Below are positions 1 to 64,000 of a stretch of 64,000 bases of DNA, piece after piece. The notes beneath the pieces are model-generated. The model saw only the letters and a list, made by a program, of their open reading frames with translations. It was not told the DNA's origin and searched no databases. The translations under genes were made by a program, and so were the position numbers. This DNA is from Candidatus Saccharimonadales bacterium (GTDB lineage: Bacteria > Patescibacteriota > Saccharimonadia > Saccharimonadales > Saccharimonadaceae). Location of the stretch: contig DASSDB010000002.1 in the NCBI GenBank assembly GCA_035697325.1, forward strand, positions 465,232 through 529,231. Direction: 5' to 3'. Positions within the stretch are counted from its first letter, which is position 1; the number at the start of each line of letters is the position of its first letter.

Positions 1-10
1 GTATTGTAAA

Positions 11-649
11 ATGGCTCATGAAATTCCCAACCTAAACGAATTTGAAGGCACAGTCTTCCTTGATCAAGATGACACACTTGCTCCGACTGCCGGAGGCATT
101 GAAGCTATTTTCGCAGAAGTCGGCGATCCTACTCGACTTGTAAGCGAGCGCCAGCGCCAGCGAATTCAAAGTCAAGAATTAGCGGCGGCTCAAGGCACTT
201 TAGTTGTACCACCCTATGACATCCGTGACCATTTAGGGCCAAACCCTAGCTTTGAGCTTGAAGGCGAGCCATATAACCTGTCTGAAGAGGATATTATCGC
301 AATTGCACGGCGACTACGAGAAAAAAATCCTGACCGGCTTTTTCCGGATGCGCGTCGGTCACTTGGCAGGCTGGCAACACGTAACCTAGTTCCAGTCATA
401 CTTTCATATGGAGATGATTTCACTCAACGCCTGAAAGCATCTTTGAATGGACTTGACGAGTATCCCGTAGAAGTAGTTGACGAGCTAAAGGGCGACTATT
501 TAAAAAAGCGGGCGATAGGCCCATACCTTCTCGTCGATGATCGCAGTAAACATCTTCCCAAACGAGGTGGTGTTTTGTATAACCCAAGCGGAAAGGCTAC
601 AACGTATGATGGCCCGACTATACGGAGCCATGATGAGCTTTGGCGATAG
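11..649 (+). CDS. HAD-superfamily hydrolase-like protein
   Basis: The 212-residue product has the HAD fold landmarks: a motif I DQDDT (Asp18 nucleophile, Asp20 acid/base), a motif II strand ending in Ser (ILSYGDD, about residue 130), a motif III lysine region (LKGDYLKKR, about 160) and a motif IV-like VDDRS (about 175). Members are usually Mg-dependent phosphatases or phosphotransferases acting in the cytoplasm. No substrate can be read from the sequence. A TATTGT at 2-7 lies 3 bases before the ATG, but the promoter is cut by the window edge. Length is typical for a small soluble HAD enzyme. Confidence 0.6.
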   Translation: MAHEIPNLNEFEGTVFLDQDDTLAPTAGGIEAIFAEVGDPTRLVSERQRQRIQSQELAAAQGTLVVPPYDIRDHLGPNPSFELEGEPYNLSEEDIIAIARRLREKNPDRLFPDARRSLGRLATRNLVPVILSYGDDFTQRLKASLNGLDEYPVEVVDELKGDYLKKRAIGPYLLVDDRSKHLPKRGGVLYNPSGKATTYDGPTIRSHDELWR

Positions 650-759
650 AGCCGCTGCGACTAGTCATTCCAGTAGTCTCAATAGCGAACCTTCCAGAAG
701 TCCGAAAAAAATATCTCGGATTTTATTTTCTAGAAAAGGTCCACTGGTATCCGTGCTGA

Positions 760-765
760 TATACT
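760..765 (+). promoter_or_regulatory. -10 box of leaderless permease gene
   Basis: TATACT ends 6 bases before the ATG at 772, so transcription should begin at or beside the start codon. No convincing -35 is visible. Confidence 0.5.
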
Positions 766-771
766 AAAAAC

Positions 772-2007
772 ATGAGTACGGTTTCTCGGCTTCGACGGAC
801 TGTTGGCACCACCATGCTTACTTTGTATGGTATTGGCAATATCGTGGGGGCCGGTGTATATGTGTTGGTGGGAAAGATTGCCGAACCGGCAGGGTATCTT
901 GCGGTGCTCGCCTTTCTGCTGGCGGCGCTCGTGGCTTTTTGTGCCGCGTTGAGTTATGCAGAACTGGCGGCGCGGTTTCCTGTAAGCGCCGGCATCGCCG
1001 TATATTTACACGAGGCTTTCAAGGCCAAGCGGCTATCGACAGTTATTGGCCTGCTGCTGGTGTTGGCCGGAACTATTTCAACCGCCACACTTCTCAAAGG
1101 TTTTAGCGGTTATTTCACGCACTTCGTATCAGTTGACCCACGGCTAGTGATTGCATTGGCAGTGGTAGCACTGTTGGCTGTCATGCTGCGCGGGATTAAA
1201 GAATCGGTAGGTACGGCGGCGATTCTGACTATTATTGAGGTTGGTGGATTGCTGTTCTTGATGGCAGCGATTCTTATAGCTGAGCCCGGTGCGTTAGCTG
1301 CCTATGGCGGTAGTTTTTCGCATGCAATTGGTACGGTAGACGCAGCAGCGCTGGCTGGCATCCTGGCCGCGGCTCTCATTGCATTTTATGCATTTATTGG
1401 GTTCGAAGATATGGTCAATATTGCAGAAGAAGTGAAGAGACCGCAACATGCCTACCCGAAAGCCATCTTGGCAGCGATGGCCTGTGTTACCGTACTGTAC
1501 GTTGCGGTCGCCGCGGTGACATTGGGCGTACTAACTCCGCGGGCGTTAAGTGAAAGCTCTGCTCCGCTGGCCGATGCCTATGCTACAGCTACCGGCCAAT
1601 CACCGGCATTGATTATCGGAGTCAGCTTGGTGGCTACGTTGAATGGAGTGATTGTTAATGTGGTAATGGGGTCACGATTTTTGTACGGGCTGGCCAGCCG
1701 GGGATGGATTCCTTCGTGGTTTGGCGGAGTATCAAAACGGCACGTCCCGGCACGTGGGCTAGTGGTGGTTGGCGTCGGTGCGGCGCTGTGTGCCTTTCTG
1801 TTGCCGATTGAGCAACTTGCCCAAGCTACGAGTTTGCTCCTGCTGGTTGTTTTCCTGGCTGTCAACATATCGCTCATTGTTATTCGAAGGCGGCATTCTG
1901 TAACAAGTCGCGAGATACGGATTTCTCCGCATTTTGTTCCTTGGGTAGGTGCCGTAGCTAGCGGTTTACTGTTAGCGGGTCAGGTAGTCCTCTTTGTAAA
2001 AGGCTGA
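772..2007 (+). CDS. APC-family amino acid permease
   Basis: This 411-residue protein is almost entirely hydrophobic, with about 11-12 membrane segments. It carries the APC signature near the N-terminus (GIGNIVGAGVY, residues about 20-30) and a conserved FIGFEDMVNIAEE stretch in the middle, typical of transporters such as YfnA/CAT-like permeases. It probably imports amino acids or polyamines across the cytoplasmic membrane, which suits an auxotrophic episymbiont; substrate cannot be read from sequence. Length is slightly short for the family (about 430-470). The gene is apparently leaderless and monocistronic, converging on the DUF1801 gene 7 bases downstream. Confidence 0.85.
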   Translation: MSTVSRLRRTVGTTMLTLYGIGNIVGAGVYVLVGKIAEPAGYLAVLAFLLAALVAFCAALSYAELAARFPVSAGIAVYLHEAFKAKRLSTVIGLLLVLAGTISTATLLKGFSGYFTHFVSVDPRLVIALAVVALLAVMLRGIKESVGTAAILTIIEVGGLLFLMAAILIAEPGALAAYGGSFSHAIGTVDAAALAGILAAALIAFYAFIGFEDMVNIAEEVKRPQHAYPKAILAAMACVTVLYVAVAAVTLGVLTPRALSESSAPLADAYATATGQSPALIIGVSLVATLNGVIVNVVMGSRFLYGLASRGWIPSWFGGVSKRHVPARGLVVVGVGAALCAFLLPIEQLAQATSLLLLVVFLAVNISLIVIRRRHSVTSREIRISPHFVPWVGAVASGLLLAGQVVLFVKG

Positions 2008-2014
2008 ATTCGTT

Positions 2015-2467
2015 TTATTTATCGAAGTTTTTTATCTGTTCTTTGCCGTCACTGCGTACGGGTTGTTCGTAACCAGTTTGCCAGGCTGTTTGTATGAGTT
2101 TATGGAGCTCATCTAGGTCTATATCGGCAAGTCTCCGTATATAAATACAGCCTTTGCCTGTTTTGTATGTGCCCAAATCCGGAAACTTACTTGTCAGTTT
2201 TACAGCATCAAAGGTGACGTAAAGCGATATTTTGCCCTTGCGCGGACTAAAGCCGACTTGTAGCCACTGTACGTGACGGCCGCTCGCGTATGTCAAGTCG
2301 ACTGAGCCAAAACCAATAAGTGCCGTTCCCCACATAACTGGCCTCGCACCGGTTATATCACTGAATATCTGTAATAACTTTCTGCTATCAGCCCGCTGTA
2401 CGGGATCGTCTAACCCATCGATAAAGTCATTGACGCTTGCCTTATTGGCCGTGGTTTTGTTGCTCAT
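2015..2467 (-). CDS. DUF1801 domain protein
   Basis: The 150-residue product contains a DUF1801/YdhG-like fold: a helical start (VNDFIDGL, DPVQRADSRKLLQI), then TGARPVMWGTALIGFG and a KGKISLYVTF strand ending in GKGCIYIRRLADID. The function of the family is unknown; it is common in bacteria and has an antiparallel sheet fold. I place the start at the ATG at 2467 because it is preceded by AAGGAGCCAAG; a 26-residue longer reading exists but its beginning overlaps the TATACT promoter box near 2535. A second DUF1801 protein lies at 60511. Confidence 0.75.
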   Translation of the reverse strand: MSNKTTANKASVNDFIDGLDDPVQRADSRKLLQIFSDITGARPVMWGTALIGFGSVDLTYASGRHVQWLQVGFSPRKGKISLYVTFDAVKLTSKFPDLGTYKTGKGCIYIRRLADIDLDELHKLIQTAWQTGYEQPVRSDGKEQIKNFDK

Positions 2468-2689
2468 CTTGGCTCCTTTTTTATTCCCCAAGTTTCGTAA
2501 GATCGGCGATCCGATATCACTCATATATCTATTAGTATACGCCATGTCTCTTTTAAGATTCGACTCAATAGTTACTTTAATGTTCGATCCATTTAGTCGT
2601 TAAATCTTCAAACAAATAGCTCGAATCCAAGGGGCGTATGTTAGTTAGTTGTATCTAGGCACGTTATACTAGATAAGAAGGAAATATAT

Positions 2690-3244
2690 ATGGCAAATGT
2701 AGTGTTTTTAATGGCAATGTCGCTCGATGGATTTGTAAACGATAAGAATGGCGATTCCAGTCTCTTGTATCCCGATTTTGAAGAGTTGAATAAGAGTGAA
2801 GTAATAAAAGAGTTAATTCAGAAAACAGGTGCTGTCATAATGGGTCGCCGTACCTTTGAGATGGCCGAGGATCCAGACTGGTATGTAGGTAATTATGAAT
2901 TCCAAGTGCCCATTTTTGTATTAACCGAACAGGCACCCGAAAAACAACCCAAGGAGGACAAAAATATTAGTTTCACCTTTATTAACGATATCCAGGCGGC
3001 TACAAAAAAGGCTAAATGAGCAGCTGGAGACAGACAGGTTACCGTCGTTGGTGGTCCTAATGTCGGACGACAGCTTTTATTATTAGACTTGATTGATGAA
3101 CTACAGGTGGCTATTATGCCTGTGCTAATTGGTGAGGGAACTCGCTTGTTCGATCACCTCGAAAACACCCCGATTACATTGGAAAAAACGCGAATTGTCG
3201 AAAGCGGCCCAAGAACCGACATCTGGTTTAAGGTTGTTAAGTAA
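2690..3244 (+). pseudogene. RibD_C/DHFR-like reductase with in-frame TGA
   Basis: The reading frame 2690-3244 encodes a complete RibD C-terminal-like (dihydrofolate reductase family) protein of about 184 residues: FLMAMSLDGFVND at the start, AVIMGRRTFE in the middle, TVVGGPNVGRQLL and IMPVLIGEGTRLFD in the second half. A TGA stop at 3017-3019 interrupts it at residue 110 without any frame change. A CGA-to-TGA mutation would explain it; other genes here use TGA as stop, so recoding is unlikely. The family reduces pterin or pyrimidine-type substrates with NADPH. The start is supported by AGAAGGAAAT upstream and a TATACT about 20 bases further. Confidence 0.8.
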
Positions 3245-3418
3245 AGCTATAATTCCACGAAATATTCGTGACAACCCAGGCTCCATTGTGAGCTTAGTTA
3301 TATCATATTTTGAATACATGTACCATTGACTCTAATGTTTTTATACAATCGTCTTTTAGTTAATGAACGGCAGTTGGAAGTTTGTTATAATCGTGAGCAT
3401 TATAAAATAGGAGGATCT

Positions 3419-5044
3419 ATGCAAATAGTACAGAGCATATGTCGCGCCGGTGTCAGGTTGGGCGTGGCCGTTACGATAGGTGTTGGTTTGGCAATTGTCG
3501 GCTGTGTGCCCTATGGGTTGCAACAAGCAAAGGCGAGTCAAAAGAATGCCGCAGCGTCAATAGTATGGCAGCCGAATTGCACTGAGCTCGATCCAAGCGC
3601 AGCCAGTAATCAGCAGTGCGGTACCTTGCAAGTTCCTCTTAATTATAAGGATCCGGGTGGTCGCAAAATTACGGTAGCGGTCTCTCGAATCGCAGCTGCT
3701 GATCCTAGCCAGCGACGCGGTGTCCTGTTTCTTAATCCCGGCGGCCCTGGTGGTCCTGGGCTCGATTTGCCTTCTCAGTTTGCAACACTTATGTCGCAGG
3801 ATGTGCTTAATCAGTATGATCTTATCGGTTTTGACCCCCGCGGGGTTGGACAAAGCACCCCAGTATCGTGTGGGTTGACGAGCGAGCAAGCCGAGCAGGC
3901 ACTTGTTCCGCTTACTCAAAACAATAATTTTAACGATACGGCTGCCTTTATGAAGATGGTTGCAGGCAAATGTGCTGCTACCTCAGGAGATTTAATGCCG
4001 TATATTACGACAAATAATACTGCCCGCGATATGGACCAGATTCGCCAGGCACTTGGTGAATCCAAGATCTCATACTTTGCTTATTCGTATGGCACATACC
4101 TTGGGTCTGTCTATGCATCATTGTTCCCGCAGCAAAGTGACCGCTTTGTATTGGATAGTAATGTCGATGCAAACTGGGTATGGCGCAAGCAATTTCGCTC
4201 ATGGAAATTAGCCGATTACGATCGTTTTCCAGATTTTGCTAAATATCTGGCCGCTAATGATGCGACGTACCATCTCGGCACCACCGAGAGTCAAATTAAT
4301 GCAAAATACTTCGAGCTTATTAATAAACTTCGGCAGAATCCGGCCTATATTCCTGATTTGAATACTACGCTTAACGACACGATGTTCCGTGAAATAGCCT
4401 TCTCAATACTTTATAACGATGCTACCTTCCCGTTAGGTGGTAGGATATGGCAATCAGCCGATGGACAGACACCAGCCACTTCACTTGATAAGAATGCCAT
4501 AAAGTCGCTGCGATCCGTCTCGCCGACGCTTGCCTCCGTGCCAGTAGATAATGGCGCAGCATCGGCATTGGCTGTGGTTTGTGGTGATGTGGCTTGGTCT
4601 CGCTCACCGTCGCAGTATCAGCAAGAACTCGCCTCTGACAAACTACTATTCCCTAAGTTCGGTGAGCTTGGCTCAAACATTTGGCCTTGCGCGTATTGGC
4701 ACTACCAGCCACAAGAGCAGCCAGTTGCCATAAATGCAAATGGACCAACCAATATTTTGATGATTCAGAACAAGCGTGACCCAGCTACACCATACATAGG
4801 CGCACTTGAAACGCGCGTGCTTTTCTTGAATCGTGCCCGTATGGTAACTGTTGACCAAGGTGGTCATACGGCGGCATACTTGGCAGCAAACCAATGTGCT
4901 ACCAACTCTGCCAACAACTACCTTGCCACTGGGGCAATGCCAGCTCATGATACTACTTGCGTGGCGGAGAATTTGCAAAGTCAGACGCCTAAGTCTCAGA
5001 CTCAGCAGCAAGCCATTAATAGACTGCGGGAGCTAGTGCGGTAA
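3419..5044 (+). CDS. secreted TAP-like alpha/beta hydrolase (peptidase family S33)
   Basis: The 541-residue protein starts with a membrane-entry segment (residues about 12-32) ending in VGC, a plausible lipobox, so it is probably exported or lipid-anchored. The mature part has an oxyanion motif NPGGPGGPG, a nucleophile elbow AYSYGTYLG, an acid-bearing NKRDPATPY and a final GGHTAAY with the catalytic His in a TAP-like C-terminal domain. Such enzymes (SlpD/SlpE-like, tripeptidyl aminopeptidase relatives) cleave short peptides. The start is chosen at 3419 because of the perfect AGGAGG seven bases upstream; an upstream extension is not protein-like. This could provide peptides for import. Confidence 0.85.
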   Translation: MQIVQSICRAGVRLGVAVTIGVGLAIVGCVPYGLQQAKASQKNAAASIVWQPNCTELDPSAASNQQCGTLQVPLNYKDPGGRKITVAVSRIAAADPSQRRGVLFLNPGGPGGPGLDLPSQFATLMSQDVLNQYDLIGFDPRGVGQSTPVSCGLTSEQAEQALVPLTQNNNFNDTAAFMKMVAGKCAATSGDLMPYITTNNTARDMDQIRQALGESKISYFAYSYGTYLGSVYASLFPQQSDRFVLDSNVDANWVWRKQFRSWKLADYDRFPDFAKYLAANDATYHLGTTESQINAKYFELINKLRQNPAYIPDLNTTLNDTMFREIAFSILYNDATFPLGGRIWQSADGQTPATSLDKNAIKSLRSVSPTLASVPVDNGAASALAVVCGDVAWSRSPSQYQQELASDKLLFPKFGELGSNIWPCAYWHYQPQEQPVAINANGPTNILMIQNKRDPATPYIGALETRVLFLNRARMVTVDQGGHTAAYLAANQCATNSANNYLATGAMPAHDTTCVAENLQSQTPKSQTQQQAINRLRELVR

Positions 5045-5093
5045 TTGTAGTTTTCTTACTCAAATATATGAAATTCTAGTGATTAATGTTGTA

Positions 5094-5117
5094 CCCCGCC
5101 AGGATATCCTGGCGGGG
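5094..5117. terminator. perfect palindromic terminator, GC-rich unit 1
   Basis: A 24-base perfect palindrome (CCCCGCCAGGA / TCCTGGCGGGG arms) lies between the convergent hydrolase and histidine phosphatase genes. It can act on both strands and belongs to the GC-rich unit at 5141-5647. Confidence 0.75.
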
Positions 5118-5140
5118 CGATGGGGCGCGGACAAATCTGG

Positions 5141-5647
5141 TCAGAATGTGAGCTGTCGTACCTCACACTGACGTGGTACGGGTCGCTCGTACTGGCTGGC
5201 CGTACCGAGCATGGTGCACAGGCCAGCAACCAGCAGGCCGTGCGTCACCCAGATATTTTCGGTGGGCGGCCGCTTCAGGGTCTTTTCGGCTGCGGCCAGC
5301 GCAACGGGCGGAATCCGGTTCTGTCGAAGCATGCCTCGGAGCACGTCGAGAGCCATTCCGTGCTCAACCTCATTGAGCTCGGGATGCGGCGTGCGCTTTT
5401 CGAAGCCGAGCGATTTCGCTGTGAGCTGTGTTCGGGTGAACTCTGACACGGCCACAGGAGTTGTAGCTGGGGTGATTCCGTACTTTTCCGGAAGCAGAGC
5501 GGCAAGAGCGAGACACTCAGTTGTCCCTCTCTCGGTGAGCCCGGCGGACCGATTGGCAAAAGCCAGTCCTTCCGCAGTCATCGAAGCTGAAACTTCTGTC
5601 GTGTTGGCGGTCGAATGTGCATGACGAATAACCCATACTGTTCGCAT
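5141..5647 (-). CDS. histidine phosphatase family protein (GC-rich unit)
   Basis: The 168-residue product opens with the branch-1 histidine phosphatase motif IRHAHST (catalytic His about residue 8, RHA in place of RHG) and has a second catalytic His in WVTHGLL near residue 135, with an acid in NEVEHG between them. Members are cofactor-independent mutase-like phosphatases (for example CobC, SixA-like or broad phosphatases); substrate unknown. The gene is GC-rich against its AT-rich surroundings, with its own TATAAT 8 bases before the ATG and its own palindromic terminator, one of the cassette-like units in this window. Confidence 0.75.
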   Translation of the reverse strand: MRTVWVIRHAHSTANTTEVSASMTAEGLAFANRSAGLTERGTTECLALAALLPEKYGITPATTPVAVSEFTRTQLTAKSLGFEKRTPHPELNEVEHGMALDVLRGMLRQNRIPPVALAAAEKTLKRPPTENIWVTHGLLVAGLCTMLGTASQYERPVPRQCEVRQLTF

Positions 5648-5715
5648 AACCGGCTATTATACAGGGAGGAGAACCCATATACAAGATAATGAAATGGAAA
5701 AAATATTTCGAACAA

Positions 5716-5738
5716 ACCCGCACCATGAAGATGCGGGT
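5716..5738 (-). terminator. hairpin terminator of GC-rich unit 2
   Basis: ACCCGCA and TGCGGGT arms (7 bp) around a 9-base loop lie just downstream of the gene ending at 5770. Confidence 0.6.
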
Positions 5739-5769
5739 GTCCGTACCTTTTGTTGCTAGTACGTGATGA

Positions 5770-6279
5770 TCACCGTCCTCGTTCGGCTCGGCGCTTCAGA
5801 AGGGCAGCCCGCGCGCTCTGGTAAGCGGCCTTGCAGAACGTCGCATATTCCGGCTTCTCGTTCACAAGTTCCGTCAGCTGCGGATTCCCAACAAACATGA
5901 CGCCACTGGCGCCGCGATAACCGCCTGTGTGAAATCCGTATCTGCGCGACCTGTCGACGAGGGAGAAAGAGGAGCTGGAGTCATACCAAGAAGGCCATGG
6001 GCCTTTGCCCCAGCCTCCCTCGGGCACTCCCGGCTCTCTCACTAGCTGCTCAAGGAGAAAACCGTAAAGGCTCCTTGAGCCATCGTGCAGATCGCTGTCC
6101 GGAACTTCTGCCCCCGCGAGAATCGCTGCTGCGACTATCGTCTTGCGTCGTCCGGAGTAGTTGATGGCTACCTCTTTCAAGCTGACCGATCCTTCGAGGA
6201 CGGGTCGTGTGGTTTCGAGATCTGCCGCGGTAAGCTCCACAGCTCCTACCTCCAAAAAGTGTTGGACACTTCTCACCAT
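5770..6279 (-). CDS. hypothetical protein (GC-rich unit)
   Basis: I do not recognise this protein. It is about 169 residues, soluble, rich in Gly/Ser/Trp in the middle (GGWGKGPWPSWYD) and ends in an Arg/Lys-rich helix. Codon use is GC-rich, unlike the neighbours. Two starts are possible: the ATG at 6279, 5 bases after a TACAAT box, or the GTG at 6240, eight bases after GGAGG, which begins MELTAADLETT. The second fits the leader-plus-SD pattern of the other GC-rich units. The gene lies between its own terminator and a promoter diverging from the Nudix gene at 6333. Confidence 0.5.
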   Translation of the reverse strand: MVRSVQHFLEVGAVELTAADLETTRPVLEGSVSLKEVAINYSGRRKTIVAAAILAGAEVPDSDLHDGSRSLYGFLLEQLVREPGVPEGGWGKGPWPSWYDSSSSFSLVDRSRRYGFHTGGYRGASGVMFVGNPQLTELVNEKPEYATFCKAAYQSARAALLKRRAERGR

Positions 6280-6320
6280 ACAATATTGTATGACAGTAAG
6301 CAAGGACATGAAAAAAAGTT

Positions 6321-6326
6321 TATAAT
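6321..6326 (+). promoter_or_regulatory. -10 box of leaderless Nudix gene
   Basis: TATAAT ends 6 bases before the ATG at 6333, leaving no room for a Shine-Dalgarno leader. Confidence 0.55.
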
Positions 6327-6332
6327 AAGTAT

Positions 6333-6881
6333 ATGCAGCTTACTATGAAACCATGGAAACTGGTAAAATCTCAGATTGTTTTTGATAACTATACAAAAAT
6401 AGAAGAGCGAACTTACGAATTGCCCGGTGGCCAAACAAAAAACTTTTATATCAAACTCTCCGGTAGAGCGGCATGTGTTGTTGCATTTACGGAGGATGGT
6501 AAAATCATTACCGTCGAACAATTCCGCCCCGGCCCAGATAGAGTGCTCTGCGAACTCCCGGGCGGTGGAGTTGATGGTGACGAAACATACGAGCAAGCTA
6601 TTGCTCGCGAACTAAGAGAGGAGACCGGCTATGAGGGCGAACTTCAATTTGTAGCCGAATGTGTTGATGATGCCTATGCAACGATGCTACGCGGGTGTTT
6701 CGTTGCGACGAATTGTAAAAAAGTAGGTGATCAGCAGCTTGATGACAGCGAGTTTATGAACGTGAAATTGCTGGAATTGCCGGAGTTCCTTGAAATCATC
6801 CGCGCGGGCCAAATGACCGATGTTGAAGCAGCATTTTTAGGATTGGATTTTCTTGGGGTGCTTAGACCGCAAGAATCGTAA
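6333..6881 (+). CDS. Nudix hydrolase, ADP-ribose pyrophosphatase-like (NudF type)
   Basis: The 182-residue protein has a typical NudF layout: an N-terminal strand domain (WKLVKSQIVFDNYTKIEERTYEL), the VEQFRPGPDRVLCELPGGGVD approach, and a full Nudix box (GGGVDGDETYEQAIARELR, then EETGYEG) about residues 76-100 supplying the metal-binding glutamates. Enzymes of this subgroup hydrolyse ADP-ribose or ADP-sugars to AMP and a sugar phosphate. The gene is first in a short operon with the glycolipid-binding protein at 6910, which starts 28 bases after this stop. It appears leaderless. Confidence 0.8.
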   Translation: MQLTMKPWKLVKSQIVFDNYTKIEERTYELPGGQTKNFYIKLSGRAACVVAFTEDGKIITVEQFRPGPDRVLCELPGGGVDGDETYEQAIARELREETGYEGELQFVAECVDDAYATMLRGCFVATNCKKVGDQQLDDSEFMNVKLLELPEFLEIIRAGQMTDVEAAFLGLDFLGVLRPQES

Positions 6882-6909
6882 ATATGAAAGTCAAAACAGG
6901 AGAAAACTG

Positions 6910-7464
6910 ATGGCGAGAACTATCGTGTGGAACAATGAAAACGAGCCTGGTGTAGAAAAGCTTAATTTGGATACGAAAGAAAACAGCATCGTTGCAAAAT
7001 CTCACGTCATAGGCGGCGATGCAGATCTCCATACTAAATGGGATGCGGAGTACGAAATTACTTGCGGTGCCAATTGGCACGTACGTGATGTTTCCATCTA
7101 CGAAAAAACAGCCGGTCGCCACCTCATTATTCATAGCGATGGAGCGGGCAATTGGACCAATGAAAGTGGTAAAGAAATAGAGGTCATTCACGGCTGTATA
7201 GATATCGACTTTCGCGCAACACCATTTTCAAATACATTTCCCATTAAACGCCTTCAGTTAGCGGAAGGTGAGACTGCTACTATCGAAGTGGCATATATCA
7301 ATGCGCCCGATCTTGAAATAACCAAAGAACAGCAAGTATACACGCGGCTCTCAAGCCATACATGGAAGTTTATTCAGCCGAGTGCTGATTTCGAAGCAAC
7401 CATTACGGTTGATGATGAAGGTTTCGTCGTGGATTATCCCGGGTTATTTACAAGAGCCAGCTGA
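6910..7464 (+). CDS. putative glycolipid-binding protein (PF06475-like)
   Basis: This 184-residue protein matches the pattern of the putative glycolipid-binding family (PA1994 type): a run of strands with IHSDGAGNWT, then the conserved GCIDIDFRATPFSNTFPIKRL and a late VAYINAPDLEI. The family adopts a beta fold related to lipoprotein-localisation factors; its role is not established. The start is set at ATG 6910, preceded by ACAGGAGAAAAC, rather than an upstream in-frame ATG within the Nudix gene's end. It is co-transcribed with the Nudix gene. Confidence 0.75.
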   Translation: MARTIVWNNENEPGVEKLNLDTKENSIVAKSHVIGGDADLHTKWDAEYEITCGANWHVRDVSIYEKTAGRHLIIHSDGAGNWTNESGKEIEVIHGCIDIDFRATPFSNTFPIKRLQLAEGETATIEVAYINAPDLEITKEQQVYTRLSSHTWKFIQPSADFEATITVDDEGFVVDYPGLFTRAS

Positions 7465-7507
7465 TCCAATTGCAAGTCCTCCCGTGTTTTCATAAAATCT
7501 TTCCCTC

Positions 7508-7536
7508 TTGAAAATCAGAGGTATGTCCTTTATAAT
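7508..7536 (+). promoter_or_regulatory. tRNA-Gly promoter
   Basis: TTGAAA (7508-7513), 17-base spacer, TATAAT (7531-7536), ending 12 bases before the tRNA. A near-consensus sigma-70-type promoter. Confidence 0.75.
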
Positions 7537-7548
7537 CATTTCGTACAT

Positions 7549-7625
7549 GCGGGTGTAGCTCAGTTGTCTAGAGCGCGTCCTTGCCAAGGACGAGGTCCAG
7601 GGTTAGAGTCCCTGTACCCGCACCA
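7549..7625 (+). tRNA. tRNA-Gly (anticodon GCC)
   Basis: A full cloverleaf is visible: acceptor GCGGGTG/TACCCGC, D stem GCTC/GAGC, anticodon stem CGTCC/GGACG with loop TTGCCAA (anticodon GCC, reads GGC), T stem CAGGG/CCCTG, and encoded CCA. The D loop has T at the usual G19 position and the T loop reads TTAGAGT, with A where C56 is normal, so the G19-C56 tertiary pair appears replaced by U19-A56. The 3' end is the insertion point of the integrative element that follows; the recombinase gene runs antisense into it. Confidence 0.92.
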
Positions 7626-9253
7626 AGAACGAAATCATTGGCCTTTAAGAACCCGTCCCAGGGTTCTTTTAGTTTGTAAGTAACATCCGACCCCTGTCGA
7701 AAGTCCTTTCCTCGTGCCGTAATTGTGAAGTTAGAGAAGAAGATTCTAAGCAACGAATCCATCTGCTTCATATCCTGAATTTTACCCAAAATAACAGGGG
7801 TAGATTCAAAAAGTTTAAGATATTCTTCAAATGTTGGAAGAGCATTCGGTGCTTCCTTGCGCAACTGTAATATTTCGTTATATCGCCCTCTTGTTTTCTC
7901 AATTTCGGCAAGTGATGCGTCAAGATTGTAATGCTTGTGGAGCTTTCCTGTCTCATCGTTCTCGATAAGCTTCTTGATTTTTTCGTACGATGCTTCTTTA
8001 TTGCCAATTTCGACTTTAAGTCGAGCAATTTCAGAATTCATCTTTTTCTGGCTTTGTTTGATTTGCTGTTTAGCGTTTTCGATGAACACATTATAATTGC
8101 TCTTCGTAACAAATAAGTACTTTGTAAAGAATCGCTGTGCCTCATCAATTACAAATTTTGCTCTAGCAGATCTGCCTTCAAGTTCACAATCGGGAGTGTC
8201 GCATCTGTAATAATAGCGATATTCGTATACTTCACCGTTCTTTTTCTTATTGGTCATCATTGATGTCATTGTTTCGCCACAATGTCCGCAGTAGACCATC
8301 TGTCGCAGCATATTAGCTTTTATATCGCCCCCTCGTGGTCGATTGATAGTAAGGATCTTTGGAGAATCAAGGCTGTCAATCCTGTTTATTTTCAAGAAAT
8401 CATCAACTGTAACCATGGCTTGGAAGTCATATTTTTCATTCAAGGTTATGAGAGTTGCACCCCATTTATGTACACCGGCGTAATGAGGGTCTCTTAAAAG
8501 CTCCGAAACATCATCTTTGCTCCATTTGTGGGACACGGGATCAGCCTGGGGACGTTTCTGGACTTTATAATCTTGTTCGTTGATCCAGAAACGAATTTCT
8601 TTCTGTGACTTACCATCCAATGCCATATCAAACATATGCTTCACTTTTGTGAAGTTATCGGGGTCGGGCTGAAAATGACGGTCAACATCAACGATGTAGC
8701 CATGTTTGAATTTACCAATAAATTCACCATCTTCTACTGCACGACGATTGCCACGGTTTACGGATTCGCTAAGATGTTCTGAATACTGTTTTGCCATCAC
8801 GAAGGTAATGCCAAGTAGCATTTTGCCAGCAGGAGAGTTCTCAAATGTAAAAGTCGGGAATTGAAGGTCTTTAATAAGATGGCGATCAACAAGATCAATA
8901 ACCGTCCCTGCCTCTTTCATGTTGCGTGAAAGTCTATCGGGGTGCCATGCAATTAAACCATCAATTTGACCTGCCTGAATATCACGAATAAGTCGTTTAA
9001 ATTCTTCTCGTGTATCTGCAACTTTTGCTGAAAAATTTTCTTGATAAATACGAACCACATTAAGATTTTGGGGTGTAATGATGCGATCCATGCAATCCCG
9101 TATCTGGTCTTCGACAGATGATTCTTGCTTTTCATCTCCCGCTGTTGATTTTCTGGCATAGAGAGCATACCGAATTTTCTGTCTATCAAGCTCTTCTGGG
9201 TCATCTCCTTTAAGCATTTCAAGGAGTTTCTGCTGTTTCTTTAGCTCATCCAT
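7568..9253 (-). CDS. large serine recombinase (integrase of the element)
   Basis: The 561-residue protein has a resolvase catalytic domain (YALYARKST with the nucleophilic Ser about residue 36; WHPDRLSRN about 110), a recombinase domain (about 180-320), a zinc ribbon (MVYCGHCGETM ... YRCDTPDCEL, about 315-360) and a coiled coil (about 385-460). It should catalyse integration and excision of the 7-kb element. Its last ~17 codons are antisense tRNA-Gly sequence ending at 7568, so the C-terminus is hybrid: the alternative tail lies at 14523-14637. A TATAAT at 9261-9266 lies 7 bases before the ATG (leaderless). Confidence 0.9.
   Translation of the reverse strand: MDELKKQQKLLEMLKGDDPEELDRQKIRYALYARKSTAGDEKQESSVEDQIRDCMDRIITPQNLNVVRIYQENFSAKVADTREEFKRLIRDIQAGQIDGLIAWHPDRLSRNMKEAGTVIDLVDRHLIKDLQFPTFTFENSPAGKMLLGITFVMAKQYSEHLSESVNRGNRRAVEDGEFIGKFKHGYIVDVDRHFQPDPDNFTKVKHMFDMALDGKSQKEIRFWINEQDYKVQKRPQADPVSHKWSKDDVSELLRDPHYAGVHKWGATLITLNEKYDFQAMVTVDDFLKINRIDSLDSPKILTINRPRGGDIKANMLRQMVYCGHCGETMTSMMTNKKKNGEVYEYRYYYRCDTPDCELEGRSARAKFVIDEAQRFFTKYLFVTKSNYNVFIENAKQQIKQSQKKMNSEIARLKVEIGNKEASYEKIKKLIENDETGKLHKHYNLDASLAEIEKTRGRYNEILQLRKEAPNALPTFEEYLKLFESTPVILGKIQDMKQMDSLLRIFFSNFTITARGKDFRQGSDVTYKLKEPWDGFLKANDFVLGAGTGTLTLDLVLGKDAL
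7619..7684. repeat. left end direct repeat (attL) of integrative element
   Basis: These 66 bases match 14631-14696 with only three differences. The first seven (CGCACCA) are the tRNA-Gly 3' end; the rest codes for the last part of the recombinase (KLKEPWDGFLKAN). This marks the junction between chromosome and element. Confidence 0.85.
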
Positions 9254-9306
9254 ATATCTGATTATATAGGGAGGAGTGCAGAGTTAGAGCTTTTTTAGGC
9301 TATGAA

Positions 9307-9522
9307 TTATAAGATGATTTTAACGCCGTCGTCACTAATAAGAAACGGTTTATTGGTACCGTCCTTCTCGCAATTTTTTTTAAGGATATTGAGTAAACTC
9401 TCGTATCTAACAGATTCGTCATTGGAGTCTGTATTTTCAGTAGTTACAGTTTCAACGGTGTCGATATAGGGATCATAAAAGGATGAAGTTTCCTTCTTAT
9501 TATTGTCTTCTATATCATCCAT
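9307..9522 (-). CDS. small hypothetical acidic protein in the element
   Basis: A 71-residue, acidic, Asp/Thr/Ser-rich protein with no domain I recognise. It begins 6 bases after a TATTGT box and lies between the recombinase and the gene at 9564 in the same orientation. It could be an excision factor or regulator by position only. Confidence 0.45.
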   Translation of the reverse strand: MDDIEDNNKKETSSFYDPYIDTVETVTTENTDSNDESVRYESLLNILKKNCEKDGTNKPFLISDDGVKIIL

Positions 9523-9563
9523 GCCTTAACAATAGGCAAGTTTGAATCGATAGTAACGGGATT

Positions 9564-10196
9564 TTAAAGAGTCTTTTTAATACCCTTTACAACCCTGTGG
9601 TAATAGTCGATAAAATCTTTGTACTCAGTATAATGTCTTTCGCCGTTATAACCTTCTAATCTCTCGTGCTGGTAATCATCATATATTTCAGATAATTTCT
9701 TTTTAGGATTACGGAGTTTTTGTTTGTAGATTGCGAACGCGAGAGTCGTGTCCTTAGACGTAGCCGATCTTTTTGATCCCTGTAATTGCTCTTGCAACTT
9801 CTCGATGTGATCCCATATGACAATCACATCTTTTCTTCGTGTTTCAGAACCGATGACAATATTTATCCGATTATTTTCGATATATGCAACAGGCGCACGG
9901 TTGCGGCTCCATGCCTGACTGTATTCGTTATGTAGTAGGAGTCCTTTACGAGCAACTTCTTCGTGGATGTCTAGCTCGGCACCTAGTAGCTTCACATAAT
10001 GTGCAACGATCTCTTCTTCACTTTTAACCATGGGTTTACCGGTAAGCTTCATTATTCCCAGTGGATCAACAGCCTTCACACTCTCTAGGAAGTGCTGCTT
10101 TATTTCTATGAAGTCGCTGTCGGTAAAAAGATCGTAAAGAAACCAATCTTTATCAGTGCGCGGACTATATAGCCCACGGTCGTCTTCTCGCTTCAT
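9564..10196 (-). CDS. hypothetical protein of integrative element
   Basis: A 210-residue soluble protein, charged and helix-rich, with no family I recognise. A central strand pair (NNRINIVIG, KDVIVIWDHIEKLQEQL) precedes a basic helical C-terminus. The start is taken at ATG 10196, seven bases after TATAAT; an in-frame GTG two codons earlier is possible. It lies downstream of the DUF5681-like gene in the element's minus-strand block. Confidence 0.55.
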   Translation of the reverse strand: MKREDDRGLYSPRTDKDWFLYDLFTDSDFIEIKQHFLESVKAVDPLGIMKLTGKPMVKSEEEIVAHYVKLLGAELDIHEEVARKGLLLHNEYSQAWSRNRAPVAYIENNRINIVIGSETRRKDVIVIWDHIEKLQEQLQGSKRSATSKDTTLAFAIYKQKLRNPKKKLSEIYDDYQHERLEGYNGERHYTEYKDFIDYYHRVVKGIKKTL

Positions 10197-10226
10197 GCCC
10201 ACTATTATAACCGATCTATCGTAGCA

Positions 10227-10673
10227 TCACTGCTGTGGTGTAATATCCTCACCAATATCGTATGTACTTGGGTCAATCGTGGGAAGCACAAAACCTTTAA
10301 TAAGCGGTGGGCCACCTTCACCCTGAACATTCAAATCCACATCAGTCTTACGACCATACACCTGATTCATCATCTGATCGAGTTCTTTCCATTCGCTTTT
10401 TTGAATCGCTTCGGCTAGCTTTCTTTCAAACGTTGGAGTAGCTGGATCTTTAACAACCTCTTCTAGCTCTGGATCGGTGAGCTGCATCATTTTTTCGAGC
10501 TTATACCGTGCGGTATCTTCACGCTTCCAGGAGCCATTACTACGACGCTCTGGATTAGTATGAAAGCCAGCCTTTGGTTTGTTGCCCGGTAAGAATTTTC
10601 CCTGCTCATCACGACAATTAACCGCTTGCTTTGTAGCGGTATTTTCGTCATCGATATATGCGTCTGTTCCCAT
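10227..10673 (-). CDS. DUF5681-like small protein of integrative element
   Basis: The 148-residue product has an N-terminal DEQGKFLPGNKPKAGFHTNP stretch resembling the DUF5681 pattern (GRFxxGxSGNPxGR) found in proteins encoded near phage terminases and integrative elements, followed by helices and a disordered tail. The function of that domain is unknown. An AGGTAGGAG sequence upstream could act as ribosome binding site and TATAAT lies about 25 bases before the start. Similarity is by eye and modest. Confidence 0.5.
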   Translation of the reverse strand: MGTDAYIDDENTATKQAVNCRDEQGKFLPGNKPKAGFHTNPERRSNGSWKREDTARYKLEKMMQLTDPELEEVVKDPATPTFERKLAEAIQKSEWKELDQMMNQVYGRKTDVDLNVQGEGGPPLIKGFVLPTIDPSTYDIGEDITPQQ

Positions 10674-10737
10674 ACCTTATTTGCTCCTACCTCTATTATA
10701 TCGAGGACATTAGCGAAAAGGCTGGGCGTTTTTGAAA

Positions 10738-11190
10738 TTAATAACAGCGCGTATAGGCGGATGATCCAACCGCATTCGATATACAAGTCATGCCTGAATT
10801 GTTTTGGGTGTCAGCCTCTGCTTTTGTCTTGTACGTCGTTTGTTCGTCCTCTTTCTTTTCATTCAGCCGTTGGATATTAGTATCACGATTGGCGGTCGTA
10901 TCGTACTGTGTATGGCAATCGATCTGGTTGTTGTAGTAGGTCATCGTAAGCTGATGTGCGCTATCTACGCTCATATCGTCTGTCCATTTGCCATCGAGGG
11001 TATCCCAAGCCGATTGTAGGCAATTATTTAGTGACTTGGCTTCTGATACTTGTTTCTGGTATTGACCTGCGTCTCGCTGTAGCAGTACCCAAATTAGGAG
11101 AATTGCTCCTGCTGCTAATGCAAATAGAATGACAATAGCAATAATTGCATGTTTTGCCGTTGGGCCTGGTCGCTTGGTTTGTGATTTCAT
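10738..11190 (-). CDS. single-pass membrane-anchored extracytoplasmic protein
   Basis: The 150-residue product has a short basic N-terminus, one strong membrane segment (IIAIVILFALAAGAILLIWVLL, about residues 17-38) and a hydrophilic exported domain with several Cys and Asn/Thr/Asp-rich sequence. No family recognised. The start at 11190 is chosen because AAAGGG lies six bases upstream and the upstream in-frame extension overlaps the inverted-repeat region. It is the first gene of the element's minus-strand block, divergent from the ATPase operon. Confidence 0.6.
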   Translation of the reverse strand: MKSQTKRPGPTAKHAIIAIVILFALAAGAILLIWVLLQRDAGQYQKQVSEAKSLNNCLQSAWDTLDGKWTDDMSVDSAHQLTMTYYNNQIDCHTQYDTTANRDTNIQRLNEKKEDEQTTYKTKAEADTQNNSGMTCISNAVGSSAYTRCY

Positions 11191-11223
11191 ATAATCCCTT
11201 TCTTTTTCGCGGCAAATAAAAAG

Positions 11224-11357
11224 GACACCGCGCAGGTGTTCTAAGCCTTTATCCACATTTGAGCGGTAAAGCCCAACTGTTTCGCACGGTGCCCATTTCA
11301 GACCTTTACCGCACGAAAAGAAGTCGCAATTCAAATGTGAAAAATGGCTTAGAACAT
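11224..11357. repeat. long interrupted inverted repeat / possible structured RNA
   Basis: Three nested complementary arms face each other: TGTTCTAAGCC (11237-11247) with GGCTTAGAACA (11346-11356); CACATTTGA (11254-11262) with TCAAATGTG (11331-11339); GCGGTAAAG (11263-11271) with CTTTACCGC (11304-11312). A separate hairpin GGACACC/GGTGTTC (11224-11230, 11236-11242) overlaps the first arm, so two alternative folds are possible. It lies between divergent operons of the element. It may be a noncoding RNA, a leader with alternative folds, or a recognition site; nothing in the sequence decides. Confidence 0.6.
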
Positions 11358-11420
11358 TTATGATTATAGCGTGTGTACACTCTGTAGTACAGTAGATTAC
11401 TAGTATTACAAAATAGTCTG

Positions 11421-11426
11421 TATAAT
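11421..11426 (+). promoter_or_regulatory. -10 box of the ATPase operon
   Basis: TATAAT seven bases before ATG 11434 (leaderless). Just upstream, CTGTAGTACAG and neighbouring TAC-rich half-sites could be operators. Confidence 0.6.
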
Positions 11427-11433
11427 GTAGATC

Positions 11434-12762
11434 ATGAAGATCGCCGCTATATACGCAGATAATTTTAGAGGTTTTACAAAAACAAAAGTCCCGCTTTCAA
11501 GGATGAATTTTTTAGTCGGCGAAAATAGTACAGGAAAAACTTCATTTCTAAAATTAATCGAGTTAATTACTTCTAGTGATTTCTGGTATAACGGAGAGTT
11601 TCGCACCCAAGACGTAGATTTAAGCTATTTTGGCGACATATCTTCAAGTAATACGACTGATAAGGTAGTAAAAATAGGTATTCTCTATAGTGATGTAGTG
11701 AGTGACAAGAGCAATGCAGAAGAAAAGTTCTATCCAATAGCGATTACACTTGTACGAGGCCCAAATGGAAAAACCACCGTTAAAAATTTAAGAGGCGTAT
11801 CTGGTGACGGTACTGAAGTCACTATAGTTAGATCGATTGCTTCAAATGTTACAAAGTATAAGTATAGAGAGGCTGTCAAAGTCGATCTTGTCAATTTCGA
11901 TAGCTGGGTAGAGGAAGAAGTTACTAATATAGGCTACTCCAAAACAGATCTGGATAGTGAGCATCGTTTTGAGCAGTCTCCATACTTTTTGTTATCTTAT
12001 ACCTCCCACATTACTAAAAAAGAGAAAAGGAAAGGTGTAAAGAACGATGGTGATAAGTCTATTAGCTTACCTAATGTAATTAATTCGTACATTTGGATAG
12101 CTCCGATTCGAATTAAACCAAAGCAAACATACGATGGGAATGTCTATGACTATTCATCGGATGGCGCGCATGCACCTTATGTATTGAAAAATATTTTCAG
12201 TGGCCGCAATTCCAAATCTTCCACTCAGTTAGTTTCAGCCCTTAATAAATTTGGAAAGTCTAGCGGTCTATTTGAGGAGATCAAGGTCAAGAGCTTCACT
12301 CGTCAAGACAATGCACCATTCTCCATAGAAGTCATTATTGGTGGAGAGCCTAGAAATATAGAAAATGTCGGATACGGTGTTTCACAGGTTCTGCCTGTTG
12401 TTACTGAAATACTTAATCACGACCATGCACGATTTGCGATCCAACAACCAGAAGTTCACCTACATCCAAAAGCACAAGCTAGCTTGGGCGGTTTATTCTA
12501 CGATATCACAGATGCTGCTAACCCATCGTTCATTATCGAGACTCATAGTGACTTCGTTATCGACAGGTACAGGCAAAGGATGTCAAAAGACAAAAGGAAT
12601 AGTCGGGCTAAAGATGCCCAGGTGGTCTTTTTTGAAACTAAGAAGTCAGTCAATAGTGCGATACAGATAAAGATAAATTCAGACGGTTCCTATCCAAAAG
12701 ATCAACCTACTAACTTTAAAAAGTTTTTCTTTGATGAAGAGCTTCAAAACCTATCGATCTAG
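11434..12762 (+). CDS. OLD/RecF-like AAA ATPase (AAA_21 type), candidate defence protein
   Basis: The 442-residue protein opens with a strand and LVGENSTGKTSFLK (Walker A, residues about 28-41), and late in the sequence has the ABC-type QQPEVHLHPKAQ (Walker B and D-loop region, about 344) and a downstream FIIETHSDFVIDR (about 370). This is the architecture of single-chain ABC-like ATPases used in OLD, Septu PtuA, Gabija-like and retron effectors; no TOPRIM nuclease is visible at the C-terminus. The next gene, a PIN-like nuclease, starts 10 bases later and probably provides the cutting activity. Confidence 0.8.
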   Translation: MKIAAIYADNFRGFTKTKVPLSRMNFLVGENSTGKTSFLKLIELITSSDFWYNGEFRTQDVDLSYFGDISSSNTTDKVVKIGILYSDVVSDKSNAEEKFYPIAITLVRGPNGKTTVKNLRGVSGDGTEVTIVRSIASNVTKYKYREAVKVDLVNFDSWVEEEVTNIGYSKTDLDSEHRFEQSPYFLLSYTSHITKKEKRKGVKNDGDKSISLPNVINSYIWIAPIRIKPKQTYDGNVYDYSSDGAHAPYVLKNIFSGRNSKSSTQLVSALNKFGKSSGLFEEIKVKSFTRQDNAPFSIEVIIGGEPRNIENVGYGVSQVLPVVTEILNHDHARFAIQQPEVHLHPKAQASLGGLFYDITDAANPSFIIETHSDFVIDRYRQRMSKDKRNSRAKDAQVVFFETKKSVNSAIQIKINSDGSYPKDQPTNFKKFFFDEELQNLSI

Positions 12763-12772
12763 AGAGTAATCT

Positions 12773-13246
12773 GTGTGTATTATTGTTGACATAAATACGC
12801 TTGCTTCAGTTTTCAAAACAAGCAGTGCAGATCATGGACAATTCGCTCCTGTCTTATCTCATATTCGATCACGAAAATCCAACTTAATCATTGGCGGTAG
12901 TAAATTTGAAGCAGAATTAAAACTTAACAAAGAGTTCTACAAAATTCTTTCTATTATGAAGAGTAATGGCCAAGCAGTGGAGGCAGATAGATCTCGTGTA
13001 GACTCACTTGAGGCGTCTATAGCGGCAAAGTTTTCAGACCCGTTATTCAATGACAAACACATCGTAGCACTCTGCTATATTTCGAACGCTCGGCTTGTCT
13101 GTACGAAAGACTTGGTGTTACAAAGTTATATTAAAAAGAGAGATTTTTATAATAAAGGCAAAACACCAGCCAAAGTATTCAATTCAAAAAGCCCCGCCAA
13201 AATAGTGCCAGGGGGTTCTTTTAAACCGAAATGTGGACTGTGCTAA
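12773..13246 (+). CDS. PIN-like nuclease partner of the ATPase
   Basis: The 157-residue protein starts CIIVDINTLASVF, matching the first acidic strand of PIN nucleases, and has LFNDKHIVALCYISNARLVCTKDLVL (about residues 92-117), which matches the middle acid and the second TKD acid of the fold. PIN domains cleave RNA or structured nucleic acid with Mg. The GTG start follows the ATPase stop by 10 bases with only a weak AGAG, so translational coupling is likely. ATPase plus small nuclease is a recurring layout in antiphage systems. Confidence 0.65.
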   Translation: MCIIVDINTLASVFKTSSADHGQFAPVLSHIRSRKSNLIIGGSKFEAELKLNKEFYKILSIMKSNGQAVEADRSRVDSLEASIAAKFSDPLFNDKHIVALCYISNARLVCTKDLVLQSYIKKRDFYNKGKTPAKVFNSKSPAKIVPGGSFKPKCGLC

Positions 13247-13317
13247 GGCTTCTCGAGGAGAATGCGTACGGCTTAGAGCCTAAGGAACTCCGCCCTCTTT
13301 TTGTTATACTTAGCACA
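13238..13317. promoter_or_regulatory. inverted repeat and promoter before the Mrr-like gene
   Basis: TGTGCTAAG (13238-13246) at the end of the PIN gene is the reverse complement of CTTAGCACA (13309-13317), which begins inside the TATACT -10 box for the next gene. It could be an operator or an RNA stem hiding the start of transcription. Confidence 0.45.
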
Positions 13318-13328
13318 AAGGAACGAGA

Positions 13329-14471
13329 GTGCAGCAATATATATCGACTTTATATGCTTTAGAACATTTTAGCGACCAAAGCGCTTTTGAAAGACTGGCT
13401 TTGGATATTTTGAATTTATCTGGCAATGCCATCGCAATTCCCATGGCAAATCGAGGCGGCGGAGACGATGGACAGGATATAGTCTATACAAATCCCTCTA
13501 ATGAAAAATCTTGCGTATTTGTTAGCCTAGAGAAAAAAGGATTAACAAAGTTTAAAAAAGACGCAGCTAAACATAAAAAGGGGGAATATAGAGAATATTC
13601 TTACTTTACTACTTCGTATATATCTTACCCTAGTAAAAAGAAGATAACACAAATTGCCTTGGACGATTTGGGTGCAATTATTCATATCTATGATATCGAA
13701 ACACTCCGTAGTCTACTGGATACAATATATACAAATTTACGCTCAAGCTACTTAGGGGTAGACTCAGTACAGCAATCCAACTATGAGATCACGTCTAGTC
13801 ACACTAGACAATATGGTGCTGTTATCTTAGAAAGGTCTGCCCAAGACCTATACGAAGCTACGAGAAATAAGTTTGCTTTTAAAAGCAGTATGGCGAACGC
13901 AATTCCAGTCTCACTTACAGCTTTTGGTGGTATACGCTCAACTGAGGAAATATTAAACGGTATTAAATATTATCAGCAGGAAGTTGATGAGTTTAACAAG
14001 AATTTATCTAACTTATACTCCTTCACTTTAATCGTACAATCAGATATATATGATGAAAACGTGGAAGTGCAAATTACTAGCAAAGATGACATTTATTTTT
14101 CTTTTGAAGAAGAGAAACTTGATCAACCTGTTGCACCTGAGTTATCGCAATACAAAGAACTCTTTCCTAATATAGCTCCTGTCATGCCAGGTTTAACTAA
14201 TTTTACTTCCGCACATAGAAGTAGGAATGAATTCTTTGCAACTTTGAGTGAAGACGGAAAGGTAATAACGTCAAAAATTGACATCATTAATCCTAATCAG
14301 CCGAAAGAACTTTTCGATGAACGAATTTTTTTTAAAAACCCGAATAATCTACAAAGGATAAAATTAAGTTATATTGTTTATTCTAAACATTCTAAGGTGC
14401 ACGAACAAGAATATATACTTGATCTTAAGGACACCGAACTAATTGAGTTTAAGCCTGATTTCGAATCATAA
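13329..14471 (+). CDS. Mrr-like PD-(D/E)XK nuclease with unknown C-terminal domain
   Basis: The 380-residue product has an N-terminal restriction-endonuclease-like domain: SAFERLALDILNLSGN, then GGGDDGQDIVY (catalytic Asp about residue 52) and VFVSLEKKG (E-x-K about 70), the order seen in Mrr_cat nucleases, which usually read ... DxD ... QCK. Residues about 150-380 form a second, unrecognised, sheet-rich domain. The GTG start has AGGAACGA upstream and its own TATACT. As the third gene of the plus-strand block it is probably part of the same cargo, either effector or a second nuclease. Confidence 0.65.
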   Translation: MQQYISTLYALEHFSDQSAFERLALDILNLSGNAIAIPMANRGGGDDGQDIVYTNPSNEKSCVFVSLEKKGLTKFKKDAAKHKKGEYREYSYFTTSYISYPSKKKITQIALDDLGAIIHIYDIETLRSLLDTIYTNLRSSYLGVDSVQQSNYEITSSHTRQYGAVILERSAQDLYEATRNKFAFKSSMANAIPVSLTAFGGIRSTEEILNGIKYYQQEVDEFNKNLSNLYSFTLIVQSDIYDENVEVQITSKDDIYFSFEEEKLDQPVAPELSQYKELFPNIAPVMPGLTNFTSAHRSRNEFFATLSEDGKVITSKIDIINPNQPKELFDERIFFKNPNNLQRIKLSYIVYSKHSKVHEQEYILDLKDTELIEFKPDFES

Positions 14472-14522
14472 CTCTACAAGTAGTCCATGGCATGACAAAA
14501 ATGAGGCACTATTACCTACAGG
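14472..14522. other. short gene-free stretch at the right end of the element
   Basis: Nothing is seen apart from ACCTAC/GTAGGT complementary pieces that extend into the recombinase-tail fragment. No promoter or small ORF stands out. Confidence 0.3.
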
Positions 14523-14699
14523 TTAATAAATAATCATAATGTCGCTGCTTCTTTCTTCGGGTATTTGCAGCGTAGGTAGGTGCTGTTTAGAAATAAGCCA
14601 TTCAAAAAGTTTAAGTAGATTCTGTTCCGTCGCACCAAGAACTAATTCATTGGCCTTTAAGAACCCGTCCCAGGGTTCTTTTAGTTTATAAGTAACTTT
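14523..14699 (-). pseudogene. recombinase C-terminal fragment at attR (native tail)
   Basis: Read on the minus strand, 58 codons continue VTYKLKEPWDGFLKAN as in the recombinase, then diverge at LVLGA into TEQNLLKLFEWLISKQH and end in a proper TAA at 14523. In the integrated recombinase the same point switches to antisense tRNA sequence. This fragment therefore looks like the recombinase's own C-terminus, separated by integration. Upstream of it is a TAA in the same frame, so it is not expressed as it stands. Confidence 0.7.
14631..14696. repeat. right end direct repeat (attR) of integrative element
   Basis: Copy of 7619-7684 with three mismatches; it begins with the tRNA 3' end CGCACCA and marks the outer border of the element. 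Outside it only a few bases of recombinase similarity continue (CCCCTG). Confidence 0.8.
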
Positions 14700-14783
14700 T
14701 TACCCCTGTTTGAATAACGTATCATGATCGTAGTGCTTTATCTAGCTCTGGATTTTTGACCAAATGCGAAGTGGCAAATTGAG

Positions 14784-14818
14784 CGATTACTACGCGGCTG
14801 TGAGCCGCGTAGTAATCG
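14784..14818. terminator. perfect 16-bp hairpin terminator of GC-rich lipoprotein unit
   Basis: The arms CGATTACTACGCGGCT and its exact complement enclose a three-base loop. It lies 10 bases beyond the stop of the minus-strand lipoprotein gene. Confidence 0.8.
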
Positions 14819-14828
14819 TAGCCTCTAA

Positions 14829-15200
14829 CTATGCGATACAGCGAAGTTGGTCCGCCGCTTCTGGCGAAGCCTTCAGAGCCTTTGCGAGGAGAAACAGGCC
14901 ATCTGTCTCAGGGCTGACTTCTGTGAGTGGTTTGCCGTCGATAGAGAGCACCGTGAAGGACACCGGATAGATAGTCTCCTCGGCTTCCTGTGCTGCCACC
15001 GTGATGTTCGCATTGCAGCCTGGGATACGAACATTCGACATCCACCTCCCATCCTTGTAGTGGGGCATGCCCCATACCTCGTATCCGGCTGCCCTGGTCA
15101 ATCGCGTCAGCACGTTCTGCTGCTCGACTGGAGCGATGACATCGTTGCCGCATGCAGCAGTCACTAGCAGCAGGCTCAGTAAAACAAAAAGGCGTTTCAT
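14829..15200 (-). CDS. small lipoprotein (GC-rich unit)
   Basis: The 123-residue product has a classic lipoprotein signal: MKRLFVLLSLLLVTAAC with lipobox VTAAC, so it is exported and lipid-anchored at Cys17. The mature ~105 residues have two or three further Cys and no family I recognise. The start at 15200 is supported by GAGGTACGC upstream. It is GC-rich, with its own terminator, and unrelated in style to the neighbouring AT-rich Nudix gene. Confidence 0.7.
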   Translation of the reverse strand: MKRLFVLLSLLLVTAACGNDVIAPVEQQNVLTRLTRAAGYEVWGMPHYKDGRWMSNVRIPGCNANITVAAQEAEETIYPVSFTVLSIDGKPLTEVSPETDGLFLLAKALKASPEAADQLRCIA

Positions 15201-15368
15201 GCGTACCTCTCGTAGAAACATAGTTAACCGGCAAATGCTACTATGACATAGAATAGGACAAAGCGAAAGAGGATATAAATAACGTCGATCAAATACAAAT
15301 CTGGTAACAAGTGGTTTTTACTTACCGCGCCAAGAGAGACTTTTTAAGTTTCGGAAGGTCTTTTTTGT

Positions 15369-15374
15369 TATGAT
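15369..15374 (+). promoter_or_regulatory. -10 box of leaderless Nudix gene
   Basis: TATGAT ends 7 bases before ATG 15382; this spacing favours 15382 over the ATGs that overlap the box. Confidence 0.5.
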
Positions 15375-15381
15375 GGAGAAT

Positions 15382-15825
15382 ATGGCAAAGCGATATACCG
15401 AGGAACAGAACAGACAGTGGCAAGCAAGTCTTCCTAAAAAGAAAGTTGCCGTGAAGGTTATCCTTAAGTCAGACAAGGGTAATATTCTTCTTGTAAAGCC
15501 AGGCTATAAAGATACTTGGCAAATGCCTGGCGGGGGCGTTGAAGAGTTTGAAGATCCTAAAGTGGCGGCTATTCGCGAGACTGAGGAAGAAACAGGCATT
15601 AAGATTGAAACACGCGATCTGCGACTTCTAGATAGTATCTTTAAGGCAAAGGAGGATTATTTATTTCTTCTTTTTGAATATGCAAAACTACTTCCCGAGA
15701 ATGAGGATTATAGTGTAGAAGACGAAGAGATTGAGGAATATAGATTTATGCAACCATCGGACGTTACTAATTTCCTTCCTGGGTACTATACGGAAGCTTG
15801 GAATAGTTACATGAGTAGAGGCTAG
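15382..15825 (+). CDS. Nudix hydrolase
   Basis: A 147-residue Nudix protein: AVKVILKSDKGNILLVKPGY leads to MPGGGVEEFEDPKVAAIRE and TEEETGI, a full Nudix box about residues 49-71. The first residues are basic and helical (AKRYTEEQNRQW). Substrate cannot be told; MutT/8-oxo-dGTP type and nucleoside-diphosphate-linked substrates are both possible. It heads an operon with a P-loop kinase gene starting 5 bases later and the GrpB-like gene. Confidence 0.8.
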   Translation: MAKRYTEEQNRQWQASLPKKKVAVKVILKSDKGNILLVKPGYKDTWQMPGGGVEEFEDPKVAAIRETEEETGIKIETRDLRLLDSIFKAKEDYLFLLFEYAKLLPENEDYSVEDEEIEEYRFMQPSDVTNFLPGYYTEAWNSYMSRG

Positions 15826-15829
15826 CTCT

Positions 15830-16352
15830 ATGTCGCTCATTCTGATTACGGGCATATCTACATCAGGAAAGTCCTCTATTGCTGAAGAACTCGTCGAACG
15901 TGGGTTTGAGGCATACGATACAGAACATAACGGCATTAGTGCCTGGTTCAATAAAGAAACAGGTGAGAGAGCTGCTGAATTTGGACAAGTAGCTGATCGA
16001 AGCAAAAAATGGATGGATCAGCACGAATGGCGCATGTCAATGGACTGGGTAAGGCGAAAAGTTGAGGAGTCAACGAACAAACAAATCTTTCTTTGCGGTG
16101 GGTGTCAACGAGCCTGAAGTTCGAGAGTTATGCGATAAAGTTATCTGGCTAAAAACCGATGAGGCGACCATTCGTTCACGAGTCAATAACCCTCGTGATC
16201 ATACCTATGGTACGCAACCTCACGAATTAGAAAGCATTCTTGAAGGGAATAAGCGAAAAGAGATCGAGTATCAAGAATACGGTGCAATTATGGTAGATGT
16301 TAGGCGGCCTTTCGTGAAAGTTATTGACGAAATCCTCGTAAAGGCTATTTGA
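15830..16352 (+). pseudogene. P-loop nucleotide kinase-like gene with a frameshift
   Basis: The first frame gives SLILITGISTSGKSSIAEELV (Walker A) up to IFLCGG near 16100 and then fails; the +1-shifted frame continues VNEPEVRELCDKVIWLKTDE and ends at 16352 in IDEILVKAI. Removing one G from the GGTGGGTG at about 16098-16105 would join them into one protein of about 173 residues, like small shikimate/adenylate-kinase-type P-loop kinases. It may be a recent inactivation, a sequencing error or slippage at a G run. It is in an operon with Nudix and GrpB-like genes. Confidence 0.7.
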
Positions 16353-16353
16353 T

Positions 16354-16878
16354 ATGAGCATTGGACTAGAGCGAGGCACTGTCCGGTTACAAGCATATGA
16401 TCCTAACTGGGCAATTGAATTTGAACGGGAAAGGCAAAGGTTGCTAGATGTATTTGGAGATAGGCTGATTGCTATCGAGCATATTGGAAGTACTTCAGTT
16501 CCAGGTCTACCCGCAAAGCCGATCATTGATATGATCGCTGCCATTCGTTCGTTCGATGAATTAGAAAACTTTGTCGAACCACTCCAGGAACTTGGCTATG
16601 AATACTCGCCAGAGAGAATGTTTACTGACAGGAAGTTCTTTCCAAAAGGCCCTCACTCTAGTCGAACACATCATCTTAATTTCGTTTTAAACGATGATGC
16701 TAACCAGTGGGCGTCACCGTTGCTATTTCGAGATTACTTAAGAAATCATCAAGAGGCTAGAAATGAGTATGCTCGACTAAAGTTTTTGCTTGCTGGGAAA
16801 TATAGCAACGACAGAGAAATGTATACAAAATCAAAAAGTGATTTTATTCAACGAGCGTTAAGTGTAGCCAGGTTGTAG
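16354..16878 (+). CDS. GrpB/UPF0157 family protein
   Basis: The 174-residue protein matches the GrpB family: VRLQAYDPNWAIEFERER, then the nucleotidyltransferase-like IEHIGSTSVPGLPAKPIIDM (about residues 42-61) with the Gly-Ser and Asp residues, and a conserved THHLNFVL. The family has a nucleotidyltransferase fold of uncertain substrate; it often accompanies kinases and Nudix enzymes in stress or antibiotic-modification gene sets. It starts one base after the preceding stop. Confidence 0.85.
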   Translation: MSIGLERGTVRLQAYDPNWAIEFERERQRLLDVFGDRLIAIEHIGSTSVPGLPAKPIIDMIAAIRSFDELENFVEPLQELGYEYSPERMFTDRKFFPKGPHSSRTHHLNFVLNDDANQWASPLLFRDYLRNHQEARNEYARLKFLLAGKYSNDREMYTKSKSDFIQRALSVARL

Positions 16879-16882
16879 ACGG

Positions 16883-17317
16883 CTAATCACTAAAAATTAC
16901 ACCTACGAGTTTTCTTTTATCGTAAGATGTATGGAGCTCCTGATTTAGGAATTCCTCTTTTGTAAACCATTTCCACTCGGAAACATGCTTTGTTTTCCTT
17001 ATAGAAGCTTCGGGTATGAAAACTTTGAAGAAGAGATTCATTCGAGGTACGGCATTCACGACGTTACCAATATTGTAATATACGATTTCAAAATCAGATG
17101 ATACATCGCTCGCGGGTACGCCCAACTCTTCTTCTATTTCGCGTGTGACCGTTAGTTCAATCGACTCACCATGATCTATGCCACCACCTGGGAGTGCCCA
17201 CCAATCATCGTCAGCTTCTTTCACAAGCAATATCTTATTGCCATTAACAATGAGTACTCGTGCAGCTACACGATACAAACAATCATCTATTTCATTTAAG
17301 CGAGGGTCTATATTCAT
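16883..17317 (-). CDS. Nudix hydrolase
   Basis: A 144-residue Nudix protein with YRVAARVLIVNGNKILLV leading to WALPGGGIDHGESIELTVTR and EIEEELGVP, a complete Nudix box about residues 43-66. The short N-terminal extension and a late HVSEWKWFTKEE are common in MutT-like members. It is convergent with GrpB and appears leaderless: TAAGAT ends 6 bases before the ATG. Confidence 0.8.
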   Translation of the reverse strand: MNIDPRLNEIDDCLYRVAARVLIVNGNKILLVKEADDDWWALPGGGIDHGESIELTVTREIEEELGVPASDVSSDFEIVYYNIGNVVNAVPRMNLFFKVFIPEASIRKTKHVSEWKWFTKEEFLNQELHTSYDKRKLVGVIFSD

Positions 17318-17409
17318 TCCCTCATCTTAACAGGTTGCTCGATAAGCTAAAACTTTACTCTAAATGCTAAAATCATAAAGGATATAACTTTAAGCAAGGA
17401 GTGGATAAA

Positions 17410-17790
17410 ATGGCTAAATATGTTGATGGATTCGTTTTGGTAGTGCCAAAGGGTAAGGAAACTGATTATGAAGAAATGGCTAAAATGGGGCGAGATTCCT
17501 GGATGAAGCATGGCGCGCTTCAGTACTTTGAATGTAGGGGCGACGACCTTAAGCAACAGGAAATGGGTGACCAAAAATCTCGAGCTTTTCAGGAGATGGC
17601 TGGCGCTGGCGGCGATGACAATGTATGGTTCTCTTTTATCGTCTTTAATTCCAAAGAACATCGTGATGAAGTAAACAAAAAAGTAATGGAAGAGATGGAC
17701 GAGAGTTATAGTGATCAGGTTAATTTCGAAATGCCTAACGACATGACGAAGATGGCGTATGGTGGATTTGAAGTAGCGGTTGAAGGGTAG
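17410..17790 (+). CDS. DUF1428 family protein
   Basis: The 126-residue product begins YVDGFVLVVPKGKETDYEEMA and later has WFSFIVFNSKEHRDEVNKKV and ends near MAYGGFEVAVEG, the recognised layout of DUF1428 (a dimeric ferredoxin-like barrel related to stress-response domains). The function is unknown. Start at 17410 follows AAGGAGTGGATAAA; an in-frame GTG three codons earlier is less likely. Confidence 0.85.
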   Translation: MAKYVDGFVLVVPKGKETDYEEMAKMGRDSWMKHGALQYFECRGDDLKQQEMGDQKSRAFQEMAGAGGDDNVWFSFIVFNSKEHRDEVNKKVMEEMDESYSDQVNFEMPNDMTKMAYGGFEVAVEG

Positions 17791-17856
17791 CCATACACAA
17801 CAAATCTTCGTACGGCTGGAATAAGCCTGAGGAAGTGCCCCCTAATTGACAGCAAT

Positions 17857-17890
17857 AAAGTCGCCACAGAACGATGGCGACTTTGTTTTT
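17857..17890 (+). terminator. intrinsic terminator after DUF1428 gene
   Basis: AAAGTCGCCA/TGGCGACTTT arms with an 8-base loop followed by GTTTTT. Confidence 0.8.
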
Positions 17891-17906
17891 GACATATTGG
17901 TGGTGC

Positions 17907-17964
17907 ACCGGTGGGTTATGGTAACAAACCACAACCCACCGGTATTTCCCAGGAATTTCCTGGG
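17907..17964 (-). terminator. two adjacent GC-rich hairpins of a degraded unit
   Basis: An 11-bp perfect stem (ACCGGTGGGTT / AACCCACCGGT) and next to it the palindrome CCCAGGAATTTCCTGGG. They resemble the terminators of the other GC-rich units and lie downstream of the broken gene at 18004. Confidence 0.65.
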
Positions 17965-18003
17965 AGTTCTAATCCTTGTCTCGGCCAAAACGATCTTCGT
18001 ATG

Positions 18004-18143
18004 CTACCGCGCTTCCACGTCGGGGATGATGACCTCCGGCTTGAAGATGACCTTGTAGTGGTCGACACTCACGTTCGCGGCGTCGAGCTGCTCGACGAAG
18101 TACGTCGTGTTGTCCGACAGACCGACGAAGTGCTTCTTGTCAA
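18004..18143 (-). pseudogene. 3' remnant of a GC-rich unit
   Basis: Minus-strand codons here read KKHFVGLSDNTTYFVEQLD through PEVIIPDVEAR to a TAG at 18004, about 45 GC-rich codons with no start. The 5' part is missing where the AT-rich promoter of the gene at 18188 begins. It shows that GC-rich units can be lost as well as gained. No family recognised. Confidence 0.55.
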
Positions 18144-18174
18144 TACAAAGAAAAGTCACTTATATCTATTCCCG

Positions 18175-18180
18175 TATAAT
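18175..18180 (+). promoter_or_regulatory. -10 box of leaderless HhH gene
   Basis: TATAAT ends 7 bases before ATG 18188. It fixes the start at 18188 rather than at an in-frame upstream ATG at 18107 that lies in the GC-rich remnant. Confidence 0.65.
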
Positions 18181-18187
18181 AAATAAT

Positions 18188-18637
18188 ATGCCTCGTAAAG
18201 TTAAAAAGACTCATTCAGCAGCCGAATTCAACCTCGATGTACTGTCGGGTGAATTGGATATGTTTCGTTGGTTCTTGCTCTGTTATCTATTTGGAAAACC
18301 GATTCAATCTGGTGTGGCGGTGACGACGTGGAAATTGTTTATAGAAAGAAGGCTCGACACTCCTTGGGCAATTGCCGATGCTTCGGATCGTACACTTGTA
18401 AAAACCTTACACGAAGGCGGATACACGCGGTATCAGCATGTTACTGCTGCTGGATTGCATGCATGCACGGAGCAATTAATTCGTGAATATGAAGGATCTC
18501 TCTATCTTATGCTTGAGAGCAGCTTTAATGAGGATGAGTTTTCTAAGCGCCTCCAAAAACTATATGGCGTCGGTCCTAAAGTAGCGGAGATTTTTACACG
18601 CGAGACAGAAGAAGTATTTGCTAGAAGAGTAGAGTAG
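18188..18637 (+). CDS. helix-hairpin-helix (HhH-GPD-like) protein
   Basis: A 149-residue, helical protein with a late LYGVGPKVAEIFTRE hairpin (about residues 124-138), the type of HhH element seen in endonuclease III and related base-excision glycosylases. The rest (EFNLDVLSGELDMFRWFLLCYLFGKPI) is compatible with the helical HhH-GPD domain, though no iron-sulphur cysteines or the catalytic Lys/Asp pair can be assigned with confidence. A role in DNA repair is inference. Confidence 0.55.
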   Translation: MPRKVKKTHSAAEFNLDVLSGELDMFRWFLLCYLFGKPIQSGVAVTTWKLFIERRLDTPWAIADASDRTLVKTLHEGGYTRYQHVTAAGLHACTEQLIREYEGSLYLMLESSFNEDEFSKRLQKLYGVGPKVAEIFTRETEEVFARRVE

Positions 18638-19123
18638 CTACGACTTCCGATCCTCTTTGTGTAACTTCATCATCTGCTGATACTCAGGGTCGTTTTTGGC
18701 TGTTTCGTATCGTTTATAAAATATACGTGCCGATTCGGCCTTTACGGGATCTTCCTCGCTGCGTGGAAGTTCTTTACGGCCGTGAGCACCACTTTGTCCT
18801 TTTTTATCTAAAGGTACCGGTCCTTCATATTTTTTGCCGCCTTTATGGTTCGCGTACCGGCGCGATCTGGTAAATCCCATTTGGAGAAATTTTCGAGCCA
18901 TATCCATTCCTACAAAATCATGTTGTTTTTTGTATTCATAAAACATCGCAAGTAGTTTATCTGCCGATTTTTCTGCTTTGTCTGGCGTTGCAAACCGCCA
19001 ATGAGGAAGGAGTTCACTTTTGTACGGTTCTGCGAGCAAGACTCCTTGCTCACCGCGGCCAATTTCGTATGCTTCGGGGTGTTCTCGAAAGTTGATGCTC
19101 CAATCCATTGTTGTGTAGGCCAT
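18638..19123 (-). CDS. DUF4385 family protein
   Basis: The 161-residue protein carries the family's conserved LLPHWRFATPDKAEKSADKL, FVGMDMARKFLQMGFTRSRRYANHKGG and a polar C-terminal tail. The function of DUF4385 is unknown. The ATG lies 6 bases after TATAAT (leaderless). It is convergent with, and directly abuts, the HhH gene. Confidence 0.85.
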   Translation of the reverse strand: MAYTTMDWSINFREHPEAYEIGRGEQGVLLAEPYKSELLPHWRFATPDKAEKSADKLLAMFYEYKKQHDFVGMDMARKFLQMGFTRSRRYANHKGGKKYEGPVPLDKKGQSGAHGRKELPRSEEDPVKAESARIFYKRYETAKNDPEYQQMMKLHKEDRKS

Positions 19124-19143
19124 AAGCCTATTATATAACGCGC

Positions 19144-19593
19144 TTAAGCCTTTGCTTGCTCGCCAAGCCGTTCGAGCAGTTGGCGGGATCCTTCATCGGC
19201 GTGAAATTGATTAACGTGCTTGTCTTTTTCTTCCTGTGATACAAAACGCATCTTTAAAGAAAGTTTTGTTTTGCCGGCATTTTCTTGGATGTCGACGACA
19301 GATTGGAACGGTGCGAGGTCGAACTGCTCCGAACCTTCATTCGTGTAAATTAGTTGACTTAAGGGGTGGATTTCATCGAAAGTGTAAATGTTCGGATAAT
19401 CTACACCGTCGGGGCCATGCATAGTAATGCGCATCTTACCCCCAGCCTGTACGTTTAATTCGTCTACAGTGCTAGTAAATCCAGCAGGTCCCCACCATTT
19501 AGCGACCTTTTCAGGGTTATTCCATGCATCCCAAATTTCTTGCGGGGAAGCATCGGTCACTACTTCGGCGGTAAGTGTATAGATATCATTCAT
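19144..19593 (-). CDS. SRPBCC/AHSA1 family protein
   Basis: A 149-residue START-like protein of the AHSA1 (activator of Hsp90 ATPase homologue) type: EVVTDASPQEIWDAWNNPEKVAKWWGP at the start, GGKMRITMHGPDG in the middle, and a long C-terminal helix (LLERLGEQAKA). Bacterial members bind hydrophobic ligands or act with ArsR regulators; function not defined. AGGAGC lies upstream of the ATG. Its promoter contains the same TATAGT plus TTAAC/GGTTAA motif found before the ArsR-SRPBCC fusion at 58251 and the DUF1579 gene. Confidence 0.85.
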   Translation of the reverse strand: MNDIYTLTAEVVTDASPQEIWDAWNNPEKVAKWWGPAGFTSTVDELNVQAGGKMRITMHGPDGVDYPNIYTFDEIHPLSQLIYTNEGSEQFDLAPFQSVVDIQENAGKTKLSLKMRFVSQEEKDKHVNQFHADEGSRQLLERLGEQAKA

Positions 19594-19609
19594 TATTTTT
19601 TGCTCCTTA

Positions 19610-19631
19610 TTTAACCTTTTAGTTAACTATA
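19610..19631 (-). promoter_or_regulatory. shared -10/operator motif (copy A)
   Basis: On the minus strand the 22 bases read TATAGT followed by TAACTAAAAGGTTAAA. Two closely matching copies precede the genes at 58251 and 59062. The TTAAC/GGTTAA dyad directly after the -10 box is placed to block initiation, as expected for an ArsR-type repressor. Confidence 0.6.
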
Positions 19632-19683
19632 GCGTGAAATACCTCGGCAAATCAAGAGCTGTTTTATATTTTAATAAAATACC

Positions 19684-19712
19684 TTGACTGTCATAGTAAT
19701 ATGATATATGAT
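19684..19712 (+). promoter_or_regulatory. PadR gene promoter (leaderless)
   Basis: TTGACT (19684-19689), 17-base spacer, TATGAT (19707-19712), then 6 bases to ATG 19719. The clearest example of the leaderless layout. Confidence 0.75.
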
Positions 19713-19718
19713 GTAATT

Positions 19719-20048
19719 ATGATAAATAATAAATTATCATCAGATCTGCTTCGTGGACATACGGATACGATTATCTTGAAGCTCCTTTTGAGCAGTGATA
19801 AGTATGGGTATGAAATAACGAAACTCGTACAAGAACATTCGAAAGGGCTTTATGAGCTAAAAGAAGCCACAATGTACTCAAGCCTTAAACGCCTCGAGAA
19901 TAATGGTCACATCGTCTCCTATTGGGGTGATGAAAGTCAGGGTGGTAGGCGAAAGTATTACCGTATGACAGCAAGCGGTCGCGATGTATACCAAGACAAT
20001 AAACGGAACTGGATTTTTTCGAAGGAAGTTCTAGAAAAATTATTATAA
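19719..20048 (+). CDS. PadR-family transcriptional regulator
   Basis: The 109-residue protein has the PadR winged helix: ILKLLLSSDKYGYEITKLV, then LKEATMYSSLKRLENNGHIVSYW and GRRKYYRMTASGRD (wing). It should bind its own promoter and repress the operon with the pentapeptide-repeat gene, 9 bases downstream; this pairing of PadR with a gene carrying a permease-prefix-like N-terminus is common. The start at 19719 is set by the -10 spacing. Confidence 0.85.
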   Translation: MINNKLSSDLLRGHTDTIILKLLLSSDKYGYEITKLVQEHSKGLYELKEATMYSSLKRLENNGHIVSYWGDESQGGRRKYYRMTASGRDVYQDNKRNWIFSKEVLEKLL

Positions 20049-20057
20049 GGAGAAAGT

Positions 20058-20888
20058 ATGGAAAACAAACTCAAAACATTTTTAGATGAAACGTTCAAGC
20101 CATATGGCAGCTTTCCGGCACGCGCTGAAGTTGAACAAGAACTCCTCGCAAATCTAACTGAAAAGTTTAATGATTTGAAGCACCAAGGGAAAAGCGATGA
20201 TGAGGCGTATCGATTAACGATCGACTCATTTGGTGACGTTTCAGAAATAATGGCGGAAGTTCGACGTGCTCCGCAGAGTATAGAAGAGGACGAGCGTTCC
20301 GTATCTAAAACGCTTAAAAAGGCTTTTAAGCTAGCAAGACAGAGCCATTCGAAGTTTTCTTCGACCGAACTGAAGCAGTCTGATCTTAGCGGTACACAGC
20401 TTGCCGAGGCGGATTTTAGTTTTAGCTCTCTTTCTGGGTCGAATTTTCAAATGGCAGAGCTGACCGGAGCTAAGTTTAGGGGTGCTGATCTTCGCGGCGC
20501 TTCATTCGAGAAGGCAAACCTAACAGATGCCATATTTGTAGGCAGTGATGTACAGGACGTTCATTTTGACGATGCAAACTTAACGCACGTGCAGTTTAAA
20601 GCAACCGCGATGAAAAATGCGTCATTTAAAAATGCCACATTAGACGGCACGCGCTTTAGCCATTCCGATCTAAGGGACGTATCGTTTGAAAACTTTACTC
20701 TCAATAGAACGCAATTTGAGGGTACATCACTTAAAAATACATCTTTTAAGAAAGCCATTCTTAATGACGTCTCGTTCCATCATTCTGATGTGAAGCATAC
20801 TGTCTTTGACGGAGCAACGATGGATAAGGTTACGTACGCGTTACTAAAGGGCGCTAAGGCCAAGCTCGATAACGTGATTATAAAATAA
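20058..20888 (+). CDS. pentapeptide-repeat protein with PadR-associated N-terminal domain
   Basis: The 276-residue product has two parts. Residues 1-75 form a helical domain (VEQELLANLTEKFNDL, SDDEAYRLTIDSFGDVSEI) like the DUF1700/permease-prefix domain that normally precedes membrane helices. Residues about 110-265 are pentapeptide repeats of the A(D/N)LxX form (FSFSSLSGSNFQMAEL, ADLRGASFEKANL, continuing as NATLDGTRF), expected to fold as a right-handed beta helix. No membrane helix is present. Some pentapeptide proteins mimic DNA and protect gyrase; whether this one does is unknown. AAGGAGAAAGT precedes the ATG. Confidence 0.8.
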   Translation: MENKLKTFLDETFKPYGSFPARAEVEQELLANLTEKFNDLKHQGKSDDEAYRLTIDSFGDVSEIMAEVRRAPQSIEEDERSVSKTLKKAFKLARQSHSKFSSTELKQSDLSGTQLAEADFSFSSLSGSNFQMAELTGAKFRGADLRGASFEKANLTDAIFVGSDVQDVHFDDANLTHVQFKATAMKNASFKNATLDGTRFSHSDLRDVSFENFTLNRTQFEGTSLKNTSFKKAILNDVSFHHSDVKHTVFDGATMDKVTYALLKGAKAKLDNVIIK

Positions 20889-21034
20889 GAAGGTGCTCTA
20901 GGTGAGCTTTATGGCTAAGCCTTTGTGATGGTTATTAAGTAATCACATACTAAGCGTATTCTCACGTTGGACCAACTATCATAATTATTATATTATGATA
21001 GTTGCCAGTTGTTTCAGCCAAGACAAGGAGAGCC

Positions 21035-21427
21035 ATGAACGTCAACAGTGGGATGCTTCCTGTGGGCCCGATTTTGTGGAAGCACATCGGACCCTACAAG
21101 CGGGTGCTGAACATCGTGGAGAATCCCAGCGTCGGCTTGCTTGCGGCACCGCCGGAAGTGTGCGAACTGATCGATCTCGCGCTGGAGAAGATGCTCCAGG
21201 TGACGCTGGATCGCGGAAGTGAGCGGGTGCGGGTATATTGCACGACCTCCGGCCGCAATTTGGTGCTGGGGGTTGCCGACGAAGGCCCGTGGTACGAAGA
21301 TGACGACCAGCTTGCGTTCGCAGAAGTCATCGACAGAGTTCAGAAGCTATCCGGCGACTTCAACCTCGGAAAACTCGAGAGCGAGGCGGAGACAGCGGTC
21401 GAACTCAGGGTGCCTCTCTCCAACTAA
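21035..21427 (+). CDS. GHKL (HATPase_c)-like small protein (GC-rich unit)
   Basis: The 130-residue product resembles a stand-alone histidine-kinase-type ATPase domain: ELIDLALEKMLQVTLDRGSERVRVYC for the N-box helix and strand, LVLGVADEGPW for the DxGxG box (with Gly-Pro-Trp, so degenerate), and a closing ETAVELRVPL strand. It could be a small anti-sigma-type or GHKL relative that has lost catalysis; similarity is by eye. The start follows AAGGAGAGCC. The leader is about 40 bases from a TATATTATGAT region. GC-rich, single gene with own terminator. Confidence 0.45.
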   Translation: MNVNSGMLPVGPILWKHIGPYKRVLNIVENPSVGLLAAPPEVCELIDLALEKMLQVTLDRGSERVRVYCTTSGRNLVLGVADEGPWYEDDDQLAFAEVIDRVQKLSGDFNLGKLESEAETAVELRVPLSN

Positions 21428-21482
21428 CCCCGCCAGGGTCGAGAAGCGTACATAAAGTACCTCACTCGTAACCGGGCGGGGT
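21427..21482 (+). terminator. terminator of GHKL-like GC-rich unit
   Basis: ACCCCGCC (21427-21434) pairs with GGCGGGGT (21475-21482) around a 40-base loop that has a small GTAC/GTAC stem; followed by GCTTTATT. Confidence 0.6.
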
Positions 21483-21572
21483 GCTTTATTATAAGATGCT
21501 TGCGCTTGAAGTACTTGGGTGCTTAAATAACGGCATAGACGTGTAATTATTGAAACAAAAGGAGTCCGTCTG

Positions 21573-22211
21573 ATGGCAAAAACAAAATCATATCCCGTTA
21601 GTCTAGAAATAGAGCATCAGGAAAAGCTCGACCGATTTACATCGTTCTTTCGACTCTTATGGGTTCTTCCTATTCTGGTCGTACTCACGCTTCTTCTTGG
21701 TCCGAGTGATGGCGGCAGCATGAACGAAGCTGGAAAAGAAATGGGCAAGAACGGCGGAGGTATCATTGTGGGATTATTTGCCGCGACCGCACTTATGATT
21801 TTATTTCGGCAACGCTATCCCCGATGGTGGTTTGACTTTGCACTAGAGTTAAATCGTTTTTCAACACGCATAAGCGCTTATATTTTTTTACTTACCGATA
21901 AGTATCCTTCAACGGTTGAAAATCAGTCCGTTCGTTTGGAAATTGAATACCCCGAGGTAAAGCAAGACCTTAATAGATGGCTGCCACTTGTGAAATGGTT
22001 GCTGGCATTGCCACATTACATCGTGCTTGCTGTGCTTATGGTGGGTGTGTTGGTAGTGACGATCATCGCGTGGTTTGCGATTCTTTTTACAGGCAAGTAC
22101 CCGAAGGGAATGTTTAATTTCGTTGTCGGATTCATGCGCTGGAATATGCGCGTGTACGCGTATGCGTTCCTGCTTTCAACCGATCAATATCCTCCATTCA
22201 GCTTTAAGTAA
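21573..22211 (+). CDS. DUF4389 membrane protein
   Basis: The 212-residue protein has three to four membrane segments (LLWVLPILVVLTLLLG about 28-44; GIIVGLFAATALMILF about 65-80; ALPHYIVLAVLMVGVLVVTIIAWFAILF about 150-178) and the repeated pattern RYPRWWFDF...R and GKYPKGMFNFVVGFMRWNMRVYAYAFLL, the signature of DUF4389. The function is unknown. AAAAGGAG lies upstream of the ATG. A single gene between two GC-rich units. Confidence 0.8.
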   Translation: MAKTKSYPVSLEIEHQEKLDRFTSFFRLLWVLPILVVLTLLLGPSDGGSMNEAGKEMGKNGGGIIVGLFAATALMILFRQRYPRWWFDFALELNRFSTRISAYIFLLTDKYPSTVENQSVRLEIEYPEVKQDLNRWLPLVKWLLALPHYIVLAVLMVGVLVVTIIAWFAILFTGKYPKGMFNFVVGFMRWNMRVYAYAFLLSTDQYPPFSFK

Positions 22212-22262
22212 GCTTTGCAATAAACTTTGATTATTTTCAAGGCTAAGATACACTGAAGAGGA

Positions 22263-22278
22263 TCCGACGACCGTCGGA
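22263..22278 (+). other. leader hairpin of desaturase unit
   Basis: TCCGAC and GTCGGA pair around GACC shortly after a TACACT -10-like box; the hairpin would be near the 5' end of the desaturase mRNA. Confidence 0.4.
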
Positions 22279-22314
22279 AGTACCGAGCTCGAACGAAAGA
22301 GTGAGGACGACAAA

Positions 22315-23286
22315 ATGACAACGACTTCTGAAGTCACTCACGACGAAGATGAGGTTCCCCGGGGCAAACCACTCCTGGAAGCGCCGCCTTCGTTCTGGAT
22401 GCGGGTTCTGGTTGTAGTTTTCGTGGTGGTGCCCTTCTTGGCACTCGCTGCCGCGTTGCCGCTGGCGTGGGTGGCCGGATGGGGCCCTGATCTGCTGATA
22501 GTTGCCATGATCGTGGTGATGTATACCATCACCTGCGCGGGAATTGGCGTGGGATTCCACCGCTACTTCACGCACGGGTCTTTCAAGGCCAACCGTGGTT
22601 TGCGCATTGCGCTTGCTGTGGCTGGCTCACTGGCTGGCGAGGGTGAGTTGATCCAGTGGGTTGCCGATCATCGGCGGCATCATAAGTTTTCCGACATGGA
22701 GAACGATCCCCATTCTCCGTGGCGATTCGGCGGGGGTCCCTGGGGGCTGACGAAGGGGTTGTGGCACGCTCACTGGGGTTGGCTGTTCACACGCGAGCTG
22801 TCCAATCGTGAGCGCTTTGCCCCCGATCTCCTGAAGGACAAAGATATCGCGCGCATCGACAAGTTGTTCCCGTGGTTCGTTACGGCCTCCCTTGGGCTGC
22901 CGGCGCTCGTTGCGGGGCTAGTGACGTGGTCGTGGCAGGAGGCCTTGTTGGCGCTTTTTTGGGCTGGCATTGTGCGGTTCGCTGTGCTCCACCACGTGAC
23001 GTGGAGTATCAACTCCATCTGTCACGTGTTCGGTGAGCGGCCGTTCAAGTCCCAGAAGGGCGACAAGGCGGCCAACGTCTGGTGGCTGGCTATCGCTTCT
23101 TTTGGGGAGTCGTGGCACAACTTGCATCATGCCGATCCCACTTGTGCCCGCCACGGGGTCGACAAGGGTCAGATCGACATCAACGCCTGGTTCATCCGTC
23201 TGTTCGAGAAGTTTGGCTGGGCGACGAGGGTCAAGTGGCCGAAGCCGGAGCGATTGGCCCAGAGGCGCCTGTCGCAGACGGTGTAA
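22315..23286 (+). CDS. acyl-CoA/fatty acid desaturase (GC-rich unit)
   Basis: The 323-residue membrane enzyme has the three histidine boxes of stearoyl-CoA 9-desaturases: HRYFTH (about residue 82), HRRHH (about 119) and HNLHH (about 260), plus hydrophobic pairs at about 38-75 and 180-215. It should insert a double bond into acyl chains using a di-iron centre, oxygen and electrons from a donor not seen here. Saccharibacteria rarely make fatty acids, so it may act on host-derived lipids (inference). GC-rich, alone, with its own SD leader and 12-bp terminator; this suggests transfer, perhaps from Actinobacteria. Confidence 0.88.
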   Translation: MTTTSEVTHDEDEVPRGKPLLEAPPSFWMRVLVVVFVVVPFLALAAALPLAWVAGWGPDLLIVAMIVVMYTITCAGIGVGFHRYFTHGSFKANRGLRIALAVAGSLAGEGELIQWVADHRRHHKFSDMENDPHSPWRFGGGPWGLTKGLWHAHWGWLFTRELSNRERFAPDLLKDKDIARIDKLFPWFVTASLGLPALVAGLVTWSWQEALLALFWAGIVRFAVLHHVTWSINSICHVFGERPFKSQKGDKAANVWWLAIASFGESWHNLHHADPTCARHGVDKGQIDINAWFIRLFEKFGWATRVKWPKPERLAQRRLSQTV

Positions 23287-23311
23287 GAATTCGGGTGTCG
23301 TTATCCAAAAA

Positions 23312-23344
23312 GGCGTGCGAGAGGTGGTATCACTCTCGCACGCC
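23312..23344 (+). terminator. desaturase terminator
   Basis: GGCGTGCGAGAG and CTCTCGCACGCC, a perfect 12-bp stem with a 9-base loop. Confidence 0.8.
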
Positions 23345-23396
23345 CATAAAAACTATTATTTCTTCTTCTTGAAAGTATTCCAGACCTTTTGGAAAA

Positions 23397-23426
23397 GCAG
23401 GATGGCGGTTTGAACCACCATCCTGC
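23397..23426 (-). terminator. terminator of serpin-like unit
   Basis: GCAGGATGG/CCATCCTGC with an inner GGTT/AACC, one mismatch, immediately 3' of the minus-strand gene ending at 23439. The far arm ends in AAAAGC. Confidence 0.75.
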
Positions 23427-23438
23427 CTCCTTGTAGTG

Positions 23439-24317
23439 CTACAGCTCGCTCAGGCTGCCCGCGGACTTCCAGGAGTCGTGGGCGGCGTAGAACAGCGCGA
23501 TCGGCAGCTCACTGCCCGCCTGGGTGAACCAGCCGGCGAACGGCTGGTCGAAGGTGATGGGCTTGGGGCTCATGCCACGGGTTGCGAAACCAGTGGCGAC
23601 CTTCGCCCGTGCGCCCTCCTCATTCATCCGCACCTTGAACTGCTGGAACGCCTGGTCGATGTACTGGCTGCCGCAGTTCACGCCGATCATCCACTCCAGC
23701 GGCACGCTGGTGGAAATGTCGATCATCGGCACGATGGCTCCGTCGATCCAGGTACGATCGGCCGGACGCTTGTCCGACATCGCTTGCATGGCAAGCTCAA
23801 GCAGGTCCAGCTCGTGATCGGGCTGGTCGGCCATCATGACCCAGACAGCCGAACCATCCTTGGTGTCCAGCCGAACCAGGTTGTCCTTCTGGCCCGGCAC
23901 GTCGAAGACCTCGATGCCGTGATCGGGCACTTCGAAGGCGGGGTAGGGCAAGTCCTTCAGACCTTCGTAGGAGAAGATCATGGTGCGGCTGGCCTTCGCC
24001 TTCCATTCCACCAGCATGTCCAGGATCGCAGCGGCACCGTAGCCGCCGTGGCCGATCTCACGGAACATCGGCTCGAAGCCGTTGTCCGTGAGGAACTTGT
24101 TGAGGATGGCTGCGTCGCTGGATGCCTCGGTCTTGAGGTCCTTCAGCTCCTCGACCTCCCCCTTGTGCTCGTGGTACCAGGTGAGAAAGCGCTCCTGAAC
24201 CTCATCGCTCATCGTCTCCCAGGTGGAGCCGTTGCTGATCTCGCCGGCCAGCCGCGTGAGGGCCTTGGCCATGGTGACGGGGTCGAGAGCGATCGTCCGG
24301 GAATCGAGCTTGGTCAC
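23439..24317 (-). CDS. serpin-like protein (GC-rich unit)
   Basis: The 292-residue product resembles the C-terminal two thirds of a serpin. In order: GQKDNLVRLDTKDGSAVWVMM (like the VELPY-MxIxLP strands), a helix, VPMIDISTS, FQQFKVRMNEEGARAKVATGF (hinge and start of a reactive-centre loop, cf. EEGTEAAAAT) and ITFDQPF, which fits the first seven positions of the serpin signature before diverging. The N-terminal helices typical of serpins are not evident and the length is short (family about 370-400). Serpins trap proteases irreversibly. The GTG start follows CGGAGGTAAATT. No signal peptide is seen. Confidence 0.5.
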   Translation of the reverse strand: MTKLDSRTIALDPVTMAKALTRLAGEISNGSTWETMSDEVQERFLTWYHEHKGEVEELKDLKTEASSDAAILNKFLTDNGFEPMFREIGHGGYGAAAILDMLVEWKAKASRTMIFSYEGLKDLPYPAFEVPDHGIEVFDVPGQKDNLVRLDTKDGSAVWVMMADQPDHELDLLELAMQAMSDKRPADRTWIDGAIVPMIDISTSVPLEWMIGVNCGSQYIDQAFQQFKVRMNEEGARAKVATGFATRGMSPKPITFDQPFAGWFTQAGSELPIALFYAAHDSWKSAGSLSEL

Positions 24318-24351
24318 AATTTACCTCCGGTAGATGACGCCAAGTGCCAGA

Positions 24352-24404
24352 GTGGCAAATGACTGTCAGTACACCAAACTGATGCACTCGCAGCCATTTG
24401 CCAC
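24352..24404 (-). other. leader inverted repeat of serpin-like unit
   Basis: GTGGCAAATG (24352-24361) and CATTTGCCAC (24395-24404) form a perfect 10-bp stem with a 33-base loop in the expected 5' leader, just after a TATGAT box. It may control translation or be a site for a regulator. Confidence 0.5.
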
Positions 24405-24419
24405 AATCATATGTACTAC

Positions 24420-24461
24420 AAGGAGTCGGAAATAAGCGAACACACTTGCTTCCGACTCCTT
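24420..24461. terminator. orphan perfect 12-bp hairpin
   Basis: AAGGAGTCGGAA and TTCCGACTCCTT with an 18-base loop lie between the serpin-like promoter and the Mur ligase promoter. No gene is present for it to end. It may be the remains of a lost GC-rich unit or an upstream insulating element. Confidence 0.5.
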
Positions 24462-24519
24462 ACAGAGTTTATAAAGGTACAAAACCAGGCAATTTAAACA
24501 TATATAATTAGTTGCGTCA

Positions 24520-25878
24520 ATGGCATCACTGTCTGGATTTGTCATGAGGACAAAAACGTTTATTATGAAAGGAGTTATGTTTAAAACCTATGTTCAAAAA
24601 AAGCTTGAAAAATATGTACGACAGTACTTTTTAAAACACCCCGAAGTAAAACTTATTGCCGTGGCGGGAAGCGTCGGTAAAACAAGTACTAAGCGAGCTA
24701 TTGCGACACTCTTGTCGCAAAAGTATCGGGTTGCGATGCACGAAGGCAATCATAATACAGAGATGAGCATCCCCCTGGCTATACTTGGGGTTGAATATCC
24801 TGAGAAGGTGAAGAGCGTCGGGGCGTGGCTTTCTGTATTCAGGGCGATGCGCCAGCGAGTCAAGGCACCTACTGGTGTTGACGTTATCGTCGCGGAGCTG
24901 GGCACGGATCATCCTGGTGAAATTGCTCATTTTGGCACGTACCTCCAGCCGGATATAGGTGTACTTACAAGTATTACACCAGAACATATGGAATTCTTTA
25001 ATACTATTGAAGCTGTTGCGGAGGAGGAAATGGGCGTTGCCAACTTCTCTAAGCTCGCACTTATCAATCGAGATGATATCGACAGTAAATTTGCCAGCTT
25101 GCTTACGAACAGCAATGTCGATACCTATGGTACGACCGGAATGGCGGAATATCGGTTTGAGATAAAAGATTTTTCGGTAGATGAAGGATATGTGGGCATG
25201 GTTATTACGCCCGATTTTGACCAGCCTATCGCGGCGACGGTCAAGGTGGTAGGCGAGCACAGCTTGCGGCCAGCTATGGGTGCTGTAGCGGTGGCAATAA
25301 AGTTAGGCCTTGGCCCGGACCAAATTGCAGCGGGTTTGAAGCAGATTCGTGCCGTACCGGGGCGCATGCAAATACTTCGAGGATTAGAGCAGTCGATTGT
25401 TATTGACGATACGTACAATTCAAGTCCGTTGGCGGCTAGCTCGGCGCTTCAGACACTTTACGGTCTTCAGGCGCCGCAGCGAATTGCCGTATTAGGGTCA
25501 ATGAATGAGCTAGGCGCAAGTTCGGCCGTAGAACATGAAAAACTGGGTGCAATGTGTGACCCAAGTTTGCTCGCCTGGGTAGTAACAGTGGGTGAAGAAG
25601 CCGAGAAAAACCTTGCTCCGGCAGCTCGCGCTCGCGGTTGTCAGGTGCGAAGCTTTAAAAATGCCATTGAGGCTGGCGGCTTTGTGCATTCGGTAATGGA
25701 ACGCGGAGCGGCTATTCTTTTTAAAGGTTCTCAAGGAGATATTTATCTGGAAGAAGCGGTAAAAGTAGTGGCGCTAATGACTGAAGATGATAAACTTGTT
25801 CGTCAGAGCGATGCCTGGATGGAAATCAAAGACAAGTTTTTCTCGCAATTTGAGGATGCCCCCGTACAACAGAGATAA
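24520..25878 (+). CDS. murF: MurF-type Mur ligase
   Basis: The 452-residue protein has the Mur ligase fold: P-loop IAVAGSVGKTSTKRA (about residues 47-61), GNHNTEMSIPLAILG (about 77), the central-domain TSITPEHMEF (about 152) with INRDD, and a C-terminal domain VIDDTYNSSPLAASSALQTL and KGSQGDIYLEE. The motif set fits UDP-MurNAc-tripeptide D-Ala-D-Ala ligase, the last cytoplasmic step of wall-precursor synthesis; another amide-forming Mur family member remains possible. The start is uncertain: ATG 24520 is 11 bases after TATAAT, while ATG 24577 begins where family similarity starts. leuS follows 21 bases after the stop. Confidence 0.75.
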   Translation: MASLSGFVMRTKTFIMKGVMFKTYVQKKLEKYVRQYFLKHPEVKLIAVAGSVGKTSTKRAIATLLSQKYRVAMHEGNHNTEMSIPLAILGVEYPEKVKSVGAWLSVFRAMRQRVKAPTGVDVIVAELGTDHPGEIAHFGTYLQPDIGVLTSITPEHMEFFNTIEAVAEEEMGVANFSKLALINRDDIDSKFASLLTNSNVDTYGTTGMAEYRFEIKDFSVDEGYVGMVITPDFDQPIAATVKVVGEHSLRPAMGAVAVAIKLGLGPDQIAAGLKQIRAVPGRMQILRGLEQSIVIDDTYNSSPLAASSALQTLYGLQAPQRIAVLGSMNELGASSAVEHEKLGAMCDPSLLAWVVTVGEEAEKNLAPAARARGCQVRSFKNAIEAGGFVHSVMERGAAILFKGSQGDIYLEEAVKVVALMTEDDKLVRQSDAWMEIKDKFFSQFEDAPVQQR

Positions 25879-25885
25879 AGTTTGG

Positions 25886-25891
25886 TATAAT
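25886..25891 (+). promoter_or_regulatory. -10 box of leuS
   Basis: TATAAT, then 8 bases to ATG 25900; no Shine-Dalgarno. leuS may thus be transcribed separately from the Mur ligase gene. Confidence 0.6.
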
Positions 25892-25899
25892 AGGCGCAT

Positions 25900-28866
25900 A
25901 TGAAGCGCTATAACCCAACCGAAATCGAGCAAAAATGGCAGGACCAATGGGAAAAGGATGGTACGTACACTGTCGATCTGTCTGATCAGTCGCGCCCTAA
26001 ATATTTTGGTTTTAGCATGCTACCGGGTATTACTGGTGCCGGAATCCACATCGGTCATGGTCGAACATATCAGTTTAGCGATATTAAAGTACGCGCTAAG
26101 CGGCAGCAAGGATTCAACGCCTATCATCCTATCGGCTGGGATTCGTTTGGTCTTCCTGTAGAAAATTACGCGATAAAAGTTGGCAAAACTCCCCGCGAAG
26201 CACACGATGACGCTAAGGTTAATTTCAAGCGGCAGCTTAAACGGCTTGGGTATAGCTACGATTGGTCAAAGGAGATCAGTACAGCTGATCCAGAATATTA
26301 CAAGTGGACACAATGGATTTTTAATCAGCTCTATAAGCATGATTTGGCCTATCAAAAAGAAAGCCCGCAGTGGTGGTGTGAAACCGACCAGACGGTCCTT
26401 GCGAATGAGCAAGTTGAAGGCGGTAAGTGTTGGCGCTGTGGCAACCCAGTAGTAAAGAAAAACCTCAAGCAATGGTTCTTTAAAATTACCGACTACGCGG
26501 ATGAAATCTTGGAAGCAACCGACGCGCTCGATTGGACCGAATCGGTAAAAGTGATGCAAAAAAACTGGATCGGCAAATCCGAAGGGTCTGAAATTGACTT
26601 TATGCTTCAGTTTGATAATGAAAAGCGCAATGAATGGCGGGATGAAGATGGCAATCCGGCGCATATCACAGTGTTTACCACCCGCCCTGATACGATTTTT
26701 GGTGCGACCTGCCTCGTGCTCGCCCCTGAGCACCCGTGGGTGACAGCGGCTCTCGAGCAAACCGACACGCTTCCCGGGATGGAACATGTCCGTGCGTACG
26801 TAAAGCAAGCGGCAGCCAAGTCTGAAATTGAACGCATGAACGATACGCGTGAGAAAACAGGTGTCTTTACGGGTGTGCATGCGATTAATCCGGCTACGGG
26901 CAAAAAGATTCCTGTATGGGTTGCAGATTACGTATTGGCGGGTTATGGCACCGGTGCGATTATGGCTGTGCCCGCACATGATGAGCGTGATTTTGCTTTT
27001 GCGGACAAATTCAAGATCCCTATCGTTGACGTTGTTGCTCAAGATTTTGGTGAGGAACTTCCCGAACCAAAAGAAGTTGAAGGCGTCGTGGTAATCGGGT
27101 ACGACCCAAAAACTAAGCAATTTATGGGGCTAAAAAATCGTCGGAATGATCGAGGCTGGCTGGTTGCGGGTGGTCGAGAAGACGGCGAAACATTTGAACA
27201 GGCGGCATACCGCGAACTTCGTGAAGAGGCGGGGTTTGTTGAAGTTGAAGCTATGATTCCTCTTGGAGCCCCTGTTTATTCGTACTATTACAATAGCAAT
27301 AAACAAAGCAATCGCCGCTCAAAAGGATACAATTTCTTGGCGATAGTTGATGCGAATAACCAAGGAGAAACGGCTCAAGAAGCGCATGAAGACTTTGAAG
27401 TGTACTGGGATACCATCGACGGCCTGAGGCGTCAGACTAATCCTGATGGCGGTGCCGGTCACTGGATGGAGGGAATTGACCGCGCTGCTCAAGCTGCTAA
27501 AGCATACGATGCGAATGAGGCCTACCAGGCGCGGCTTTACCACGGTGAGGGTATTTTGGTTAATTCGGGTGAATTTGATGGCATGCGAACCGAAGAGGCT
27601 CGTGAGCATATTACCGCATGGCTTGAGCAGCAGGGTATTGGCCGGCTCAAAACAACGTATAAAATGCGCGATTGGCTTATTAGCCGTCAGCGTTACTGGG
27701 GTGCGCCAATTCCTATTATCCACTGCGAAAAAGACGGTGCTGTTGCCGTGCCGGATGACCAATTGCCGGTTATTTTACCCGAAGTTGAAGATTACAGACC
27801 TAAAGGCGGCACGACCTCTGTGCTTGCCGGTGTGGAAGCTTGGGTAAATACCACGTGTCCTACATGCGGTGGTCCGGCAAAACGAGAGACAGATACGATG
27901 GACGGCTATGCATGTAGTAGCTGGTATCCGCTTCGCTATCTTGATCCGTTCAATGACAAGCAAGCTTGGAACCCTGAGGTTGAAAGCTACTGGGGTCCAG
28001 TTGATTTTTATAATGGCGCCGACCACGCGGTGGCTCACTTGCTGTACGCTCGCTTTTGGACACGCTTCTTTTATAAGCTCGGTCTCGTCTCTCATCCAGA
28101 GCCATTCAAGCGGATGATGTATAACGCGTATATTATGGCGCCCGATGGGCTTAAAATGAGTAAATCGAAGGGTAACGTGATTGATCCACTAGAGATCATG
28201 AACAGTGGCTACGGTGCCGATTCGCTTCGTATTTACGAAATGTTCATTGCACCATACGACATGGAGGCGCCGTGGGATACGCGTGGTGTTCCTGGAACAT
28301 ACAGGTTTTTAAACCGGGTATGGAATCTTGTGCAAGAGTATATTGAGGCAGGTGATGTCATCGTCGATGAAAAACATACGGAAGCTATCCTTAAAACCGC
28401 TCATCATACCGTTAAAAAAGTAACTGAAGATATTGAAGGTGAAAAGTTTAATACGGCCGTCTCATCCATGATGGAAGCAGTAAATACTTACTACAAATTG
28501 AAAGAAGAAAGCCCATTGGGCGTATCGGTAGCATGGACCTTCGCTATTGAAAGTCTCCTTAAGGTACTTGCGCCATTTGCGCCGCACATTACCGAAGAGC
28601 TATGGCATCAGCTTGGAAACAATACGACAATCCACATCGACACATGGCCAAGATGGAACAACTCCTACCTCACCACTAGTGAAATGACGATCGTCGTTCA
28701 GGTTAATGGCAAGGTGCGGGCAAAGCTTACGCTTCCTATAGAAAGTTCGGAAGGTGAAGTAAAGCAAAAAGCACTTGATGAAGAAAACGTGCAAAAATTT
28801 ACTGATGGAAAAGAACCCAAGAAAGTGATCTATATTCCTGGCAAACTCGTCAGTATTGTTTTATAG
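25900..28866 (+). CDS. leuS: leucyl-tRNA synthetase with embedded Nudix domain
   Basis: The 988-residue enzyme charges tRNA-Leu. HIGH is at residues 50-53 (IHIGHG), the editing CP1 domain begins with FTTRPDTIFGATCLVLAPEH, the zinc-type CWRCG and CPTCG pairs are present, KMSKS is at about 752-756 and the anticodon-binding domain follows. Between KFKIPIVDVV and GILVNSGEFDGM, about residues 385-540, sits a complete Nudix domain: strands EVEGVVVIGYD, then a canonical box GREDGETFEQAAYREL and REEAGF (about 423-445) with all expected glutamates. This insertion in the editing region is uncommon; it explains the length (usual about 800-880). Confidence 0.95.
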   Translation: MKRYNPTEIEQKWQDQWEKDGTYTVDLSDQSRPKYFGFSMLPGITGAGIHIGHGRTYQFSDIKVRAKRQQGFNAYHPIGWDSFGLPVENYAIKVGKTPREAHDDAKVNFKRQLKRLGYSYDWSKEISTADPEYYKWTQWIFNQLYKHDLAYQKESPQWWCETDQTVLANEQVEGGKCWRCGNPVVKKNLKQWFFKITDYADEILEATDALDWTESVKVMQKNWIGKSEGSEIDFMLQFDNEKRNEWRDEDGNPAHITVFTTRPDTIFGATCLVLAPEHPWVTAALEQTDTLPGMEHVRAYVKQAAAKSEIERMNDTREKTGVFTGVHAINPATGKKIPVWVADYVLAGYGTGAIMAVPAHDERDFAFADKFKIPIVDVVAQDFGEELPEPKEVEGVVVIGYDPKTKQFMGLKNRRNDRGWLVAGGREDGETFEQAAYRELREEAGFVEVEAMIPLGAPVYSYYYNSNKQSNRRSKGYNFLAIVDANNQGETAQEAHEDFEVYWDTIDGLRRQTNPDGGAGHWMEGIDRAAQAAKAYDANEAYQARLYHGEGILVNSGEFDGMRTEEAREHITAWLEQQGIGRLKTTYKMRDWLISRQRYWGAPIPIIHCEKDGAVAVPDDQLPVILPEVEDYRPKGGTTSVLAGVEAWVNTTCPTCGGPAKRETDTMDGYACSSWYPLRYLDPFNDKQAWNPEVESYWGPVDFYNGADHAVAHLLYARFWTRFFYKLGLVSHPEPFKRMMYNAYIMAPDGLKMSKSKGNVIDPLEIMNSGYGADSLRIYEMFIAPYDMEAPWDTRGVPGTYRFLNRVWNLVQEYIEAGDVIVDEKHTEAILKTAHHTVKKVTEDIEGEKFNTAVSSMMEAVNTYYKLKEESPLGVSVAWTFAIESLLKVLAPFAPHITEELWHQLGNNTTIHIDTWPRWNNSYLTTSEMTIVVQVNGKVRAKLTLPIESSEGEVKQKALDEENVQKFTDGKEPKKVIYIPGKLVSIVL

Positions 28867-28876
28867 TTCGATTTAC

Positions 28877-28905
28877 TTGAGAAATAGGAGTTATTTAGGT
28901 ATAAT
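28877..28905 (+). promoter_or_regulatory. rpmF operon promoter
   Basis: TTGAGA (28877-28882), 17-base spacer, TATAAT (28900-28905), followed by a 36-base leader with AAAGGAGAT before rpmF. Confidence 0.75.
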
Positions 28906-28947
28906 AGTACCAAGTTTAATACCACAACCTATAAAGGAGATCTTTTC

Positions 28948-29106
28948 ATGGCTCAACCTAAAAAGCAGAGTAGTCCGCGCAAAACCGGTCTGCGCCGCAG
29001 TCATCTTCTCTTGAAGTTGGCTCGTCGCGTGAACGGTAAATCACCTGTAAAAGCACGCACGACCAAGCGACAGAACGGCAAAGCAGCAAAACCCGACGCA
29101 AAATAG
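28948..29106 (+). CDS. rpmF: 50S ribosomal protein L32
   Basis: A 52-residue, highly basic protein: MAQPKKQSSPRKTGLRRSHL fits the L32 N-terminus (PKKKxSxxRxxxRRSH). The later cysteines of zinc-type L32 are absent, as in the Cys-less form, and the tail is Lys/Ala-rich. It is a structural part of the large ribosomal subunit. AAAGGAGAT lies 9 bases before the ATG. It heads a unit with nusB, a Nudix gene and rnc, a grouping that links rRNA processing and ribosome assembly. Confidence 0.85.
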   Translation: MAQPKKQSSPRKTGLRRSHLLLKLARRVNGKSPVKARTTKRQNGKAAKPDAK

Positions 29107-29152
29107 TTGTCGTATTGTTAGCAAAACCTAATTAACAAGAAAGAACCAACCT

Positions 29153-29614
29153 ATGGCATCAAACCGCCACCTCGGACGTATCGTTGCATTACAGAGCTTA
29201 TATGAGTACGAATTTCGTACCCAGTCTGAAGATAGTACCGTTTCGATAGACGAAATCTTAGAGCGTAATCTTGCTCGTTATGAAGATATGATCGACGATA
29301 AAACGTTCGTAGAAGAGCTTGTAAAGGGAATAATTGCCGATCAGGCAGATCTTGATGACAAGATTCGCCCTATCGCGCCTGACTGGCCTATCGAACAGAT
29401 CGCTCGGGTCGATCGAGCGGTGCTTCGCATGGGTCTTTACGAACTTCTTAAGCTCGGCGATGTCGTTCCTCCAAAAGTTGCGATCAACGAAGCCGTGGAG
29501 CTTGCCAAAGCGTTTGGTTCCGATAACTCCAGCAAATTTGTGAACGGTGTGCTAGGAACAGCCTACCGTACACTTATTGGAGGGGAGCCCGAAAGTGCAA
29601 AATCCAAAGTTTGA
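29153..29614 (+). CDS. nusB: transcription antitermination factor NusB
   Basis: A 153-residue all-helical protein with the NusB layout: RHLGRIVALQSLYEYEF at the start, FVEELVKGI, PDWPIEQIARVDRAVLRMGLYELL and VPPKVAINEAVELAKAFGSDNSSKFVNGVLG at the end. It binds BoxA RNA with S10 in rRNA transcription complexes. Its stop overlaps the following Nudix start region, indicating translational coupling. Confidence 0.93.
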   Translation: MASNRHLGRIVALQSLYEYEFRTQSEDSTVSIDEILERNLARYEDMIDDKTFVEELVKGIIADQADLDDKIRPIAPDWPIEQIARVDRAVLRMGLYELLKLGDVVPPKVAINEAVELAKAFGSDNSSKFVNGVLGTAYRTLIGGEPESAKSKV

Positions 29615-30089
29615 ACGTTTTAAAAAGTACTTCAACCGCCACAAGCCGTCGATTCAGGAAATTGTTCGTGAGCCGACTGCTGGAGGTGTGGTCTTTCGCC
29701 GTAATAAGGCCGGTGAAGTAGAGATCCTCTTAATCCAAGATGCTAAAGACCGCTGGACGATTCCAAAAGGTCATATTGAAGAAGGCGAAACGGCTCAACA
29801 GACAGCCCGTCGCGAAATTGGCGAAGAGGCTGGCCTTAAGGACGTAGAAGTCCTCGGGTGGTTGGGTAAAATCCATTTTCGTTACCGCCGGGTCGATCGC
29901 CTTGTACTGATGACTACTCAAATCTATCTTGTGCGCGCCAAAGGCGACACGGATGCAATTAAGAAAGAAGAGTGGATGAACGGTATCAAATGGTTTAAAT
30001 TCCATGACGCCCTAGAACAAATCGAATATGAAGATATCGGTAAATTAATGCTACTCGCAATGAAAAAAATTCGACAGGAGAATTTGTAA
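29595..30089 (+). CDS. Nudix hydrolase of the nusB-rnc operon
   Basis: A 164-residue protein with basic N-terminal helix (FERFKKYFNRH), TAGGVVFRRNKAGEVEILLI and a full box IPKGHIEEGETAQQTARREIG then EEAGL (about residues 49-71); the PKGH start is typical of diadenosine-polyphosphate or 5'-triphosphate-type Nudix enzymes. The GTG at 29595 is preferred, with GGAGGGGAG seven bases upstream and inside the end of nusB; an ATG at 29577 is less favourable. The stop runs directly into the rnc ATG. Position between nusB and rnc suggests RNA-linked function, which is inference. Confidence 0.8.
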   Translation: MQNPKFERFKKYFNRHKPSIQEIVREPTAGGVVFRRNKAGEVEILLIQDAKDRWTIPKGHIEEGETAQQTARREIGEEAGLKDVEVLGWLGKIHFRYRRVDRLVLMTTQIYLVRAKGDTDAIKKEEWMNGIKWFKFHDALEQIEYEDIGKLMLLAMKKIRQENL

Positions 30090-30812
30090 ATGAGTGGAAT
30101 GCAAGTTGCGCCATACCAGGAATTTGCACGCGAACACCTTGGTTTCGAATATAAAAACATAGAGTTGCTTGTGACAGCCCTCACGCATCGCAGCTATGTT
30201 AATGAGCACAAAAAAAGTGTCAGTGAGCACAATGAGCGCCTTGAGTTTTTGGGGGACGCCGTTTTAGAGTTGGCCGTGACCGACTATCTCTTTCGTAATT
30301 ACAGTGAGCCCGAGGGAACACTTACGAGCTGGCGTGCCTCTTTGGTGCGAACAGAAAGTATTAGTGATGCGGGCGATAAGCTTGGTTTTGAATCGCTCCT
30401 TCGTATGAGCCGTGGTGAAAAAAACGGTAGTGCGCGTGCTCGCCAGCAGATCTTAGCGAATGCATTCGAGGCGGTAATCGGTTCGATTTACCTCGAACGG
30501 GGGTATAAAGACGCGGCAGATTTCATTGATAAGCATATCCTTTCAAAGCTCGATGATATCTTGGCCTCAGGTAGTTGGCGCGATCCAAAATCGCATTTAC
30601 AAGAAGTATCCCAGCGAATCGATGGCTACACGCCGCAGTATCGAGTGCTTGAAGAGGTGGGGCCAGATCACGATAAGGTATTTACGCTCGGGGTTTTTGT
30701 GGGTGACAAACTAATGGGCAAGGGAACAGGCCCAAGTAAGCAGAACGCTCAGCAAGATGCCGCTCGGGCAGCCCTCGTGGCTTACGAGAAACGTACCTCT
30801 AAAACAGATTGA
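30090..30812 (+). CDS. rnc: ribonuclease III
   Basis: The 240-residue protein has the RNase III signature HNERLEFLGDAVLELAVTDY (catalytic Glu and Asp, about residues 47-66), LANAFEAVIGSIYLERG with the second metal ligands, and a C-terminal double-stranded RNA binding domain (DPKSHLQEVSQ, GKGTGPSKQNAQQDAARAAL). It processes rRNA precursors and other duplex RNA. ACAGGAGAATTTGTAA runs into the ATG. Confidence 0.95.
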   Translation: MSGMQVAPYQEFAREHLGFEYKNIELLVTALTHRSYVNEHKKSVSEHNERLEFLGDAVLELAVTDYLFRNYSEPEGTLTSWRASLVRTESISDAGDKLGFESLLRMSRGEKNGSARARQQILANAFEAVIGSIYLERGYKDAADFIDKHILSKLDDILASGSWRDPKSHLQEVSQRIDGYTPQYRVLEEVGPDHDKVFTLGVFVGDKLMGKGTGPSKQNAQQDAARAALVAYEKRTSKTD

Positions 30813-30890
30813 CCAAACAAGAGAAATAGTGTAAACTTGACCAAAGAACGATAGTAGTCTAAAGAGACAAGAAAAGGAAGTTTTAATTTT

Positions 30891-31259
30891 ATGCTCGCAA
30901 TTCGTTTGCAACGTATCGGTCGCAAGGGATTCCCTGTGTACCGCGTCGCTGTGCAAGAAGCTCAGCGTCACCCATCTAGTGGCCGTGTTGTGGCCTACGT
31001 AGGAAGCTACAATCCTCACTCTAAAGAGGCTAAAATCCAGGTTGAAGAAGCCCAGAAATATCTTGATAACGGTGCGCAGCCAACTCCTCGTGTCGTGAAG
31101 CTCCTCAAGGATGCTGGTGTCAAACTCCCTAAGTGGGTGAAACAGCCAAGTGCGGACAAACAGAAATCTATCCGTAACGCTGAAAAACTTCGCAAGAATC
31201 AGCCAAAAGAAGAAGCTCCTGCTGAAGCGGCAGATGCGTCTGAAGAATCCGCTGAATAA
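30891..31259 (+). CDS. rpsP: 30S ribosomal protein S16
   Basis: A 122-residue protein; the first ~80 residues are classic S16 (LAIRLQRIGRKGFPVYRVAV, SSGRVVAYVGSYNPH, RVVKLLKDAGVKLP), followed by a Lys/Glu/Ala-rich tail. It is part of the small ribosomal subunit. AAAAGGAAG precedes the start. In many bacteria rpsP, khpA and trmD are neighbours; here khpA and trmD follow only after 1.5 kb and 2.6 kb because GC-rich units intervene. Confidence 0.95.
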   Translation: MLAIRLQRIGRKGFPVYRVAVQEAQRHPSSGRVVAYVGSYNPHSKEAKIQVEEAQKYLDNGAQPTPRVVKLLKDAGVKLPKWVKQPSADKQKSIRNAEKLRKNQPKEEAPAEAADASEESAE

Positions 31260-31265
31260 AAATTA

Positions 31266-31318
31266 GTTTTCCATTTAAAATATCCCTTAACCAAAGAGGG
31301 ATATTTTAAATGGAAAAC
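31266..31318 (+). terminator. long terminator after rpsP
   Basis: A perfect 22-bp stem (GTTTTCCATTTAAAATATCC arm) with a 9-base loop, 7 bases after the rpsP stop. Confidence 0.8.
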
Positions 31319-31337
31319 CCTCTCTAAAAAGAGAGGG
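31318..31337 (-). terminator. terminator of GC-rich unit at 31353
   Basis: CCCTCTCT/AGAGAGGG around AAAA; it abuts the rpsP terminator, so the unit lies immediately behind it. Confidence 0.7.
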
Positions 31338-31352
31338 CACTTCCAACCGAAG

Positions 31353-31733
31353 CTATACGCGAGAGTTGATCTCGTGAAACGCAGCCTCCACCTTCATACG
31401 AGCGTCACGAATATCCGCTTTGCTCACGAGCTTTCCAAGGCGCAGTTCAATGATCGCCTGTGTGAATAGCCGGGATATCCGCATCTCGACAGTCGGGGCT
31501 TCATCCTGGGGGATTCGAGAGAAGTCCAAGAACAACTCCAGCATTTCGTCTGCGAGCTTGCGTGCGCGTGTTCCGTATGGAACACTTACGAACAAAGAGC
31601 TCTCTCGCACCAGGTCGGCTATTCTCTCCATCTTCTCCGATGTTTCATCGACATCGGAGGCGCGAGACATAGTTGCCGGCTGGGCGATCATTCCTTGCTG
31701 AGAACGTCCGTGTGTTCTGCGATTTCTTCCCAT
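31353..31733 (-). CDS. hypothetical helical protein (GC-rich unit)
   Basis: A 126-residue protein, basic and disordered at the start (GRNRRTHGRSQQG), then mostly helical (EKMERIADLVRESSLFV, ARKLADEMLELFLDF, MRISRLFTQAIIELRLG, a final amphipathic helix). No family recognised. Leader about 25 bases with AGAAGG; promoter TATACT near 31766. Minus strand, opposite to rpsP and khpA. Confidence 0.5.
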   Translation of the reverse strand: MGRNRRTHGRSQQGMIAQPATMSRASDVDETSEKMERIADLVRESSLFVSVPYGTRARKLADEMLELFLDFSRIPQDEAPTVEMRISRLFTQAIIELRLGKLVSKADIRDARMKVEAAFHEINSRV

Positions 31734-31797
31734 CTCAACCTTCTTTCTATCGGCAGGAGTATAATAATTCTATAACATATTAGCTTAAAAAGGAAAG

Positions 31798-31825
31798 CCC
31801 CGCGACAGCGATTACTGTCGCGGGG
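31798..31825 (-). terminator. terminator of GC-rich unit at 31859
   Basis: CCCCGCGACAG and CTGTCGCGGGG, perfect 11 bp, 6-base loop. Confidence 0.8.
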
Positions 31826-31858
31826 ACGATCCGTTCTACTAGGATGGGTGGGCTTGAG

Positions 31859-32167
31859 TTATTCCGTGGCCACCCAGTACGAGTCTTCGTCCGGGTCTTC
31901 GCCGTTGATGAACACCTTGTTGGCATTCGAGAGGCGACGAATGGCGTCACGGAGAGCCTTGTACTGCTGAACCACGGAGTCGTGTGTGTCGAGATTCACC
32001 TCGACATTCTTCGTCTCCAAGTAGTTCGCAATACGCATGTATACGCAGTCAAGTCCCTGGGGACTGGCCAGCCGGACAGGGATGCCTCCGATGGTGCGCG
32101 AAATTCCATCGGCAGCCACCGCACGCAACGCTTCCAGCACTAACTGGTCGATCGTGTCCTCGGTCAC
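31859..32167 (-). CDS. hypothetical winged-helix-like protein, paralogue A
   Basis: A 102-residue protein: a helix (IDQLVLEALRAVAA), a strand turn (GGIPVRLASPQGL), then CVYMRIANYLETKNVEV, ALRDAIRRLSNANKVFI and a final DEDSYWVAT strand. This order matches its neighbour at 32328 (CVYVLAAEQIEENGL, VERKLL, GAFWVV), so the two are diverged tandem copies. The pattern would suit a small winged-helix domain, but the function is unknown. GTG start after GGGAGGAG; promoter TATAGT about 40 bases upstream. Confidence 0.5.
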   Translation of the reverse strand: MTEDTIDQLVLEALRAVAADGISRTIGGIPVRLASPQGLDCVYMRIANYLETKNVEVNLDTHDSVVQQYKALRDAIRRLSNANKVFINGEDPDEDSYWVATE

Positions 32168-32280
32168 GCGTTACTCCTCCCAAGTAAACGGTTGGATCGT
32201 AACTATATTGTGACATAAAATAATACCAACACAAGCATTAGTACTAATGAGTATTTGTTAAAGTTACCAATGGTAGGATC

Positions 32281-32315
32281 TCGCGGGATGTAGGCCCAGT
32301 ACCTACATCCCGCGA
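32281..32315 (-). terminator. terminator of GC-rich unit at 32328
   Basis: TCGCGGGATGTAGG and its exact complement, 14 bp, 7-base loop. Confidence 0.8.
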
Positions 32316-32327
32316 CCAGGTGGTGGG

Positions 32328-32663
32328 CTAATCGCCCATAACCACCCAAAATGCACCAACAATAGAATCGTCTCGCTTGAGTAGCTTCCGCTCTACCAGC
32401 CGATTCGTAGCACGGATGATCTTGAGGAGTGTCACAGAAATACTCCGGGGACGAGAGAGGCCATTCTCCTCAATCTGCTCAGCCGCAAGAACGTAGACAC
32501 ACTTGTTGTCATCGGGGGTAACCCGACGTACCGTGACGTCATCGATTTCACGAATGGCGCCATCCCGGCTAACAGCAAGTTGTCGGAGTGCCGCCAGGAT
32601 GTCTTCATCGGTAAAATGATTCACTGTCTTTAACCAGCTTTCTTTACGAACGAATGATGCCAC
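32328..32663 (-). CDS. hypothetical winged-helix-like protein, paralogue B
   Basis: A 111-residue protein similar in order of elements to the gene at 31859: EDILAALRQLAV, DDVTVRRVTPDDNKCVYVLAAEQIEENGL, LLKIIRATNRLVERKLL and GAFWVVMGD. No known family is recognised. The GTG at 32663 is weakly supported; a GTG 13 codons later, at about 32624, is an alternative. GC-rich and minus strand like its paralogue. Confidence 0.45.
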   Translation of the reverse strand: MASFVRKESWLKTVNHFTDEDILAALRQLAVSRDGAIREIDDVTVRRVTPDDNKCVYVLAAEQIEENGLSRPRSISVTLLKIIRATNRLVERKLLKRDDSIVGAFWVVMGD

Positions 32664-32795
32664 TTCACTTTACCATGACAAATAGGAAGGAGTAAGTCTT
32701 AACTGAATAGGGACCGTTTTCTACTTACGTTTTCTGCGTGGTATAATGAGAATACGATATTAGTGGATAGTTTCGCTTACGGCAATGGAGGGCAT

Positions 32796-33197
32796 ATGTC
32801 GACAATAGATCAGCAATTTGTGGAATATATCGTAAAATCACTTGTGAATCATCCTGACGACGTTGTGGTGGAGCGTCAAATCGATGAGAAGGGGGTGCTT
32901 CTTACACTCACGGTAAATCCCGAAGATTTGGGGCGAGTAATTGGTAAACGGGGAGTAACTGCGCAAAGCCTTCGAACGTTGCTTCGTGCATTTGGCACCA
33001 AAAATGATGCCAGGTACAACCTAAAAATCGTCAATAATGATGAAGACCGTGAAAATTATGAAGCAGAGCCTGTACAATCTGATAACTCCGCAACCCAGTC
33101 TGTGAAAAACTCTACAGATGAAGATGTGGAAAACGAGTCTAATCTTACGAAAAACACACGAAAAGAGCTTGCAGAACTCGACGATCTCGATATATAA
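32796..33197 (+). CDS. khpA: KH-domain RNA-binding protein KhpA
   Basis: A 133-residue protein whose first ~80 residues are a KhpA-type KH domain: FVEYIVKSLVNHPDDVVVE, LTVNPEDLGRVIGKRGVTAQSLRTLLRAF with the GxxG loop (GKRG). The acidic C-terminal 50 residues are low complexity. KhpA binds RNA with KhpB and affects ribosome assembly and cell division in several bacteria. The ATG at 32796 follows GGAGGGCAT; a GTG 11 codons upstream lacks a good site. Confidence 0.88.
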   Translation: MSTIDQQFVEYIVKSLVNHPDDVVVERQIDEKGVLLTLTVNPEDLGRVIGKRGVTAQSLRTLLRAFGTKNDARYNLKIVNNDEDRENYEAEPVQSDNSATQSVKNSTDEDVENESNLTKNTRKELAELDDLDI

Positions 33198-33317
33198 TCA
33201 TAAACAGTTCAAGATTACATGAACTGCGAGAGAAGCTCTATGCGAGCAACAACTATTTGTTGAGAGCTTATATGTGCCACGAAATGAATCCGCCTTATAG
33301 GCGGGTTTCGTGGTTTT
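33193..33317 (+). ncRNA. possible small structured RNA downstream of khpA
   Basis: A TATAAT at 33193-33198 overlaps the khpA stop, and three hairpins follow: CAGTTCA/TGAACTG (33205-33226), AAGCTCT/AGAGCTT (33233-33269) with an inner CAACA/TGTTG, and CCACGAAA-CCGCC/GGCGG-TTTCGTGG (33277-33313) ending in TTTT. This could be a ~110-base independent RNA, or simply the khpA 3' end and terminator. The last hairpin is a convincing terminator in either case. Confidence 0.35.
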
Positions 33318-33368
33318 AAGAATATTCAGCAATCTCAAATTTGAAATATTTCAAACCTAAGGTTGTTG

Positions 33369-33421
33369 CCCGAGAATCTGGCTTTCGGACAACAATGTGT
33401 CTTTTAAAAGCGATTCTCGGG
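33369..33421 (-). terminator. terminator of GC-rich unit at 33484
   Basis: CCCGAGAATC and GATTCTCGGG, perfect 10 bp, separated by 33 bases containing further partial pairing. Confidence 0.6.
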
Positions 33422-33483
33422 AGGCCTAGAGGCTCAGCAGGGTGCAGCTTGCCGCCTGGGTGGCGTTGAGCTGGACTTCTCCG

Positions 33484-33753
33484 TCATCCCTCCTTCTGGG
33501 GAAGGTCGTAGCTCTCCATGAAGGTGGTGGCCTTCCAGCCGAACCGGAAGTACCTGAAGTAGGAAAGGATCGGGATTTTGCCGATGAGGCTCACGTAGAG
33601 CCTCGCAATGTCCTGAGCCGCCTCGTAACGAGGCAACAGCTCCGGCTGGTCGGGCGCGGGGCCTTCGCCTAGAGCGACGATCCGGAGAATCTTCTCTCCT
33701 TCTTCTCCACGTCGCCGCATGGCGCCGTCCAACATTTCACGGGTAATTCCCAT
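33484..33753 (-). CDS. hypothetical protein (GC-rich unit between khpA and trmD)
   Basis: An 89-residue protein: ITREMLDGAMRRRGEEGEKILRIVALGE, an acidic-Pro linker, then RYEAAQDIARLYVSLIGKIP and an aromatic patch (SYFRYFRFGWKATTFME). No family recognised. The ATG at 33753 follows GGAGACCGAC; a TTG four codons earlier is possible. It lies opposite to khpA and trmD and interrupts them. Confidence 0.45.
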   Translation of the reverse strand: MGITREMLDGAMRRRGEEGEKILRIVALGEGPAPDQPELLPRYEAAQDIARLYVSLIGKIPILSYFRYFRFGWKATTFMESYDLPQKEG

Positions 33754-33804
33754 GTCGGTCTCCAATCGTAGTGGCCTGAATATATTTTAACATAATTAAA
33801 GTAG

Positions 33805-33833
33805 TTGTCAATATTTATCAGGGGTGCTACACT
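33805..33833 (+). promoter_or_regulatory. trmD promoter (leaderless)
   Basis: TTGTCA (33805-33810), 17 bases, TACACT (33828-33833), 7 bases to ATG 33841. It gives trmD its own promoter and fixes the start. Confidence 0.75.
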
Positions 33834-33840
33834 AAAGAGA

Positions 33841-34494
33841 ATGAAGAAAATCCAAGTGATAACGCTATTTCCTGAAATGTTTGAAGGGGTATTTACTACT
33901 TCGATGATGTGGAAGGCGCAAAAAGAGCAAGTGGTCGAGTTTTCGCTTGTTAATCTCCGCGACTTTGGTATCGGTCCCCGCAAACAGGTGGACGACACGC
34001 CTTATGGTGGTGGTGATGGTATGCTTTTAAAACCTGAGCCGCTTTTTGCAGCCGTAGGAAAAGCCAAAGAGTACGATCCGAACGCTAAAGTAGTTCTTAT
34101 GACCCCCCGTGGAAAGCGGTGGAAGCAATCACTCGCTCAAACATGGGCTGATGATAGCCGAGGCCTGATATTTATTTGTGGGCGCTACGAAGGGTATGAT
34201 GAGCGGATCGTGAGCCTGGTTGATGAACAGGTAAGCGTTGGAGACTACGTATTAACTGGGGGAGAGTTACCGGCCATGACAGTGATTGATAGTGTCGTTC
34301 GGCTTATACCCGGTGTCCTTGGGGGAGAAATGAGCGCTGAAATAGAAAGCTTTAGTGATGGAGAAACACTCGAGTTTCCGCAGTATACTCGCCCTGAGGA
34401 ATTTCAGGGTATGAAAGTACCAGACGTGCTTTTAAGCGGAAATCATGCCTTGATCGCTAAGTGGCGAAGCGAAAAATCCATAAAAGCGGATTAA
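33841..34494 (+). CDS. trmD: tRNA (guanine-N1)-methyltransferase TrmD
   Basis: The 217-residue protein has the TrmD knot: IQVITLFPEMFEGVF, FGIGPRKQVDDTPYGGGDGMLL, FICGRYEGYDERIV and SVGDYVLTGGELPAMTVIDSVVRLIPGVLG. It methylates G37 of certain tRNAs to prevent frameshifting. Length fits the family (about 220-250). The ATG at 33841 is used, 12 codons inside a longer reading, because of the promoter spacing. Downstream CACCTCC/GGAGGTG (34520-34536) may end the transcript. Confidence 0.93.
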   Translation: MKKIQVITLFPEMFEGVFTTSMMWKAQKEQVVEFSLVNLRDFGIGPRKQVDDTPYGGGDGMLLKPEPLFAAVGKAKEYDPNAKVVLMTPRGKRWKQSLAQTWADDSRGLIFICGRYEGYDERIVSLVDEQVSVGDYVLTGGELPAMTVIDSVVRLIPGVLGGEMSAEIESFSDGETLEFPQYTRPEEFQGMKVPDVLLSGNHALIAKWRSEKSIKAD

Positions 34495-34701
34495 AAATGA
34501 TATTTTTGTCAATGTAAAACACCTCCTATGGAGGTGAATACAGTTGTGGTGTTATATCGTAGAGCGATCAGTCACAACATTTTTTTGTTGGAGTATGTTT
34601 GTTTTTGTAACCTTCGCTGCTTTGTACAATACGGGAGTAGAGGAAAAAGCGCAAGCGAAATAACAAAAATAACAACACTTTTCATTGGAGGTGGCCTGAC
34701 G

Positions 34702-34707
34702 TATACT
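34702..34707 (+). promoter_or_regulatory. -10 box of leaderless membrane-protein gene
   Basis: TATACT ends 7 bases before ATG 34715. Confidence 0.5.
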
Positions 34708-34714
34708 AAAAGGC

Positions 34715-35200
34715 ATGAGCTTTTTCGCGCAAGCCACCCCTCCTTCTAAACCTCGGACAAAAAATATTCAAGCGGTCAGCCTCCTCGCTGCGGGCATTAT
34801 TGCCCTGATGGCAGTAACCCAGCTATTTACGTTTGAAGATCTGCCAGCGGTTATCTCTGGCCTTTGGGTGCCAGGAGGTATCGCCGCTGCCCAGACCATT
34901 GCTGCGGTACTCGTTGTTACCGAGGTCTTGTCGTTGCCTTTCCTACTTTCGTTACGGCTTAGTCCACTCTTTCGCTTTGTTAGTATGCTACTAGGGTGGG
35001 GAGTGGCCGCACTATGGATACTACTGACCTTCTGGGAAAACCTTATGGTCGGCACTATATCGAATAGCGGGATGCTCGGTGCAACAATACCTTTACCGCC
35101 AGGATGGTGGAGTGTTCTCTTTTCAATAGCCTTGGCAATACTTGTCGGGTGGGCATCATGGGGAATGTGGCCCAATTTAAAGCAAAAATCTAAAAAATAA
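34715..35200 (+). CDS. four-helix membrane protein, unknown
   Basis: A 161-residue protein with four membrane segments (about residues 21-40, 50-72, 87-108 and 135-153), a short positive N-terminus and a basic C-terminal tail (NLKQKSKK). No family is recognised; size and layout are DoxX-like but no motif confirms this. Confidence 0.6.
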   Translation: MSFFAQATPPSKPRTKNIQAVSLLAAGIIALMAVTQLFTFEDLPAVISGLWVPGGIAAAQTIAAVLVVTEVLSLPFLLSLRLSPLFRFVSMLLGWGVAALWILLTFWENLMVGTISNSGMLGATIPLPPGWWSVLFSIALAILVGWASWGMWPNLKQKSKK

Positions 35201-35268
35201 TAATTCTGTCTATTGTTCCTCGCGGATCTTCAGCGTACTATAAGGATAAGTAAAAAAGAGAGGAAATT

Positions 35269-35784
35269 ATGGAGTCTGTGAGAAAACTAGAAGTAACGAT
35301 TGCATCCTGGTACAAATCTGTACCGCATCTTCCAAAAAAAGGACAAGAATGGTTGGCTGTGAATGCATGGTGGCTCACGCTCATAGGAGTTATCTTAGGG
35401 GCTTTAGCCGTTGTAAATATCCTGTTCTTTAGTCTGCTTGCAGGTGCGTTTCTTACAGCAATTGCCGGACCTGTTGGGGCAGTTGCAGGTGGCTTGGTGC
35501 TGGTTGGGGTTATTATTTCGCTGTGTTTAGGAATTGTTTGTATTCTCTTGGGAGGTATGGCTATAAGTCCCCTCAAGGCCTTGCAAAAGAAGGGCTGGAC
35601 GCTGCTTTTTATTCTGCTGCTTATTGAAGTCGCGGCCATCGTTATTTCAGATGTACTGAGCTTTAACCTGTTGGCACTCGTATGGGAGCTTCTTTGGGCG
35701 GCAGTCGCCGGGTATTTCTTGTTTGAGATTCGCGGTCAGTTTGAGGCGAAAGCTCGCAAGCAAAAAGAAAAAGCTGCTAAGTAA
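35269..35784 (+). CDS. four-helix membrane protein, unknown
   Basis: A 171-residue protein with a soluble N-terminal amphipathic segment (RKLEVTIASWYKSVPHLPKKGQEWL), then four membrane segments (about 34-60, 63-95, 105-125 and 128-150) and a Lys/Ala-rich tail. The start follows GAGAGGAAATT. No family recognised. It ends at a shared terminator with the phosphoketolase fragment. Confidence 0.6.
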   Translation: MESVRKLEVTIASWYKSVPHLPKKGQEWLAVNAWWLTLIGVILGALAVVNILFFSLLAGAFLTAIAGPVGAVAGGLVLVGVIISLCLGIVCILLGGMAISPLKALQKKGWTLLFILLLIEVAAIVISDVLSFNLLALVWELLWAAVAGYFLFEIRGQFEAKARKQKEKAAK

Positions 35785-35794
35785 GGCATCAATT

Positions 35795-35834
35795 AAAATA
35801 AATCTCCTGTGGCATTCGTCGGGGGATTTATTTT
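35795..35834. terminator. bidirectional terminator
   Basis: AAAATAAATC.CC and GG.GATTTATTTT arms between convergent genes; T-rich on both strands. The right edge overlaps the last codons of the minus-strand gene. Confidence 0.75.
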
Positions 35835-37368
35835 ATGCTTGCGTATTCCATCTCCAGTCACGAATTTCGGGCATATCGACTCCATGGGTAACTATGTAAG
35901 TGCGGTGCTCGAGAAGCTTTGTTTCCATGAGTTGTTTGAGCGGCTGTGCTTTTTCATTGGTAATCCCCAAGCGTTCAATTACATCAAGTACAAGATGAAA
36001 GCAGTCGAGATCGTTAAGGACGGTCATATCAAAAGCGGTAGTAATGGTTCCTTCTTCCTCGTAACCCCTTACGTGTAAATTACGATTTGCACGTCGGTAG
36101 GTCAGTCGATGTATTAGCCAAGGGTATCCATGAAATGCAAAGATAATCTCTTTTTCGCGAGTAAATAGCCTATCATACTCGGGATCGCTCAGGCCATGTG
36201 GGTGCTCGCTGGTTGGCTGTAGGCGCATGAGATCTACTACATTTACGACGCGGATTTTCAATTCTGGCATATGTGAGCGAAGAATCGAGACGGCTGCTAG
36301 GGTCTCAAGTGTGGGAACGTCTCCGGCGCACGCCATGACAACATCAGGATCGCCCCCATCATCGTTGCTGGCCCAGTCCCATACAGAGATGCCTCGTGCG
36401 CAGTGAAGGGCCGCTTCCTCCATGCTGAGCCACTGTGGGCTACTATGCTTGCCTGTAATGGTGAGGTTAATATAATTACGGCTTCGCAAGCAATGGTCAA
36501 CTACCGACAAGAGGCAGTTGGCATCCGGGGGTAAGTATATCCGAACCACGTCAGCTTTCTTGTTTACTAAGTGATCAATAAAACCGGGATCTTGATGAGT
36601 AAATCCGTTATGGTCTTGTCGCCAGACATGCGAAGTCAGAAGGTAGTTCAGTGATGGGATTTTAGCGCGCCATGAAAGCTCGGAAGCCATTTTGACCCAC
36701 TTGGCGTGCTGATTAACCATCGAGTCAACAATACGGACAAACGCTTTATAGCTATGAAATATGCCGTGTCGTCCCGTAAGTAGGTACCCTTCAAGCCAAC
36801 CTTGCGCTTGATGCTCGCTGAGCATGGAATCCATGACCGTACCTTCTATACTAAGCGATTTATCCGCGTCTTTAATACGCGCTGACCACTTACGGTCTGT
36901 AACTTCAAGAACGGACTCGAGCCGATTGGAAATAAGCTCGTCTGGTCCGAAGATTTTAAAATTGCGACTGGCTTTGTTGAGCACAACAACATCTCGTAGG
37001 TAAGGACCGATAGCATGAACGTTACCTTCACTGGCCGCCCCTCGGTAGTCGATTTTGACCTCGTAGTCTCTGAAGTCTGGCAGATGGAGTTCGCGCAGAA
37101 GATTGCCGCCATTTGCATGAATATTCTCTCCCATTCTTTGACCTTCGGGTGGAATAAATGTGCTGTATTCATGGTTAAGTTGGCCATTGGCATCAAATAG
37201 CTCGTCGGGGCGGTAGCTTTGAAGCCACTGTTCAAGGACTGCGACATTTTCTGGATGAGCCTCATCAACCGGAAGAGGAACTTGATGTGATCGAAAGTTG
37301 CCTTCAACCTTATGGCTATTAATTTGTTTTGGCCCTGTCCACCCTTTTGGGGAGTTGAAGACTATCAT
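35833..37368 (-). pseudogene. xfp: phosphoketolase lacking its N-terminal domain
   Basis: The 511-residue frame matches xylulose-5-P/fructose-6-P phosphoketolase from the mid-domain onward: NSPKGWTGPKQ and GNFRSHQVPL at the start, YLLTGRHGIFHSYKAFVRIVDSM, TSHVWRQDHNGFTHQDPGFID, the KHSSPQWLSMEEA segment and a complete XFP_C end (AFDMTVLNDLDCFHLV, VTHGVDMPEIRDWRW). A full enzyme has about 790-825 residues; the first ~280, holding the diphosphate-binding part of the thiamine site and catalytic histidines, are absent. The ATG overlaps the stop of a GC-rich ORF, so an insertion or deletion probably removed the 5' part. Confidence 0.8.
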
Positions 37369-37562
37369 TGGCTACCTCGGACGTGTTGAATCATTATTGG
37401 TGCGGGCGTTGGATTGATCGTTACCGCCACTCGCTCGTTGCGAAAGGTGATACGCCAACGATTGACTTTCACGTGTTCGATGCTCGGCTCAAGGCCGATG
37501 GCTTTTTGCATTTCCTTTGCTTGTCGCAGGACTCCCACCGGGGGAGTGGTTTCCGTGGACAT
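37365..37562 (-). CDS. small hypothetical protein joined to truncated phosphoketolase
   Basis: A 65-residue ORF, GC-rich, starting at ATG 37562 after GAGGAGTAGC. It reads STETTPPVGVLRQAKEMQKAI then two strands (HVKVNRWRITFRNERVAVTIN) and ends in an ATGA overlap with the phosphoketolase fragment. No family recognised. It looks like the front of a GC-rich unit fused against the broken gene; the usual GC-rich terminator is missing here. Confidence 0.5.
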   Translation of the reverse strand: MSTETTPPVGVLRQAKEMQKAIGLEPSIEHVKVNRWRITFRNERVAVTINPTPAPIMIQHVRGSQ

Positions 37563-37643
37563 GCTACTCCTCACTGAAGTTTCGAGTAATGGCCATGTAT
37601 ACTCTAAACTTAAGTCCAGCATAAGTCAAGGTACATATGAAGG

Positions 37644-38183
37644 TCAGACGTTTTTAATAAGATGAGAGATTTTTTCTCGATAATCGCGCTGATTAAACTG
37701 GCCTGGGTAATCGACAAGTTCGGTATTGAGCACGGTAAAACCAGCTTTTTTGAGCGGCTCTGCGGCCACATCGAACACGTTTGATTTTATGAGGATGATT
37801 TTGGTTTTTGGGTTGGCGAGTTTTTTAATACGCTTTATGAGACTGGGAAGAGCTTCGGCAATTTTTTCTTGACGCTCTTGCTTCGTAGTTTTATGAGACT
37901 GTGATACTTCAAGTGCTTCGATCATATAAAATCCATCGTCTTTGAAGCGCTGGAGCCATTTTTCTTTCTGTTCTTCGAGTGCGGGCTCCGGGATTTCGAG
38001 TGTTTCGGGGTATAGCGCACGGATGGTATTAATAAAAAGCCTATCGTCTTTTCTGATGCGATCTGTGTAATAGAACTGCCGGCTGCTTTGGGTAGACGGA
38101 GGTGGTGGCGGTGATTCGGCAACGAGTAGACACGCTATATGGTCTGGTTTATACGTTAAACGAAGTTTTTCGTAAGTGTGCAT
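37644..38183 (-). CDS. hypothetical protein, possible UDG-superfamily relative
   Basis: A 179-residue soluble protein. It begins near HIACLLVAESPPPPP, which resembles the xxAExP motif I of uracil-DNA glycosylase-like folds, and ends with a strand-helix segment TKIILIKSNVFDVAAEPLKKAGFTVLNTE. Classic UDG catalytic residues cannot be assigned, so the call is weak. The ATG is 6 bases after TATCAT (leaderless). Confidence 0.4.
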   Translation of the reverse strand: MHTYEKLRLTYKPDHIACLLVAESPPPPPSTQSSRQFYYTDRIRKDDRLFINTIRALYPETLEIPEPALEEQKEKWLQRFKDDGFYMIEALEVSQSHKTTKQERQEKIAEALPSLIKRIKKLANPKTKIILIKSNVFDVAAEPLKKAGFTVLNTELVDYPGQFNQRDYREKISHLIKNV

Positions 38184-38284
38184 AGCTTTATGATACAGGC
38201 TATAGAAATAAAGAACAGCATCCGTATGTTTTATGGAATCTTAGTTATAGCATAGTTGCACTATTTTCAAATATGTTTTTATAG

Positions 38285-38290
38285 TATAAT
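38285..38290 (+). promoter_or_regulatory. -10 box of the four-gene signalling operon
   Basis: TATAAT about 120 bases before the first gene. The intervening leader has small stems (GTCTC/GAGAC at 38344-38359; CGATC/GATCG around 38361) and ends in AAGGAGTAGCC before ATG 38414. Confidence 0.55.
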
Positions 38291-38413
38291 CGTACGCAAG
38301 TAGCAGGGCTTGACGCACACTGAAGCAATATTGGTGAGCATTGTCTCTTCAAGGAGACCTCGATCTGTTACGGATCGTTAACATCCAAAACTGTCGAACA
38401 AGGAGTAGCCATC

Positions 38414-39268
38414 ATGGCGCGCAACGTGCAGCTCGTGGTGATCGACCCGCAGTACGACTTCATGGACTACCCCGACTCGGCTCTGCCGGTGCCGGGTGCC
38501 CACGAGGACATGGTGCGGTTGGCCGCGATGGTCGACCGCATCGGTGACAAGCTGAGCCGCATTCACGTGACGCTCGACAGCCACCAGCTGGTCGACGTCG
38601 GTCACCCCACCATGTGGGTGGCTTCCGACGGCAAGACGCCGCCGCCCCCGTTCACGCCCATCACCTCGGACGACATCAAGGCCGGCATCTGGACGCCGCG
38701 GTACGCCAATGCCAAGCCGGCGGACCTCGGCGGGGAGACCATCAAGCAGTACATGATCAGGTACGCCTCGACGCTGGAAGCGCAGGGGAGTCACTTGCTC
38801 ATGGTGTGGGCGGTTCACTGCCTGATTGGTAGCAACGGCCACGCCGTGCAGGCCGATCTCAAGGCGTCGCTCGAACGCTGGGCGGCGAAGAACTTCGCCA
38901 CGGTTGACTACGTGACGAAGGGCACCAACCCCTGGACGGAGCACTACGGCGCCCTCAAAGCCGAGGTGCCCATGCCCAACGACCCCGGCACCGGTCTCAA
39001 CACCCGGCTGCTGGAAGTGCTGGAGGAGGCGGATATCATCGCCTTCTCCGGTGAGGCCCTCACGCACTGCGTGATGGAGACGGTGAAGCAGGTGGTCAAC
39101 GAGGTCGACGAGAAGCTGATCCGCAAGTTCCACTTCCTGACCGACGCGTCCTCGCCGATCCCGGCGGTGCCGAACGGTCCGGACTTCCCGGCCATGGCGG
39201 ACGCCTGGCTCCAGGAGATGGTGGGCAAGGGCATGGTCCTGACCACCACGCTCGAGTTCCTGTCCTGA
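38414..39268 (+). CDS. nicotinamidase/isochorismatase-like hydrolase
   Basis: The 284-residue protein has the cysteine hydrolase fold of nicotinamidases: LVVIDPQYDF (catalytic Asp11), THVTLD-type strand followed by DSHQLVDVGHP (metal-site Asp/His region), MVWAVHCLIGSNGHAV (cf. WPxHCxxGTxGA) and GEALTHCVMETV with the nucleophilic Cys about residue 221. It is longer than the usual ~200 residues. Nicotinamidase converts nicotinamide to nicotinate in NAD salvage; an altered amide substrate is possible. It is the first gene of a GC-rich operon with a vWA protein, a PP2C phosphatase and a kinase-like protein. Confidence 0.8.
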   Translation: MARNVQLVVIDPQYDFMDYPDSALPVPGAHEDMVRLAAMVDRIGDKLSRIHVTLDSHQLVDVGHPTMWVASDGKTPPPPFTPITSDDIKAGIWTPRYANAKPADLGGETIKQYMIRYASTLEAQGSHLLMVWAVHCLIGSNGHAVQADLKASLERWAAKNFATVDYVTKGTNPWTEHYGALKAEVPMPNDPGTGLNTRLLEVLEEADIIAFSGEALTHCVMETVKQVVNEVDEKLIRKFHFLTDASSPIPAVPNGPDFPAMADAWLQEMVGKGMVLTTTLEFLS

Positions 39269-39322
39269 TCCACAACCACACGGCGTAGCCTGAAAGACTG
39301 CGCCTTTCGAGAAAGGGTCATC

Positions 39323-40081
39323 ATGCCGAGACTGGCAGCGGAAAACGACGGTGAAATGCAGAACTACCAGGTGGGTGGTTCGAACTTCACCTTCACGGCC
39401 GCACGAATCGGTTCGCTTGGTGCCACGGAGTACACCCTCGTCACCATCGCGGTCGACGTCACGGGTTCGACTGCGGGGTTCGCCGACGAGTTGCACAAGA
39501 TGCTGCTCACCGCGATCGAGTCCTGCAAGAAGTCGCCGCGATCGGACAACCTGCTGGTGCGGGTCGTCACGTTCTCGACGTACATCGGGGGCGTGAACGA
39601 GCTGCACGGCTTCAAGCCGCTCAGCGAGATCGAGCCCACCGACTACCAGAAGTTCGTCCCGGAGGGGCTGACGCCCCTCTACGACGCCACTTTCGACGCC
39701 ATCGGCGCGACGGTGGAGTACGGCGGGGAGCTGATGGAGAACGATTTCCTGGCGAACGGGATCGTCTTCGTCATCACCGACGGCTACGACAACATGTCGG
39801 ACGCCACGCCGCGGGAGATCCGCGAGCAGATCCGGAGGGTCAAGGGCGAGGAGCGGCTGGAGTCGCTCCTCACGGTGCTGATCGGCATCAACGCCGCGCA
39901 GTACCGGGACTACCTGGAGACGTTCCGCAACGACGCGGGACTCGACCAGTACATCGACGCGGGTGACGCAACGCCCGGCAAGCTCGCGAAGCTCGCCACG
40001 TTCGTCAGCCAGTCGGTCTCGTCTCAGAGCGCCGCGCTCGGGACGGGTGGGCCTTCCCAGACCATCTCCGCGACCATCTGA
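39323..40081 (+). CDS. vWA-domain protein (TerY-like)
   Basis: A 252-residue protein whose core (about 35-220) is a von Willebrand A domain. The metal site reads VDVTGST (DxTGS variant of DxSxS, about 50), with Thr in GLTPLYDATFDAIG (about 115) and Asp in FVITDGYDN (about 148). The tail is Ser/Gly-rich. Such TerY-type proteins bind partners through the metal site. GAAAGGGTCATC precedes the ATG. It sits between the nicotinamidase and PP2C genes, the same vWA-PP2C-kinase order as in TerY-P triads. Confidence 0.85.
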   Translation: MPRLAAENDGEMQNYQVGGSNFTFTAARIGSLGATEYTLVTIAVDVTGSTAGFADELHKMLLTAIESCKKSPRSDNLLVRVVTFSTYIGGVNELHGFKPLSEIEPTDYQKFVPEGLTPLYDATFDAIGATVEYGGELMENDFLANGIVFVITDGYDNMSDATPREIREQIRRVKGEERLESLLTVLIGINAAQYRDYLETFRNDAGLDQYIDAGDATPGKLAKLATFVSQSVSSQSAALGTGGPSQTISATI

Positions 40082-40118
40082 ACGGTCGCACCCAACTGAG
40101 GAGTGGTGGGGCAGCTGG

Positions 40119-40124
40119 TATAAT
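40119..40124 (+). promoter_or_regulatory. internal -10 box before PP2C gene
   Basis: TATAAT 46 bases before ATG 40171 and after the vWA stop, suggesting that PP2C and kinase can be transcribed independently. Confidence 0.45.
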
Positions 40125-40170
40125 GCCGCTGCTCTACTACTCCTCCTTTTCAATTGCGGGAGGTCTTGCA

Positions 40171-41010
40171 ATGTACGCGGATTCGTATTTCATGATTGGC
40201 CATGCACACCTGCAAGGAGGCAAGCCGTGCCAAGACTACGCAACGGCGGCGGCTCTTTCTGAGAGTGCGGCCTACGCCATCGTGGCAGATGGGTGTTCTA
40301 CCGGCGGTAAAACCGACGTGGGCTCCCGAGCCTTGGCGTTGACGACGTCACAGGCAATCGTCAAGCACTGGAATACGGTGGGCAATGCGTTGGAGCGGAC
40401 TGCTCCAGCCCGCATCAACCTCGAGCAACAGGTGAACCTGGCGCCCGTGCGGCAATCGTTCGGGTGTGCCACTCGCGATATGCTGTCGACCTGTGTCTAC
40501 GCCTGCTATTCACCCGAGGGCGGATTTATCCATATCCAGGGTGATGGTGTCGTAGCATGGGAGGAAAGCGGGCACACGGTGATGGGTTGTTTTGAATGGG
40601 ACAACAACACTCCATTCTATCCGGCGTACAGTGCCGACAATTATGCGGAGTTCATCAAGGCTCACGGAGGTGACGTCAATGAAGACAAGCTGACGTATAC
40701 CTCTTGGGAGCGAACTCCGGATGGTTCGTTGAGTCAGCTGGATACGACTCGTTATACTCTCGGAAGGGGAATTCAGGGAATCACCCTGCCGCTTTCTGGA
40801 GGTCTGGAAAAAGTGGCCGTCTTCACCGACGGTGTTACTCAAGTTGAAGGGATGAAGTGGCAAGATGTCGTTTCGCAGCTATTGGCGTTCAAAACGACGG
40901 CGGGTGATTTTGCCAAACGGCGAATGATCCGCGCGGTCAAGGACGCGCAGCGGGAAGGCAAGGGGCCTATGGATGACATCTCGTATGCTGTCATTCTTTC
41001 GGACATGTAA
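40171..41010 (+). CDS. PP2C-family protein phosphatase
   Basis: A 279-residue PP2C-like protein: GHAHLQGGKPCQDYATA at the start, AYAIVADGCSTG (metal Asp, cf. VxDGxG), IQGDGVVAWEE in the middle, VAVFTDGVTQVEG (second DG) and PMDDISYAVIL at the end (cf. DD..). It should dephosphorylate Ser/Thr, possibly targets of the neighbouring kinase-like protein. The ATG at 40171 follows GGGAGGTCTTGCA; an upstream ATG overlaps the promoter. The kinase-like gene begins 12 bases after the stop. Confidence 0.85.
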   Translation: MYADSYFMIGHAHLQGGKPCQDYATAAALSESAAYAIVADGCSTGGKTDVGSRALALTTSQAIVKHWNTVGNALERTAPARINLEQQVNLAPVRQSFGCATRDMLSTCVYACYSPEGGFIHIQGDGVVAWEESGHTVMGCFEWDNNTPFYPAYSADNYAEFIKAHGGDVNEDKLTYTSWERTPDGSLSQLDTTRYTLGRGIQGITLPLSGGLEKVAVFTDGVTQVEGMKWQDVVSQLLAFKTTAGDFAKRRMIRAVKDAQREGKGPMDDISYAVILSDM

Positions 41011-41022
41011 GGACGGAAGGTC

Positions 41023-42765
41023 ATGAAACTGAACCGTCGGATTGACATCGAACTGGTGGGTAGAGGGAGAGTCTCGCTCAACCCGAATGATCACCTGGCA
41101 ACGGGTGGTGAAGCGTCGGTTTACCGGCTTGCCGGCTCGGTGATCAAGCTGTATACTGATTCGGACAAAATGCGGCAGCAGGGGATGATCGAGAAGCTTG
41201 ACATACTCGCTGGTTTCACGCATTCGGACATCGTCGCACCGCGGGGATTGGTTCTCGACAACCGAGGCAATCCCATCGGCTACTACATGGATTTCGTTGA
41301 TGGAGGTGAGGCACTCTCTCGTGTCTTCACCAACGACTTCCGAAAGCGGACTGGCTTTGGGAATTCAGGCGCTTTGCATCTGGTGGATCGGATGTTCAAG
41401 GTGCTTGAGTTTGCCCACAGCCACGGCGCGATCATGGTGGACCCCAACGAGCTCAACTGGACGACCGTTGGTTCGAAAGGATCGCAGAGGGATCCGCGTG
41501 TTCTCGATGTCGATTCTTGGCTGGCGGGCAACCATCGGCCGCCGACCATTCCTATGATGCCATCCATCCGTGACTGGCACTCAAAGGGAGTCGGGCGTGA
41601 GTCGGACCGCTTTGCGCTTGGAGTGGTGACATTCCAGGTTTTTGCGGGAATCCATCCGTACAAAGGGTCGCTCGACGGCTACAAGCCCAACGAGCTTGAG
41701 CGACGCATGCAGAACAACGTCTCGGTGTTTACTCGTGGCGTTCGCCTGAATCAGGCTGTGAGGGACTTCAGTTGTATCCCCGGACCGCTCCTGGGGTGGT
41801 ACGAAGCGGTCTTCCAGCAGGGAGATCGTAGCACGCCGCCTTCTCCATATGCCACCGTTGGTCGTACCGCTCGCACCACAAGGGTGGCGCGTATTGCGAC
41901 AACCTCGAGGGGTTCGCTCAATTACAAGCGGCTGTTCGAGGTGCCCGGTGACGGCATCACCCGCGTGTTCCACTGCGGTGTGGTGCAGACGGAGTCAGGC
42001 AAGCTGATCGATGTGGCGTCACAGCGTACTCTATCGCAGAGCGCGTCCGAGGTCTGCGAGGTTGTCAAAGCGGATGGCGGCTGGGTAATTGCTGAGCCTG
42101 GAAAGCGTTCGGCATTCAGCTTTGTCAATGAGATTAACCTCGTGTCTACGTCGCTCAGTGTGAACGTGGAGGCAAGGGGCCTAGTCCGCTACCAAAACCG
42201 TTTGTTTGCCGTGACCGACAGGGGCCTGGCCGAGCTGACGCTCAAGCAGTTCGCGCGGCCAATCCTTGGTGTAGGCCAGCAATGGCAGACATCGGTCAAC
42301 TCGACACGATGGTTCGATGGGGTGGGTGTGCTCGACACGATGGGGGCGACGTACTTGATTGCTCCATTCGGTGCAGATGCTTGCGCGCAAACCCGTGTTC
42401 GAGAGCTCGACGGTCTCCATGTCGTCGCAGCAAAAGCCGGTCCTCGTTTTGTGTCGGTTATCGTGATTGACGCGAAGGGTGAATATCGCAAGATGGAGTT
42501 CACCTTCGACAGGCAATACAGTACTTCCTACACCGTTTGGGAGGGAGGCGCTGAAAGTCCCGAACTCAACATGGCATTGCTCCCCCGTGGAGTGATGGCG
42601 ACGGTTGTTCGGGACGGTCAGCTCGTTGTGTTCGTCCCCACCTCGGGGAACGTCACGCGAGCGGACGACAAGGATGTCAAGACCGACATGCTCCTGGGCA
42701 ACTGGGAGGATCAGGTTGTATACATCCGTGATGGTCAGCTCTGGCATGTCAGCATGAAGAGCTGA
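41023..42765 (+). CDS. protein-kinase-like protein with C-terminal beta-propeller-like region
   Basis: The 580-residue product has a kinase-like domain at about 20-270: LATGGEASVYRL (Gly loop), VIKLYTD (Lys), HGAIMVDPNELNW (in place of HRDxKxxN; Asp and Asn kept, HRD and Lys lost), VLDVDSWL (in place of DFG) and SDRFALGVVTFQVFAGIHPYKG. Residues about 300-580 are strand-rich with repeated short blades, likely a propeller-like sensor. This fits the kinase of TerY-P systems, with a divergent active site. It ends the operon before a strong terminator. Confidence 0.75.
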   Translation: MKLNRRIDIELVGRGRVSLNPNDHLATGGEASVYRLAGSVIKLYTDSDKMRQQGMIEKLDILAGFTHSDIVAPRGLVLDNRGNPIGYYMDFVDGGEALSRVFTNDFRKRTGFGNSGALHLVDRMFKVLEFAHSHGAIMVDPNELNWTTVGSKGSQRDPRVLDVDSWLAGNHRPPTIPMMPSIRDWHSKGVGRESDRFALGVVTFQVFAGIHPYKGSLDGYKPNELERRMQNNVSVFTRGVRLNQAVRDFSCIPGPLLGWYEAVFQQGDRSTPPSPYATVGRTARTTRVARIATTSRGSLNYKRLFEVPGDGITRVFHCGVVQTESGKLIDVASQRTLSQSASEVCEVVKADGGWVIAEPGKRSAFSFVNEINLVSTSLSVNVEARGLVRYQNRLFAVTDRGLAELTLKQFARPILGVGQQWQTSVNSTRWFDGVGVLDTMGATYLIAPFGADACAQTRVRELDGLHVVAAKAGPRFVSVIVIDAKGEYRKMEFTFDRQYSTSYTVWEGGAESPELNMALLPRGVMATVVRDGQLVVFVPTSGNVTRADDKDVKTDMLLGNWEDQVVYIRDGQLWHVSMKS

Positions 42766-42778
42766 CCGACCGCAGCCT

Positions 42779-42819
42779 GGTGTGGCGCCGCTCGTATTTT
42801 TCGAGCATGGCGCCACACC
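42779..42819 (+). terminator. operon terminator
   Basis: GGTGTGGCGCC and GGCGCCACACC (11 bp) enclose GCTCG/CGAGC with a T-rich loop. Confidence 0.85.
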
Positions 42820-42855
42820 GACTGCGGTATTTTATTTAAGAAATTATAAATACGA

Positions 42856-42861
42856 TAAAAT
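42856..42861 (+). promoter_or_regulatory. -10 box of leaderless methyltransferase gene
   Basis: TAAAAT, then 6 bases to ATG 42868. Confidence 0.5.
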
Positions 42862-42867
42862 AGAATC

Positions 42868-43590
42868 ATGAAACGGCTCGCACATTATTCGCAATATTTT
42901 CTCCGTAGCCCGCGGCTCATTAAAGAACTCGTTGGTCATACATCAATTAAAAAGACGGATACGGTATACGACATAGGCGCTGGCAGCGGTGTAATAGCTT
43001 CAGTGCTGGCGGCGCGAGCAGGAAGGGTTGTAGCTGTAGAATATGAACCACGTATGGCGGTCAAACTGCGCGACAATATGAGACGTTATTCGAATGTTAC
43101 TGTGCATGAAGGCGATTTCTTGACAATGGATCTGCCGCGCGAGTCGTATAAGGTATTTGCAAATATTCCATTCCATCTTAGCTCGCCGATTGTGCACAAA
43201 CTCACTGAAGCATCTTATCCGCCTGATGCGATCTATCTAATAGTGCAAAAGCAGTTTGCAAATAAGCTATTGCCCGACTCGAAAGCGTTTACCGGTCAGC
43301 TCGGTATGATTGTCGGTCCTCTATTTGCTGCTCGGATACGGAAACGTTTGAATCGGTCGGACTTTTGGCCGCATCCAAATGTAGACACCGTATTGCTCGA
43401 ATTGATTCGTCGGCCAGAACCACTCCTTCCGGTCGAGGATATGGTAAAGTACCGCCAGTTTATCGAGGTGTGCTTTTCTGATCCTAGAAAATTCGCTCGC
43501 ACGCCGAGGCAAAAAGCTGGATTGCCCGAGGGTATAAAACCATCTCAAATGAAGCTAGCCGATTGGGTGCGATTGTTTCAGCTTTCATAA
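42868..43590 (+). CDS. Erm/KsgA-family rRNA adenine N6-methyltransferase
   Basis: The 240-residue protein has the family order: HYSQYFLRSPRLIKELV (cf. SQNFL), VYDIGAGSGVIASVLAA (motif I), VVAVEYEP (motif II), VTVHEGDFLTMDL (motif III) and FANIPFHLSSPIV (motif IV, N-I-P-F) followed by YLIVQKQFANKL. NIPF with this C-terminal domain is closer to Erm 23S A2058 methylases than to KsgA, which usually has NLPYN. Erm gives macrolide-lincosamide-streptogramin B resistance. No leader peptide for induction is present; it is leaderless. AT-rich like the native genes. Confidence 0.8.
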   Translation: MKRLAHYSQYFLRSPRLIKELVGHTSIKKTDTVYDIGAGSGVIASVLAARAGRVVAVEYEPRMAVKLRDNMRRYSNVTVHEGDFLTMDLPRESYKVFANIPFHLSSPIVHKLTEASYPPDAIYLIVQKQFANKLLPDSKAFTGQLGMIVGPLFAARIRKRLNRSDFWPHPNVDTVLLELIRRPEPLLPVEDMVKYRQFIEVCFSDPRKFARTPRQKAGLPEGIKPSQMKLADWVRLFQLS

Positions 43591-43684
43591 AATTTTTATT
43601 AGGTCGTGTGAGTAGCGCAAGGGTCTCTGTTTACTAGAGTCGGCGACTTGAATGCAACGTATTAAAACTTGTTAAACTAGAAGT

Positions 43685-44446
43685 ATGGTAGCGGAAATTT
43701 TTATAGGTACCTCCGGATGGCATTACAATGACTGGACGAGAACATTTTATCCACCGGAGATTACCGGATATCATGAACTAACCTATCATGCGCGATTCTT
43801 TAATACGGTTGAGAATAATTCTTCATTTTATCGGGTTGCGAGTGAGCCGACATACAAAACATGGAGCAAAATGACACGAGGGGGTTACAAGTTTTCCATT
43901 AAGCTAAATAAACAAATCACTCATACGAATAAGTTGCGGATATCAGACGATGTCCGCGAGAAGGTAGATTATATTTTAGATACCACTCAAGTACTCGAAA
44001 ACAAAATCGGAGCTCTGCTTATTCAACTGCCGGCAAGCTTTAAGTTTGATTTGGAGCGTTTGAAATTATTTTTGGCATTTTTTACAAAAAAAGTTCGATC
44101 TCACCCTTTTGCATTTGACCTGGCAATAGAATTTCGTAATCGTTATTGGTTTACCGAGGAGACATATGCATTGCTACGAAAATATAATGTAGCACTGGTT
44201 GCGGCAGATTCATCACGTTATCCGAGCGTACGCGAGGTAACGGCAAATGTGGCGTATATCCGCATGCACGGCCCTACAAAATTATTTGCTTCTTCGTATT
44301 CGGATGAACAGCTAAAGGATTTGGCCGAGTATATTCAGACCATTTCGCCTGGCGTGAACCGGATTTATGTGTATTTCAATAATGACTTTCATGGCTACGC
44401 AATTAAAAATGCTCAGAGGCTACAATATTTCCTAGGGCCTGGATGA
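43685..44446 (+). CDS. DUF72 family protein
   Basis: A 253-residue protein with the DUF72 signatures IGTSGWHYNDWTRTFYPP, FFNTVENNSSFYRVASEPTYKTW, FSIKLNKQITH, and VAYIRMHGP. These proteins adopt a TIM-barrel and have no confirmed activity. The ATG is 6 bases after TAAACT (leaderless). The stop is 14 bases from the terminator of the next GC-rich unit. Confidence 0.9.
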   Translation: MVAEIFIGTSGWHYNDWTRTFYPPEITGYHELTYHARFFNTVENNSSFYRVASEPTYKTWSKMTRGGYKFSIKLNKQITHTNKLRISDDVREKVDYILDTTQVLENKIGALLIQLPASFKFDLERLKLFLAFFTKKVRSHPFAFDLAIEFRNRYWFTEETYALLRKYNVALVAADSSRYPSVREVTANVAYIRMHGPTKLFASSYSDEQLKDLAEYIQTISPGVNRIYVYFNNDFHGYAIKNAQRLQYFLGPG

Positions 44447-44459
44447 TACAGTCTCTCTC

Positions 44460-44493
44460 CGAGTGTGGCCGCAATGTTATGCGGCCACACTCG
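44460..44493 (-). terminator. terminator of secreted-protein unit
   Basis: CGAGTGTGGCCGCA and its perfect complement, 14 bp, 6-base loop. Confidence 0.85.
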
Positions 44494-44549
44494 TACTACG
44501 AGAGCCGACTACGCACAGGTTTTTGCCCGCGAGTGGCCAAAGCGAGATG

Positions 44550-45659
44550 TTACGGGTGCCACGGAGACGAGCTCGGGTTGCCCGGGCACGATGTGTGGTT
44601 CGTGCTGTTCATCTTGTTCTTGAAGCGCATCCACATGTCCTCGTGGTTGACACCGTCGTAGTTGCAGACGATGACCTGGCTTCGGATGTTCCTTCCGCCA
44701 ATGACCGGGTAGTCGCGAATGGCAGAAAACAGCTTGTTCTGGATACCAGCGTGGGCATAGCCGTTCACCGGGTGGCGGTAGTCGGCGGTGTACTCGCCGG
44801 CGAGGACCATCAGCACGTGGCTCTTGTCGCGCGCCAGCCAGTCCGCCAGCATCGCCGACTTGTTCGGGTAGGCGTTGTCGCAGGCACCACTGTAGTAGGC
44901 GTCCTTGTCGCCGGGGTCGATCAGCAAAACGAAATTGACGTTTTCCCAGCCGGGCGGCCGAGCCGACAAATACATGATCGGTCCGTTGCGACCCGAGCTC
45001 CAGCCGGCCAGCGTCGTGATGCGCTTGGCGGTCGGTGTTTGCGGAACGCTGTTGCTTGCGTTGCAACCGGGCTGCCAGATCTTCTGGTCCAGGGTGACCG
45101 TTGCCGGCGAAGGCGCGTTCACCCAAGTGTAGGCATGGTCGAAAGGCCAGCGGTTCTTGTACACCTTGATGCTCGGTCCGTCGTACGGCGAGTAGTACAG
45201 GGATCCGCCGCCCGGAAGGGGCTGCGAACTGTTACACGGCGGCACACCCGGAGCGACTTGATTGGCGCCGGTGCCATCGTTGACGAAGTGGGCGTTGATC
45301 CACCCCTGGTTGGATCGCGGGCCGGGAGCCGTGGGTCGGCTCGTGTTGTTTGCTTTGTACCAGATGGTGTTGCTTCCGCCGTCTCGGCGAGGCACGTTGG
45401 TCCCGCGGGCCCAGCACTGGAGCTGAACACGATGACCAGCATAGACACCCCAGCCACTCACCCGGCTTGTGTCGTTCCAGTCGGGGCTGTTGCGGAAGTA
45501 GATGCCATCCGGCGGGTACTCGGACGTGTTCATGACAGGGTAGGTCGGCCCCGCGGCGGCAGCCGGAATACTCGTAGCGAACAGTCCGCCAGCCACTATG
45601 GCCAATCCGGTCATGAAGATGACGAACGAGCGCCGCATCCGCGCAAAACGCGCAGTCAT
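44550..45659 (-). CDS. secreted SH3-like domain protein, actinobacteria-like (GC-rich unit)
   Basis: The 369-residue product has a signal peptide (MTARFARMRRSFVIFMTGL ... SIPAAAAG), so it is exported. The mature N-terminal part, DGIYFRNSPDWNDTSRVSGWGVYAGHRVQLQCWARGTNV through NQGWINAHFVNDG, resembles bacterial SH3-type domains common in secreted Streptomyces and related proteins. The C-terminal half (IMYLSARPPGWENVNFVLLIDPGDKDAYYSG) is unrecognised. The ATG at 45659 follows GAGGTGAAGGAT. Strongly GC-rich with own terminator; I infer transfer from an actinobacterium. Confidence 0.65.
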   Translation of the reverse strand: MTARFARMRRSFVIFMTGLAIVAGGLFATSIPAAAAGPTYPVMNTSEYPPDGIYFRNSPDWNDTSRVSGWGVYAGHRVQLQCWARGTNVPRRDGGSNTIWYKANNTSRPTAPGPRSNQGWINAHFVNDGTGANQVAPGVPPCNSSQPLPGGGSLYYSPYDGPSIKVYKNRWPFDHAYTWVNAPSPATVTLDQKIWQPGCNASNSVPQTPTAKRITTLAGWSSGRNGPIMYLSARPPGWENVNFVLLIDPGDKDAYYSGACDNAYPNKSAMLADWLARDKSHVLMVLAGEYTADYRHPVNGYAHAGIQNKLFSAIRDYPVIGGRNIRSQVIVCNYDGVNHEDMWMRFKNKMNSTNHTSCPGNPSSSPWHP

Positions 45660-45822
45660 ATCCTTCACCTCAATCTCTCGTAGTAGGTTCAACGCCTTGT
45701 AAAAGTTAAAGGCGCCTCCGTACAATAGTAATATAACTCCTGTACGAATGCCAGGTTACGATTACTTTATAAAAGCGTTAGTATAGTGGCCGTTGTATTT
45801 CCTGGCATGAGATAAAGACGAT

Positions 45823-46632
45823 CTACAGCATATTTCGCGCAGCTAAAAACAGATTAACAAACACTGCAAAGTCTACCAAAATATGTATAACGAGAGTCAC
45901 AAGCAGAGTTTTTGTTTTATGAAACACATACGCTTGGAACATTGCGTACAAAAACACTAATAGGACAATCCATCCTCGAAATCCAATCTGAAATAAAAAG
46001 GCACTAAAAAATATGGCTTGTAAAACTATCGCCCAAGCGTATGGAAGAACACGCTGTAATATGCCGTACACCGTACCAATAAAGAAGAATTCCTCCCAAA
46101 TTCCAATCACCATAATGCATGTGAAAACGACAGCTATATCACTTGGTGTTGCCATTGACCAGTTTTCGTGAGCATTAGTTGTAGAAAAATATAAAAGCAT
46201 ACACAGCATGCAACTTACTACCGCACCAACAACGTACGCTATTTCCAGCCACGACCATTTGCGTCGTAAGTTCAAATTAAAATGAACAAGCGAGTGCTTA
46301 AAGTAATAGCGGGAAATTGCGTACGGTACAATTACTGCCAATAGCATACCGCCTGCCATAAGAAAAAAACGACCCCACGAGATAGATGTTCCTACAGGAG
46401 TTGCAAGCAGCAGTGCTAATCCGACAGCCATTAGACCGACATGCGAAGTCTTGTGGAGCTTTGTAAGCATAATCGCCAGAGCCACAGCTCCCCACAAAAG
46501 CCACGCAACAAACGTAAGTGAAAACATAGTGTGAAGCACATACACTAGCGCAATAAGCAGGACAATACCGAGTACGGGCAGCTGCGCTCGAGATAACAGG
46601 TACGATTCTTTTTGAAGCAAGGGGTCCTTCAT
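45823..46632 (-). CDS. CPBP-family intramembrane protein, copy 2
   Basis: A 269-residue protein with about seven or eight membrane segments. IGIWEEFFFIGTVYGIL carries the EE pair of CPBP (CAAX/bacteriocin-processing) metalloproteases, and LVIHILVDFAVF provides the H...D motif; a second FRGW motif precedes it. The usual EExxxR is changed to EEFFFIG. Start at ATG 46632 after GAGGTAAT, overlapping the upstream gene's end (46634). It is a tandem paralogue of the preceding gene; the pair may act in peptide processing or immunity. Confidence 0.75.
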   Translation of the reverse strand: MKDPLLQKESYLLSRAQLPVLGIVLLIALVYVLHTMFSLTFVAWLLWGAVALAIMLTKLHKTSHVGLMAVGLALLLATPVGTSISWGRFFLMAGGMLLAVIVPYAISRYYFKHSLVHFNLNLRRKWSWLEIAYVVGAVVSCMLCMLLYFSTTNAHENWSMATPSDIAVVFTCIMVIGIWEEFFFIGTVYGILQRVLPYAWAIVLQAIFFSAFLFQIGFRGWIVLLVFLYAMFQAYVFHKTKTLLVTLVIHILVDFAVFVNLFLAARNML

Positions 46633-46633
46633 A

Positions 46634-47437
46634 TTACCTCGTAATAAAAATTGGAATAAGATCTGGATGGTGTGCATTAATGAGGGCCAGGTACAGAACA
46701 AGGTCGAGCGTCAAGTGGATCGCAATAACATACACAAGATTCTCGGTTTTCTTGAATACAATTCCTTGAAGTAGTGCAAACGGAAAAATTAAGAATGGTG
46801 CCCATCCACGAAACCCAAGTTCGTATAGGAAAGAAGTAAACATCACGGCTTGTGCCATATTTGCCCAAAAAAATGGCATATGACGTCGCATAAGCCCAAG
46901 GGCGGTTACGACAAAAAAAAGCTCATCCCAAATACCCAGGCTGTTTGTGCCTATAAATAGTAGCCCCAAAGAGGCGAACGTAATTTCAAAATTCCAATGC
47001 GTATATCCGCCTGTCGTCTGCATCCAAAACGGTAAAATAAGGTAACTAAGCACGAAGGCAAATAGAAGATATCCAATATGACCCCTTGTCCACGTATGTT
47101 TTCCCAACGGATAAACGATCGATTTTTCTTTATACACATACCGAGTTATTAAAAACGGTATACCGACCGCACATGCTAACAAACCGCCCATAAGTAGCAT
47201 ATGAGACAAAGTGATACTAGTATCAATAGGTGTGATACCGAGAATACCTATAGAAAGATAGATAAGCACAATATCACGCGCATATGCTCTGGGGGTGGCA
47301 AAAAGCGTTGCCGCTCCGACTGTCAAAATACCATAACCCAGCAACCGCTGCTCGAATGGAATAAGGACAACTGCACCTAGGCAGAGCAGTACAATGCTTA
47401 CAACCTTGGCAACTTTTCTGAATAGAGGAAAAGTCAT
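46634..47437 (-). CDS. CPBP-family intramembrane protein, copy 1
   Basis: A 267-residue protein with the same layout as its downstream neighbour: LGIWDELFFVVTALGLM (DE in place of EE), SFLYELGFRGWAPFLIFPFALLQGIVF and IAIHLTLDLVLYLAL. The first glutamate of the catalytic pair is Asp, so activity may be altered. Promoter TAAACT is 6 bases from the ATG (leaderless). The two proteins share positions of nearly every motif, indicating tandem duplication. Confidence 0.75.
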   Translation of the reverse strand: MTFPLFRKVAKVVSIVLLCLGAVVLIPFEQRLLGYGILTVGAATLFATPRAYARDIVLIYLSIGILGITPIDTSITLSHMLLMGGLLACAVGIPFLITRYVYKEKSIVYPLGKHTWTRGHIGYLLFAFVLSYLILPFWMQTTGGYTHWNFEITFASLGLLFIGTNSLGIWDELFFVVTALGLMRRHMPFFWANMAQAVMFTSFLYELGFRGWAPFLIFPFALLQGIVFKKTENLVYVIAIHLTLDLVLYLALINAHHPDLIPIFITR

Positions 47438-47537
47438 AAAAGTAGTTTAGCATATTAACAGATATATGGTTTTGTACCTAAGTATTCAGAGCTCGCTGAA
47501 GTAATCAGTACACTCCAACCACAAAGCCAAGCTTGAG

Positions 47538-48299
47538 TTATGCGGTTTTACGCTTGTAAACACGAAGCGCAAGCAAGTACGATATCACTAGCAAGCCTAC
47601 ACACCAAGCCAGGGCAACTCCGGCGCTATCTCCGGTGCTTCCACTGGTCAAAAGCGAACGCAGCGTTTCAATAATGGGCGTCATAGGCTGGTTTTCAGCA
47701 AACCACCTAAGAGCAGGCTCCATTTTATCTACCGGAGTAAAGCCTGAACTTATAAAGATCAATAAAAGGAGGATATAGCTAAATGCCCCTGCGCCTTCCA
47801 TTGTCTTGGCGAAAAGACCGAACAATATCGCGAGCCATGTAGTCGCAAGGGTAAAGAGAATAAGAATGCCCGCAAATGTCAGCCACTCAATAATACCGGC
47901 ATCCGAGCGAAAGCCAATAAGAATAGCGACAAGCAGCACCAAGAGAGATGAAAAGAGGTTAGAAAGTGTCGATGAAGCTGCATGACCGCCTAAAATAGAA
48001 GACGACGCCACCGGCATTGTTTTAAAACGGTTAATAATCCCTCTCTGCATATCCATACTTAGGCGTACCGCCGCATAAGAAATGCCACTCACCACCGTCA
48101 TGATGATAATCGTCGGCGTCACGAAGTCGACATATTTTACATTGCCTGTTTGCGGGCCAAACGAGCCGCCGAAGACATACACAAACAGCAGCAGCATTGC
48201 AATTGGCATAGCCACAACCGTAATGATAGTATCCATACTTCGTATCGTGTGGCGAAGGCTCCGCTTAGCCATAGTCCATGTATCGTGTAGTACGTGCAT
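47538..48299 (-). CDS. ABC-2 type transporter permease
   Basis: A 253-residue permease with six membrane segments, ABC-2 type: WTMAKRSLRHTIRSMDTIITVVAMPIAMLLLFVYVFGG at the start, GIINRFKTMPVASSSILGG in the cytosolic loop, SSGFTPVDKMEPALRWFAENQPMTPIIETLRSLL near the end. This is the DrrB pattern of drug or lipid exporters. Its ATG overlaps the stop of the ATPase gene (TAATG). Confidence 0.9.
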   Translation of the reverse strand: MHVLHDTWTMAKRSLRHTIRSMDTIITVVAMPIAMLLLFVYVFGGSFGPQTGNVKYVDFVTPTIIIMTVVSGISYAAVRLSMDMQRGIINRFKTMPVASSSILGGHAASSTLSNLFSSLLVLLVAILIGFRSDAGIIEWLTFAGILILFTLATTWLAILFGLFAKTMEGAGAFSYILLLLIFISSGFTPVDKMEPALRWFAENQPMTPIIETLRSLLTSGSTGDSAGVALAWCVGLLVISYLLALRVYKRKTA

Positions 48300-49231
48300 T
48301 ATTTTGTTTCCTTTTTGTCGTTAACGATTTTTAAAAAGACATCATCAAGTGTGGGTGCTTTTTGAGCAAATTCTGCAATCTCAATGTGTGCCGTTTCTAA
48401 ATGATTCAGTAATCGAGTAAGTTGCGTCACGCTACCGTCAGTCGTCACCACAATAGAAGACATCTCGTTATTTACGGCTGTTTTGTAATCCTTAAGTAGC
48501 TTTATAGCTGTATTCAACTGACCTGCATTATGAAATCGCAGCTCGACCTGGCCATGCGGCAACGATTTTTTTAATTCATGTGCCGTTCCTTGAGTGACGA
48601 TCTTTCCCTTATGCAAAATCGCAATAGTATCGGCCAATTGATCCGCCTCTTCCAGGTATTGTGTGGTAAGAAAGACAGTCGTGCCGCCTTCCGCAAGTAG
48701 CCGTATTGTTTCCCACATTGCGTTGCGACTTTGGGGGTCAAGCCCGGTTGTCGGTTCATCTAAAAAGATGATCGAAGGGTCGCCGATAAGACTCATGGCA
48801 ATGTCTAGCCGTCGACGCATGCCGCCAGAAAAAGTCATCGTGCGACGGTCGGCGGCATCAATAAGATCGAATTTTGCTAGCAAGGTTTCGGCAGTTTTTG
48901 CCGAGTCGCTGACATGGCGTAAATCACCAATTAAAACGAGGTTCTCACGAGCCGTTAACGTATCGTCAACGGCAGCAAACTGTCCGGTAAGGCTGATTGA
49001 CGCACGTACCTTGTGGGGCTGAACCGCAATGTCAAAGCCATTTACGGTCGCTTTGCCGCTATCAGGCTGGATCAATGTCGTTAAGATATTGATCATTGTC
49101 GTTTTACCGGCACCATTTGCGCCAAGTAAAGCAAAAACGCTGCCTTTTTCTACTTCAAAAGAAACGTCTTGAAGAACGTTTATTTTCTTGAACGATTTCT
49201 TTATTCCCTCGGCGGTGATTACTGAGCTCAC
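48299..49231 (-). CDS. ABC transporter ATP-binding protein (DrrA-like)
   Basis: The 310-residue ATPase has Walker A LGANGAGKTTMINIL (about 33-47), signature FSGGMRRRLDIAM (about 135), Walker B IIFLDEPTTGLDP and a C-terminal ~80-residue extension as in daunorubicin-resistance type ATPases. It drives export through the permease next to it. The GTG start lies after AAGGAGGACTAAA, overlapping the end of the regulator gene. The three genes form one operon. Confidence 0.93.
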   Translation of the reverse strand: MSSVITAEGIKKSFKKINVLQDVSFEVEKGSVFALLGANGAGKTTMINILTTLIQPDSGKATVNGFDIAVQPHKVRASISLTGQFAAVDDTLTARENLVLIGDLRHVSDSAKTAETLLAKFDLIDAADRRTMTFSGGMRRRLDIAMSLIGDPSIIFLDEPTTGLDPQSRNAMWETIRLLAEGGTTVFLTTQYLEEADQLADTIAILHKGKIVTQGTAHELKKSLPHGQVELRFHNAGQLNTAIKLLKDYKTAVNNEMSSIVVTTDGSVTQLTRLLNHLETAHIEIAEFAQKAPTLDDVFLKIVNDKKETK

Positions 49232-49232
49232 T

Positions 49233-49721
49233 TTAGTCCTCCTTATTTTTATGTTGTAATGCTTGACAATTTTTTTGCCACTTTTCTTCTAGGAGTGGCA
49301 TTTCTGCAACGAGAAAATCAGACAGGTTTCTTATCTCTTCAAGTATTCGTCGGCGCTCTGGCGATGCATCTTTCAGCAACTCCAAACCTTCACGAGCGAG
49401 GCGTCCTTGCTCTGCATATTCTTGGATATCAAATGCCTTGCTGCCTGTAGCGCCATTGAGGTCGATGCTTATCAAATCGACTCGACTTCCAGCTGGACGC
49501 GAGCGTTGGATCAAATGTATATTTTCGAGCATCGTTACTGCTGAAGTGATTGCGCTACGGCTCGTCAGTAGTGCATCAGCTAAGTCATTGATCGATTGCT
49601 CCATCGGGTCACACACCGATAGATACCCCAGCAGTCGTGCGGCCACCGGGTTAAAACCATACTGTCGGGTATAAAATCGGCCTGCATGATCGGCATAAAT
49701 TAACATCGCGTCGTTATCCAT
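49233..49721 (-). CDS. GbsR/MarR-type transcriptional regulator
   Basis: A 162-residue winged-helix protein: QYGFNPVAARLLGYLSVCDPMEQSINDLADALLTSRSAITSAVTMLENIHLIQRS (HTH about 45-70) with a C-terminal dimerisation helix. This form is common beside ABC exporters and probably senses the drug. ATG 49721 is 6 bases after TATATT (leaderless) and is well inside a longer frame that is not protein-like. Confidence 0.82.
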   Translation of the reverse strand: MDNDAMLIYADHAGRFYTRQYGFNPVAARLLGYLSVCDPMEQSINDLADALLTSRSAITSAVTMLENIHLIQRSRPAGSRVDLISIDLNGATGSKAFDIQEYAEQGRLAREGLELLKDASPERRRILEEIRNLSDFLVAEMPLLEEKWQKNCQALQHKNKED

Positions 49722-49800
49722 ACCTGCAATATAGCACAGAAGACACAAATAACACAAATTTGCGTTATTTGGTTTATCGATCATTGGGCAGGAATGGCAG

Positions 49801-50166
49801 GGGTGCTCTGATAACCCGCAACACGCATTTGCGCGCAATATAACTCGGGCACGCAAGGTAATATGCGGCCATGCTACCCCAGAAATCAGATGGGATAACG
49901 CGATTGCCGCCCACAGTGATCTTGCTACGACGGTAAATGAACTGAAACAGCAACCGGGTAAAAACATCATCGTCTTTGGGGGTGCTGGTTTTGCCGCATC
50001 ACCCATCGCCGCCGAGCTTGTCGATGAATTCCATTTCATAACCAATCCAGTCGTATTGGCAAGCGGCCGGTCAATCTTTCCAGAAATGGTTGTTCCGCTA
50101 TACCTGACTCATCAAAAGACGACTTCTTATGACCACGGAATGACCGTTTCACAGTGGTTGAAGTAA
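49801..50166 (+). pseudogene. N-terminally truncated RibD_C/DHFR-like gene
   Basis: From about 49840 this frame reads RWDNAIAAHSDL, LKQQPGKNIIVFGGAGFA, ELVDEFHFITNPVVLASGRSIFP and TVSQWLK to the TAA at 50164-50166, the C-terminal half of a RibD_C reductase. The N-terminus (first ~75 residues) is absent; upstream sequence belongs to the regulator's divergent promoter. It is a remnant without a start. Confidence 0.75.
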
Positions 50167-50201
50167 TTTAGAGTATTTTCAAGGTTACATTGATATAGGA
50201 A

Positions 50202-50247
50202 AAAGGCTCTTCCGGGAACGCCATAATGGCGACTCGGAAGAGCCTTT
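50202..50247 (-). terminator. terminator of nucleoside-hydrolase-like unit
   Basis: AAAGGCTCTTCCG and CGGAAGAGCCTTT (13 bp) with an inner CGCCAT/ATGGCG stem. Confidence 0.85.
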
Positions 50248-50249
50248 CC

Positions 50250-51269
50250 TCAACTCTGTAAGTACGCGGCCACGCGGTCGCGGTATCCGTCGGTGTCTTG
50301 CCAGACAACCACGTAGCGGTTCGTACGACACACCGGTGGCCCGATCACGATCGTACCGCGACGTTCCGGCTGGCCGGACAGTGGAGCGCCAAAAGGAACC
50401 TCCAAGATCCCGACCTGCTCGTACCGGTACGGAAAGTCCTGGTGGCCCCGAACACGCTGTTCAGCGAGGATGACAAGCCCCAGATCGTGGATGAAAAGCG
50501 ACGTTCCCCGCCTCTTGGCGGAGTGTTCGTAGTGCACCCGATACCCTTCAAGGAGCGGGGGATAGATACCGAGGCCTGCGAGTTGGTCGGGCGTGGCGAA
50601 ACCGAGCTCGGACTGCTTGGTCATGTTCGACGGGAGAAGGATGACCTCTCCGTCGTGACCGCGCAGCACGTCGTCAAGCGCCACTGCATCAACCGCGCCA
50701 TTGAACGAATTGCCCTTGCCCCCGAGGAGGTTGGTGGACTCGTCGTCAGCGAAGTCACCCGCCTGAACGAATATTGTCCCGAACTTGGCAGCGACGTCGG
50801 GCGCGTAACGCTGGATGAGTGCGACCTCGGTAAGGGGTCCACCCACAAGGACAAGGAACTTCTTGGCCTTGTGGTGCCGAAGAAATTGTATGCCCTCGGT
50901 GAACTCGTGGATCCTGGCTTCGCCCCACGCGTCCCACAGGTCGTAAACCTCCTCATTCACATGAGCGCGATGAGGGATGACAGTGCGAATCTGGGTACGG
51001 TGCACGCGTTCTCCCATGATGACGGGAATATCCGCGCGTCCGGCATTCTGGAGGAACTGCTGGAGGCGTGCCGCGTTGAGAAAGTGGATGTAACTGGAGT
51101 AGTTTTCGTCCCTTTCTTCAACCGAAGCATTGGGGTCGGTGTGTGCGGCCCGTCCCGTGACGAAAATCGCCTTCACATCCAGCAAGGAGGAAGGACGGGT
51201 CGCCGCCAAGGCGAGGGCCATGTTGTCCCAACTGGTGTTGTCAAGGAACAAGACTGCGGGGTGTTTCAT
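50250..51269 (-). CDS. nucleoside hydrolase-like protein (GC-rich unit)
   Basis: The 339-residue protein resembles inosine-uridine nucleoside hydrolases: VLFLDNTSWDNMALALAA in place of the DxDxGxDDxxA calcium site, FLVLVGGPLTEVALIQRYAPDVA (cf. GPLTN), and NSFNGAVDAVALDDVL (cf. EFNxxxDPxAA). Loss of some Asp residues in the first motif suggests reduced or altered activity. The family hydrolyses ribonucleosides, including nicotinamide riboside. ATG 51269 follows GGAAGGTGAA; TATAAT lies about 40 bases upstream. GC-rich single gene. Confidence 0.6.
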   Translation of the reverse strand: MKHPAVLFLDNTSWDNMALALAATRPSSLLDVKAIFVTGRAAHTDPNASVEERDENYSSYIHFLNAARLQQFLQNAGRADIPVIMGERVHRTQIRTVIPHRAHVNEEVYDLWDAWGEARIHEFTEGIQFLRHHKAKKFLVLVGGPLTEVALIQRYAPDVAAKFGTIFVQAGDFADDESTNLLGGKGNSFNGAVDAVALDDVLRGHDGEVILLPSNMTKQSELGFATPDQLAGLGIYPPLLEGYRVHYEHSAKRRGTSLFIHDLGLVILAEQRVRGHQDFPYRYEQVGILEVPFGAPLSGQPERRGTIVIGPPVCRTNRYVVVWQDTDGYRDRVAAYLQS

Positions 51270-51380
51270 TTCACCTTCCAAAGTCGAGGAAGCCAGACAG
51301 TCTCTGACTATATAATTATAACACAATAACTATGTTTTTGCAATCCGTGGTTCACAGTAATCGATAGTGGCGCGAGAACC

Positions 51381-51722
51381 TTATAATTGCTTTTCGGCGC
51401 CCATAGAACGAACGTGAATTTTTATTTTAGGTAGGATGGTACTAATTCGCTCTTGCGTTGCAAGAGAGGCTATATACGCGGTATTTGTCACGATACCTGT
51501 GTGGCGATAGTAGTCTATTGCAAACGCCTTCCATGTCACTCGATCTGCAAATTCTTCAAATTGGGCTGCTATTGAGGGCATAGCGGACTTATAGCAAGGA
51601 CATTTAATTATAAGGTGCGATGTAACGCGCAAAAGTTTGGCCGACAATAATACACCGATTGAATAGGAGGTCTTGGGTATGACCTTTATTTCGTTTGCGA
51701 CGAAGACGCCAAAGTAATCCAA
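51381..51722 (-). CDS. hypothetical protein, doubtful
   Basis: A 113-residue reading with a TTG start, 15-20 bases after TATACT. It is AT-rich like native genes and has a plausible core (IAAQFEEFADRVTWKAFAIDYYRHTG, SLATQERISTILPKIKIHVRS), but no family is recognised and there is no ribosome site. It may be a real small gene or a shadow. Confidence 0.3.
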   Translation of the reverse strand: MDYFGVFVANEIKVIPKTSYSIGVLLSAKLLRVTSHLIIKCPCYKSAMPSIAAQFEEFADRVTWKAFAIDYYRHTGIVTNTAYIASLATQERISTILPKIKIHVRSMGAEKQL

Positions 51723-51791
51723 GCTTTGTCTTGACGAGAGTATAGGCCTATGAGGGCAAGTACATTTTACTATTCTAATTCTACGTAGAAG

Positions 51792-51820
51792 TTGCCTTCA
51801 GGCAAATTATAGATAATAAT
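51792..51820 (+). promoter_or_regulatory. promoter and possible operator of graspetide genes
   Basis: TTGCCT (51792-51797), 17 bases, AATAAT (51815-51820), then 7 bases to ATG 51828. TTGCC/GGCAA (51792-51796, 51801-51805) is an inverted repeat over the -35, suitable for a regulator. Confidence 0.5.
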
Positions 51821-51827
51821 AGCAATA

Positions 51828-52088
51828 ATGGAAAGATTAAATAATGTAAATTCAAAAACACGATTTGATAACACTGACGAGGATCCTCACACAGACACTA
51901 GGCCATCAGAAGCCTCCACCATCGACATGGTGGCCCTCCAGGCGCTCACGCGGGTAAATATTCCAGCTTCTCCTCAGGAGACTGCCTTCGAGAGTCTTGT
52001 AGCTACAGATCCCGTCATTTCTCGAAGGAGTTCAGTGGTCGGAACGGGTGAGGCTCAGCGGTCTGACTTTGACGCTGACTTTGATTGA
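51828..52088 (+). CDS. candidate graspetide (RiPP) precursor peptide
   Basis: An 86-residue, acidic peptide with no fold: polar N-terminus, TDTRPSEASTIDMVALQAL as a possible recognition helix, IPASPQETAFESLVATD, and a C-terminal VVGTGEAQRSDFDADFD rich in Ser/Thr/Arg and Asp. In graspetides an ATP-grasp ligase joins Asp/Glu side chains to Ser/Thr (esters) or Lys (amides). The only nearby partner is the ATP-grasp gene 9 bases downstream. The microviridin leader motif PFFARFL is absent. The core residues cannot be assigned. Confidence 0.55.
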   Translation: MERLNNVNSKTRFDNTDEDPHTDTRPSEASTIDMVALQALTRVNIPASPQETAFESLVATDPVISRRSSVVGTGEAQRSDFDADFD

Positions 52089-52097
52089 TAAGAATGA

Positions 52098-53105
52098 ATG
52101 GCAAATAGCACACACACCTTACCAACAGGACCGATATTGATTGCGACCTCGGCATATGACTGGCCGTGCATTGAACATACTGTTTCTTTACTTAAAGGCC
52201 ATGGTTACGAGCTGCTTTTATTTAATTCTGACGAGATTGCCAACGGCGCAAAACAGTTCAGCATGCACATCAGTACGTCGGGTATACCGACCTTTATCTA
52301 CGAAGACAAGCAGGTTGACCCCTCAAAAATTCAAGCGGCGTGGTATCGAAGGCCAAATATTTTTGGTCTTGATGAGACGCCGCTTCGCGCATATTCGCTC
52401 AACCAAGAATACCGCGAACTCCAACGGTTTTTTTGGGATTCTATTCCTCCTAGGGCATGGTTTAACGATCCGGTATACATGCGAGCGGCAAACAATAAAC
52501 TTTCTCAGCTAACGTTGGCCAGAAAGTTAGGGTTTATCATCCCTGAGACCGTCGTTAGTAATAAGTGGAACGATATAACGGCACTCCGGGCGCAGACACT
52601 TACCTTTAAAATGCCCTGTAGCGGCACCCTTTACATGGGGTCAGAACCACCAAAAGGGATGGGCTCCACTACGCTAGCCAACGATCCTGCCGAGCTACCT
52701 TTACACGCATTGCCTTATCCTGGCCTATGGCAACGGCACATTCCCAAAAAGCGTGAATGGCGAGTAGCGGTTGTTGGGAAGCAATACTTTAGTACGTCGA
52801 TCTACACACACAATGACGCCAAAGATGACTGGCGCAAGCATCAGGACAATCCAGAGTTAGTCCAATTTGCCGTTGAATCATTCCCTGCTGAACTAGGCGT
52901 GAAATGTTGTGAATACGTAAAGCAGTATGGGCTGACGTACGGTGCTTTTGACTTTGTCGAGCAGCCAGACGGCACCATAGTATTCCTAGAAATGAATACC
53001 AACGGTCAGTTTATACACCTAGAAGGGGCCGCCATGCCCGTCTCCGAAGCGATAGCAAACGAGCTAGCGCAAACCTTAGAGCGAAACCGTGCCACCCAGC
53101 AGTAG
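52098..53105 (+). CDS. ATP-grasp peptide maturase (MvdD/graspetide-synthetase-like)
   Basis: A 335-residue ATP-grasp protein. The N-terminal domain (ILIATSAYDWPCIEHTVSLLKGHGYELLLFNSDEI) and IQAAWYRRPN are typical of MvdC/MvdD-like macrocyclases; LSQLTLARKLGFIIPETVVSN, KKREWRVAVVGKQYF, YGAFDFVEQPDG and VFLEMNTNGQF follow (ATP and metal site, cf. DxNxNGQ; here E-M-N). It should activate side-chain carboxylates by phosphorylation to make ester or amide links in the upstream peptide. There is weak SD, so translation is probably coupled. No transporter or protease lies directly adjacent. Confidence 0.8.
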   Translation: MANSTHTLPTGPILIATSAYDWPCIEHTVSLLKGHGYELLLFNSDEIANGAKQFSMHISTSGIPTFIYEDKQVDPSKIQAAWYRRPNIFGLDETPLRAYSLNQEYRELQRFFWDSIPPRAWFNDPVYMRAANNKLSQLTLARKLGFIIPETVVSNKWNDITALRAQTLTFKMPCSGTLYMGSEPPKGMGSTTLANDPAELPLHALPYPGLWQRHIPKKREWRVAVVGKQYFSTSIYTHNDAKDDWRKHQDNPELVQFAVESFPAELGVKCCEYVKQYGLTYGAFDFVEQPDGTIVFLEMNTNGQFIHLEGAAMPVSEAIANELAQTLERNRATQQ

Positions 53106-53414
53106 GCTTCCATGAATGTATTTCGTGCAATGTCTTTAGTATTATTCCCACCATGCCAATCGCAAAACAATAGCGTGAGAGCGCTTGTTTTGTAACGGTC
53201 GACTAACCCTGATACGCAACATGGCGGTACTGTAGCAGAATTCTAACCCTTCACGATGGGGTTAGAGTCAATAACACGTAGAGTTGCGTATTTTCTTATC
53301 TGTAAATAATTTTGGCTGGGCATAAAGAACGATTATAGAACTTTGATAGAGGCAGATAAACTAGATTTTGTCGAAAAAGAGGACGAAGACGAGGAGGATA
53401 GCAATCAAGAATAA
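53106..53414. other. gene-free stretch with two structured elements and a remnant
   Basis: It contains the hairpin CAAAACAA-GCG/CGC-TTGTTTTG (53163-53192), probably the ATP-grasp terminator; a nested structure ATACGCAAC/GTTGCGTAT (53212-53220, 53283-53291) enclosing TCTAACCC/GGGTTAGA (53242-53266); and, after TTTTGGCTGG near 53310, a short frame IKNDYRTLIEADKLDFVE to a TAA, resembling an integrase tail fragment next to a tRNA-end-like sequence. Confidence 0.5.
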
Positions 53415-53870
53415 CTAGGTCTTGTAGCCACCGTGACCGTCAGCGCTCATTGTTTCAACCTCTTCCCACTCGACAGGTTCACGACGAACTATTATGCCTT
53501 GGGCTAGCGTCTCACCTTTTTTAACCTCTACGGCCTTGTTAGTGATGTTATATAGTTGGATCCTCAATTCATCCTCATCTCCACTAAAGAAAGGGTCGAC
53601 AATGCCTACACCATTGGCTAACATCAGACCTTTCTTCCAGGGCGTACTACTGCGAACGGACAGCAATAGAAAACAGTCTGGCGGAGTTTGGATCGAGTTG
53701 TTTACTCCAACGAGCGCTAATTCATGAGGGCCGATAACTACGTCTTCTCGGCAGAAGAAGTCAAAACCAGCTACTCGACTTTTATCATATCTAGCTCCAG
53801 TTTTTGGATCAGATTCGTCAAATTCAGGGAGAGGCAACGATTTATCAAAACGTTTAATTTTTACCTTCAT
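53415..53870 (-). CDS. dut: dUTP diphosphatase-like protein
   Basis: A 151-residue trimeric-type dUTPase: VAGFDFFCREDVVIGPHELALVGV (motif 1), LLLSVRSSTPWKKGLMLANGVGIVDPFF (motifs 2 and 3, with substrate Asp) and GETLAQGIIVRR; a short polar C-terminus ends in DGHGGYKT where motif 5 would lie. It removes dUTP and makes dUMP. It is somewhat closer to a dCTP deaminase/dUTPase mix in places, so substrate is probable, not certain. ATG 53870 lies 6 bases after TACAAT (leaderless). Confidence 0.78.
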   Translation of the reverse strand: MKVKIKRFDKSLPLPEFDESDPKTGARYDKSRVAGFDFFCREDVVIGPHELALVGVNNSIQTPPDCFLLLSVRSSTPWKKGLMLANGVGIVDPFFSGDEDELRIQLYNITNKAVEVKKGETLAQGIIVRREPVEWEEVETMSADGHGGYKT

Positions 53871-53937
53871 ATTATTATTGTAACAGGAGTAAGCATGCAA
53901 GACGAAAAAAGGGATTCGAACTTTTTCGTGCTAAAAT

Positions 53938-53963
53938 AGACTACAGTTCAAACTGTAGTTTTT
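53938..53963 (+). terminator. intrinsic terminator without a clear gene
   Basis: ACTACAGTT/AACTGTAG followed by TTTTTCTC. Upstream (53895-53937) is only a T-arm-like fragment, GGGATTCGAAC. Confidence 0.65.
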
Positions 53964-53970
53964 CTCATAA

Positions 53971-53982
53971 TTTCATGGCTGG
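53971..53982. repeat. tRNA-Gln 3'-end repeat, copy 1 (TTTCATGGCTGG)
   Basis: Same 11-12 bases as the end of tRNA-Gln (reverse complement CCAGCCATGAA). The next bases, GAACGATTATAGAACT, also follow the related TTTTGGCTGG near 53310. Confidence 0.55.
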
Positions 53983-54165
53983 AGATCAAGAACGATTATA
54001 GAACTAATTGGCCTTGAAACTGAGCCGTCAATTAAATGTGAGGAAGAAAGCGAACAATGGGACCTAGAGAGACAATCAGGAAGTAATGTCCAAAATATAC
54101 AATAGTTTTAATATCCCATGTGTTTAACTGAATAAACAATACAGTATTAATGTAAAAGGAGCTTT

Positions 54166-54768
54166 ATGAAACTAGTAACAAATATTCAAATCTCTGTAGA
54201 TGGAGTAGTGCAAGCCAACGGCGGCCCGATTGAAAACGGCAAAAAAGTACTTGAGCGCGGTGGATGGGCGAGCCCGTTATTCGATGATGAGGCAATAGAA
54301 TTTGTTAACCAATTCTACGAACGAGCGGAGGCATTCTTATTTGGTGAACGGACATATGAACTGTTCGCAGGTTACTGGGGTGCGAGAGATGACATGGACC
54401 ATCCAATCGTTAACGCCCTGAACACCAAGCCAAAGTATGTTGTATCCGACACGCTTAAGGACCCGAAATGGACAAACACGACGGTCATTTCTGGCGATGT
54501 TGCTGCGGCCATCCGGGAGCTAAAAGCCAAACCCGGTGGCGAGCTGCAAGTACATGGTAGCGGCACTCTAACACACTGGCTTCTTGTGAACGATCTCATT
54601 GATGAAATGGACTTACTTATTTGTCCCGTAGTGGTTGGTCAAGGCAAGCGACTGTTTCCTGAAAATGGCCCGGATATTGCCCTTAACCTAATCGAATCAC
54701 GTGCTTTTCCTAAAGGCATTACGCTCCAGGTGTATCAGCTAGCGGGCCGACCGGAATACGCATCATAA
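54166..54768 (+). CDS. RibD_C/DHFR-family reductase
   Basis: A 200-residue intact family member: KLVTNIQISVDGVVQANGG, AFLFGERTYELFAGYWG, YVVSDTLKDPKWTNTTVI, GGELQVHGSGTLTHWLLVNDLIDEMDLLICPVVVGQGKRLFPE and a final strand. Enzymes of this family use NADPH; physiological substrates are mostly unknown. AAAAGGAGCTTT precedes the ATG and a strong terminator follows. Confidence 0.85.
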   Translation: MKLVTNIQISVDGVVQANGGPIENGKKVLERGGWASPLFDDEAIEFVNQFYERAEAFLFGERTYELFAGYWGARDDMDHPIVNALNTKPKYVVSDTLKDPKWTNTTVISGDVAAAIRELKAKPGGELQVHGSGTLTHWLLVNDLIDEMDLLICPVVVGQGKRLFPENGPDIALNLIESRAFPKGITLQVYQLAGRPEYAS

Positions 54769-54796
54769 AAGTAATCTATCGTGACAAATGGTACGC

Positions 54797-54829
54797 AAAA
54801 AGCACCTTTTTAAAGAGGTGCTTTTTGAA
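54797..54829 (+). terminator. intrinsic terminator after reductase gene
   Basis: AAAAAGCACCT and AGGTGCTTTTT, perfect 11-bp stem, T-rich end. Confidence 0.85.
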
Positions 54830-54834
54830 AATAA

Positions 54835-54867
54835 TTTCATGGCTGGGGTGGAGGGATTCGAACCCCA
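54835..54867 (-). repeat. tRNA-Gln 3' fragment, copy 2 (28 bases or more)
   Basis: TTTCATGGCTGGGGTGG then AGGGATTCGAACCCC matches the T arm and acceptor end of tRNA-Gln at 56706. This partial tRNA copy is typical of an attachment site left by an integrated element. Further right, 54892-54908 has another T-arm-like GAGAGTCGAACTCTT. Confidence 0.65.
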
Positions 54868-54925
54868 CTAACAGAGTTATAAATAAAAAGAGTCCGAGAG
54901 TCGAACTCTTTTGTATCTGGAATAA

Positions 54926-54937
54926 TTTCATGGCTGG
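54926..54937. repeat. tRNA-Gln 3'-end repeat, copy 3
   Basis: TTTCATGGCTGG, preceded by AATAA as in copies 1 and 2 (extended match ATAATTTCATGGCTGG). Confidence 0.55.
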
Positions 54938-55091
54938 AGAGAATGATCGTAAGTCGAGCTTCTGAGATTAAGGAACTAGAATTAGAAAACAAGGGATTAC
55001 CCAAAAGATGGGTGGCGAGTATGTTAGTCATTTTCATGACTAGAAATAAGAGGTACTACCAAGACTTTATTTACTTCCGACTTACGTTATG

Positions 55092-55307
55092 TTATTTGTA
55101 ATGGCCCAAGAGACCCACTAAATAACCAAAGCCTGAAAGTCCAACAAGAACCCCAAAAATGTCGAGAATCCAACCTACGACAGTTAAGGCGCTCTGAGGT
55201 TGAGCTGTCAGCGATAACCCTATCACAACGATAACTAGACCTACGACTATTATTAAAATTCCCTTTTTAACATTCTTAGTCGTGACACGTGTATTTGATG
55301 ATGCCAT
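55092..55307 (-). CDS. small two-helix membrane protein
   Basis: A 71-residue protein with a basic N-terminus and two membrane segments (GILIIVVGLVIVVIGLSL, about 15-32, and VVGWILDIFGVLVGLSGFGYLVGL, about 43-66). No family recognised. AGAAGGGTTGTA precedes the ATG. It diverges from the MarR gene. Confidence 0.6.
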   Translation of the reverse strand: MASSNTRVTTKNVKKGILIIVVGLVIVVIGLSLTAQPQSALTVVGWILDIFGVLVGLSGFGYLVGLLGHYK

Positions 55308-55358
55308 TACAACCCTTCTTACATTAGTTCATATTTCGTACTATCTACTTCACAATGC

Positions 55359-55364
55359 TATTAT
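55359..55364 (+). promoter_or_regulatory. -10 box of leaderless MarR gene
   Basis: TATTAT, then 6 bases to ATG 55371. Confidence 0.5.
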
Positions 55365-55370
55365 AGAAAT

Positions 55371-55877
55371 ATGACAAAGTCAAATTCTCACGAGGCAGCA
55401 CTTGAAGCACTCCGGGCAGCAGCACAGGCTATGTCCCGCCCTTCTACCGTGATGCGCACGCTAATAGCCGAAAGAGCGGGACTCAATGCGACGGATGCGG
55501 AGTGTATTGACTATCTTATGTCGAATGCGCCCTGCACGCCGAGCGACCTTGTGCGAGTAACCGGCCTAGGTAAAAGCACTGTCACCTCAGTATTGCACCG
55601 CCTTGAAAAAGCCGGTTACATTACCCGTCAAACTCATACAGAAGACCGTCGCGTCCTACAAATCTACCCGAACCTACCACTTATTCACGCAAAATTTGGT
55701 CCGTACTATAAAGCAGTCACACTAGGATTCCGCGAAATTACAGCCGACTACGGTCTTGAAGAACTCCAACTGCTTACAAAGCATTATAATCGTATGACCG
55801 ACCTCTACGAGCGGCAAGTTATGCTTCTTTCAAATCCAAACTATAAAGGAGTGGGGTTTGTTGCTCCGTCGGAATAA
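55371..55877 (+). CDS. MarR-family transcriptional regulator
   Basis: A 168-residue winged-helix regulator: LNATDAECIDYLMSNAPCTPSDLVRVTGLGKSTVTSVLHRLEKAGYITRQTHTEDRRVLQIY covers the HTH (about 60-85) and the wing with the DRR motif. It probably controls its own promoter and the divergent membrane protein. It ends before a 17-bp terminator. Confidence 0.88.
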   Translation: MTKSNSHEAALEALRAAAQAMSRPSTVMRTLIAERAGLNATDAECIDYLMSNAPCTPSDLVRVTGLGKSTVTSVLHRLEKAGYITRQTHTEDRRVLQIYPNLPLIHAKFGPYYKAVTLGFREITADYGLEELQLLTKHYNRMTDLYERQVMLLSNPNYKGVGFVAPSE

Positions 55878-55898
55878 CTTCGCCCTATGGTAGGAGAA

Positions 55899-55937
55899 CA
55901 TGAAAAAAGATTGACAATTCGTCAATCTTTTTTCATG
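55899..55937 (+). terminator. terminator after MarR gene
   Basis: CATGAAAAAAGATTGAC and its complement around AATTC, perfect 17 bp. The right arm runs into another TTTCATGGCTGG (55931-55942), copy 4 of the tRNA-Gln-end repeat. Confidence 0.8.
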
Positions 55938-56126
55938 GCTGGGCGTGAGTTTCTCACCTGGCACCATCTAATATCTGACCTCATTGTTGTTGGCCAAAAA
56001 TTAGAGCAATTGGGCTTCACTTACTCCCTGGGTACAGTACTTGTCATTGACCTTACGGAAATGCAATAGGCCTTAGGTAGGAGGATTAGGGTGCTCAAGC
56101 TTTGCAACCACGATGTAAGATCATTA

Positions 56127-56155
56127 TTGACAAAAGTAAGAATAGGTAGTATAAT
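56127..56155 (+). promoter_or_regulatory. consensus promoter of GC-rich membrane-protein unit
   Basis: TTGACA (56127-56132), 17 bases, TATAAT (56150-56155): a full sigma-70 consensus. The 42-base leader has AGGTA/TACCT and an AAGGGAG ribosome site. Confidence 0.8.
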
Positions 56156-56197
56156 AAAGTAAGGTAGTTACCTAGTCCTTCGATAAGGGAGTCAGAA

Positions 56198-56491
56198 ATG
56201 ACCGCCATCAGCAACTCGCAGCTTGCCACCGTCAAGATCCGTCTCGGCGCGGGCGGACTCGGAGTGATGGTACTCGGTGTCATCTTCTTCATGCTCGCGA
56301 CCAACTGGGACAACCAGGCCGACCGTGTAGCATGGACGTGGATGTTCATCGCCCTCGGCATCGCCGGTGTCCTCGGGAGCCTCCTGATCGGACGTCGCTC
56401 GTTGCTGGCACGGGTCCTCCTGTGGGTGGGCATCGTCATCTTCGTCGCGAGCATCTTCGCGTTGAGGATCGCGCTCACCCTCACTGTCTGA
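56198..56491 (+). CDS. small three-helix membrane protein (GC-rich unit)
   Basis: A 97-residue protein with three membrane segments (GAGGLGVMVLGVIFFMLA about 19-36; WTWMFIALGIAGVLGSLLIG about 45-64; LLWVGIVIFVASIFALRIALTL about 74-95). No family recognised. It has a perfect consensus promoter and a long terminator, the clearest stand-alone GC-rich unit. Confidence 0.6.
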   Translation: MTAISNSQLATVKIRLGAGGLGVMVLGVIFFMLATNWDNQADRVAWTWMFIALGIAGVLGSLLIGRRSLLARVLLWVGIVIFVASIFALRIALTLTV

Positions 56492-56503
56492 GCCCCCCGC
56501 CAC

Positions 56504-56547
56504 CCTGGCCGGAAATACTGCGTCTCCGACGTACTATTCCGGCCAGG
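56504..56547 (+). terminator. terminator of GC-rich membrane-protein unit
   Basis: CCTGGCCGGAA and TTCCGGCCAGG, perfect 11 bp, with a 22-base loop. Confidence 0.8.
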
Positions 56548-56705
56548 TGAGACGGACGGGCTCTTTTTCTTTGTGCACAGAAAGGCTCCCTATGCTTATC
56601 TGCACACAAAGAAGTGTAAAGGTCACCCCAAAAAAACAAGCAAAGGGTGCCATATAAAGACATACGCCCCACTAAATGGAGCATATGTACCTCTGTATAA
56701 ATTCA

Positions 56706-56780
56706 TGGCTGGGGTGGAGGGATTCGAACCCCCGAATGCTGGGACCAGAACCCAGTGCCTTACCACTTGGCGACACCCCA
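56706..56780 (-). tRNA. tRNA-Gln (anticodon CTG)
   Basis: On the minus strand: acceptor TGGGGTG/CACCCCA, D arm GCC...GGC, anticodon stem CTGGG/CCCAG with loop TTCTGGT (anticodon CTG, reads CAG), T arm GGGGG-TTCGAAT-CCCTC (with a G-T pair) and encoded CCA after G. The UGGGG start is typical of tRNA-Gln. Its 3' end is repeated several times at lower coordinates. Promoter at 56800-56828. Confidence 0.92.
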
Positions 56781-56799
56781 ATAGTGTTGGTCGAGTTAA

Positions 56800-56828
56800 A
56801 TTGTACCATTTATAGGTTGTCTTCTCAA
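56800..56828 (-). promoter_or_regulatory. tRNA-Gln promoter
   Basis: On the minus strand TTGAGA (56828-56823), 17 bases, TACAAT (56805-56800), 19 bases before the tRNA. Confidence 0.75.
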
Positions 56829-56928
56829 GAGTGGATGGCATGAGCGTGAGTACCTGCGGTTTTTTGCAAGTTTAAATTTTTTTCTATGGTGTAATTGTAA
56901 GACAAATACGAAAAGGAGAAAAATACGT

Positions 56929-57534
56929 ATGCGAAAAATAATTGTTAGCAATATCGTCTCATTGGATGGTTTTTACGAAGGGCCGGGAAAGAACGTTATG
57001 GTACTTCCGATGGACGGCTCTTTTGATACTCAAAACCTCGAATGTATGAAAAATGCCGATGTCGTTCTGCTGGGCGGAAACTCATACAAATTTTTTGGCG
57101 CTTTTTGGCCGATGATGGAAAACAACCAGGAAACATCTGAAACGAATCGTGAATTTTCAAGGCGTTACAATAAAATTCAAAAGGTTGCGATTTCGAATAG
57201 TCTCACTCTTGATGATGCGCCAGAGGCTTGGAAGACAACGACCCGGATTATCTCGGAAAATGTATATGAAGAACTTGCTAAGCTAAAAGATGAGGATGGT
57301 AAGGACATTGTAATGTATGCAAGTCGCATGCTTTGGAATGACCTGATGCAACATGGTTTAGTGGACGAATTGCACTTTGTGGTTGGAAACGTGGTGCTGG
57401 GTGACGGAACCCCGATCTTTGAAAAGACGATCTCGTATGACGATCCAAATGTGAAACTAGAGCTTTTGGATACGAAAAAAGGAGAAGGATCGAATAATAA
57501 TTTGGTGAAGTACAAGGTAGTCTACAAAGACTAA
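56929..57534 (+). CDS. RibD_C/DHFR-family reductase
   Basis: A 201-residue intact member: IIVSNIVSLDGFYEGPG, DVVLLGGNSYKFFGAFWP, VAISNSLTLDDAPEAWKTT, KDIVMYASRMLWNDLMQHGLVDELHFVVGNVVLGDGTPIFE. This is the fourth family copy in the window and differs clearly from the others. AAAAGGAGAAA precedes the ATG. It ends in a bidirectional terminator. Confidence 0.85.
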   Translation: MRKIIVSNIVSLDGFYEGPGKNVMVLPMDGSFDTQNLECMKNADVVLLGGNSYKFFGAFWPMMENNQETSETNREFSRRYNKIQKVAISNSLTLDDAPEAWKTTTRIISENVYEELAKLKDEDGKDIVMYASRMLWNDLMQHGLVDELHFVVGNVVLGDGTPIFEKTISYDDPNVKLELLDTKKGEGSNNNLVKYKVVYKD

Positions 57535-57571
57535 AAAAACGCCCTCCTGTAAAAGGAGGGCGTTTTTTTAT
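57533..57571. terminator. bidirectional terminator
   Basis: AAAAAACGCCCTCCT and AGGAGGGCGTTTTTT with loop GTAAA, between convergent genes. Confidence 0.9.
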
Positions 57572-58215
57572 TTCTTTCGAAGGTTGAGGGCGCTGAGTGC
57601 CAGGGTGATTTGCCAAGCGATAATCGCGATGACGACGACTCGGTTCATCCAGCCAATAGTTGCTCCAGGTCCGTAGTGACCTCCATTTTGGCCGGCTGTA
57701 CTCATGAAGAGGACAAGGCCAATAAACGGCAGGGCAATAGTAGCGAGAAGCGCGGCCTTCGCTTGCTTCCAGTCTGCATTTTTACGAAGAAGGGCTAAGT
57801 TGAGTAGTATTGCCGCAAGTGGTGCGCCCCATACTGCCAGTGCAGCGCCTATCGAGTGCCAAAGTGCGCTTGTAGTGAGCTGATCTTGAGGTGTGTTCAT
57901 TGGGTCGGAAATACCGATGCCACCAATGATGGCGCCAATGCCCGCAATACAAAGAAGCACAAGTCCTACGCGTCCGTAAATGTTTTTAATTTGTGACTTT
58001 AGCATGATAAATAGCGCAAGATGGCTAAGACCAAGAAGGATAAAGTTGAGTTGGCCGATCCAGCCAAAGTTTCCTCTTGAGTAAATACTGAGCGTCACCC
58101 ATGAAGGATCAACCTCGGGCTTTATTATGTGAAGCAATGCAAGCAGGATGAGATAAGCAATGCTGATTCCGATAACTGCCTTTGCGGCAACCATCGATAA
58201 GTTTGATGTTTTCAT
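57568..58215 (-). CDS. DUF998-like membrane protein
   Basis: A 215-residue protein with about six membrane segments. YSRGNFGWIGQLNFILLGLSHLALFIML and MNTPQDQLTTSALWHSIGAALAVWG fit the DUF998 family of unknown function. ATG 58215 follows AAAAGGAATAT. It lies downstream of the ArsR-SRPBCC gene (36 bases) in the same direction and is probably part of that operon. Confidence 0.75.
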   Translation of the reverse strand: MKTSNLSMVAAKAVIGISIAYLILLALLHIIKPEVDPSWVTLSIYSRGNFGWIGQLNFILLGLSHLALFIMLKSQIKNIYGRVGLVLLCIAGIGAIIGGIGISDPMNTPQDQLTTSALWHSIGAALAVWGAPLAAILLNLALLRKNADWKQAKAALLATIALPFIGLVLFMSTAGQNGGHYGPGATIGWMNRVVVIAIIAWQITLALSALNLRKK

Positions 58216-58250
58216 ATATTCCTTTTCCAGAACGCGAATATAAGAGCGTC

Positions 58251-59012
58251 TTATAACTCTTGGGCCAGCCTCAACCATGATGCCTGTAGCTGGTGTACGG
58301 CCTTGCTTGCGGTTGATGTTTTTGTAAGTTTCGTCTTTCCGCCCGTCAACTGCTCTAATGTGATCGTTACAAGGGCCTGCGGGCGTGTGCTGCTCGGCTC
58401 GCCAAAACCATCAGTATATGTGAGTCGCTGATAAGGAGTGACCTCTTTATACTGGCCACTTACCACAATTTCTTGTCCATGTGGATTTTCAATTGCAAAA
58501 CGCCACATGCCGCCTACGCGTACGTCGTTGTAGCAGTTTGCAAGCCGTATCGTTGATGCTCCCCACCATCTTTCTATGTGCCTAGGTTCTGTATACGCAT
58601 CCCAAACTTGCCGAGGCGTTGCGTTGAATACGTGACTCATAGTAAGAGTTTGATTTGAGGGTTTGCTTGTGTGACTAGGCTTATCGGCGGCCACATCCGT
58701 ACCTTGTAGATAATGATCGAGTGATTCGAGGCGTGTATCCAAAGTTGTCTGGTACTCCAAGAGGTGTTTGGCCGCCATCTGAATCCGCTCATCAGAGAGA
58801 CGAATAATATACTGGCGACCAACACGCTCTTTTGTGATGAGCTGCGCTGCCTCAAGAATCTTTATATGCTTAGATACGGCAGGAAGCGACATAGCATACG
58901 CATTTGCCAATTGATTGACCGATTGCTCTTTGTGGAGTACGCGCTGAAGAATATCCCTTCGGGTAGGGTCAGAAAGAGCGCTAAAGATGTTGCTAAGACT
59001 AGCATTAACCAT
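58251..59012 (-). CDS. ArsR-family regulator fused to SRPBCC/AHSA1 domain
   Basis: A 253-residue two-domain protein. Residues 1-100 are an ArsR winged helix (NIFSALSDPTRRDILQRVL, SVNQLANAYAMSLPAVSKHIKILEAAQLI), with no obvious metal-binding cysteines. From about 120, TLTMSHVFNATPRQVWDAYTEPRHIERWWGAS and GGMWRFAIENPHGQEIVVSG form an AHSA1 domain, probably a ligand sensor. TATAAT and the TATAGT-TTAACC operator motif cover the start, so it is likely autoregulated; the same motif precedes two other genes. Confidence 0.82.
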   Translation of the reverse strand: MVNASLSNIFSALSDPTRRDILQRVLHKEQSVNQLANAYAMSLPAVSKHIKILEAAQLITKERVGRQYIIRLSDERIQMAAKHLLEYQTTLDTRLESLDHYLQGTDVAADKPSHTSKPSNQTLTMSHVFNATPRQVWDAYTEPRHIERWWGASTIRLANCYNDVRVGGMWRFAIENPHGQEIVVSGQYKEVTPYQRLTYTDGFGEPSSTRPQALVTITLEQLTGGKTKLTKTSTASKAVHQLQASWLRLAQEL

Positions 59013-59025
59013 AGGGTTAACTATA
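59004..59025 (-). promoter_or_regulatory. shared -10/operator motif (copy B)
   Basis: Minus strand: TATAGTTAACCCTATGG then TTAAT; the ATG of the regulator lies inside the dyad. Confidence 0.6.
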
Positions 59026-59061
59026 TTATAATTCGCGTTCTTGTCAATATTAGTAGTTTTG

Positions 59062-59526
59062 TTAGACTCGAGTTCCTTTAAGATCGTAAGCCACCATACC
59101 AGGTTCGTTTTCGTGGCCTGGATCGGGACGCCATCCACCTTCAAATGAATTGCCATCTTTGCTGATGGTTGCGTGCATAGTAGCGCCAGCGTCCATGTGA
59201 ATAGTCAACTCATTGTCTTCGAGGCTCCAAGTGTAGGGCACGGGGATAGGCGCCATATTGGAATAAACGAGAGAGGTGAGCGCATCTTTTTCTGCGTCGT
59301 AGCCCACAAGCTCTAAGCCGGTTGGCTCAAACATACCAGCAAAGTCGATGCGAGTTGTTTGCTTGAGGAAGAAGCCGCCCGGTAACCATTCAAGGCTGAT
59401 TTCGCCGGTAATATTGTCTTCTTCGGCTCCTAGTGTGCGGCCAGTAACTTTCCATTTTCCGACCATAGGATCAAGTGACTTTAGTTTTGGATTTGGTGTA
59501 GGCATTTGTGAATTTGTATCTGCCAT
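59062..59526 (-). CDS. DUF1579 family protein
   Basis: A 154-residue beta-rich protein: LKSLDPMVGKWKVTGRTL, FLKQTTRIDFAG, LELVGYDAEKDALTSLVYSN and HATISKDGNSFEGGWRPDPG, like DUF1579/lipocalin-type proteins of unknown function. AAAAAGGAGAATACT precedes the ATG. The third copy of the operator motif lies 54 bases upstream, linking it with the ArsR-SRPBCC gene downstream. Confidence 0.78.
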   Translation of the reverse strand: MADTNSQMPTPNPKLKSLDPMVGKWKVTGRTLGAEEDNITGEISLEWLPGGFFLKQTTRIDFAGMFEPTGLELVGYDAEKDALTSLVYSNMAPIPVPYTWSLEDNELTIHMDAGATMHATISKDGNSFEGGWRPDPGHENEPGMVAYDLKGTRV

Positions 59527-59579
59527 AGTATAGTATTCTCCTTTTTCATTATATCCTCGATACTTCTAATATCGATTCA

Positions 59580-59601
59580 GTTAACCCTTTGGTTTACTAT
59601 A
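59580..59601 (-). promoter_or_regulatory. shared -10/operator motif (copy C)
   Basis: Minus strand: TATAGTAAACCAAAGGG then TTAAC; matches copies A and B at most positions. Confidence 0.6.
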
Positions 59602-59645
59602 AGAAGTTAATCATGTTAAAATAAATAAAACTTGCAAAAAACCGT

Positions 59646-60506
59646 ATGAATAAAGAATTTTTAAGAACATCTCGTTTTTTCCAGAAAACGTATAGACATA
59701 AGGGCATCCTAAACTCTCAGAACTTTGAAAAAGAAGTTGATCTGCGATGCTATGAGCCATCACCAGAGATGGCTGAGTTTGTTGACGTATATTTTATAGC
59801 CCGCTGGGACCGGCAAGGAAAGCTGCCTTATATTGCCGCGGACATATTGACGCAGCCAGTCGTGAATCTGTTTTTTACGGCTGGAGGTGCTTTTGTGCAA
59901 TGGCCGGCGATGGGCGTGCGGCGCTTTAAAGTCGGTGATTCGGGAGTGTATGCCGGCGTAAAATTTAAGCCTGGCGCGTTTTATTCTTTTTGCGCGGAAT
60001 TGCAAGTCGATACAAAGACGCCTGCTGATACGTTCTTTCCTGGGGCGACATCACAGTTCAGTAGCGAATTGTTGCGTCTAGCGGATGGAGATATATTGGA
60101 GGGCATGGAACGATTGCTATTAGATATGCGACCCCAGCTACACTCAAAACAGGAAGTAGTTGCGAAAGTGATGCGTGATATTGCCGAGAATTCAGCACAT
60201 TCTGTTGGGTCGCTTGCAGAAAAGTACAAGATAAGTGAGCGCACCTTGCAACAAATAGCAAAACAGTATGTAGGCATAGGTATTAAGCAGGTGATGATGC
60301 GGACTCGGCTACTCACTGCTGTGGAATATGGTTTGGAGAAAAAGCCGAACTGGACAACGATTGCGGCCGAGCTAAATTACAGCACACAGTCCCACTTTAC
60401 GAATGATTTTAAGCGTTACATAGGTGTGTCGCCGTCGCAATATACAAAACTTACTACGATTGATGAACTGGAGCCAATAGCAGAAAAGAGTACCGTGATA
60501 CTATAA
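59646..60506 (+). CDS. AraC-family transcriptional regulator
   Basis: A 286-residue protein with an N-terminal effector-type domain (EMAEFVDVYFIARWDRQGKLPY, ILTQPVVNLFFTAGGAF, GVKFKPGAFYSF), and a C-terminal double HTH: SVGSLAEKYKISERTLQQIAKQYVGIGIKQVMMRTRLL and WTTIAAELNYSTQSHFTNDFKRYIGVSPSQY. It probably controls a neighbouring gene, for example the DUF1801 gene 4 bases downstream in the same operon. Confidence 0.88.
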   Translation: MNKEFLRTSRFFQKTYRHKGILNSQNFEKEVDLRCYEPSPEMAEFVDVYFIARWDRQGKLPYIAADILTQPVVNLFFTAGGAFVQWPAMGVRRFKVGDSGVYAGVKFKPGAFYSFCAELQVDTKTPADTFFPGATSQFSSELLRLADGDILEGMERLLLDMRPQLHSKQEVVAKVMRDIAENSAHSVGSLAEKYKISERTLQQIAKQYVGIGIKQVMMRTRLLTAVEYGLEKKPNWTTIAAELNYSTQSHFTNDFKRYIGVSPSQYTKLTTIDELEPIAEKSTVIL

Positions 60507-60510
60507 GCAT

Positions 60511-60900
60511 ATGAATTATGAAAAAAATCCACAGGTGGATGAATATATAGCCGCGTTACCCATGTGGCAGCAAAAAATGTATCAAAAAGTGCGTGATTTG
60601 GTGCATGTGGCGGATCCTGCGGTAGAAGAAGTGATAAAACGGCGTGTACAGCCATATTTTGTCCTTGGAGGGAATATTTGCGCCTTTCTTGCCGCAAAGG
60701 ATCATATTAATGTTTTTATTTATGACCCGATTGCACCAGACCCGGAGAGGCTTATTAACCAAGGCCATAATAATCTTACGGCGCGATCGATCCAGCTTTA
60801 TGAAGGTGATGTAATTAATGAAAAGGCATTCATCGCTTTATTTAAAGCAGTTATCGCTAACAATCGTGCCGGGGGTTGGCGCAAAGTTAAAGACAAATAG
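60511..60900 (+). CDS. DUF1801 domain protein
   Basis: A 129-residue protein: QVDEYIAALPMWQQKMYQKVRDLV, AVEEVIKRRVQPYFVLGGNICAF and KDHINVFIYD, typical of DUF1801. Function unknown. It overlaps no other gene and follows the AraC regulator directly, suggesting joint transcription. Confidence 0.8.
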   Translation: MNYEKNPQVDEYIAALPMWQQKMYQKVRDLVHVADPAVEEVIKRRVQPYFVLGGNICAFLAAKDHINVFIYDPIAPDPERLINQGHNNLTARSIQLYEGDVINEKAFIALFKAVIANNRAGGWRKVKDK

Positions 60901-60903
60901 GCA

Positions 60904-63219
60904 CTATACCTCGTAGTGTTTTTGCTTGAGTTTGTCGCCGGCAATGGCGGCCAGTTTATATTGTATGAGCGCTACAACAAAAACAATGCCAATAACGGGC
61001 CATAAATATATCCAGTTGGGCTGCGTAAAATCAAAGAAGCTGCGGCCAAAGTTGAACCCGAATGTCGCAAACGCGATAACAATGACAGATACGATATACA
61101 ACCAACGAGCCGTTTTGGCTGCTGTGTCGTATATGACACCCAGCATTCGTGACGCCAGAAATACTAGGTAAACACCAAAGAATACGGTGATGATGACAGT
61201 CATAGTGCGGATATCAGCATGGTTGGGCGCGTGCAGTTGGGTCATCAGCCAGTAGCTAAAGGCGATTGCAATACCGGTAAGGGACGCAATCGGCACAACC
61301 GCCCATAATGTATCCCGCCAGAAATGTTTTGGCTGTACGCGATGTTGTGGGCTCGGTGGAAATAGCGTCCACATAATGGTAGGCAGCGTAACGAGAAAAA
61401 TATTCATAAAAGTGATATGGCGTGGATCGAAAGGAAAGCGAAGTCCGAGTGCCAAGGTTGTCAAAAGGAGAATAATACCATAAATAATTTTATGGAAGAA
61501 TAAGACTGAAATCACCTCAATCGCTTGCATGATGCGGTTGCCTAGGTGCATGCCGAGTGGAAGTGCGGTAAAGGAATTATTAAGGAGCACTATATCGGCA
61601 ACTCGGCGGCTGGCCGAAGCTCCGGAAAACATGGCGACGCCAAGGTTGGCTTTTTTAAGTGCAAGGGCGTCATTAACACCATCACCTACCATACCGGTGA
61701 AATCTCCATCTTTCTGAAACGTTGCGATGAGACGCTCTTTTTGTTCTGGGAGAACGCGTGCAAAAATAGTCGTTTTCTTGACAGTTTTATCCCAGTCGCG
61801 ATCATTTAATAGCGCAAGCTCCGCTCCCGTAATAACACGCTCAGGGTTAGAAATACCTACTTCCCGAGCGACATATTTGACCGTCTCAGGATTGTCACCG
61901 CTAATGACGCGTAGACTCACTCCATTCTTTTGCAAATACGCAACGGTGTCTTGAACGCCCTCGCGCAAGGCGTTTTTCAAAAGGATGATACCTACAGCTT
62001 CACCATTAACAACATTTTTAATTGAGGTTTTCTGGTCCTCAAATAAAGCAACAAGGAGCACGCGCTGGCCTTCACTGGTTGCATGTTTAATCTGTTTTTG
62101 AAGAGATGGGGTGATGGTGCTTACCTTACCTAAAAATTCAGGAGCTCCTATAAGAATAGTATGTGCCGTACCATTGAGTTTGACACGAACGCCACTCGTT
62201 TTGCGCTCCGAGGAGAAGGCAAGCGTATCTATGACAGTATATTTTTTTGGAAGCGACAATGCGTTGGAAATAGCCTGACTAGTAGCATTATCGCCTTCTT
62301 TAGTAGCGACGGCCACAAGGCTTTCGATGAGGGTTTGGTTTTTCTCGTACTTCTTTGTAAGCGAAAGTGATTCAAAACCGATTTCCTCACTAGTGAGTGT
62401 TCCGGTTTTATCAACACACAGCACGGATAGCAAGGCCATGGCTTCAATGGCTGAAAGTTTTTGCGGGAGTACCTTTGCTTGTGCGAGCTTTAATGACCCA
62501 AAGGCAAGAAGCAGTGAACTTGCAAGAAGGAGGCCTTCGGGCACGATGGTAACCGCCGCGGAAGTGATTGTTTTAAATATTGTTACCGCGTCGAGTCCAG
62601 AGGCTTTATAGACGACAAAAATGAGAAACGCTAGTACAAGGGCGCCATACGTCAGAAACGTAATGGCGCGACTAATTGCCTTTTGAAGCGGGGTGAGTTG
62701 AGGAGTGTACCGCTTAAGGGTTGCGGTCATGGCGCCGGCTTTTGTGTTTGCGCCTACGGCATTAACGCGTACGATAGCATTACCCGCAACAACGGCACTT
62801 GCTGCGAAAACGGTCGATTTGGCTGGCTTTTCAACAGAGGCAGATTCTCCTGTCAGCATACTTTCATCTACTTCGAGTCCGGTGCTTTTTAGAACTTCAC
62901 CATCTGCGGGAATCTCATCGCCAGTCAGTAACTTAATTGTGTCACCTTGTTGAAGCTGATCGTAAAGTATTTCATCGTAGGTATCGTTTTGCATGAGCCT
63001 GCGAGCGTGGGGAGCGCTCATGAGTTCGAGTTTTTTAAGCGCCAACCTGGCCCGCATTTCCTGAATGATAGCCAAGAGGGTGTTAAGGATAATAACAAAG
63101 GATATAAAAAAAGCATCGCGGGTTTCGCCAAGAAAAAGCAGCGTGGTGCCCAAGAGCAATATAGCGATAACAATAGGCGACACAAAGTTGCGTCGTACGA
63201 TAATAAGAAAATCTTTCAC
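60904..63219 (-). CDS. P-type cation-transporting ATPase, CtpE-like
   Basis: A 771-residue P-type ATPase: actuator TGES (ESMLTGESASVEKPA, about 125), membrane motif TIVPEGLLLASSL (PEGL, about 220), LCVDKTGTLT (phosphorylated Asp about 275), KTTIFARVLPEQK and MVGDGVNDALALKKANLGVAM, then six C-terminal membrane segments. PEGL in place of the common P-E-x/CPC sites matches the CtpE group, linked to calcium uptake in mycobacteria; the ion here is inference. GTG start, TATACT at 63226-63231, leaderless. The N-terminal domain is short. Confidence 0.9.
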   Translation of the reverse strand: MKDFLIIVRRNFVSPIVIAILLLGTTLLFLGETRDAFFISFVIILNTLLAIIQEMRARLALKKLELMSAPHARRLMQNDTYDEILYDQLQQGDTIKLLTGDEIPADGEVLKSTGLEVDESMLTGESASVEKPAKSTVFAASAVVAGNAIVRVNAVGANTKAGAMTATLKRYTPQLTPLQKAISRAITFLTYGALVLAFLIFVVYKASGLDAVTIFKTITSAAVTIVPEGLLLASSLLLAFGSLKLAQAKVLPQKLSAIEAMALLSVLCVDKTGTLTSEEIGFESLSLTKKYEKNQTLIESLVAVATKEGDNATSQAISNALSLPKKYTVIDTLAFSSERKTSGVRVKLNGTAHTILIGAPEFLGKVSTITPSLQKQIKHATSEGQRVLLVALFEDQKTSIKNVVNGEAVGIILLKNALREGVQDTVAYLQKNGVSLRVISGDNPETVKYVAREVGISNPERVITGAELALLNDRDWDKTVKKTTIFARVLPEQKERLIATFQKDGDFTGMVGDGVNDALALKKANLGVAMFSGASASRRVADIVLLNNSFTALPLGMHLGNRIMQAIEVISVLFFHKIIYGIILLLTTLALGLRFPFDPRHITFMNIFLVTLPTIMWTLFPPSPQHRVQPKHFWRDTLWAVVPIASLTGIAIAFSYWLMTQLHAPNHADIRTMTVIITVFFGVYLVFLASRMLGVIYDTAAKTARWLYIVSVIVIAFATFGFNFGRSFFDFTQPNWIYLWPVIGIVFVVALIQYKLAAIAGDKLKQKHYEV

Positions 63220-63277
63220 CTTATTAGTATAGCAGCAAGGTACAGATTAGAGGTGGTAAATAATTTGAGATGTATCA

Positions 63278-63315
63278 CAGCGTGGAGGGCGGCTCTTAGG
63301 CTACCCTCCACACTG
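63278..63315 (-). terminator. terminator of NTF2-like unit
   Basis: GTGGAGGG/CCCTCCAC with flanking CAG/CTG, 14-base loop. Confidence 0.7.
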
Positions 63316-63334
63316 TACGCCCATGATGGGACTG

Positions 63335-63766
63335 CTAGATCAACTGGCTCAATGTGTTCATGCGGTCACTCACGACCACCACATGTACGATCTTGCCTGC
63401 GTTGTTGAAGGTGAGCGAGTCCATTGACTTGACTGTGATCTTCTTGTTGGTGGCCGGCAGGATCTCGCGTCCGTCGCGAGTCATCAGCGGCCCGTCGTGG
63501 GTGACGGTCATGGTGTAGAATGCGCCGAGACGATTGTCGTCGACGATCATTTCCTTGATGGTGACGTTGCGGCCGAAGTCGGAAAACATCATGCGCTGAC
63601 GGTCGAGCTCGACGACAAACTGAGCGAAGTCGAGCGGCACTTCGATCCCGGGCAGCATTGCCAGGAACGTTTCTGTGTCGATGACGGCTGCCATCGCACT
63701 CGTGTTGTTGCTTGCGATTGCTTCGTTGAGACGACGATAGATCTCGCCGTACTGGCTGTAACGCAT
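63335..63766 (-). CDS. SnoaL/NTF2-like protein (GC-rich unit)
   Basis: A 143-residue protein fitting the NTF2-like fold: a helix pair (YGEIYRRLNEAIASNN, MAAVIDTETFLAML), MFSDFGRNVTIKEMIVDDNRLGAFYTMTVTHDG and a closing ITVKSMDSLTFNNAGKIVHVVVVSD, the strand pattern of SnoaL-like polyketide-cyclase domains. The catalytic role is not evident. GAGGGAG lies upstream of ATG 63766, promoter TATACT about 45 bases further. Confidence 0.6.
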   Translation of the reverse strand: MRYSQYGEIYRRLNEAIASNNTSAMAAVIDTETFLAMLPGIEVPLDFAQFVVELDRQRMMFSDFGRNVTIKEMIVDDNRLGAFYTMTVTHDGPLMTRDGREILPATNKKITVKSMDSLTFNNAGKIVHVVVVSDRMNTLSQLI

Positions 63767-63897
63767 GATACTCCCTCGGTAGTCGGTACGGTAGTAGGGC
63801 GCATGGAATAGTATATAAGGCTTTTTGTCTCAGTCAAATATTCCATTTGAACCACAAAGATATCTCATGTATGGTTAGTAGCGTACGATACCAAAGA

Positions 63898-63925
63898 AAG
63901 AGCCCTTAAAGAGGCTCATTCTTTT
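63898..63925. terminator. hairpin of unclear ownership
   Basis: AGAGCC/GGCTC hairpin followed by ATTCTTTT, in the stretch 63820-63964 where no gene is visible. Confidence 0.4.
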
Positions 63926-63964
63926 GCACTTTGACAGTTTCTACTGATTAAGATGGGAAGAGAA

Positions 63965-64000
63965 ATGAAACGTCTTATCGGCGCAGCGATAATGGCATGT
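63965..64000 (+). CDS. start of an exported protein gene (cut by window edge)
   Basis: GGAAGAGAA precedes an ATG that opens MKRLIGAAIMAC, the beginning of a signal peptide, possibly of a lipoprotein if the Cys is in a lipobox. TAAGAT lies about 10 bases before the start. Nothing further can be said. Confidence 0.35.
   Translation, partial: MKRLIGAAIMAC

Follow-up and report, generated by a model that had tools for sequence, protein, structure and literature searches.

The leucyl-tRNA synthetase (LeuRS) encoded in the window, the 64,000-nucleotide stretch of DNA that was analysed, contains a Nudix domain at the end of its CP1 editing region, and on the balance of the evidence this domain appears to be a catalytically active Nudix hydrolase that LeuRS carries as an exchangeable enzyme cassette. 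The parts of this reading differ in strength. To judge from its residues, the module is very probably an active enzyme, and it is likely to be an accessory cassette that takes no part in the leucylation chemistry. The module has been exchanged independently of its host LeuRS through many gains, losses and replacements, and it occupies a single slot, fixed in position and tolerant of inserts, where the CP1 editing domain ends; it is from this exchange pattern that we infer the role of the synthetase as a carrier. LeuRS and Nudix proteins are each known families, and the surprising part is the behaviour of an exchangeable cassette.

The leuS gene occupies positions 25900 to 28866 of the forward strand, including the stop codon. 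Its 988-aa frame is a bacterial LeuRS, matching the NCBIfam model leuS_bact (TIGR00396) with 933 bits against a cut-off of 548, and it is the single LeuRS of this very small bacterium of Saccharibacteria type, whose genome completeness is rated 99.87%. All the signatures of the family are found on the same strand: HIGH (aa 50-53, 26047-26058), with H50 and G52 invariant in the LeuRS alignment; the threonine motif of the CP1 editing site, TTRPDT (aa 260-265, 26677-26694), in which T260, T261, R262, D264 and T265 are invariant among 21 LeuRS and which belongs to a CP1 editing domain matched by Pfam PF13603 with 200 bits; the second editing-site motif, AHDERD (aa 359-364, 26974-26991), with A359, H360, D361, R363 and D364 invariant; the SRQRYWG motif of the catalytic core (aa 595-601, 27682-27702), with R596, Q597, R598, W600 and G601 invariant; and KMSKS (aa 752-756, 28153-28167), with K752 and K755 invariant. 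The core, the HIGH and KMSKS signatures and the CP1 motifs are shared with the bacterial-type enzymes of Thermus thermophilus (1h3n), Escherichia coli (4aq7) and Neisseria gonorrhoeae (7nu9), and identity to known LeuRS structures is 43-47% over the structural alignment. The predicted structure of the whole protein (pLDDT 87, pTM 0.77) is a LeuRS plus an extra domain, and 49 of its best 50 structural matches are LeuRS, at Z 41-49. The residues for the synthetase, for the editing site and for Nudix catalysis thus form a complete set in one chain. Just upstream of the leuS ATG there is a TATAAT box (25880-25900, forward strand: ggtataataggcgcatATG), and a similar tataat precedes the next gene, near 28903; this placement may give rise to very short or leaderless mRNAs.

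The inserted module spans approximately aa 381-544 (27040-27531, forward strand), as delimited by Pfam, by the alignment with 1h3n, by insert-free relatives and by the fold model, and it lies after the CP1 editing core and before the chain re-enters the catalytic domain, where the first-pass annotation had placed a complete Nudix domain. The T. thermophilus enzyme 1h3n aligns to aa 1-392 and 545-987 of the window protein and, since its residues 374 and 375 are contiguous across the gap, about 150 residues are truly inserted; the same extra residues, with the Nudix domain at the CP1 end, set the protein apart from 4aq7 and 7nu9. In the whole protein, Pfam NUDIX (PF00293) matches aa 395-509 with 43.5 bits (E 4e-11; cut-off about 21), and the insert scanned alone gives 47.7 bits against the cut-off of 21. 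The Nudix box GX5EX7REUXEEXGU is found with exact spacing at aa 424-446 (27169-27237, forward strand), where its residues are G424, E430, R438, E439, E442, E443, G445 and F446, the first seven of which are invariant among the 21 aligned LeuRS; the earlier claim of a complete domain with intact catalytic residues is confirmed. After the following helix, the motif K-x-x-N-R (KQSNR, aa 468-472, 27301-27315, forward strand; K468, N471 and R472) characterises the subfamily, its first position being lysine in 75 of 82 domains and arginine in another 3, and it probably constitutes a site for an anionic ligand. Furthermore, a tryptophan of the module, W503 (27406-27408, forward strand), is invariant in two alignments and kept in 80 of the 82 domains.

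With regard to family membership, a profile built from 35 inserts (A1) indicates that most inserts belong to one Nudix subfamily. The window module is a divergent member, approximately 20% identical to other modules, and scores 79 bits when it is itself left out of the profile, a small margin over the best generic freestanding Nudix protein at 66 bits. The inserts of L014, L095 and L011 and the site-A domain of L071 obtain near-generic scores and may represent separate captures. Among the named Nudix equivalogs of NCBIfam none was reached, with 23-34 bits against cut-offs of 116-259; for RppH and the other named equivalogs, the best scores, against a cut-off of 118, are 23 bits for the window insert and 34 bits for a relative. 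The A2 profile found nothing in the PDB at 1e-7, and the window protein had no match among the PADLOC defence models, where two relatives weakly match the generic Nudix model PDC-S07.

The catalytic residues of the module are held by purifying selection. Across the 82 Nudix domains found at the slot, with a median pairwise identity of approximately 28%, the box glutamates are kept in 82, 80 and 80 domains and the box arginine in 77, with lysine in 3 more. Pairwise dN/dS of the Nudix part lies between 0.013 and 0.29 where it can be estimated, in the same range as the synthetase core. The CP1 editing residues are intact in 21 of 21 aligned rows, and since both sets of residues are kept and the Nudix part is under selection, editing and Nudix activities would both be expected in one chain.

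The Nudix domain of LeuRS is a widespread yet minority state. In 286 genomes drawn evenly from the phylum of the window, it was found in at least 39 Patescibacteria (13.6%) by search with A1. The impression of the first-pass annotation that the architecture is not standard for LeuRS is correct. The 41 matches in frames longer than 600 aa comprise 39 LeuRS, one ValRS (G159, L074; 834-883 bits to ValRS models) and one IleRS (G280, L068; 760 bits to ileS). Above 90 bits, the remaining carriers, G279 and G066, have freestanding proteins only, that of G279 consisting of 187 aa encoded approximately 2.4 kb from an insert-free LeuRS on a common contig; generic freestanding Nudix proteins score below this group. 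A scan of named genomes adds Berkelbacteria, Taylorbacteria, Kaiserbacteria, Magasanikbacteria, Saccharibacteria and other patescibacterial lineages. Outside the Patescibacteria, the architecture is found in gut or uncultured MAGs of Bacilli/Mycoplasmatota type, Erysipelotrichaceae and Clostridia and in one Pacearchaeota MAG; approximately 15 Bacilli-type loci agree on it, whereas cases seen in a single MAG could be binning errors. A sequencing or assembly artefact was excluded because dozens of genomes, independent of one another, show this architecture with no stop codon inside the frame. In the Gracilibacteria locus L149 (JAQUZJ010000004.1), the match to a Nudix-LeuRS breaks up into a series of short frames when translated with table 11, which is what glycine-coding TGA codons in that group would produce.

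The comparison of carriers with insert-free relatives reveals a single point of insertion. The gap between the two halves of the core measures 152-166 aa in carriers versus 10-12 aa in insert-free LeuRS, and in L010 and L102, two members of one genus with and without the Nudix domain, AHDERD.AFAEKFHLP before the slot and YHGEG..NSG.FDGM after it are found in both. In a tree of 155 LeuRS cores, with the insert columns left out, presence of the domain changes 32 times, 25 of these changes being forced by starred branches, although single branches should not be over-trusted because this is a quick tree; its 82 carriers were enriched by choice, 39 of 286 being the less biased share. In a more carefully built tree, with 23 rows around the family of the window, 8 changes are needed, and a single clade of Nudix carriers in that family is rejected (AU p 1e-5).

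Replacement of one module by another is also visible. Core and Nudix identities are only weakly correlated (Spearman 0.17), and in pairs with a replaced module the flanks are 65-90% identical while the Nudix domains are 22-32% identical. Thus, L212 and L145 share 90% identity before the domain, 28% inside it and 73-88% after it, and the window protein and L009 share 80%, 25% and 65-75%, respectively; the pattern is similar in L014/L120, L016/L023, L009/L011 and L010/L094. The opposite case is found in L136/L152, whose Nudix domains are 75% identical and whose whole cores are 55% identical.

As to where the window module came from, composition gives no sign of a recent foreign acquisition, since the GC3 of the insert (0.42) falls within that of equal windows of the same ORF (0.39-0.56); over 84 loci, the GC3 of the cassette follows that of the host (r 0.90). 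A phage or plasmid origin was likewise rejected, with no phage match at E 1e-5 and only Vibrio and Photobacterium matches of approximately 30% identity in plasmid records. Approximately 0.7 kb 3' of leuS, flanked by NusB-like and RNase III-like frames, lies a freestanding Nudix gene (29577-30089, forward strand; 170 aa; PF00293, 70.7 bits), which was discarded as a source because it has no special similarity to the insert (40 bits with the profile). Proteins of the form ...VREPTAGG.VFRR...DRWTIPKGHIEEGETA, like the product of this gene, are found near LeuRS in L097, L122, L135, L238 and L247.

The Nudix domain is one of several enzyme domains found in such slots. According to Pfam, an RBBP9-like Ser_hydrolase domain (PF06821) is present in the patescibacterial LeuRS L070, L075, L076, L080, L081, L087, L308 and L311, with a match slightly under the cut-off in L084, and in L081 it sits at exactly the Nudix slot. 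HAD domains are found in the LeuRS L069 and L078, Ham1 in L069 and L071, ASCH in L086 and a nucleotidyltransferase-like domain in L069. The IleRS L068 combines Ser_hydrolase, Nudix and histidine phosphatase domains, and the LeuRS L111 has five inserts, namely three Nudix, one alpha/beta-hydrolase-like and one HAD domain. Class Ia synthetases with such inserts (L068, L069, L071, L078, L086, L111, L308 and L311) reach 1795 aa. Besides the slot described above, a second one is located at the CP1 entry, after approximately aa 235-250, and a third after SRQRYWG. Of the 11 Ser_hydrolase matches in frames longer than 900 aa, 10 are in LeuRS and one is in a glycosyltransferase fusion; the latter, L314 (G172:C16; 992 aa), has its RBBP9-like domain between two GT4 glycosyltransferase parts and is the only large-frame host other than LeuRS. 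These observations could be taken further, albeit with considerable doubt: in Patescibacteria and in some gut Firmicutes with small genomes, class Ia synthetases, and LeuRS most of all, might offer their CP1 region as a docking slot for exchangeable cassettes (Nudix, Ser_hydrolase, HAD, Ham1, histidine phosphatase, ASCH and nucleotidyltransferase). These cassettes would pass from genome to genome uncoupled from the host gene and would together make up a repertoire for detoxification or immunity, directed against adenylate-type compounds that target these synthetases.

In the mechanism proposed for the module, it would run a reaction of its own, presumably the cleavage of a small anionic nucleotide, while LeuRS would mainly supply expression, location or co-localisation. 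Mg2+ would be held by the Nudix box for the hydrolysis of a pyrophosphate-type bond, and this hydrolysis might protect the cell or the synthetase. As a candidate class of substrate we tentatively suggest, at somewhat under even odds, adenylylated compounds made or bound at LeuRS, either diadenosine polyphosphates, which would be a by-product of the synthetase to be removed, or toxic leucyl-adenylate-like compounds. Synthetases are the classical source of Ap4A, and Ap4A-like substrates fit because synthetases make such nucleotides and the fold neighbours of the insert include ApnA hydrolases; toxic adenylate analogues fit the choice of hosts and the turnover of the module, which resembles that of resistance or defence genes. 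Hydrolysis of leucyl-adenylate analogues or of an alarmone, two of the roles first proposed, is among the possible ones.

The predicted structure bears on a related explanation, according to which the module serves signalling or by-product control, removing an alarmone that the synthetase makes, such as Ap4A, and tying its level to LeuRS activity. Modelled alone, the insert is predicted to adopt a Nudix fold (pLDDT 89), with matches to Nudix structures at Z of approximately 16; the nearest include RppH (Z 16.4), the Enterococcus faecalis protein 2azw (16.3) and the Aquifex Ap4A hydrolase (16.0), as well as RppH bound to Ap4A, the T. thermophilus Ap6A hydrolase and CT771. With these RppH- and Ap4A-hydrolase-like proteins (RppH 2kdv and 7sp3, Aquifex 3i7u and 2azw) the module shares the fold and the box; it differs from them in being only approximately 16-22% identical, in having its own K-x-x-N-R motif and in residing inside a synthetase. 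These neighbours and the origin of Ap4A speak for such control. Nevertheless, hydrolases of ADP-ribose and 8-oxo-dGTP reach a similar Z, so that the fold cannot fix the substrate; moreover, most relatives lack the module, even inside one genus, and a swap for unrelated enzymes misfits one fixed signalling role, which makes this explanation unlikely.

The position of the module, directly adjoining the CP1 editing core, and its hosts LeuRS, IleRS and ValRS, the trio of class Ia synthetases that possess an editing domain of this type, invite the view that it adds a pre-transfer editing step by hydrolysing misactivated norvalyl- or isoleucyl-AMP shed by LeuRS. We know of no Nudix enzyme acting on aminoacyl-AMP, and none of the 21 carriers in the alignment has lost any CP1 editing residue. 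HAD and Ser_hydrolase domains, which are not Nudix enzymes, occupy the same or adjacent slots. Modules that have left the synthetase also tell against extra proofreading. In the gut Bacilli and Clostridia MAGs L134, L138, L140 and L141, which also encode an insert-free LeuRS, the Nudix domain is found in a separate frame of 156-301 aa; that of L141 ends at the contig end, and the three complete frames, of 281-301 aa, all have a shortened CP1 stump N-terminal of the Nudix domain. The stumps of L134 and L138 still match PF13603 (51 and 33 bits, respectively, cut-off 25) and TIGR00396. In the freestanding frames TTRPDT is gone and AHDERD has decayed, while the Nudix box is intact. In four closely related copies (L208-L211), dN/dS is 0.02-0.10 for the Nudix part and 0.16-0.39 for the stump. 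Since the stump motifs have decayed in these freestanding genes, the module does not seem to need an intact editing domain; and since the separate gene persists with an intact box beside an insert-free LeuRS, its reaction appears to be worth keeping in trans. An editing role, proposed in the first-pass annotation, is thus unsupported so far, and we regard it as distinctly improbable.

The slot could also be a neutral or selfish hot spot that tolerates inserts, with domains hopping by recombination and bringing no benefit linked to LeuRS. Gain, loss and replacement repeated at one point, the several domain types and the five inserts of L111 would fit this idea. Purifying selection and near-invariant catalytic residues would be unexpected of passengers, and the hosts are non-random, since the matches to the Nudix profile in frames longer than 600 aa fall in class Ia synthetases only; a neutral hot spot is therefore very unlikely. 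Least probable of all is a purely structural insert that shapes CP1 or tRNA contacts with a box kept by descent, as 7 of the 82 modules with a changed residue at four box positions (3 of them merely Arg to Lys) might suggest, given that the Glu and Arg residues are kept in 77-82 of 82 domains only approximately 28% identical, that dN/dS is low (0.01-0.3), that the LeuRS of sister species are insert-free and that the module survives as a separate gene. It had been reasoned beforehand that widespread occurrence with degenerate boxes would indicate a structural role only; the domain is widespread, and its boxes are intact and under strong purifying selection.

Further known systems come close to this arrangement. 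Synthetases have grown by inserted modules, the LeuRS editing domain among them (PMC10810186); these modules are treated there as family-level features, with mention of neither Nudix nor Patescibacteria, whereas the Nudix domain of LeuRS can be present or absent within a genus and is swapped. An IleRS with an N-acetyltransferase (NCBIfam NF040702, ileS_w_GNAT) is likewise a class Ia synthetase with a small-molecule enzyme domain, differing from the window LeuRS in the added enzyme and in the synthetase; no paper on it was found in the literature search. A search on Patescibacteria and LeuRS found nothing relevant, and no description of the Nudix and LeuRS combination was found in the literature searched, whose partial coverage makes this absence weak evidence. 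Nudix-LeuRS sequences surely exist, uncurated, in public databases.

An essential and universal enzyme of translation would be expected to be architecturally conservative, and yet here an apparently active domain is gained, lost and substituted at a constant position in the editing domain, between species of one genus, and can exit as a gene of its own. The LeuRS slot offers a natural and testable case of domain exchange within an essential gene, and its tolerated insertion points provide a map for protein engineering. Identification of the substrate would uncover either a new side reaction of the synthetase that needs cleaning up or a class of compounds that target LeuRS where these symbionts live. 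The essential leuS gene seems to be a carrier for exchangeable enzymes.

Follow-up and report, generated by a model that had tools for sequence, protein, structure and literature searches.

A four-gene operon in a Saccharimonadia-like genome of the Patescibacteria (CPR) probably couples a nicotinamidase to a built-in phosphorylation switch and is linked to NAD metabolism. The operon lies in the window, a stretch of 64,000 nucleotides that is part of a 1.03-Mb genome (G000). It consists of four intact open reading frames, all on the + strand, which together span positions 38414–42765 and are separated by gaps of 54, 41 and 12 bp. They encode a nicotinamidase-like enzyme, a vWA protein, a PP2C phosphatase and a protein kinase. 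This four-gene arrangement had been described in an initial annotation and is confirmed here, as is its GC richness (0.60 versus 0.46 in the remaining window). Our evidence is computational, and comprises gene content, linkage, catalytic residues, folds, a shared operator, phylogeny and the partner NAD families missing from the window genome.

The four proteins

Gene 1 (38414–39268, + strand) encodes a long-form nicotinamidase of 284 amino acids. In an alignment of 101 loci, the Asp-Lys-Cys triad known from PncA/Pnc1 (D11, K169, C219) is present in every locus. The Asp-His-His-His metal site is present as well, with D55, H57 and H135 invariant and H64 found in 97 of the 101 loci. An alignment profile of gene 1 matches nicotinamidases in the PDB (5.3e-12), and the nearest solved folds to the AlphaFold model (pLDDT 96.9) are nicotinamidases too (Foldseek; 2wta at 1.1e-12). 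Yet the window protein has no Pfam match, PF00857 included, and its relatives score only 22–31 bits against the curated PRK11609 cut-off of 174. The family is a divergent nicotinamidase subfamily with complete catalytic and metal sites, and nicotinamidase activity is predicted. It shares fold, triad and metal ligands with PncA/Pnc1, but differs in its length (270–290 amino acids), in an insert between the metal ligands H64 and H135, in falling below the Pfam and NCBIfam thresholds, and in its tie to a kinase-phosphatase module. In Betaproteobacteria, members of the subfamily occur without the triad of genes 2–4, beside NrtR, NAPRT and NadE.

The catalytic residues are kept in all four gene families across the 101 loci. 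The vWA protein (gene 2; 39323–40081, +; 252 amino acids; weak Pfam VWA match, 0.0057) has a MIDAS motif formed by D45-x-T47-x-S49, T117 and D153, where position 47 is Thr instead of Ser in 20 of the 101 loci, and a conserved Ser-rich C-terminal tail (S229, S231, S236). The PP2C phosphatase (gene 3; PF13672, 5.6e-15) occupies 40171–41010 on the + strand. Its reading frame opens at 40123, but the start is more likely at 40171, because a ribosome-binding site (GGGAGGT) precedes that ATG and homologues start there. Numbered from 40123, it carries D38, D56-G57, D141, D236 and D284-D285, of which the metal-binding D38, D56, D236 and D285 are invariant. The nicotinamidase (nic) and vWA genes have a higher GC3 than the PP2C and kinase genes in 83 of 118 operons. 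In the window this bias is extreme (nic 0.92, vWA 0.91), and it is consistent with an abundant nicotinamidase-vWA pair and scarce regulators.

Gene 4 (41023–42765, +) encodes a YegI-type protein kinase of 580 amino acids. Its kinase domain (residues ~15–280; 41065–41862, +) has a weak Pfam match to Pkinase (0.0015), and its Foldseek matches are protein kinases. The kinase had been thought to have lost its usual catalytic motifs. Our alignment contradicts this, as G28G29E30, K42, V139-D140-x-N142-E143-x-N145 and D162 are invariant or near-invariant, and VDxNE(L/M)N is the signature of this kinase family. Loss of kinase activity is thus unsupported, given this conservation over 101 loci. YegI, which likewise lacks the canonical motifs, has been reported to autophosphorylate (PMC13232886). 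The strand-rich C-terminal half that had been proposed does appear in the AlphaFold model. Residues 299–578 (41917–42756, +) are modelled as an all-strand, beta-propeller-like structure of ~28 strands, with pLDDT mostly >90. Cys pairs typical of a zinc ribbon are present in YegI and in the Saccharimonadia-type relatives L007, L008 and L010, but absent from the window kinase, so that according to the model the beta-propeller-like half takes the place of the zinc ribbon of these relatives.

Linkage and NAD context in phages and CPR bacteria

A search for other genomes with the same four genes found them in phages and CPR bacteria. All four genes were present in 95 of 105 distinct viral loci, always on the same strand, in the window order in 89 loci and as cyclic permutations in 5, most of which keep nic and vWA adjacent. 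In viral scans seeded with the kinase, 78 of 80 loci also held the nicotinamidase; with the vWA protein as seed, 32 of 32 did. Moreover, gene distances co-vary (nic-kinase r 0.79, against a permutation maximum of 0.24; 0.53 inside the main clade). Viral and cellular linkage rule out chance adjacency of gene 1, and the association of gene 1 with the triad suggested earlier stands. The alternative that the triad occurs elsewhere without gene 1 fails for this subfamily, although it holds for the more distant triad of E. coli. We found no description of the combination of nicotinamidase, vWA, PP2C and kinase in the literature searched.

Most copies of the four-gene unit were found in phages. The terminase TerL (PF03237) matched in 11 of 50 records and exceeded the cut-off in 9. 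Neighbouring capsid and prohead protease genes and LR records named 'uncultured phage' served as further phage markers. The phage connection is strong in loci other than the window, where the phages themselves are the carriers.

The initial annotation had also linked gene 1 to NAD metabolism, which is supported by the neighbouring and inserted NAD genes and by an operator shared in CPR bacteria. Among viral loci, 46 of 95 have at least one NAD gene within ~10 kb of the unit, so that roughly half are without a further NAD gene at this distance; the corresponding figures are 12 of 16 for cellular and 4 of 6 for Saccharimonadia loci. Neighbours include NAPRT, NadD and NadE, and in relative L007 a PRK09198-type phosphoribosyltransferase. 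In 11 loci, NAPRT, NadE or NrtR (families verified) even lies inside the four-gene unit. Genes for NADAR, metallophosphoesterase and NAD-dependent DNA ligase are other frequent neighbours.

In 340 kb of CPR loci there are 14 exact copies of the palindrome TAGTGT-N7-ACACTA, where shuffles give 0.01, and the two arms occur only at spacer 7; 4.9 Mb of other loci contain none. The palindrome precedes the four-gene operon in seven relatives (L007, L008, L017, L309, L320, L322, L323). In genome-wide scans of G245, G570 and G508, it precedes PnuC-NadR, NAPRT, NadC-NadA, NAD kinase, PncA-NAPRT, ADP-ribosylglycohydrolase and the four-gene operon. In G030, several exact copies lie inside coding genes. 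A known NrtR palindrome likewise has N7 between its arms (PMC6800001), and very probably the predicted CPR element represents an NrtR box. The upstream regions of phage nic and nrtR revealed no clear common palindromic motif.

It could be argued that the nicotinamidase is merely co-transcribed, that the substrates of kinase and phosphatase are other proteins, such as host RNA polymerase or ADP-ribosylated targets, and that the shared operator only times expression. The frequent NADAR, metallophosphoesterase and ligase neighbours would fit this explanation, as would the second, canonical PncA that G245 has under the same operator and that may, rather than the triad-linked enzyme, carry most of the salvage there. 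We consider this explanation unlikely, however, because the link is near-absolute, most cyclic permutations leave nic and vWA next to each other, these two genes share their codon bias, and the gene distances co-vary.

A possible switch on NAD supply

In the Preiss-Handler route, nicotinate is converted to NaMN by NAPRT, to NaAD by NadD and to NAD by NadE. Gene 1 would supply the entry step of this route by converting nicotinamide to nicotinate. Genes 2–4 would form a TerY-P-like module in which the kinase and the PP2C phosphatase oppose each other on the nicotinamidase-vWA pair, with the conserved Ser-rich vWA tail as a possible target of phosphorylation. Such a switch could determine how much nicotinate the enzyme delivers, or how it assembles with other NAD enzymes. 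The operon shares its palindromic operator with the remaining NAD genes in many CPR bacteria, very probably under an NrtR responding to ADP-ribose or the NAD state, which would combine slow transcriptional control outside with fast phospho-control inside. Huge phages carry this unit too, frequently together with NAPRT, NadE, NadD and Prs, and probably rebuild NAD from nicotinamide released by host NADase defences. Tentatively, we infer a third type of phage NAD reconstitution, common to CPR bacteria, in which a Preiss-Handler entry enzyme may be switched by a kinase-phosphatase-vWA module, giving rapid control of NAD supply during NADase defence or host NAD fluctuation.

The window operon is a horizontally acquired, intact orphan copy. 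A genome-wide search detected no NrtR, NAPRT, NadE or PnuC in the window genome, and a relative's NrtR found no match there. A NadE candidate proved to be MnmA, and a PF00857 match at C2:249341, a candidate second nicotinamidase, scores best to other hydrolases. Hence, nicotinate would be made without an obvious entry to the genome's own NAD pool. The region upstream of gene 1 (38184–38413) lacks the operator (best 8 of 12 bases), and the genome has no exact copy. Foreign origin is deduced from the tree rather than from GC content, which is weakened as proof by the raised GC3 of nic and vWA in most lineages. The accessory region around the operon varies in its gene content. An empty-site comparison with G029, G008, G001 and G035 did not set an insertion boundary, since only an Erm-like gene is common and the surroundings differ.

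Possibly, this copy is a functionless passenger that arrived recently. The missing partner genes and operator, the truncated phosphoketolase that adjoins the operon, and the lack of this operon type in close relatives of the same genus or family point in that direction. This seems rather improbable, as the four reading frames are intact, every catalytic residue is present, and the GC3 of nic and vWA is in line with selection on expression; some benefit to the window host may exist. Similarly unlikely is that the triad serves defence or the stress response on its own, with the nicotinamidase as an effector that alters nicotinamide or NAD to block phage growth: free-standing antiphage systems built from TerY-P-like modules with an OB-fold kinase have been reported, TerY-P accompanies CoCoNuT defence (PMC11090510), and the window copy lies in an accessory region, but most copies found are in phages, cellular operons are wired into NAD biosynthesis regulons, PADLOC kinase matches are weak and partial only, and nicotinamidase action by itself does not drain the NAD pool.

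If the proposed switch on NAD supply is real, entry into NAD synthesis is phospho-regulated in huge phages and CPR bacteria, which bears on immunity by NAD depletion. Phosphorylation control of NAD supply by this unit would be undescribed so far in the literature searched, where most TerY-P and YegI-type triads have no established function or natural client. For the E. coli YegI kinase and its partner phosphatase, neither a target nor a condition of expression is known (PMC13232886). With hardly an exception, the triad branch studied here is tied to a single enzyme, and in cells it is tied to a single regulon. Its client thus becomes testable, and our analysis supplies a predicted CPR NrtR operator.

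Comparison with known systems

As in the NrtR regulon, many CPR loci have an NrtR gene nearby and an N7 palindrome before NAD genes. Unlike the known regulon, they include a protein kinase-phosphatase-vWA module; the window genome lacks the regulon.

The proposed resemblance to the TerY-P triad of Ter stress and CoCoNuT systems holds, since the triad can be aligned with E. coli YegL-PphC-YegI. The three protein types, their order and strand are the same as in TerY-P, and the MIDAS, PP2C metal sites and kinase core are kept. However, the kinase C-terminus of the window unit is modelled as beta-propeller-like, and because the zinc ribbon or OB fold is absent, we call the module TerY-P-like rather than a member. 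The subfamily differs further in having a nicotinamidase in front in nearly every locus, and in its surroundings, where NAD genes take the place of ter or restriction genes; no terB/C/D/E/F genes were found among the flanking genes covered by the Pfam scan.

E. coli YegL-PphC-YegI matches in gene order; its kinase (hhalign 98%, 261 columns), PP2C and vWA protein are homologous, and the GDxN...DSD kinase variant of YegI is reported active. It differs in lacking a nicotinamidase, in the unrelated C-terminal half of YegI, and in a weak vWA match (43%).

Like NARP1/NARP2 and the NadV-NadM/NadR sets of jumbo phages, the phage-borne units would supply NAD from nicotinamide. In contrast to NARP1/NARP2, whose core (Adps-Namat or Nampt-NadM) is absent from the four-gene unit, the window unit would use the deamidated Preiss-Handler route via nicotinate rather than Adps-Namat or a nicotinamide phosphoribosyltransferase, and it carries a kinase, a phosphatase and a vWA protein.

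Linkage and composition of the four-gene unit

In the best-supported reading, the unit provides the nicotinamidase step that leads into NAD synthesis, together with a phospho-switch dedicated to it. The computed basis of this reading is gene content, linkage, conserved residues, folds and the regulon. Gene 1 would act as a nicotinamidase at the entry towards NAD, and genes 2–4, the triad of vWA, PP2C and kinase, would switch this step by way of putative phosphorylation targets. In CPR bacteria (Patescibacteria) the operon would be under NAD-responsive transcription, and huge phages may carry the unit for NAD supply or for counter-depletion, the latter as a presumed counter-defence.

Three viral scans, with gene 1, the kinase and the vWA gene as their respective seeds, were pooled and made non-redundant, which gave 105 loci. 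All four genes were present in 95 of these within the sequence examined per locus, always on the same strand; 89 of the 95 complete loci have the gene order of the window and 5 are cyclic permutations. The initial annotation was right to tie the nicotinamidase to the triad, since gene 1 occurred in 78 of 80 loci of the kinase-seeded scan and in 32/32 of the vWA-seeded scan. One of the two exceptions has gene 1 in a neighbouring locus (L256), and the other ends at a contig edge. Pairwise distances of the four genes also correlate, well above permutations. In most permuted gene orders nic stays with vWA and PP2C with the kinase, a pattern that points to two sub-modules in the operon.

The contigs of the viral scans reach 619 kb, and some neighbourhoods of the unit contain genes for a Gp23 major capsid protein and an S77 prohead protease. 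Three records deposited as uncultured phage (462–595 kb) have both gene 1 and the kinase. TerL (PF03237) was matched in just 11 of 50 records, so phage identity by this marker is not proven for every contig. In cells the unit is rare and patchy: of 380 genomes from across the phylum, 8 gave any match, which in some was weak. One closed CPR chromosome, G570, is among its carriers.

Gene 1 of the window had no match in Pfam or NCBIfam. Yet a five-sequence profile of it matched PDB nicotinamidases (5.3e-12), and its AlphaFold model (pLDDT 96.9, 88-sequence alignment) is nearest to Acinetobacter nicotinamidase and yeast Pnc1. Across 101 four-gene loci, D11, K169, C219, D55, H57 and H135 (window numbering) are invariant and H64 is present in 97. 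Gene 1 belongs to a divergent subfamily of long nicotinamidases, which in Betaproteobacteria (Duganella, Hydrogenophaga and others) occurs without the triad, adjoining NAPRT, NadE and NrtR. Two loci (L321:8713-10695, L322:7376-9358) encode a 660-aa nicotinamidase with a long N-terminal extension lacking any family match, in operons of the permuted order PP2C-kinase-nic-vWA.

Window genes 2–4 can be aligned with E. coli YegL, PphC and YegI. The kinase motifs, initially taken as lost, are instead a subfamily form, a VDxNE(L/M)N loop and a D(V)D motif; K42, D140, N145 and D162 are each kept in 100–101 of 101 loci. For YegI, which also lacks canonical motifs, both autophosphorylation and dephosphorylation by PphC have been reported (PMC13232886). 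The strand-rich C-terminal half noted earlier is borne out by a confident all-strand, beta-propeller-like domain in the AlphaFold model (pLDDT mostly >90), and the phage kinase A0A8S5RYX0 matches the window kinase across nearly its full length (1.5e-26). The vWA protein keeps its MIDAS and has a strongly conserved Ser-rich tail (101 loci).

NAD-related neighbours and a shared operator

Recurrent neighbours of the unit are NAPRT, NAD synthase, NrtR, NadD, NMNAT-Nudix, Prs, NADAR and NAD-dependent DNA ligase. In 11 loci NAPRT, NadE or NrtR even lies between the four genes, and in one genome (G516) NadE-Prs-NAPRT-NadD is close to vWA-nic-kinase-PP2C.

The palindrome TAGTGT-N7-ACACTA has 14 exact copies in 23 CPR loci (340 kb), versus 0.01 in dinucleotide shuffles. 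Its arms did not occur with other spacers of 3–11 in the same loci, and it is absent from 4.9 Mb of other loci. In L007 (two copies), L008, L017, L309, L320, L322 and L323 it lies upstream of the four-gene operon, and it also occurs upstream of nrtR, NAPRT or Prs operons. Genome-wide, exact sites precede PnuC-NadR in each of three genomes (G245, G570, G508); among these genomes such sites also precede NAPRT, PncA-NAPRT, ADP-ribosylglycohydrolase, NAD kinase and NadC-NadA. The genes behind the palindrome form an NAD regulon. NrtR is its likely regulator, because it is encoded nearby and the arms of a known NrtR palindrome are likewise separated by N7 (PMC6800001). A caveat is genome G030, where several of 11 exact copies lie within coding genes.

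In G245, PncA-NAPRT and ADP-ribosylglycohydrolase diverge from a single NAD box with NrtR nearby (L326, G245:C1:162000-166000); besides this canonical PncA, the genome has the triad-linked nicotinamidase. A 350-aa protein without Pfam match (L329:2075-3127) lies directly 3' of another exact box, as a further member of the regulon.

The window copy

The window operon (38414-42765, + strand) lies in an accessory region of a 1.03 Mb genome that is 99.9% complete. Gene content and relatives of this genome point to a Saccharimonadia-like member of the Patescibacteria. Its intergenic gaps are 54, 41 and 12 bp, plausible ribosome-binding sites precede genes 1, 2 and 4, and the PP2C gene probably starts at 40171. 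Upstream is a truncated phosphoketolase remnant (35833-37368, −) matching only model positions 287-797, with the N-terminal 286 residues absent and a stop codon just upstream. Downstream is an Erm-like 23S rRNA methyltransferase gene (42868-43590, +; 181 bits against a cut-off of 212 for the broad NCBIfam Erm model), whose copies in relatives are 57–69% identical and lie at other genomic positions. A 179-aa ORF adjoining the operon (37644-38183, −) has a sole, weak match to phrog_3660 (unknown function). Elsewhere in the window are a GC-rich pair (22315-24317) of a DesA-type fatty acid desaturase and an opposite-strand 292-aa protein (GC3 0.88), and a 391-aa protein that probably has a signal peptide (44550-45725, −; GC3 0.80); neither the 292-aa nor the 391-aa protein has a family match.

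In the gene 1 tree, the window copy shares a clade (SH-aLRT 99) with MAGs of Parcubacteria type, one Gracilibacteria MAG and two viral contigs, outside the separate Saccharimonadia-type clade (SH-aLRT 98). The operon was therefore probably acquired horizontally. NrtR, NAPRT and PnuC were not detected in the window genome, nor was an exact palindrome; the sole NadE-like match was rejected as MnmA. Hence, the window copy is disconnected from an NAD pathway in its own genome, with its residues all intact. Possibly, it supplies nicotinate to a host cell or draws on one.

GC3 is 0.92 and 0.91 for window genes 1 and 2, and 0.62–0.67 for genes 3 and 4. Both of the former exceed both of the latter in 83 of 118 operons, against 1 in 6 expected if the genes were exchangeable. 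This codon bias may reflect expression of the nicotinamidase and vWA protein above that of the regulators.

Comparison with known systems

Our literature search found no description of a nicotinamidase-triad unit; prior mention is possible in subscription papers, including a 2012 Ter analysis. TerY-P, to which the triad was initially likened, has a kinase with a zinc ribbon or OB fold (PMC11090510), whereas the C-terminal half of the window kinase is beta-propeller-like. Jumbo phages are reported to synthesize NAD with nicotinamide phosphoribosyltransferase and NMNATs (PMC7824862, PMC9503650), and NARP1 to consist of Adps-Namat (PMC12774641). In contrast to both, the present unit combines a nicotinamidase with the triad.
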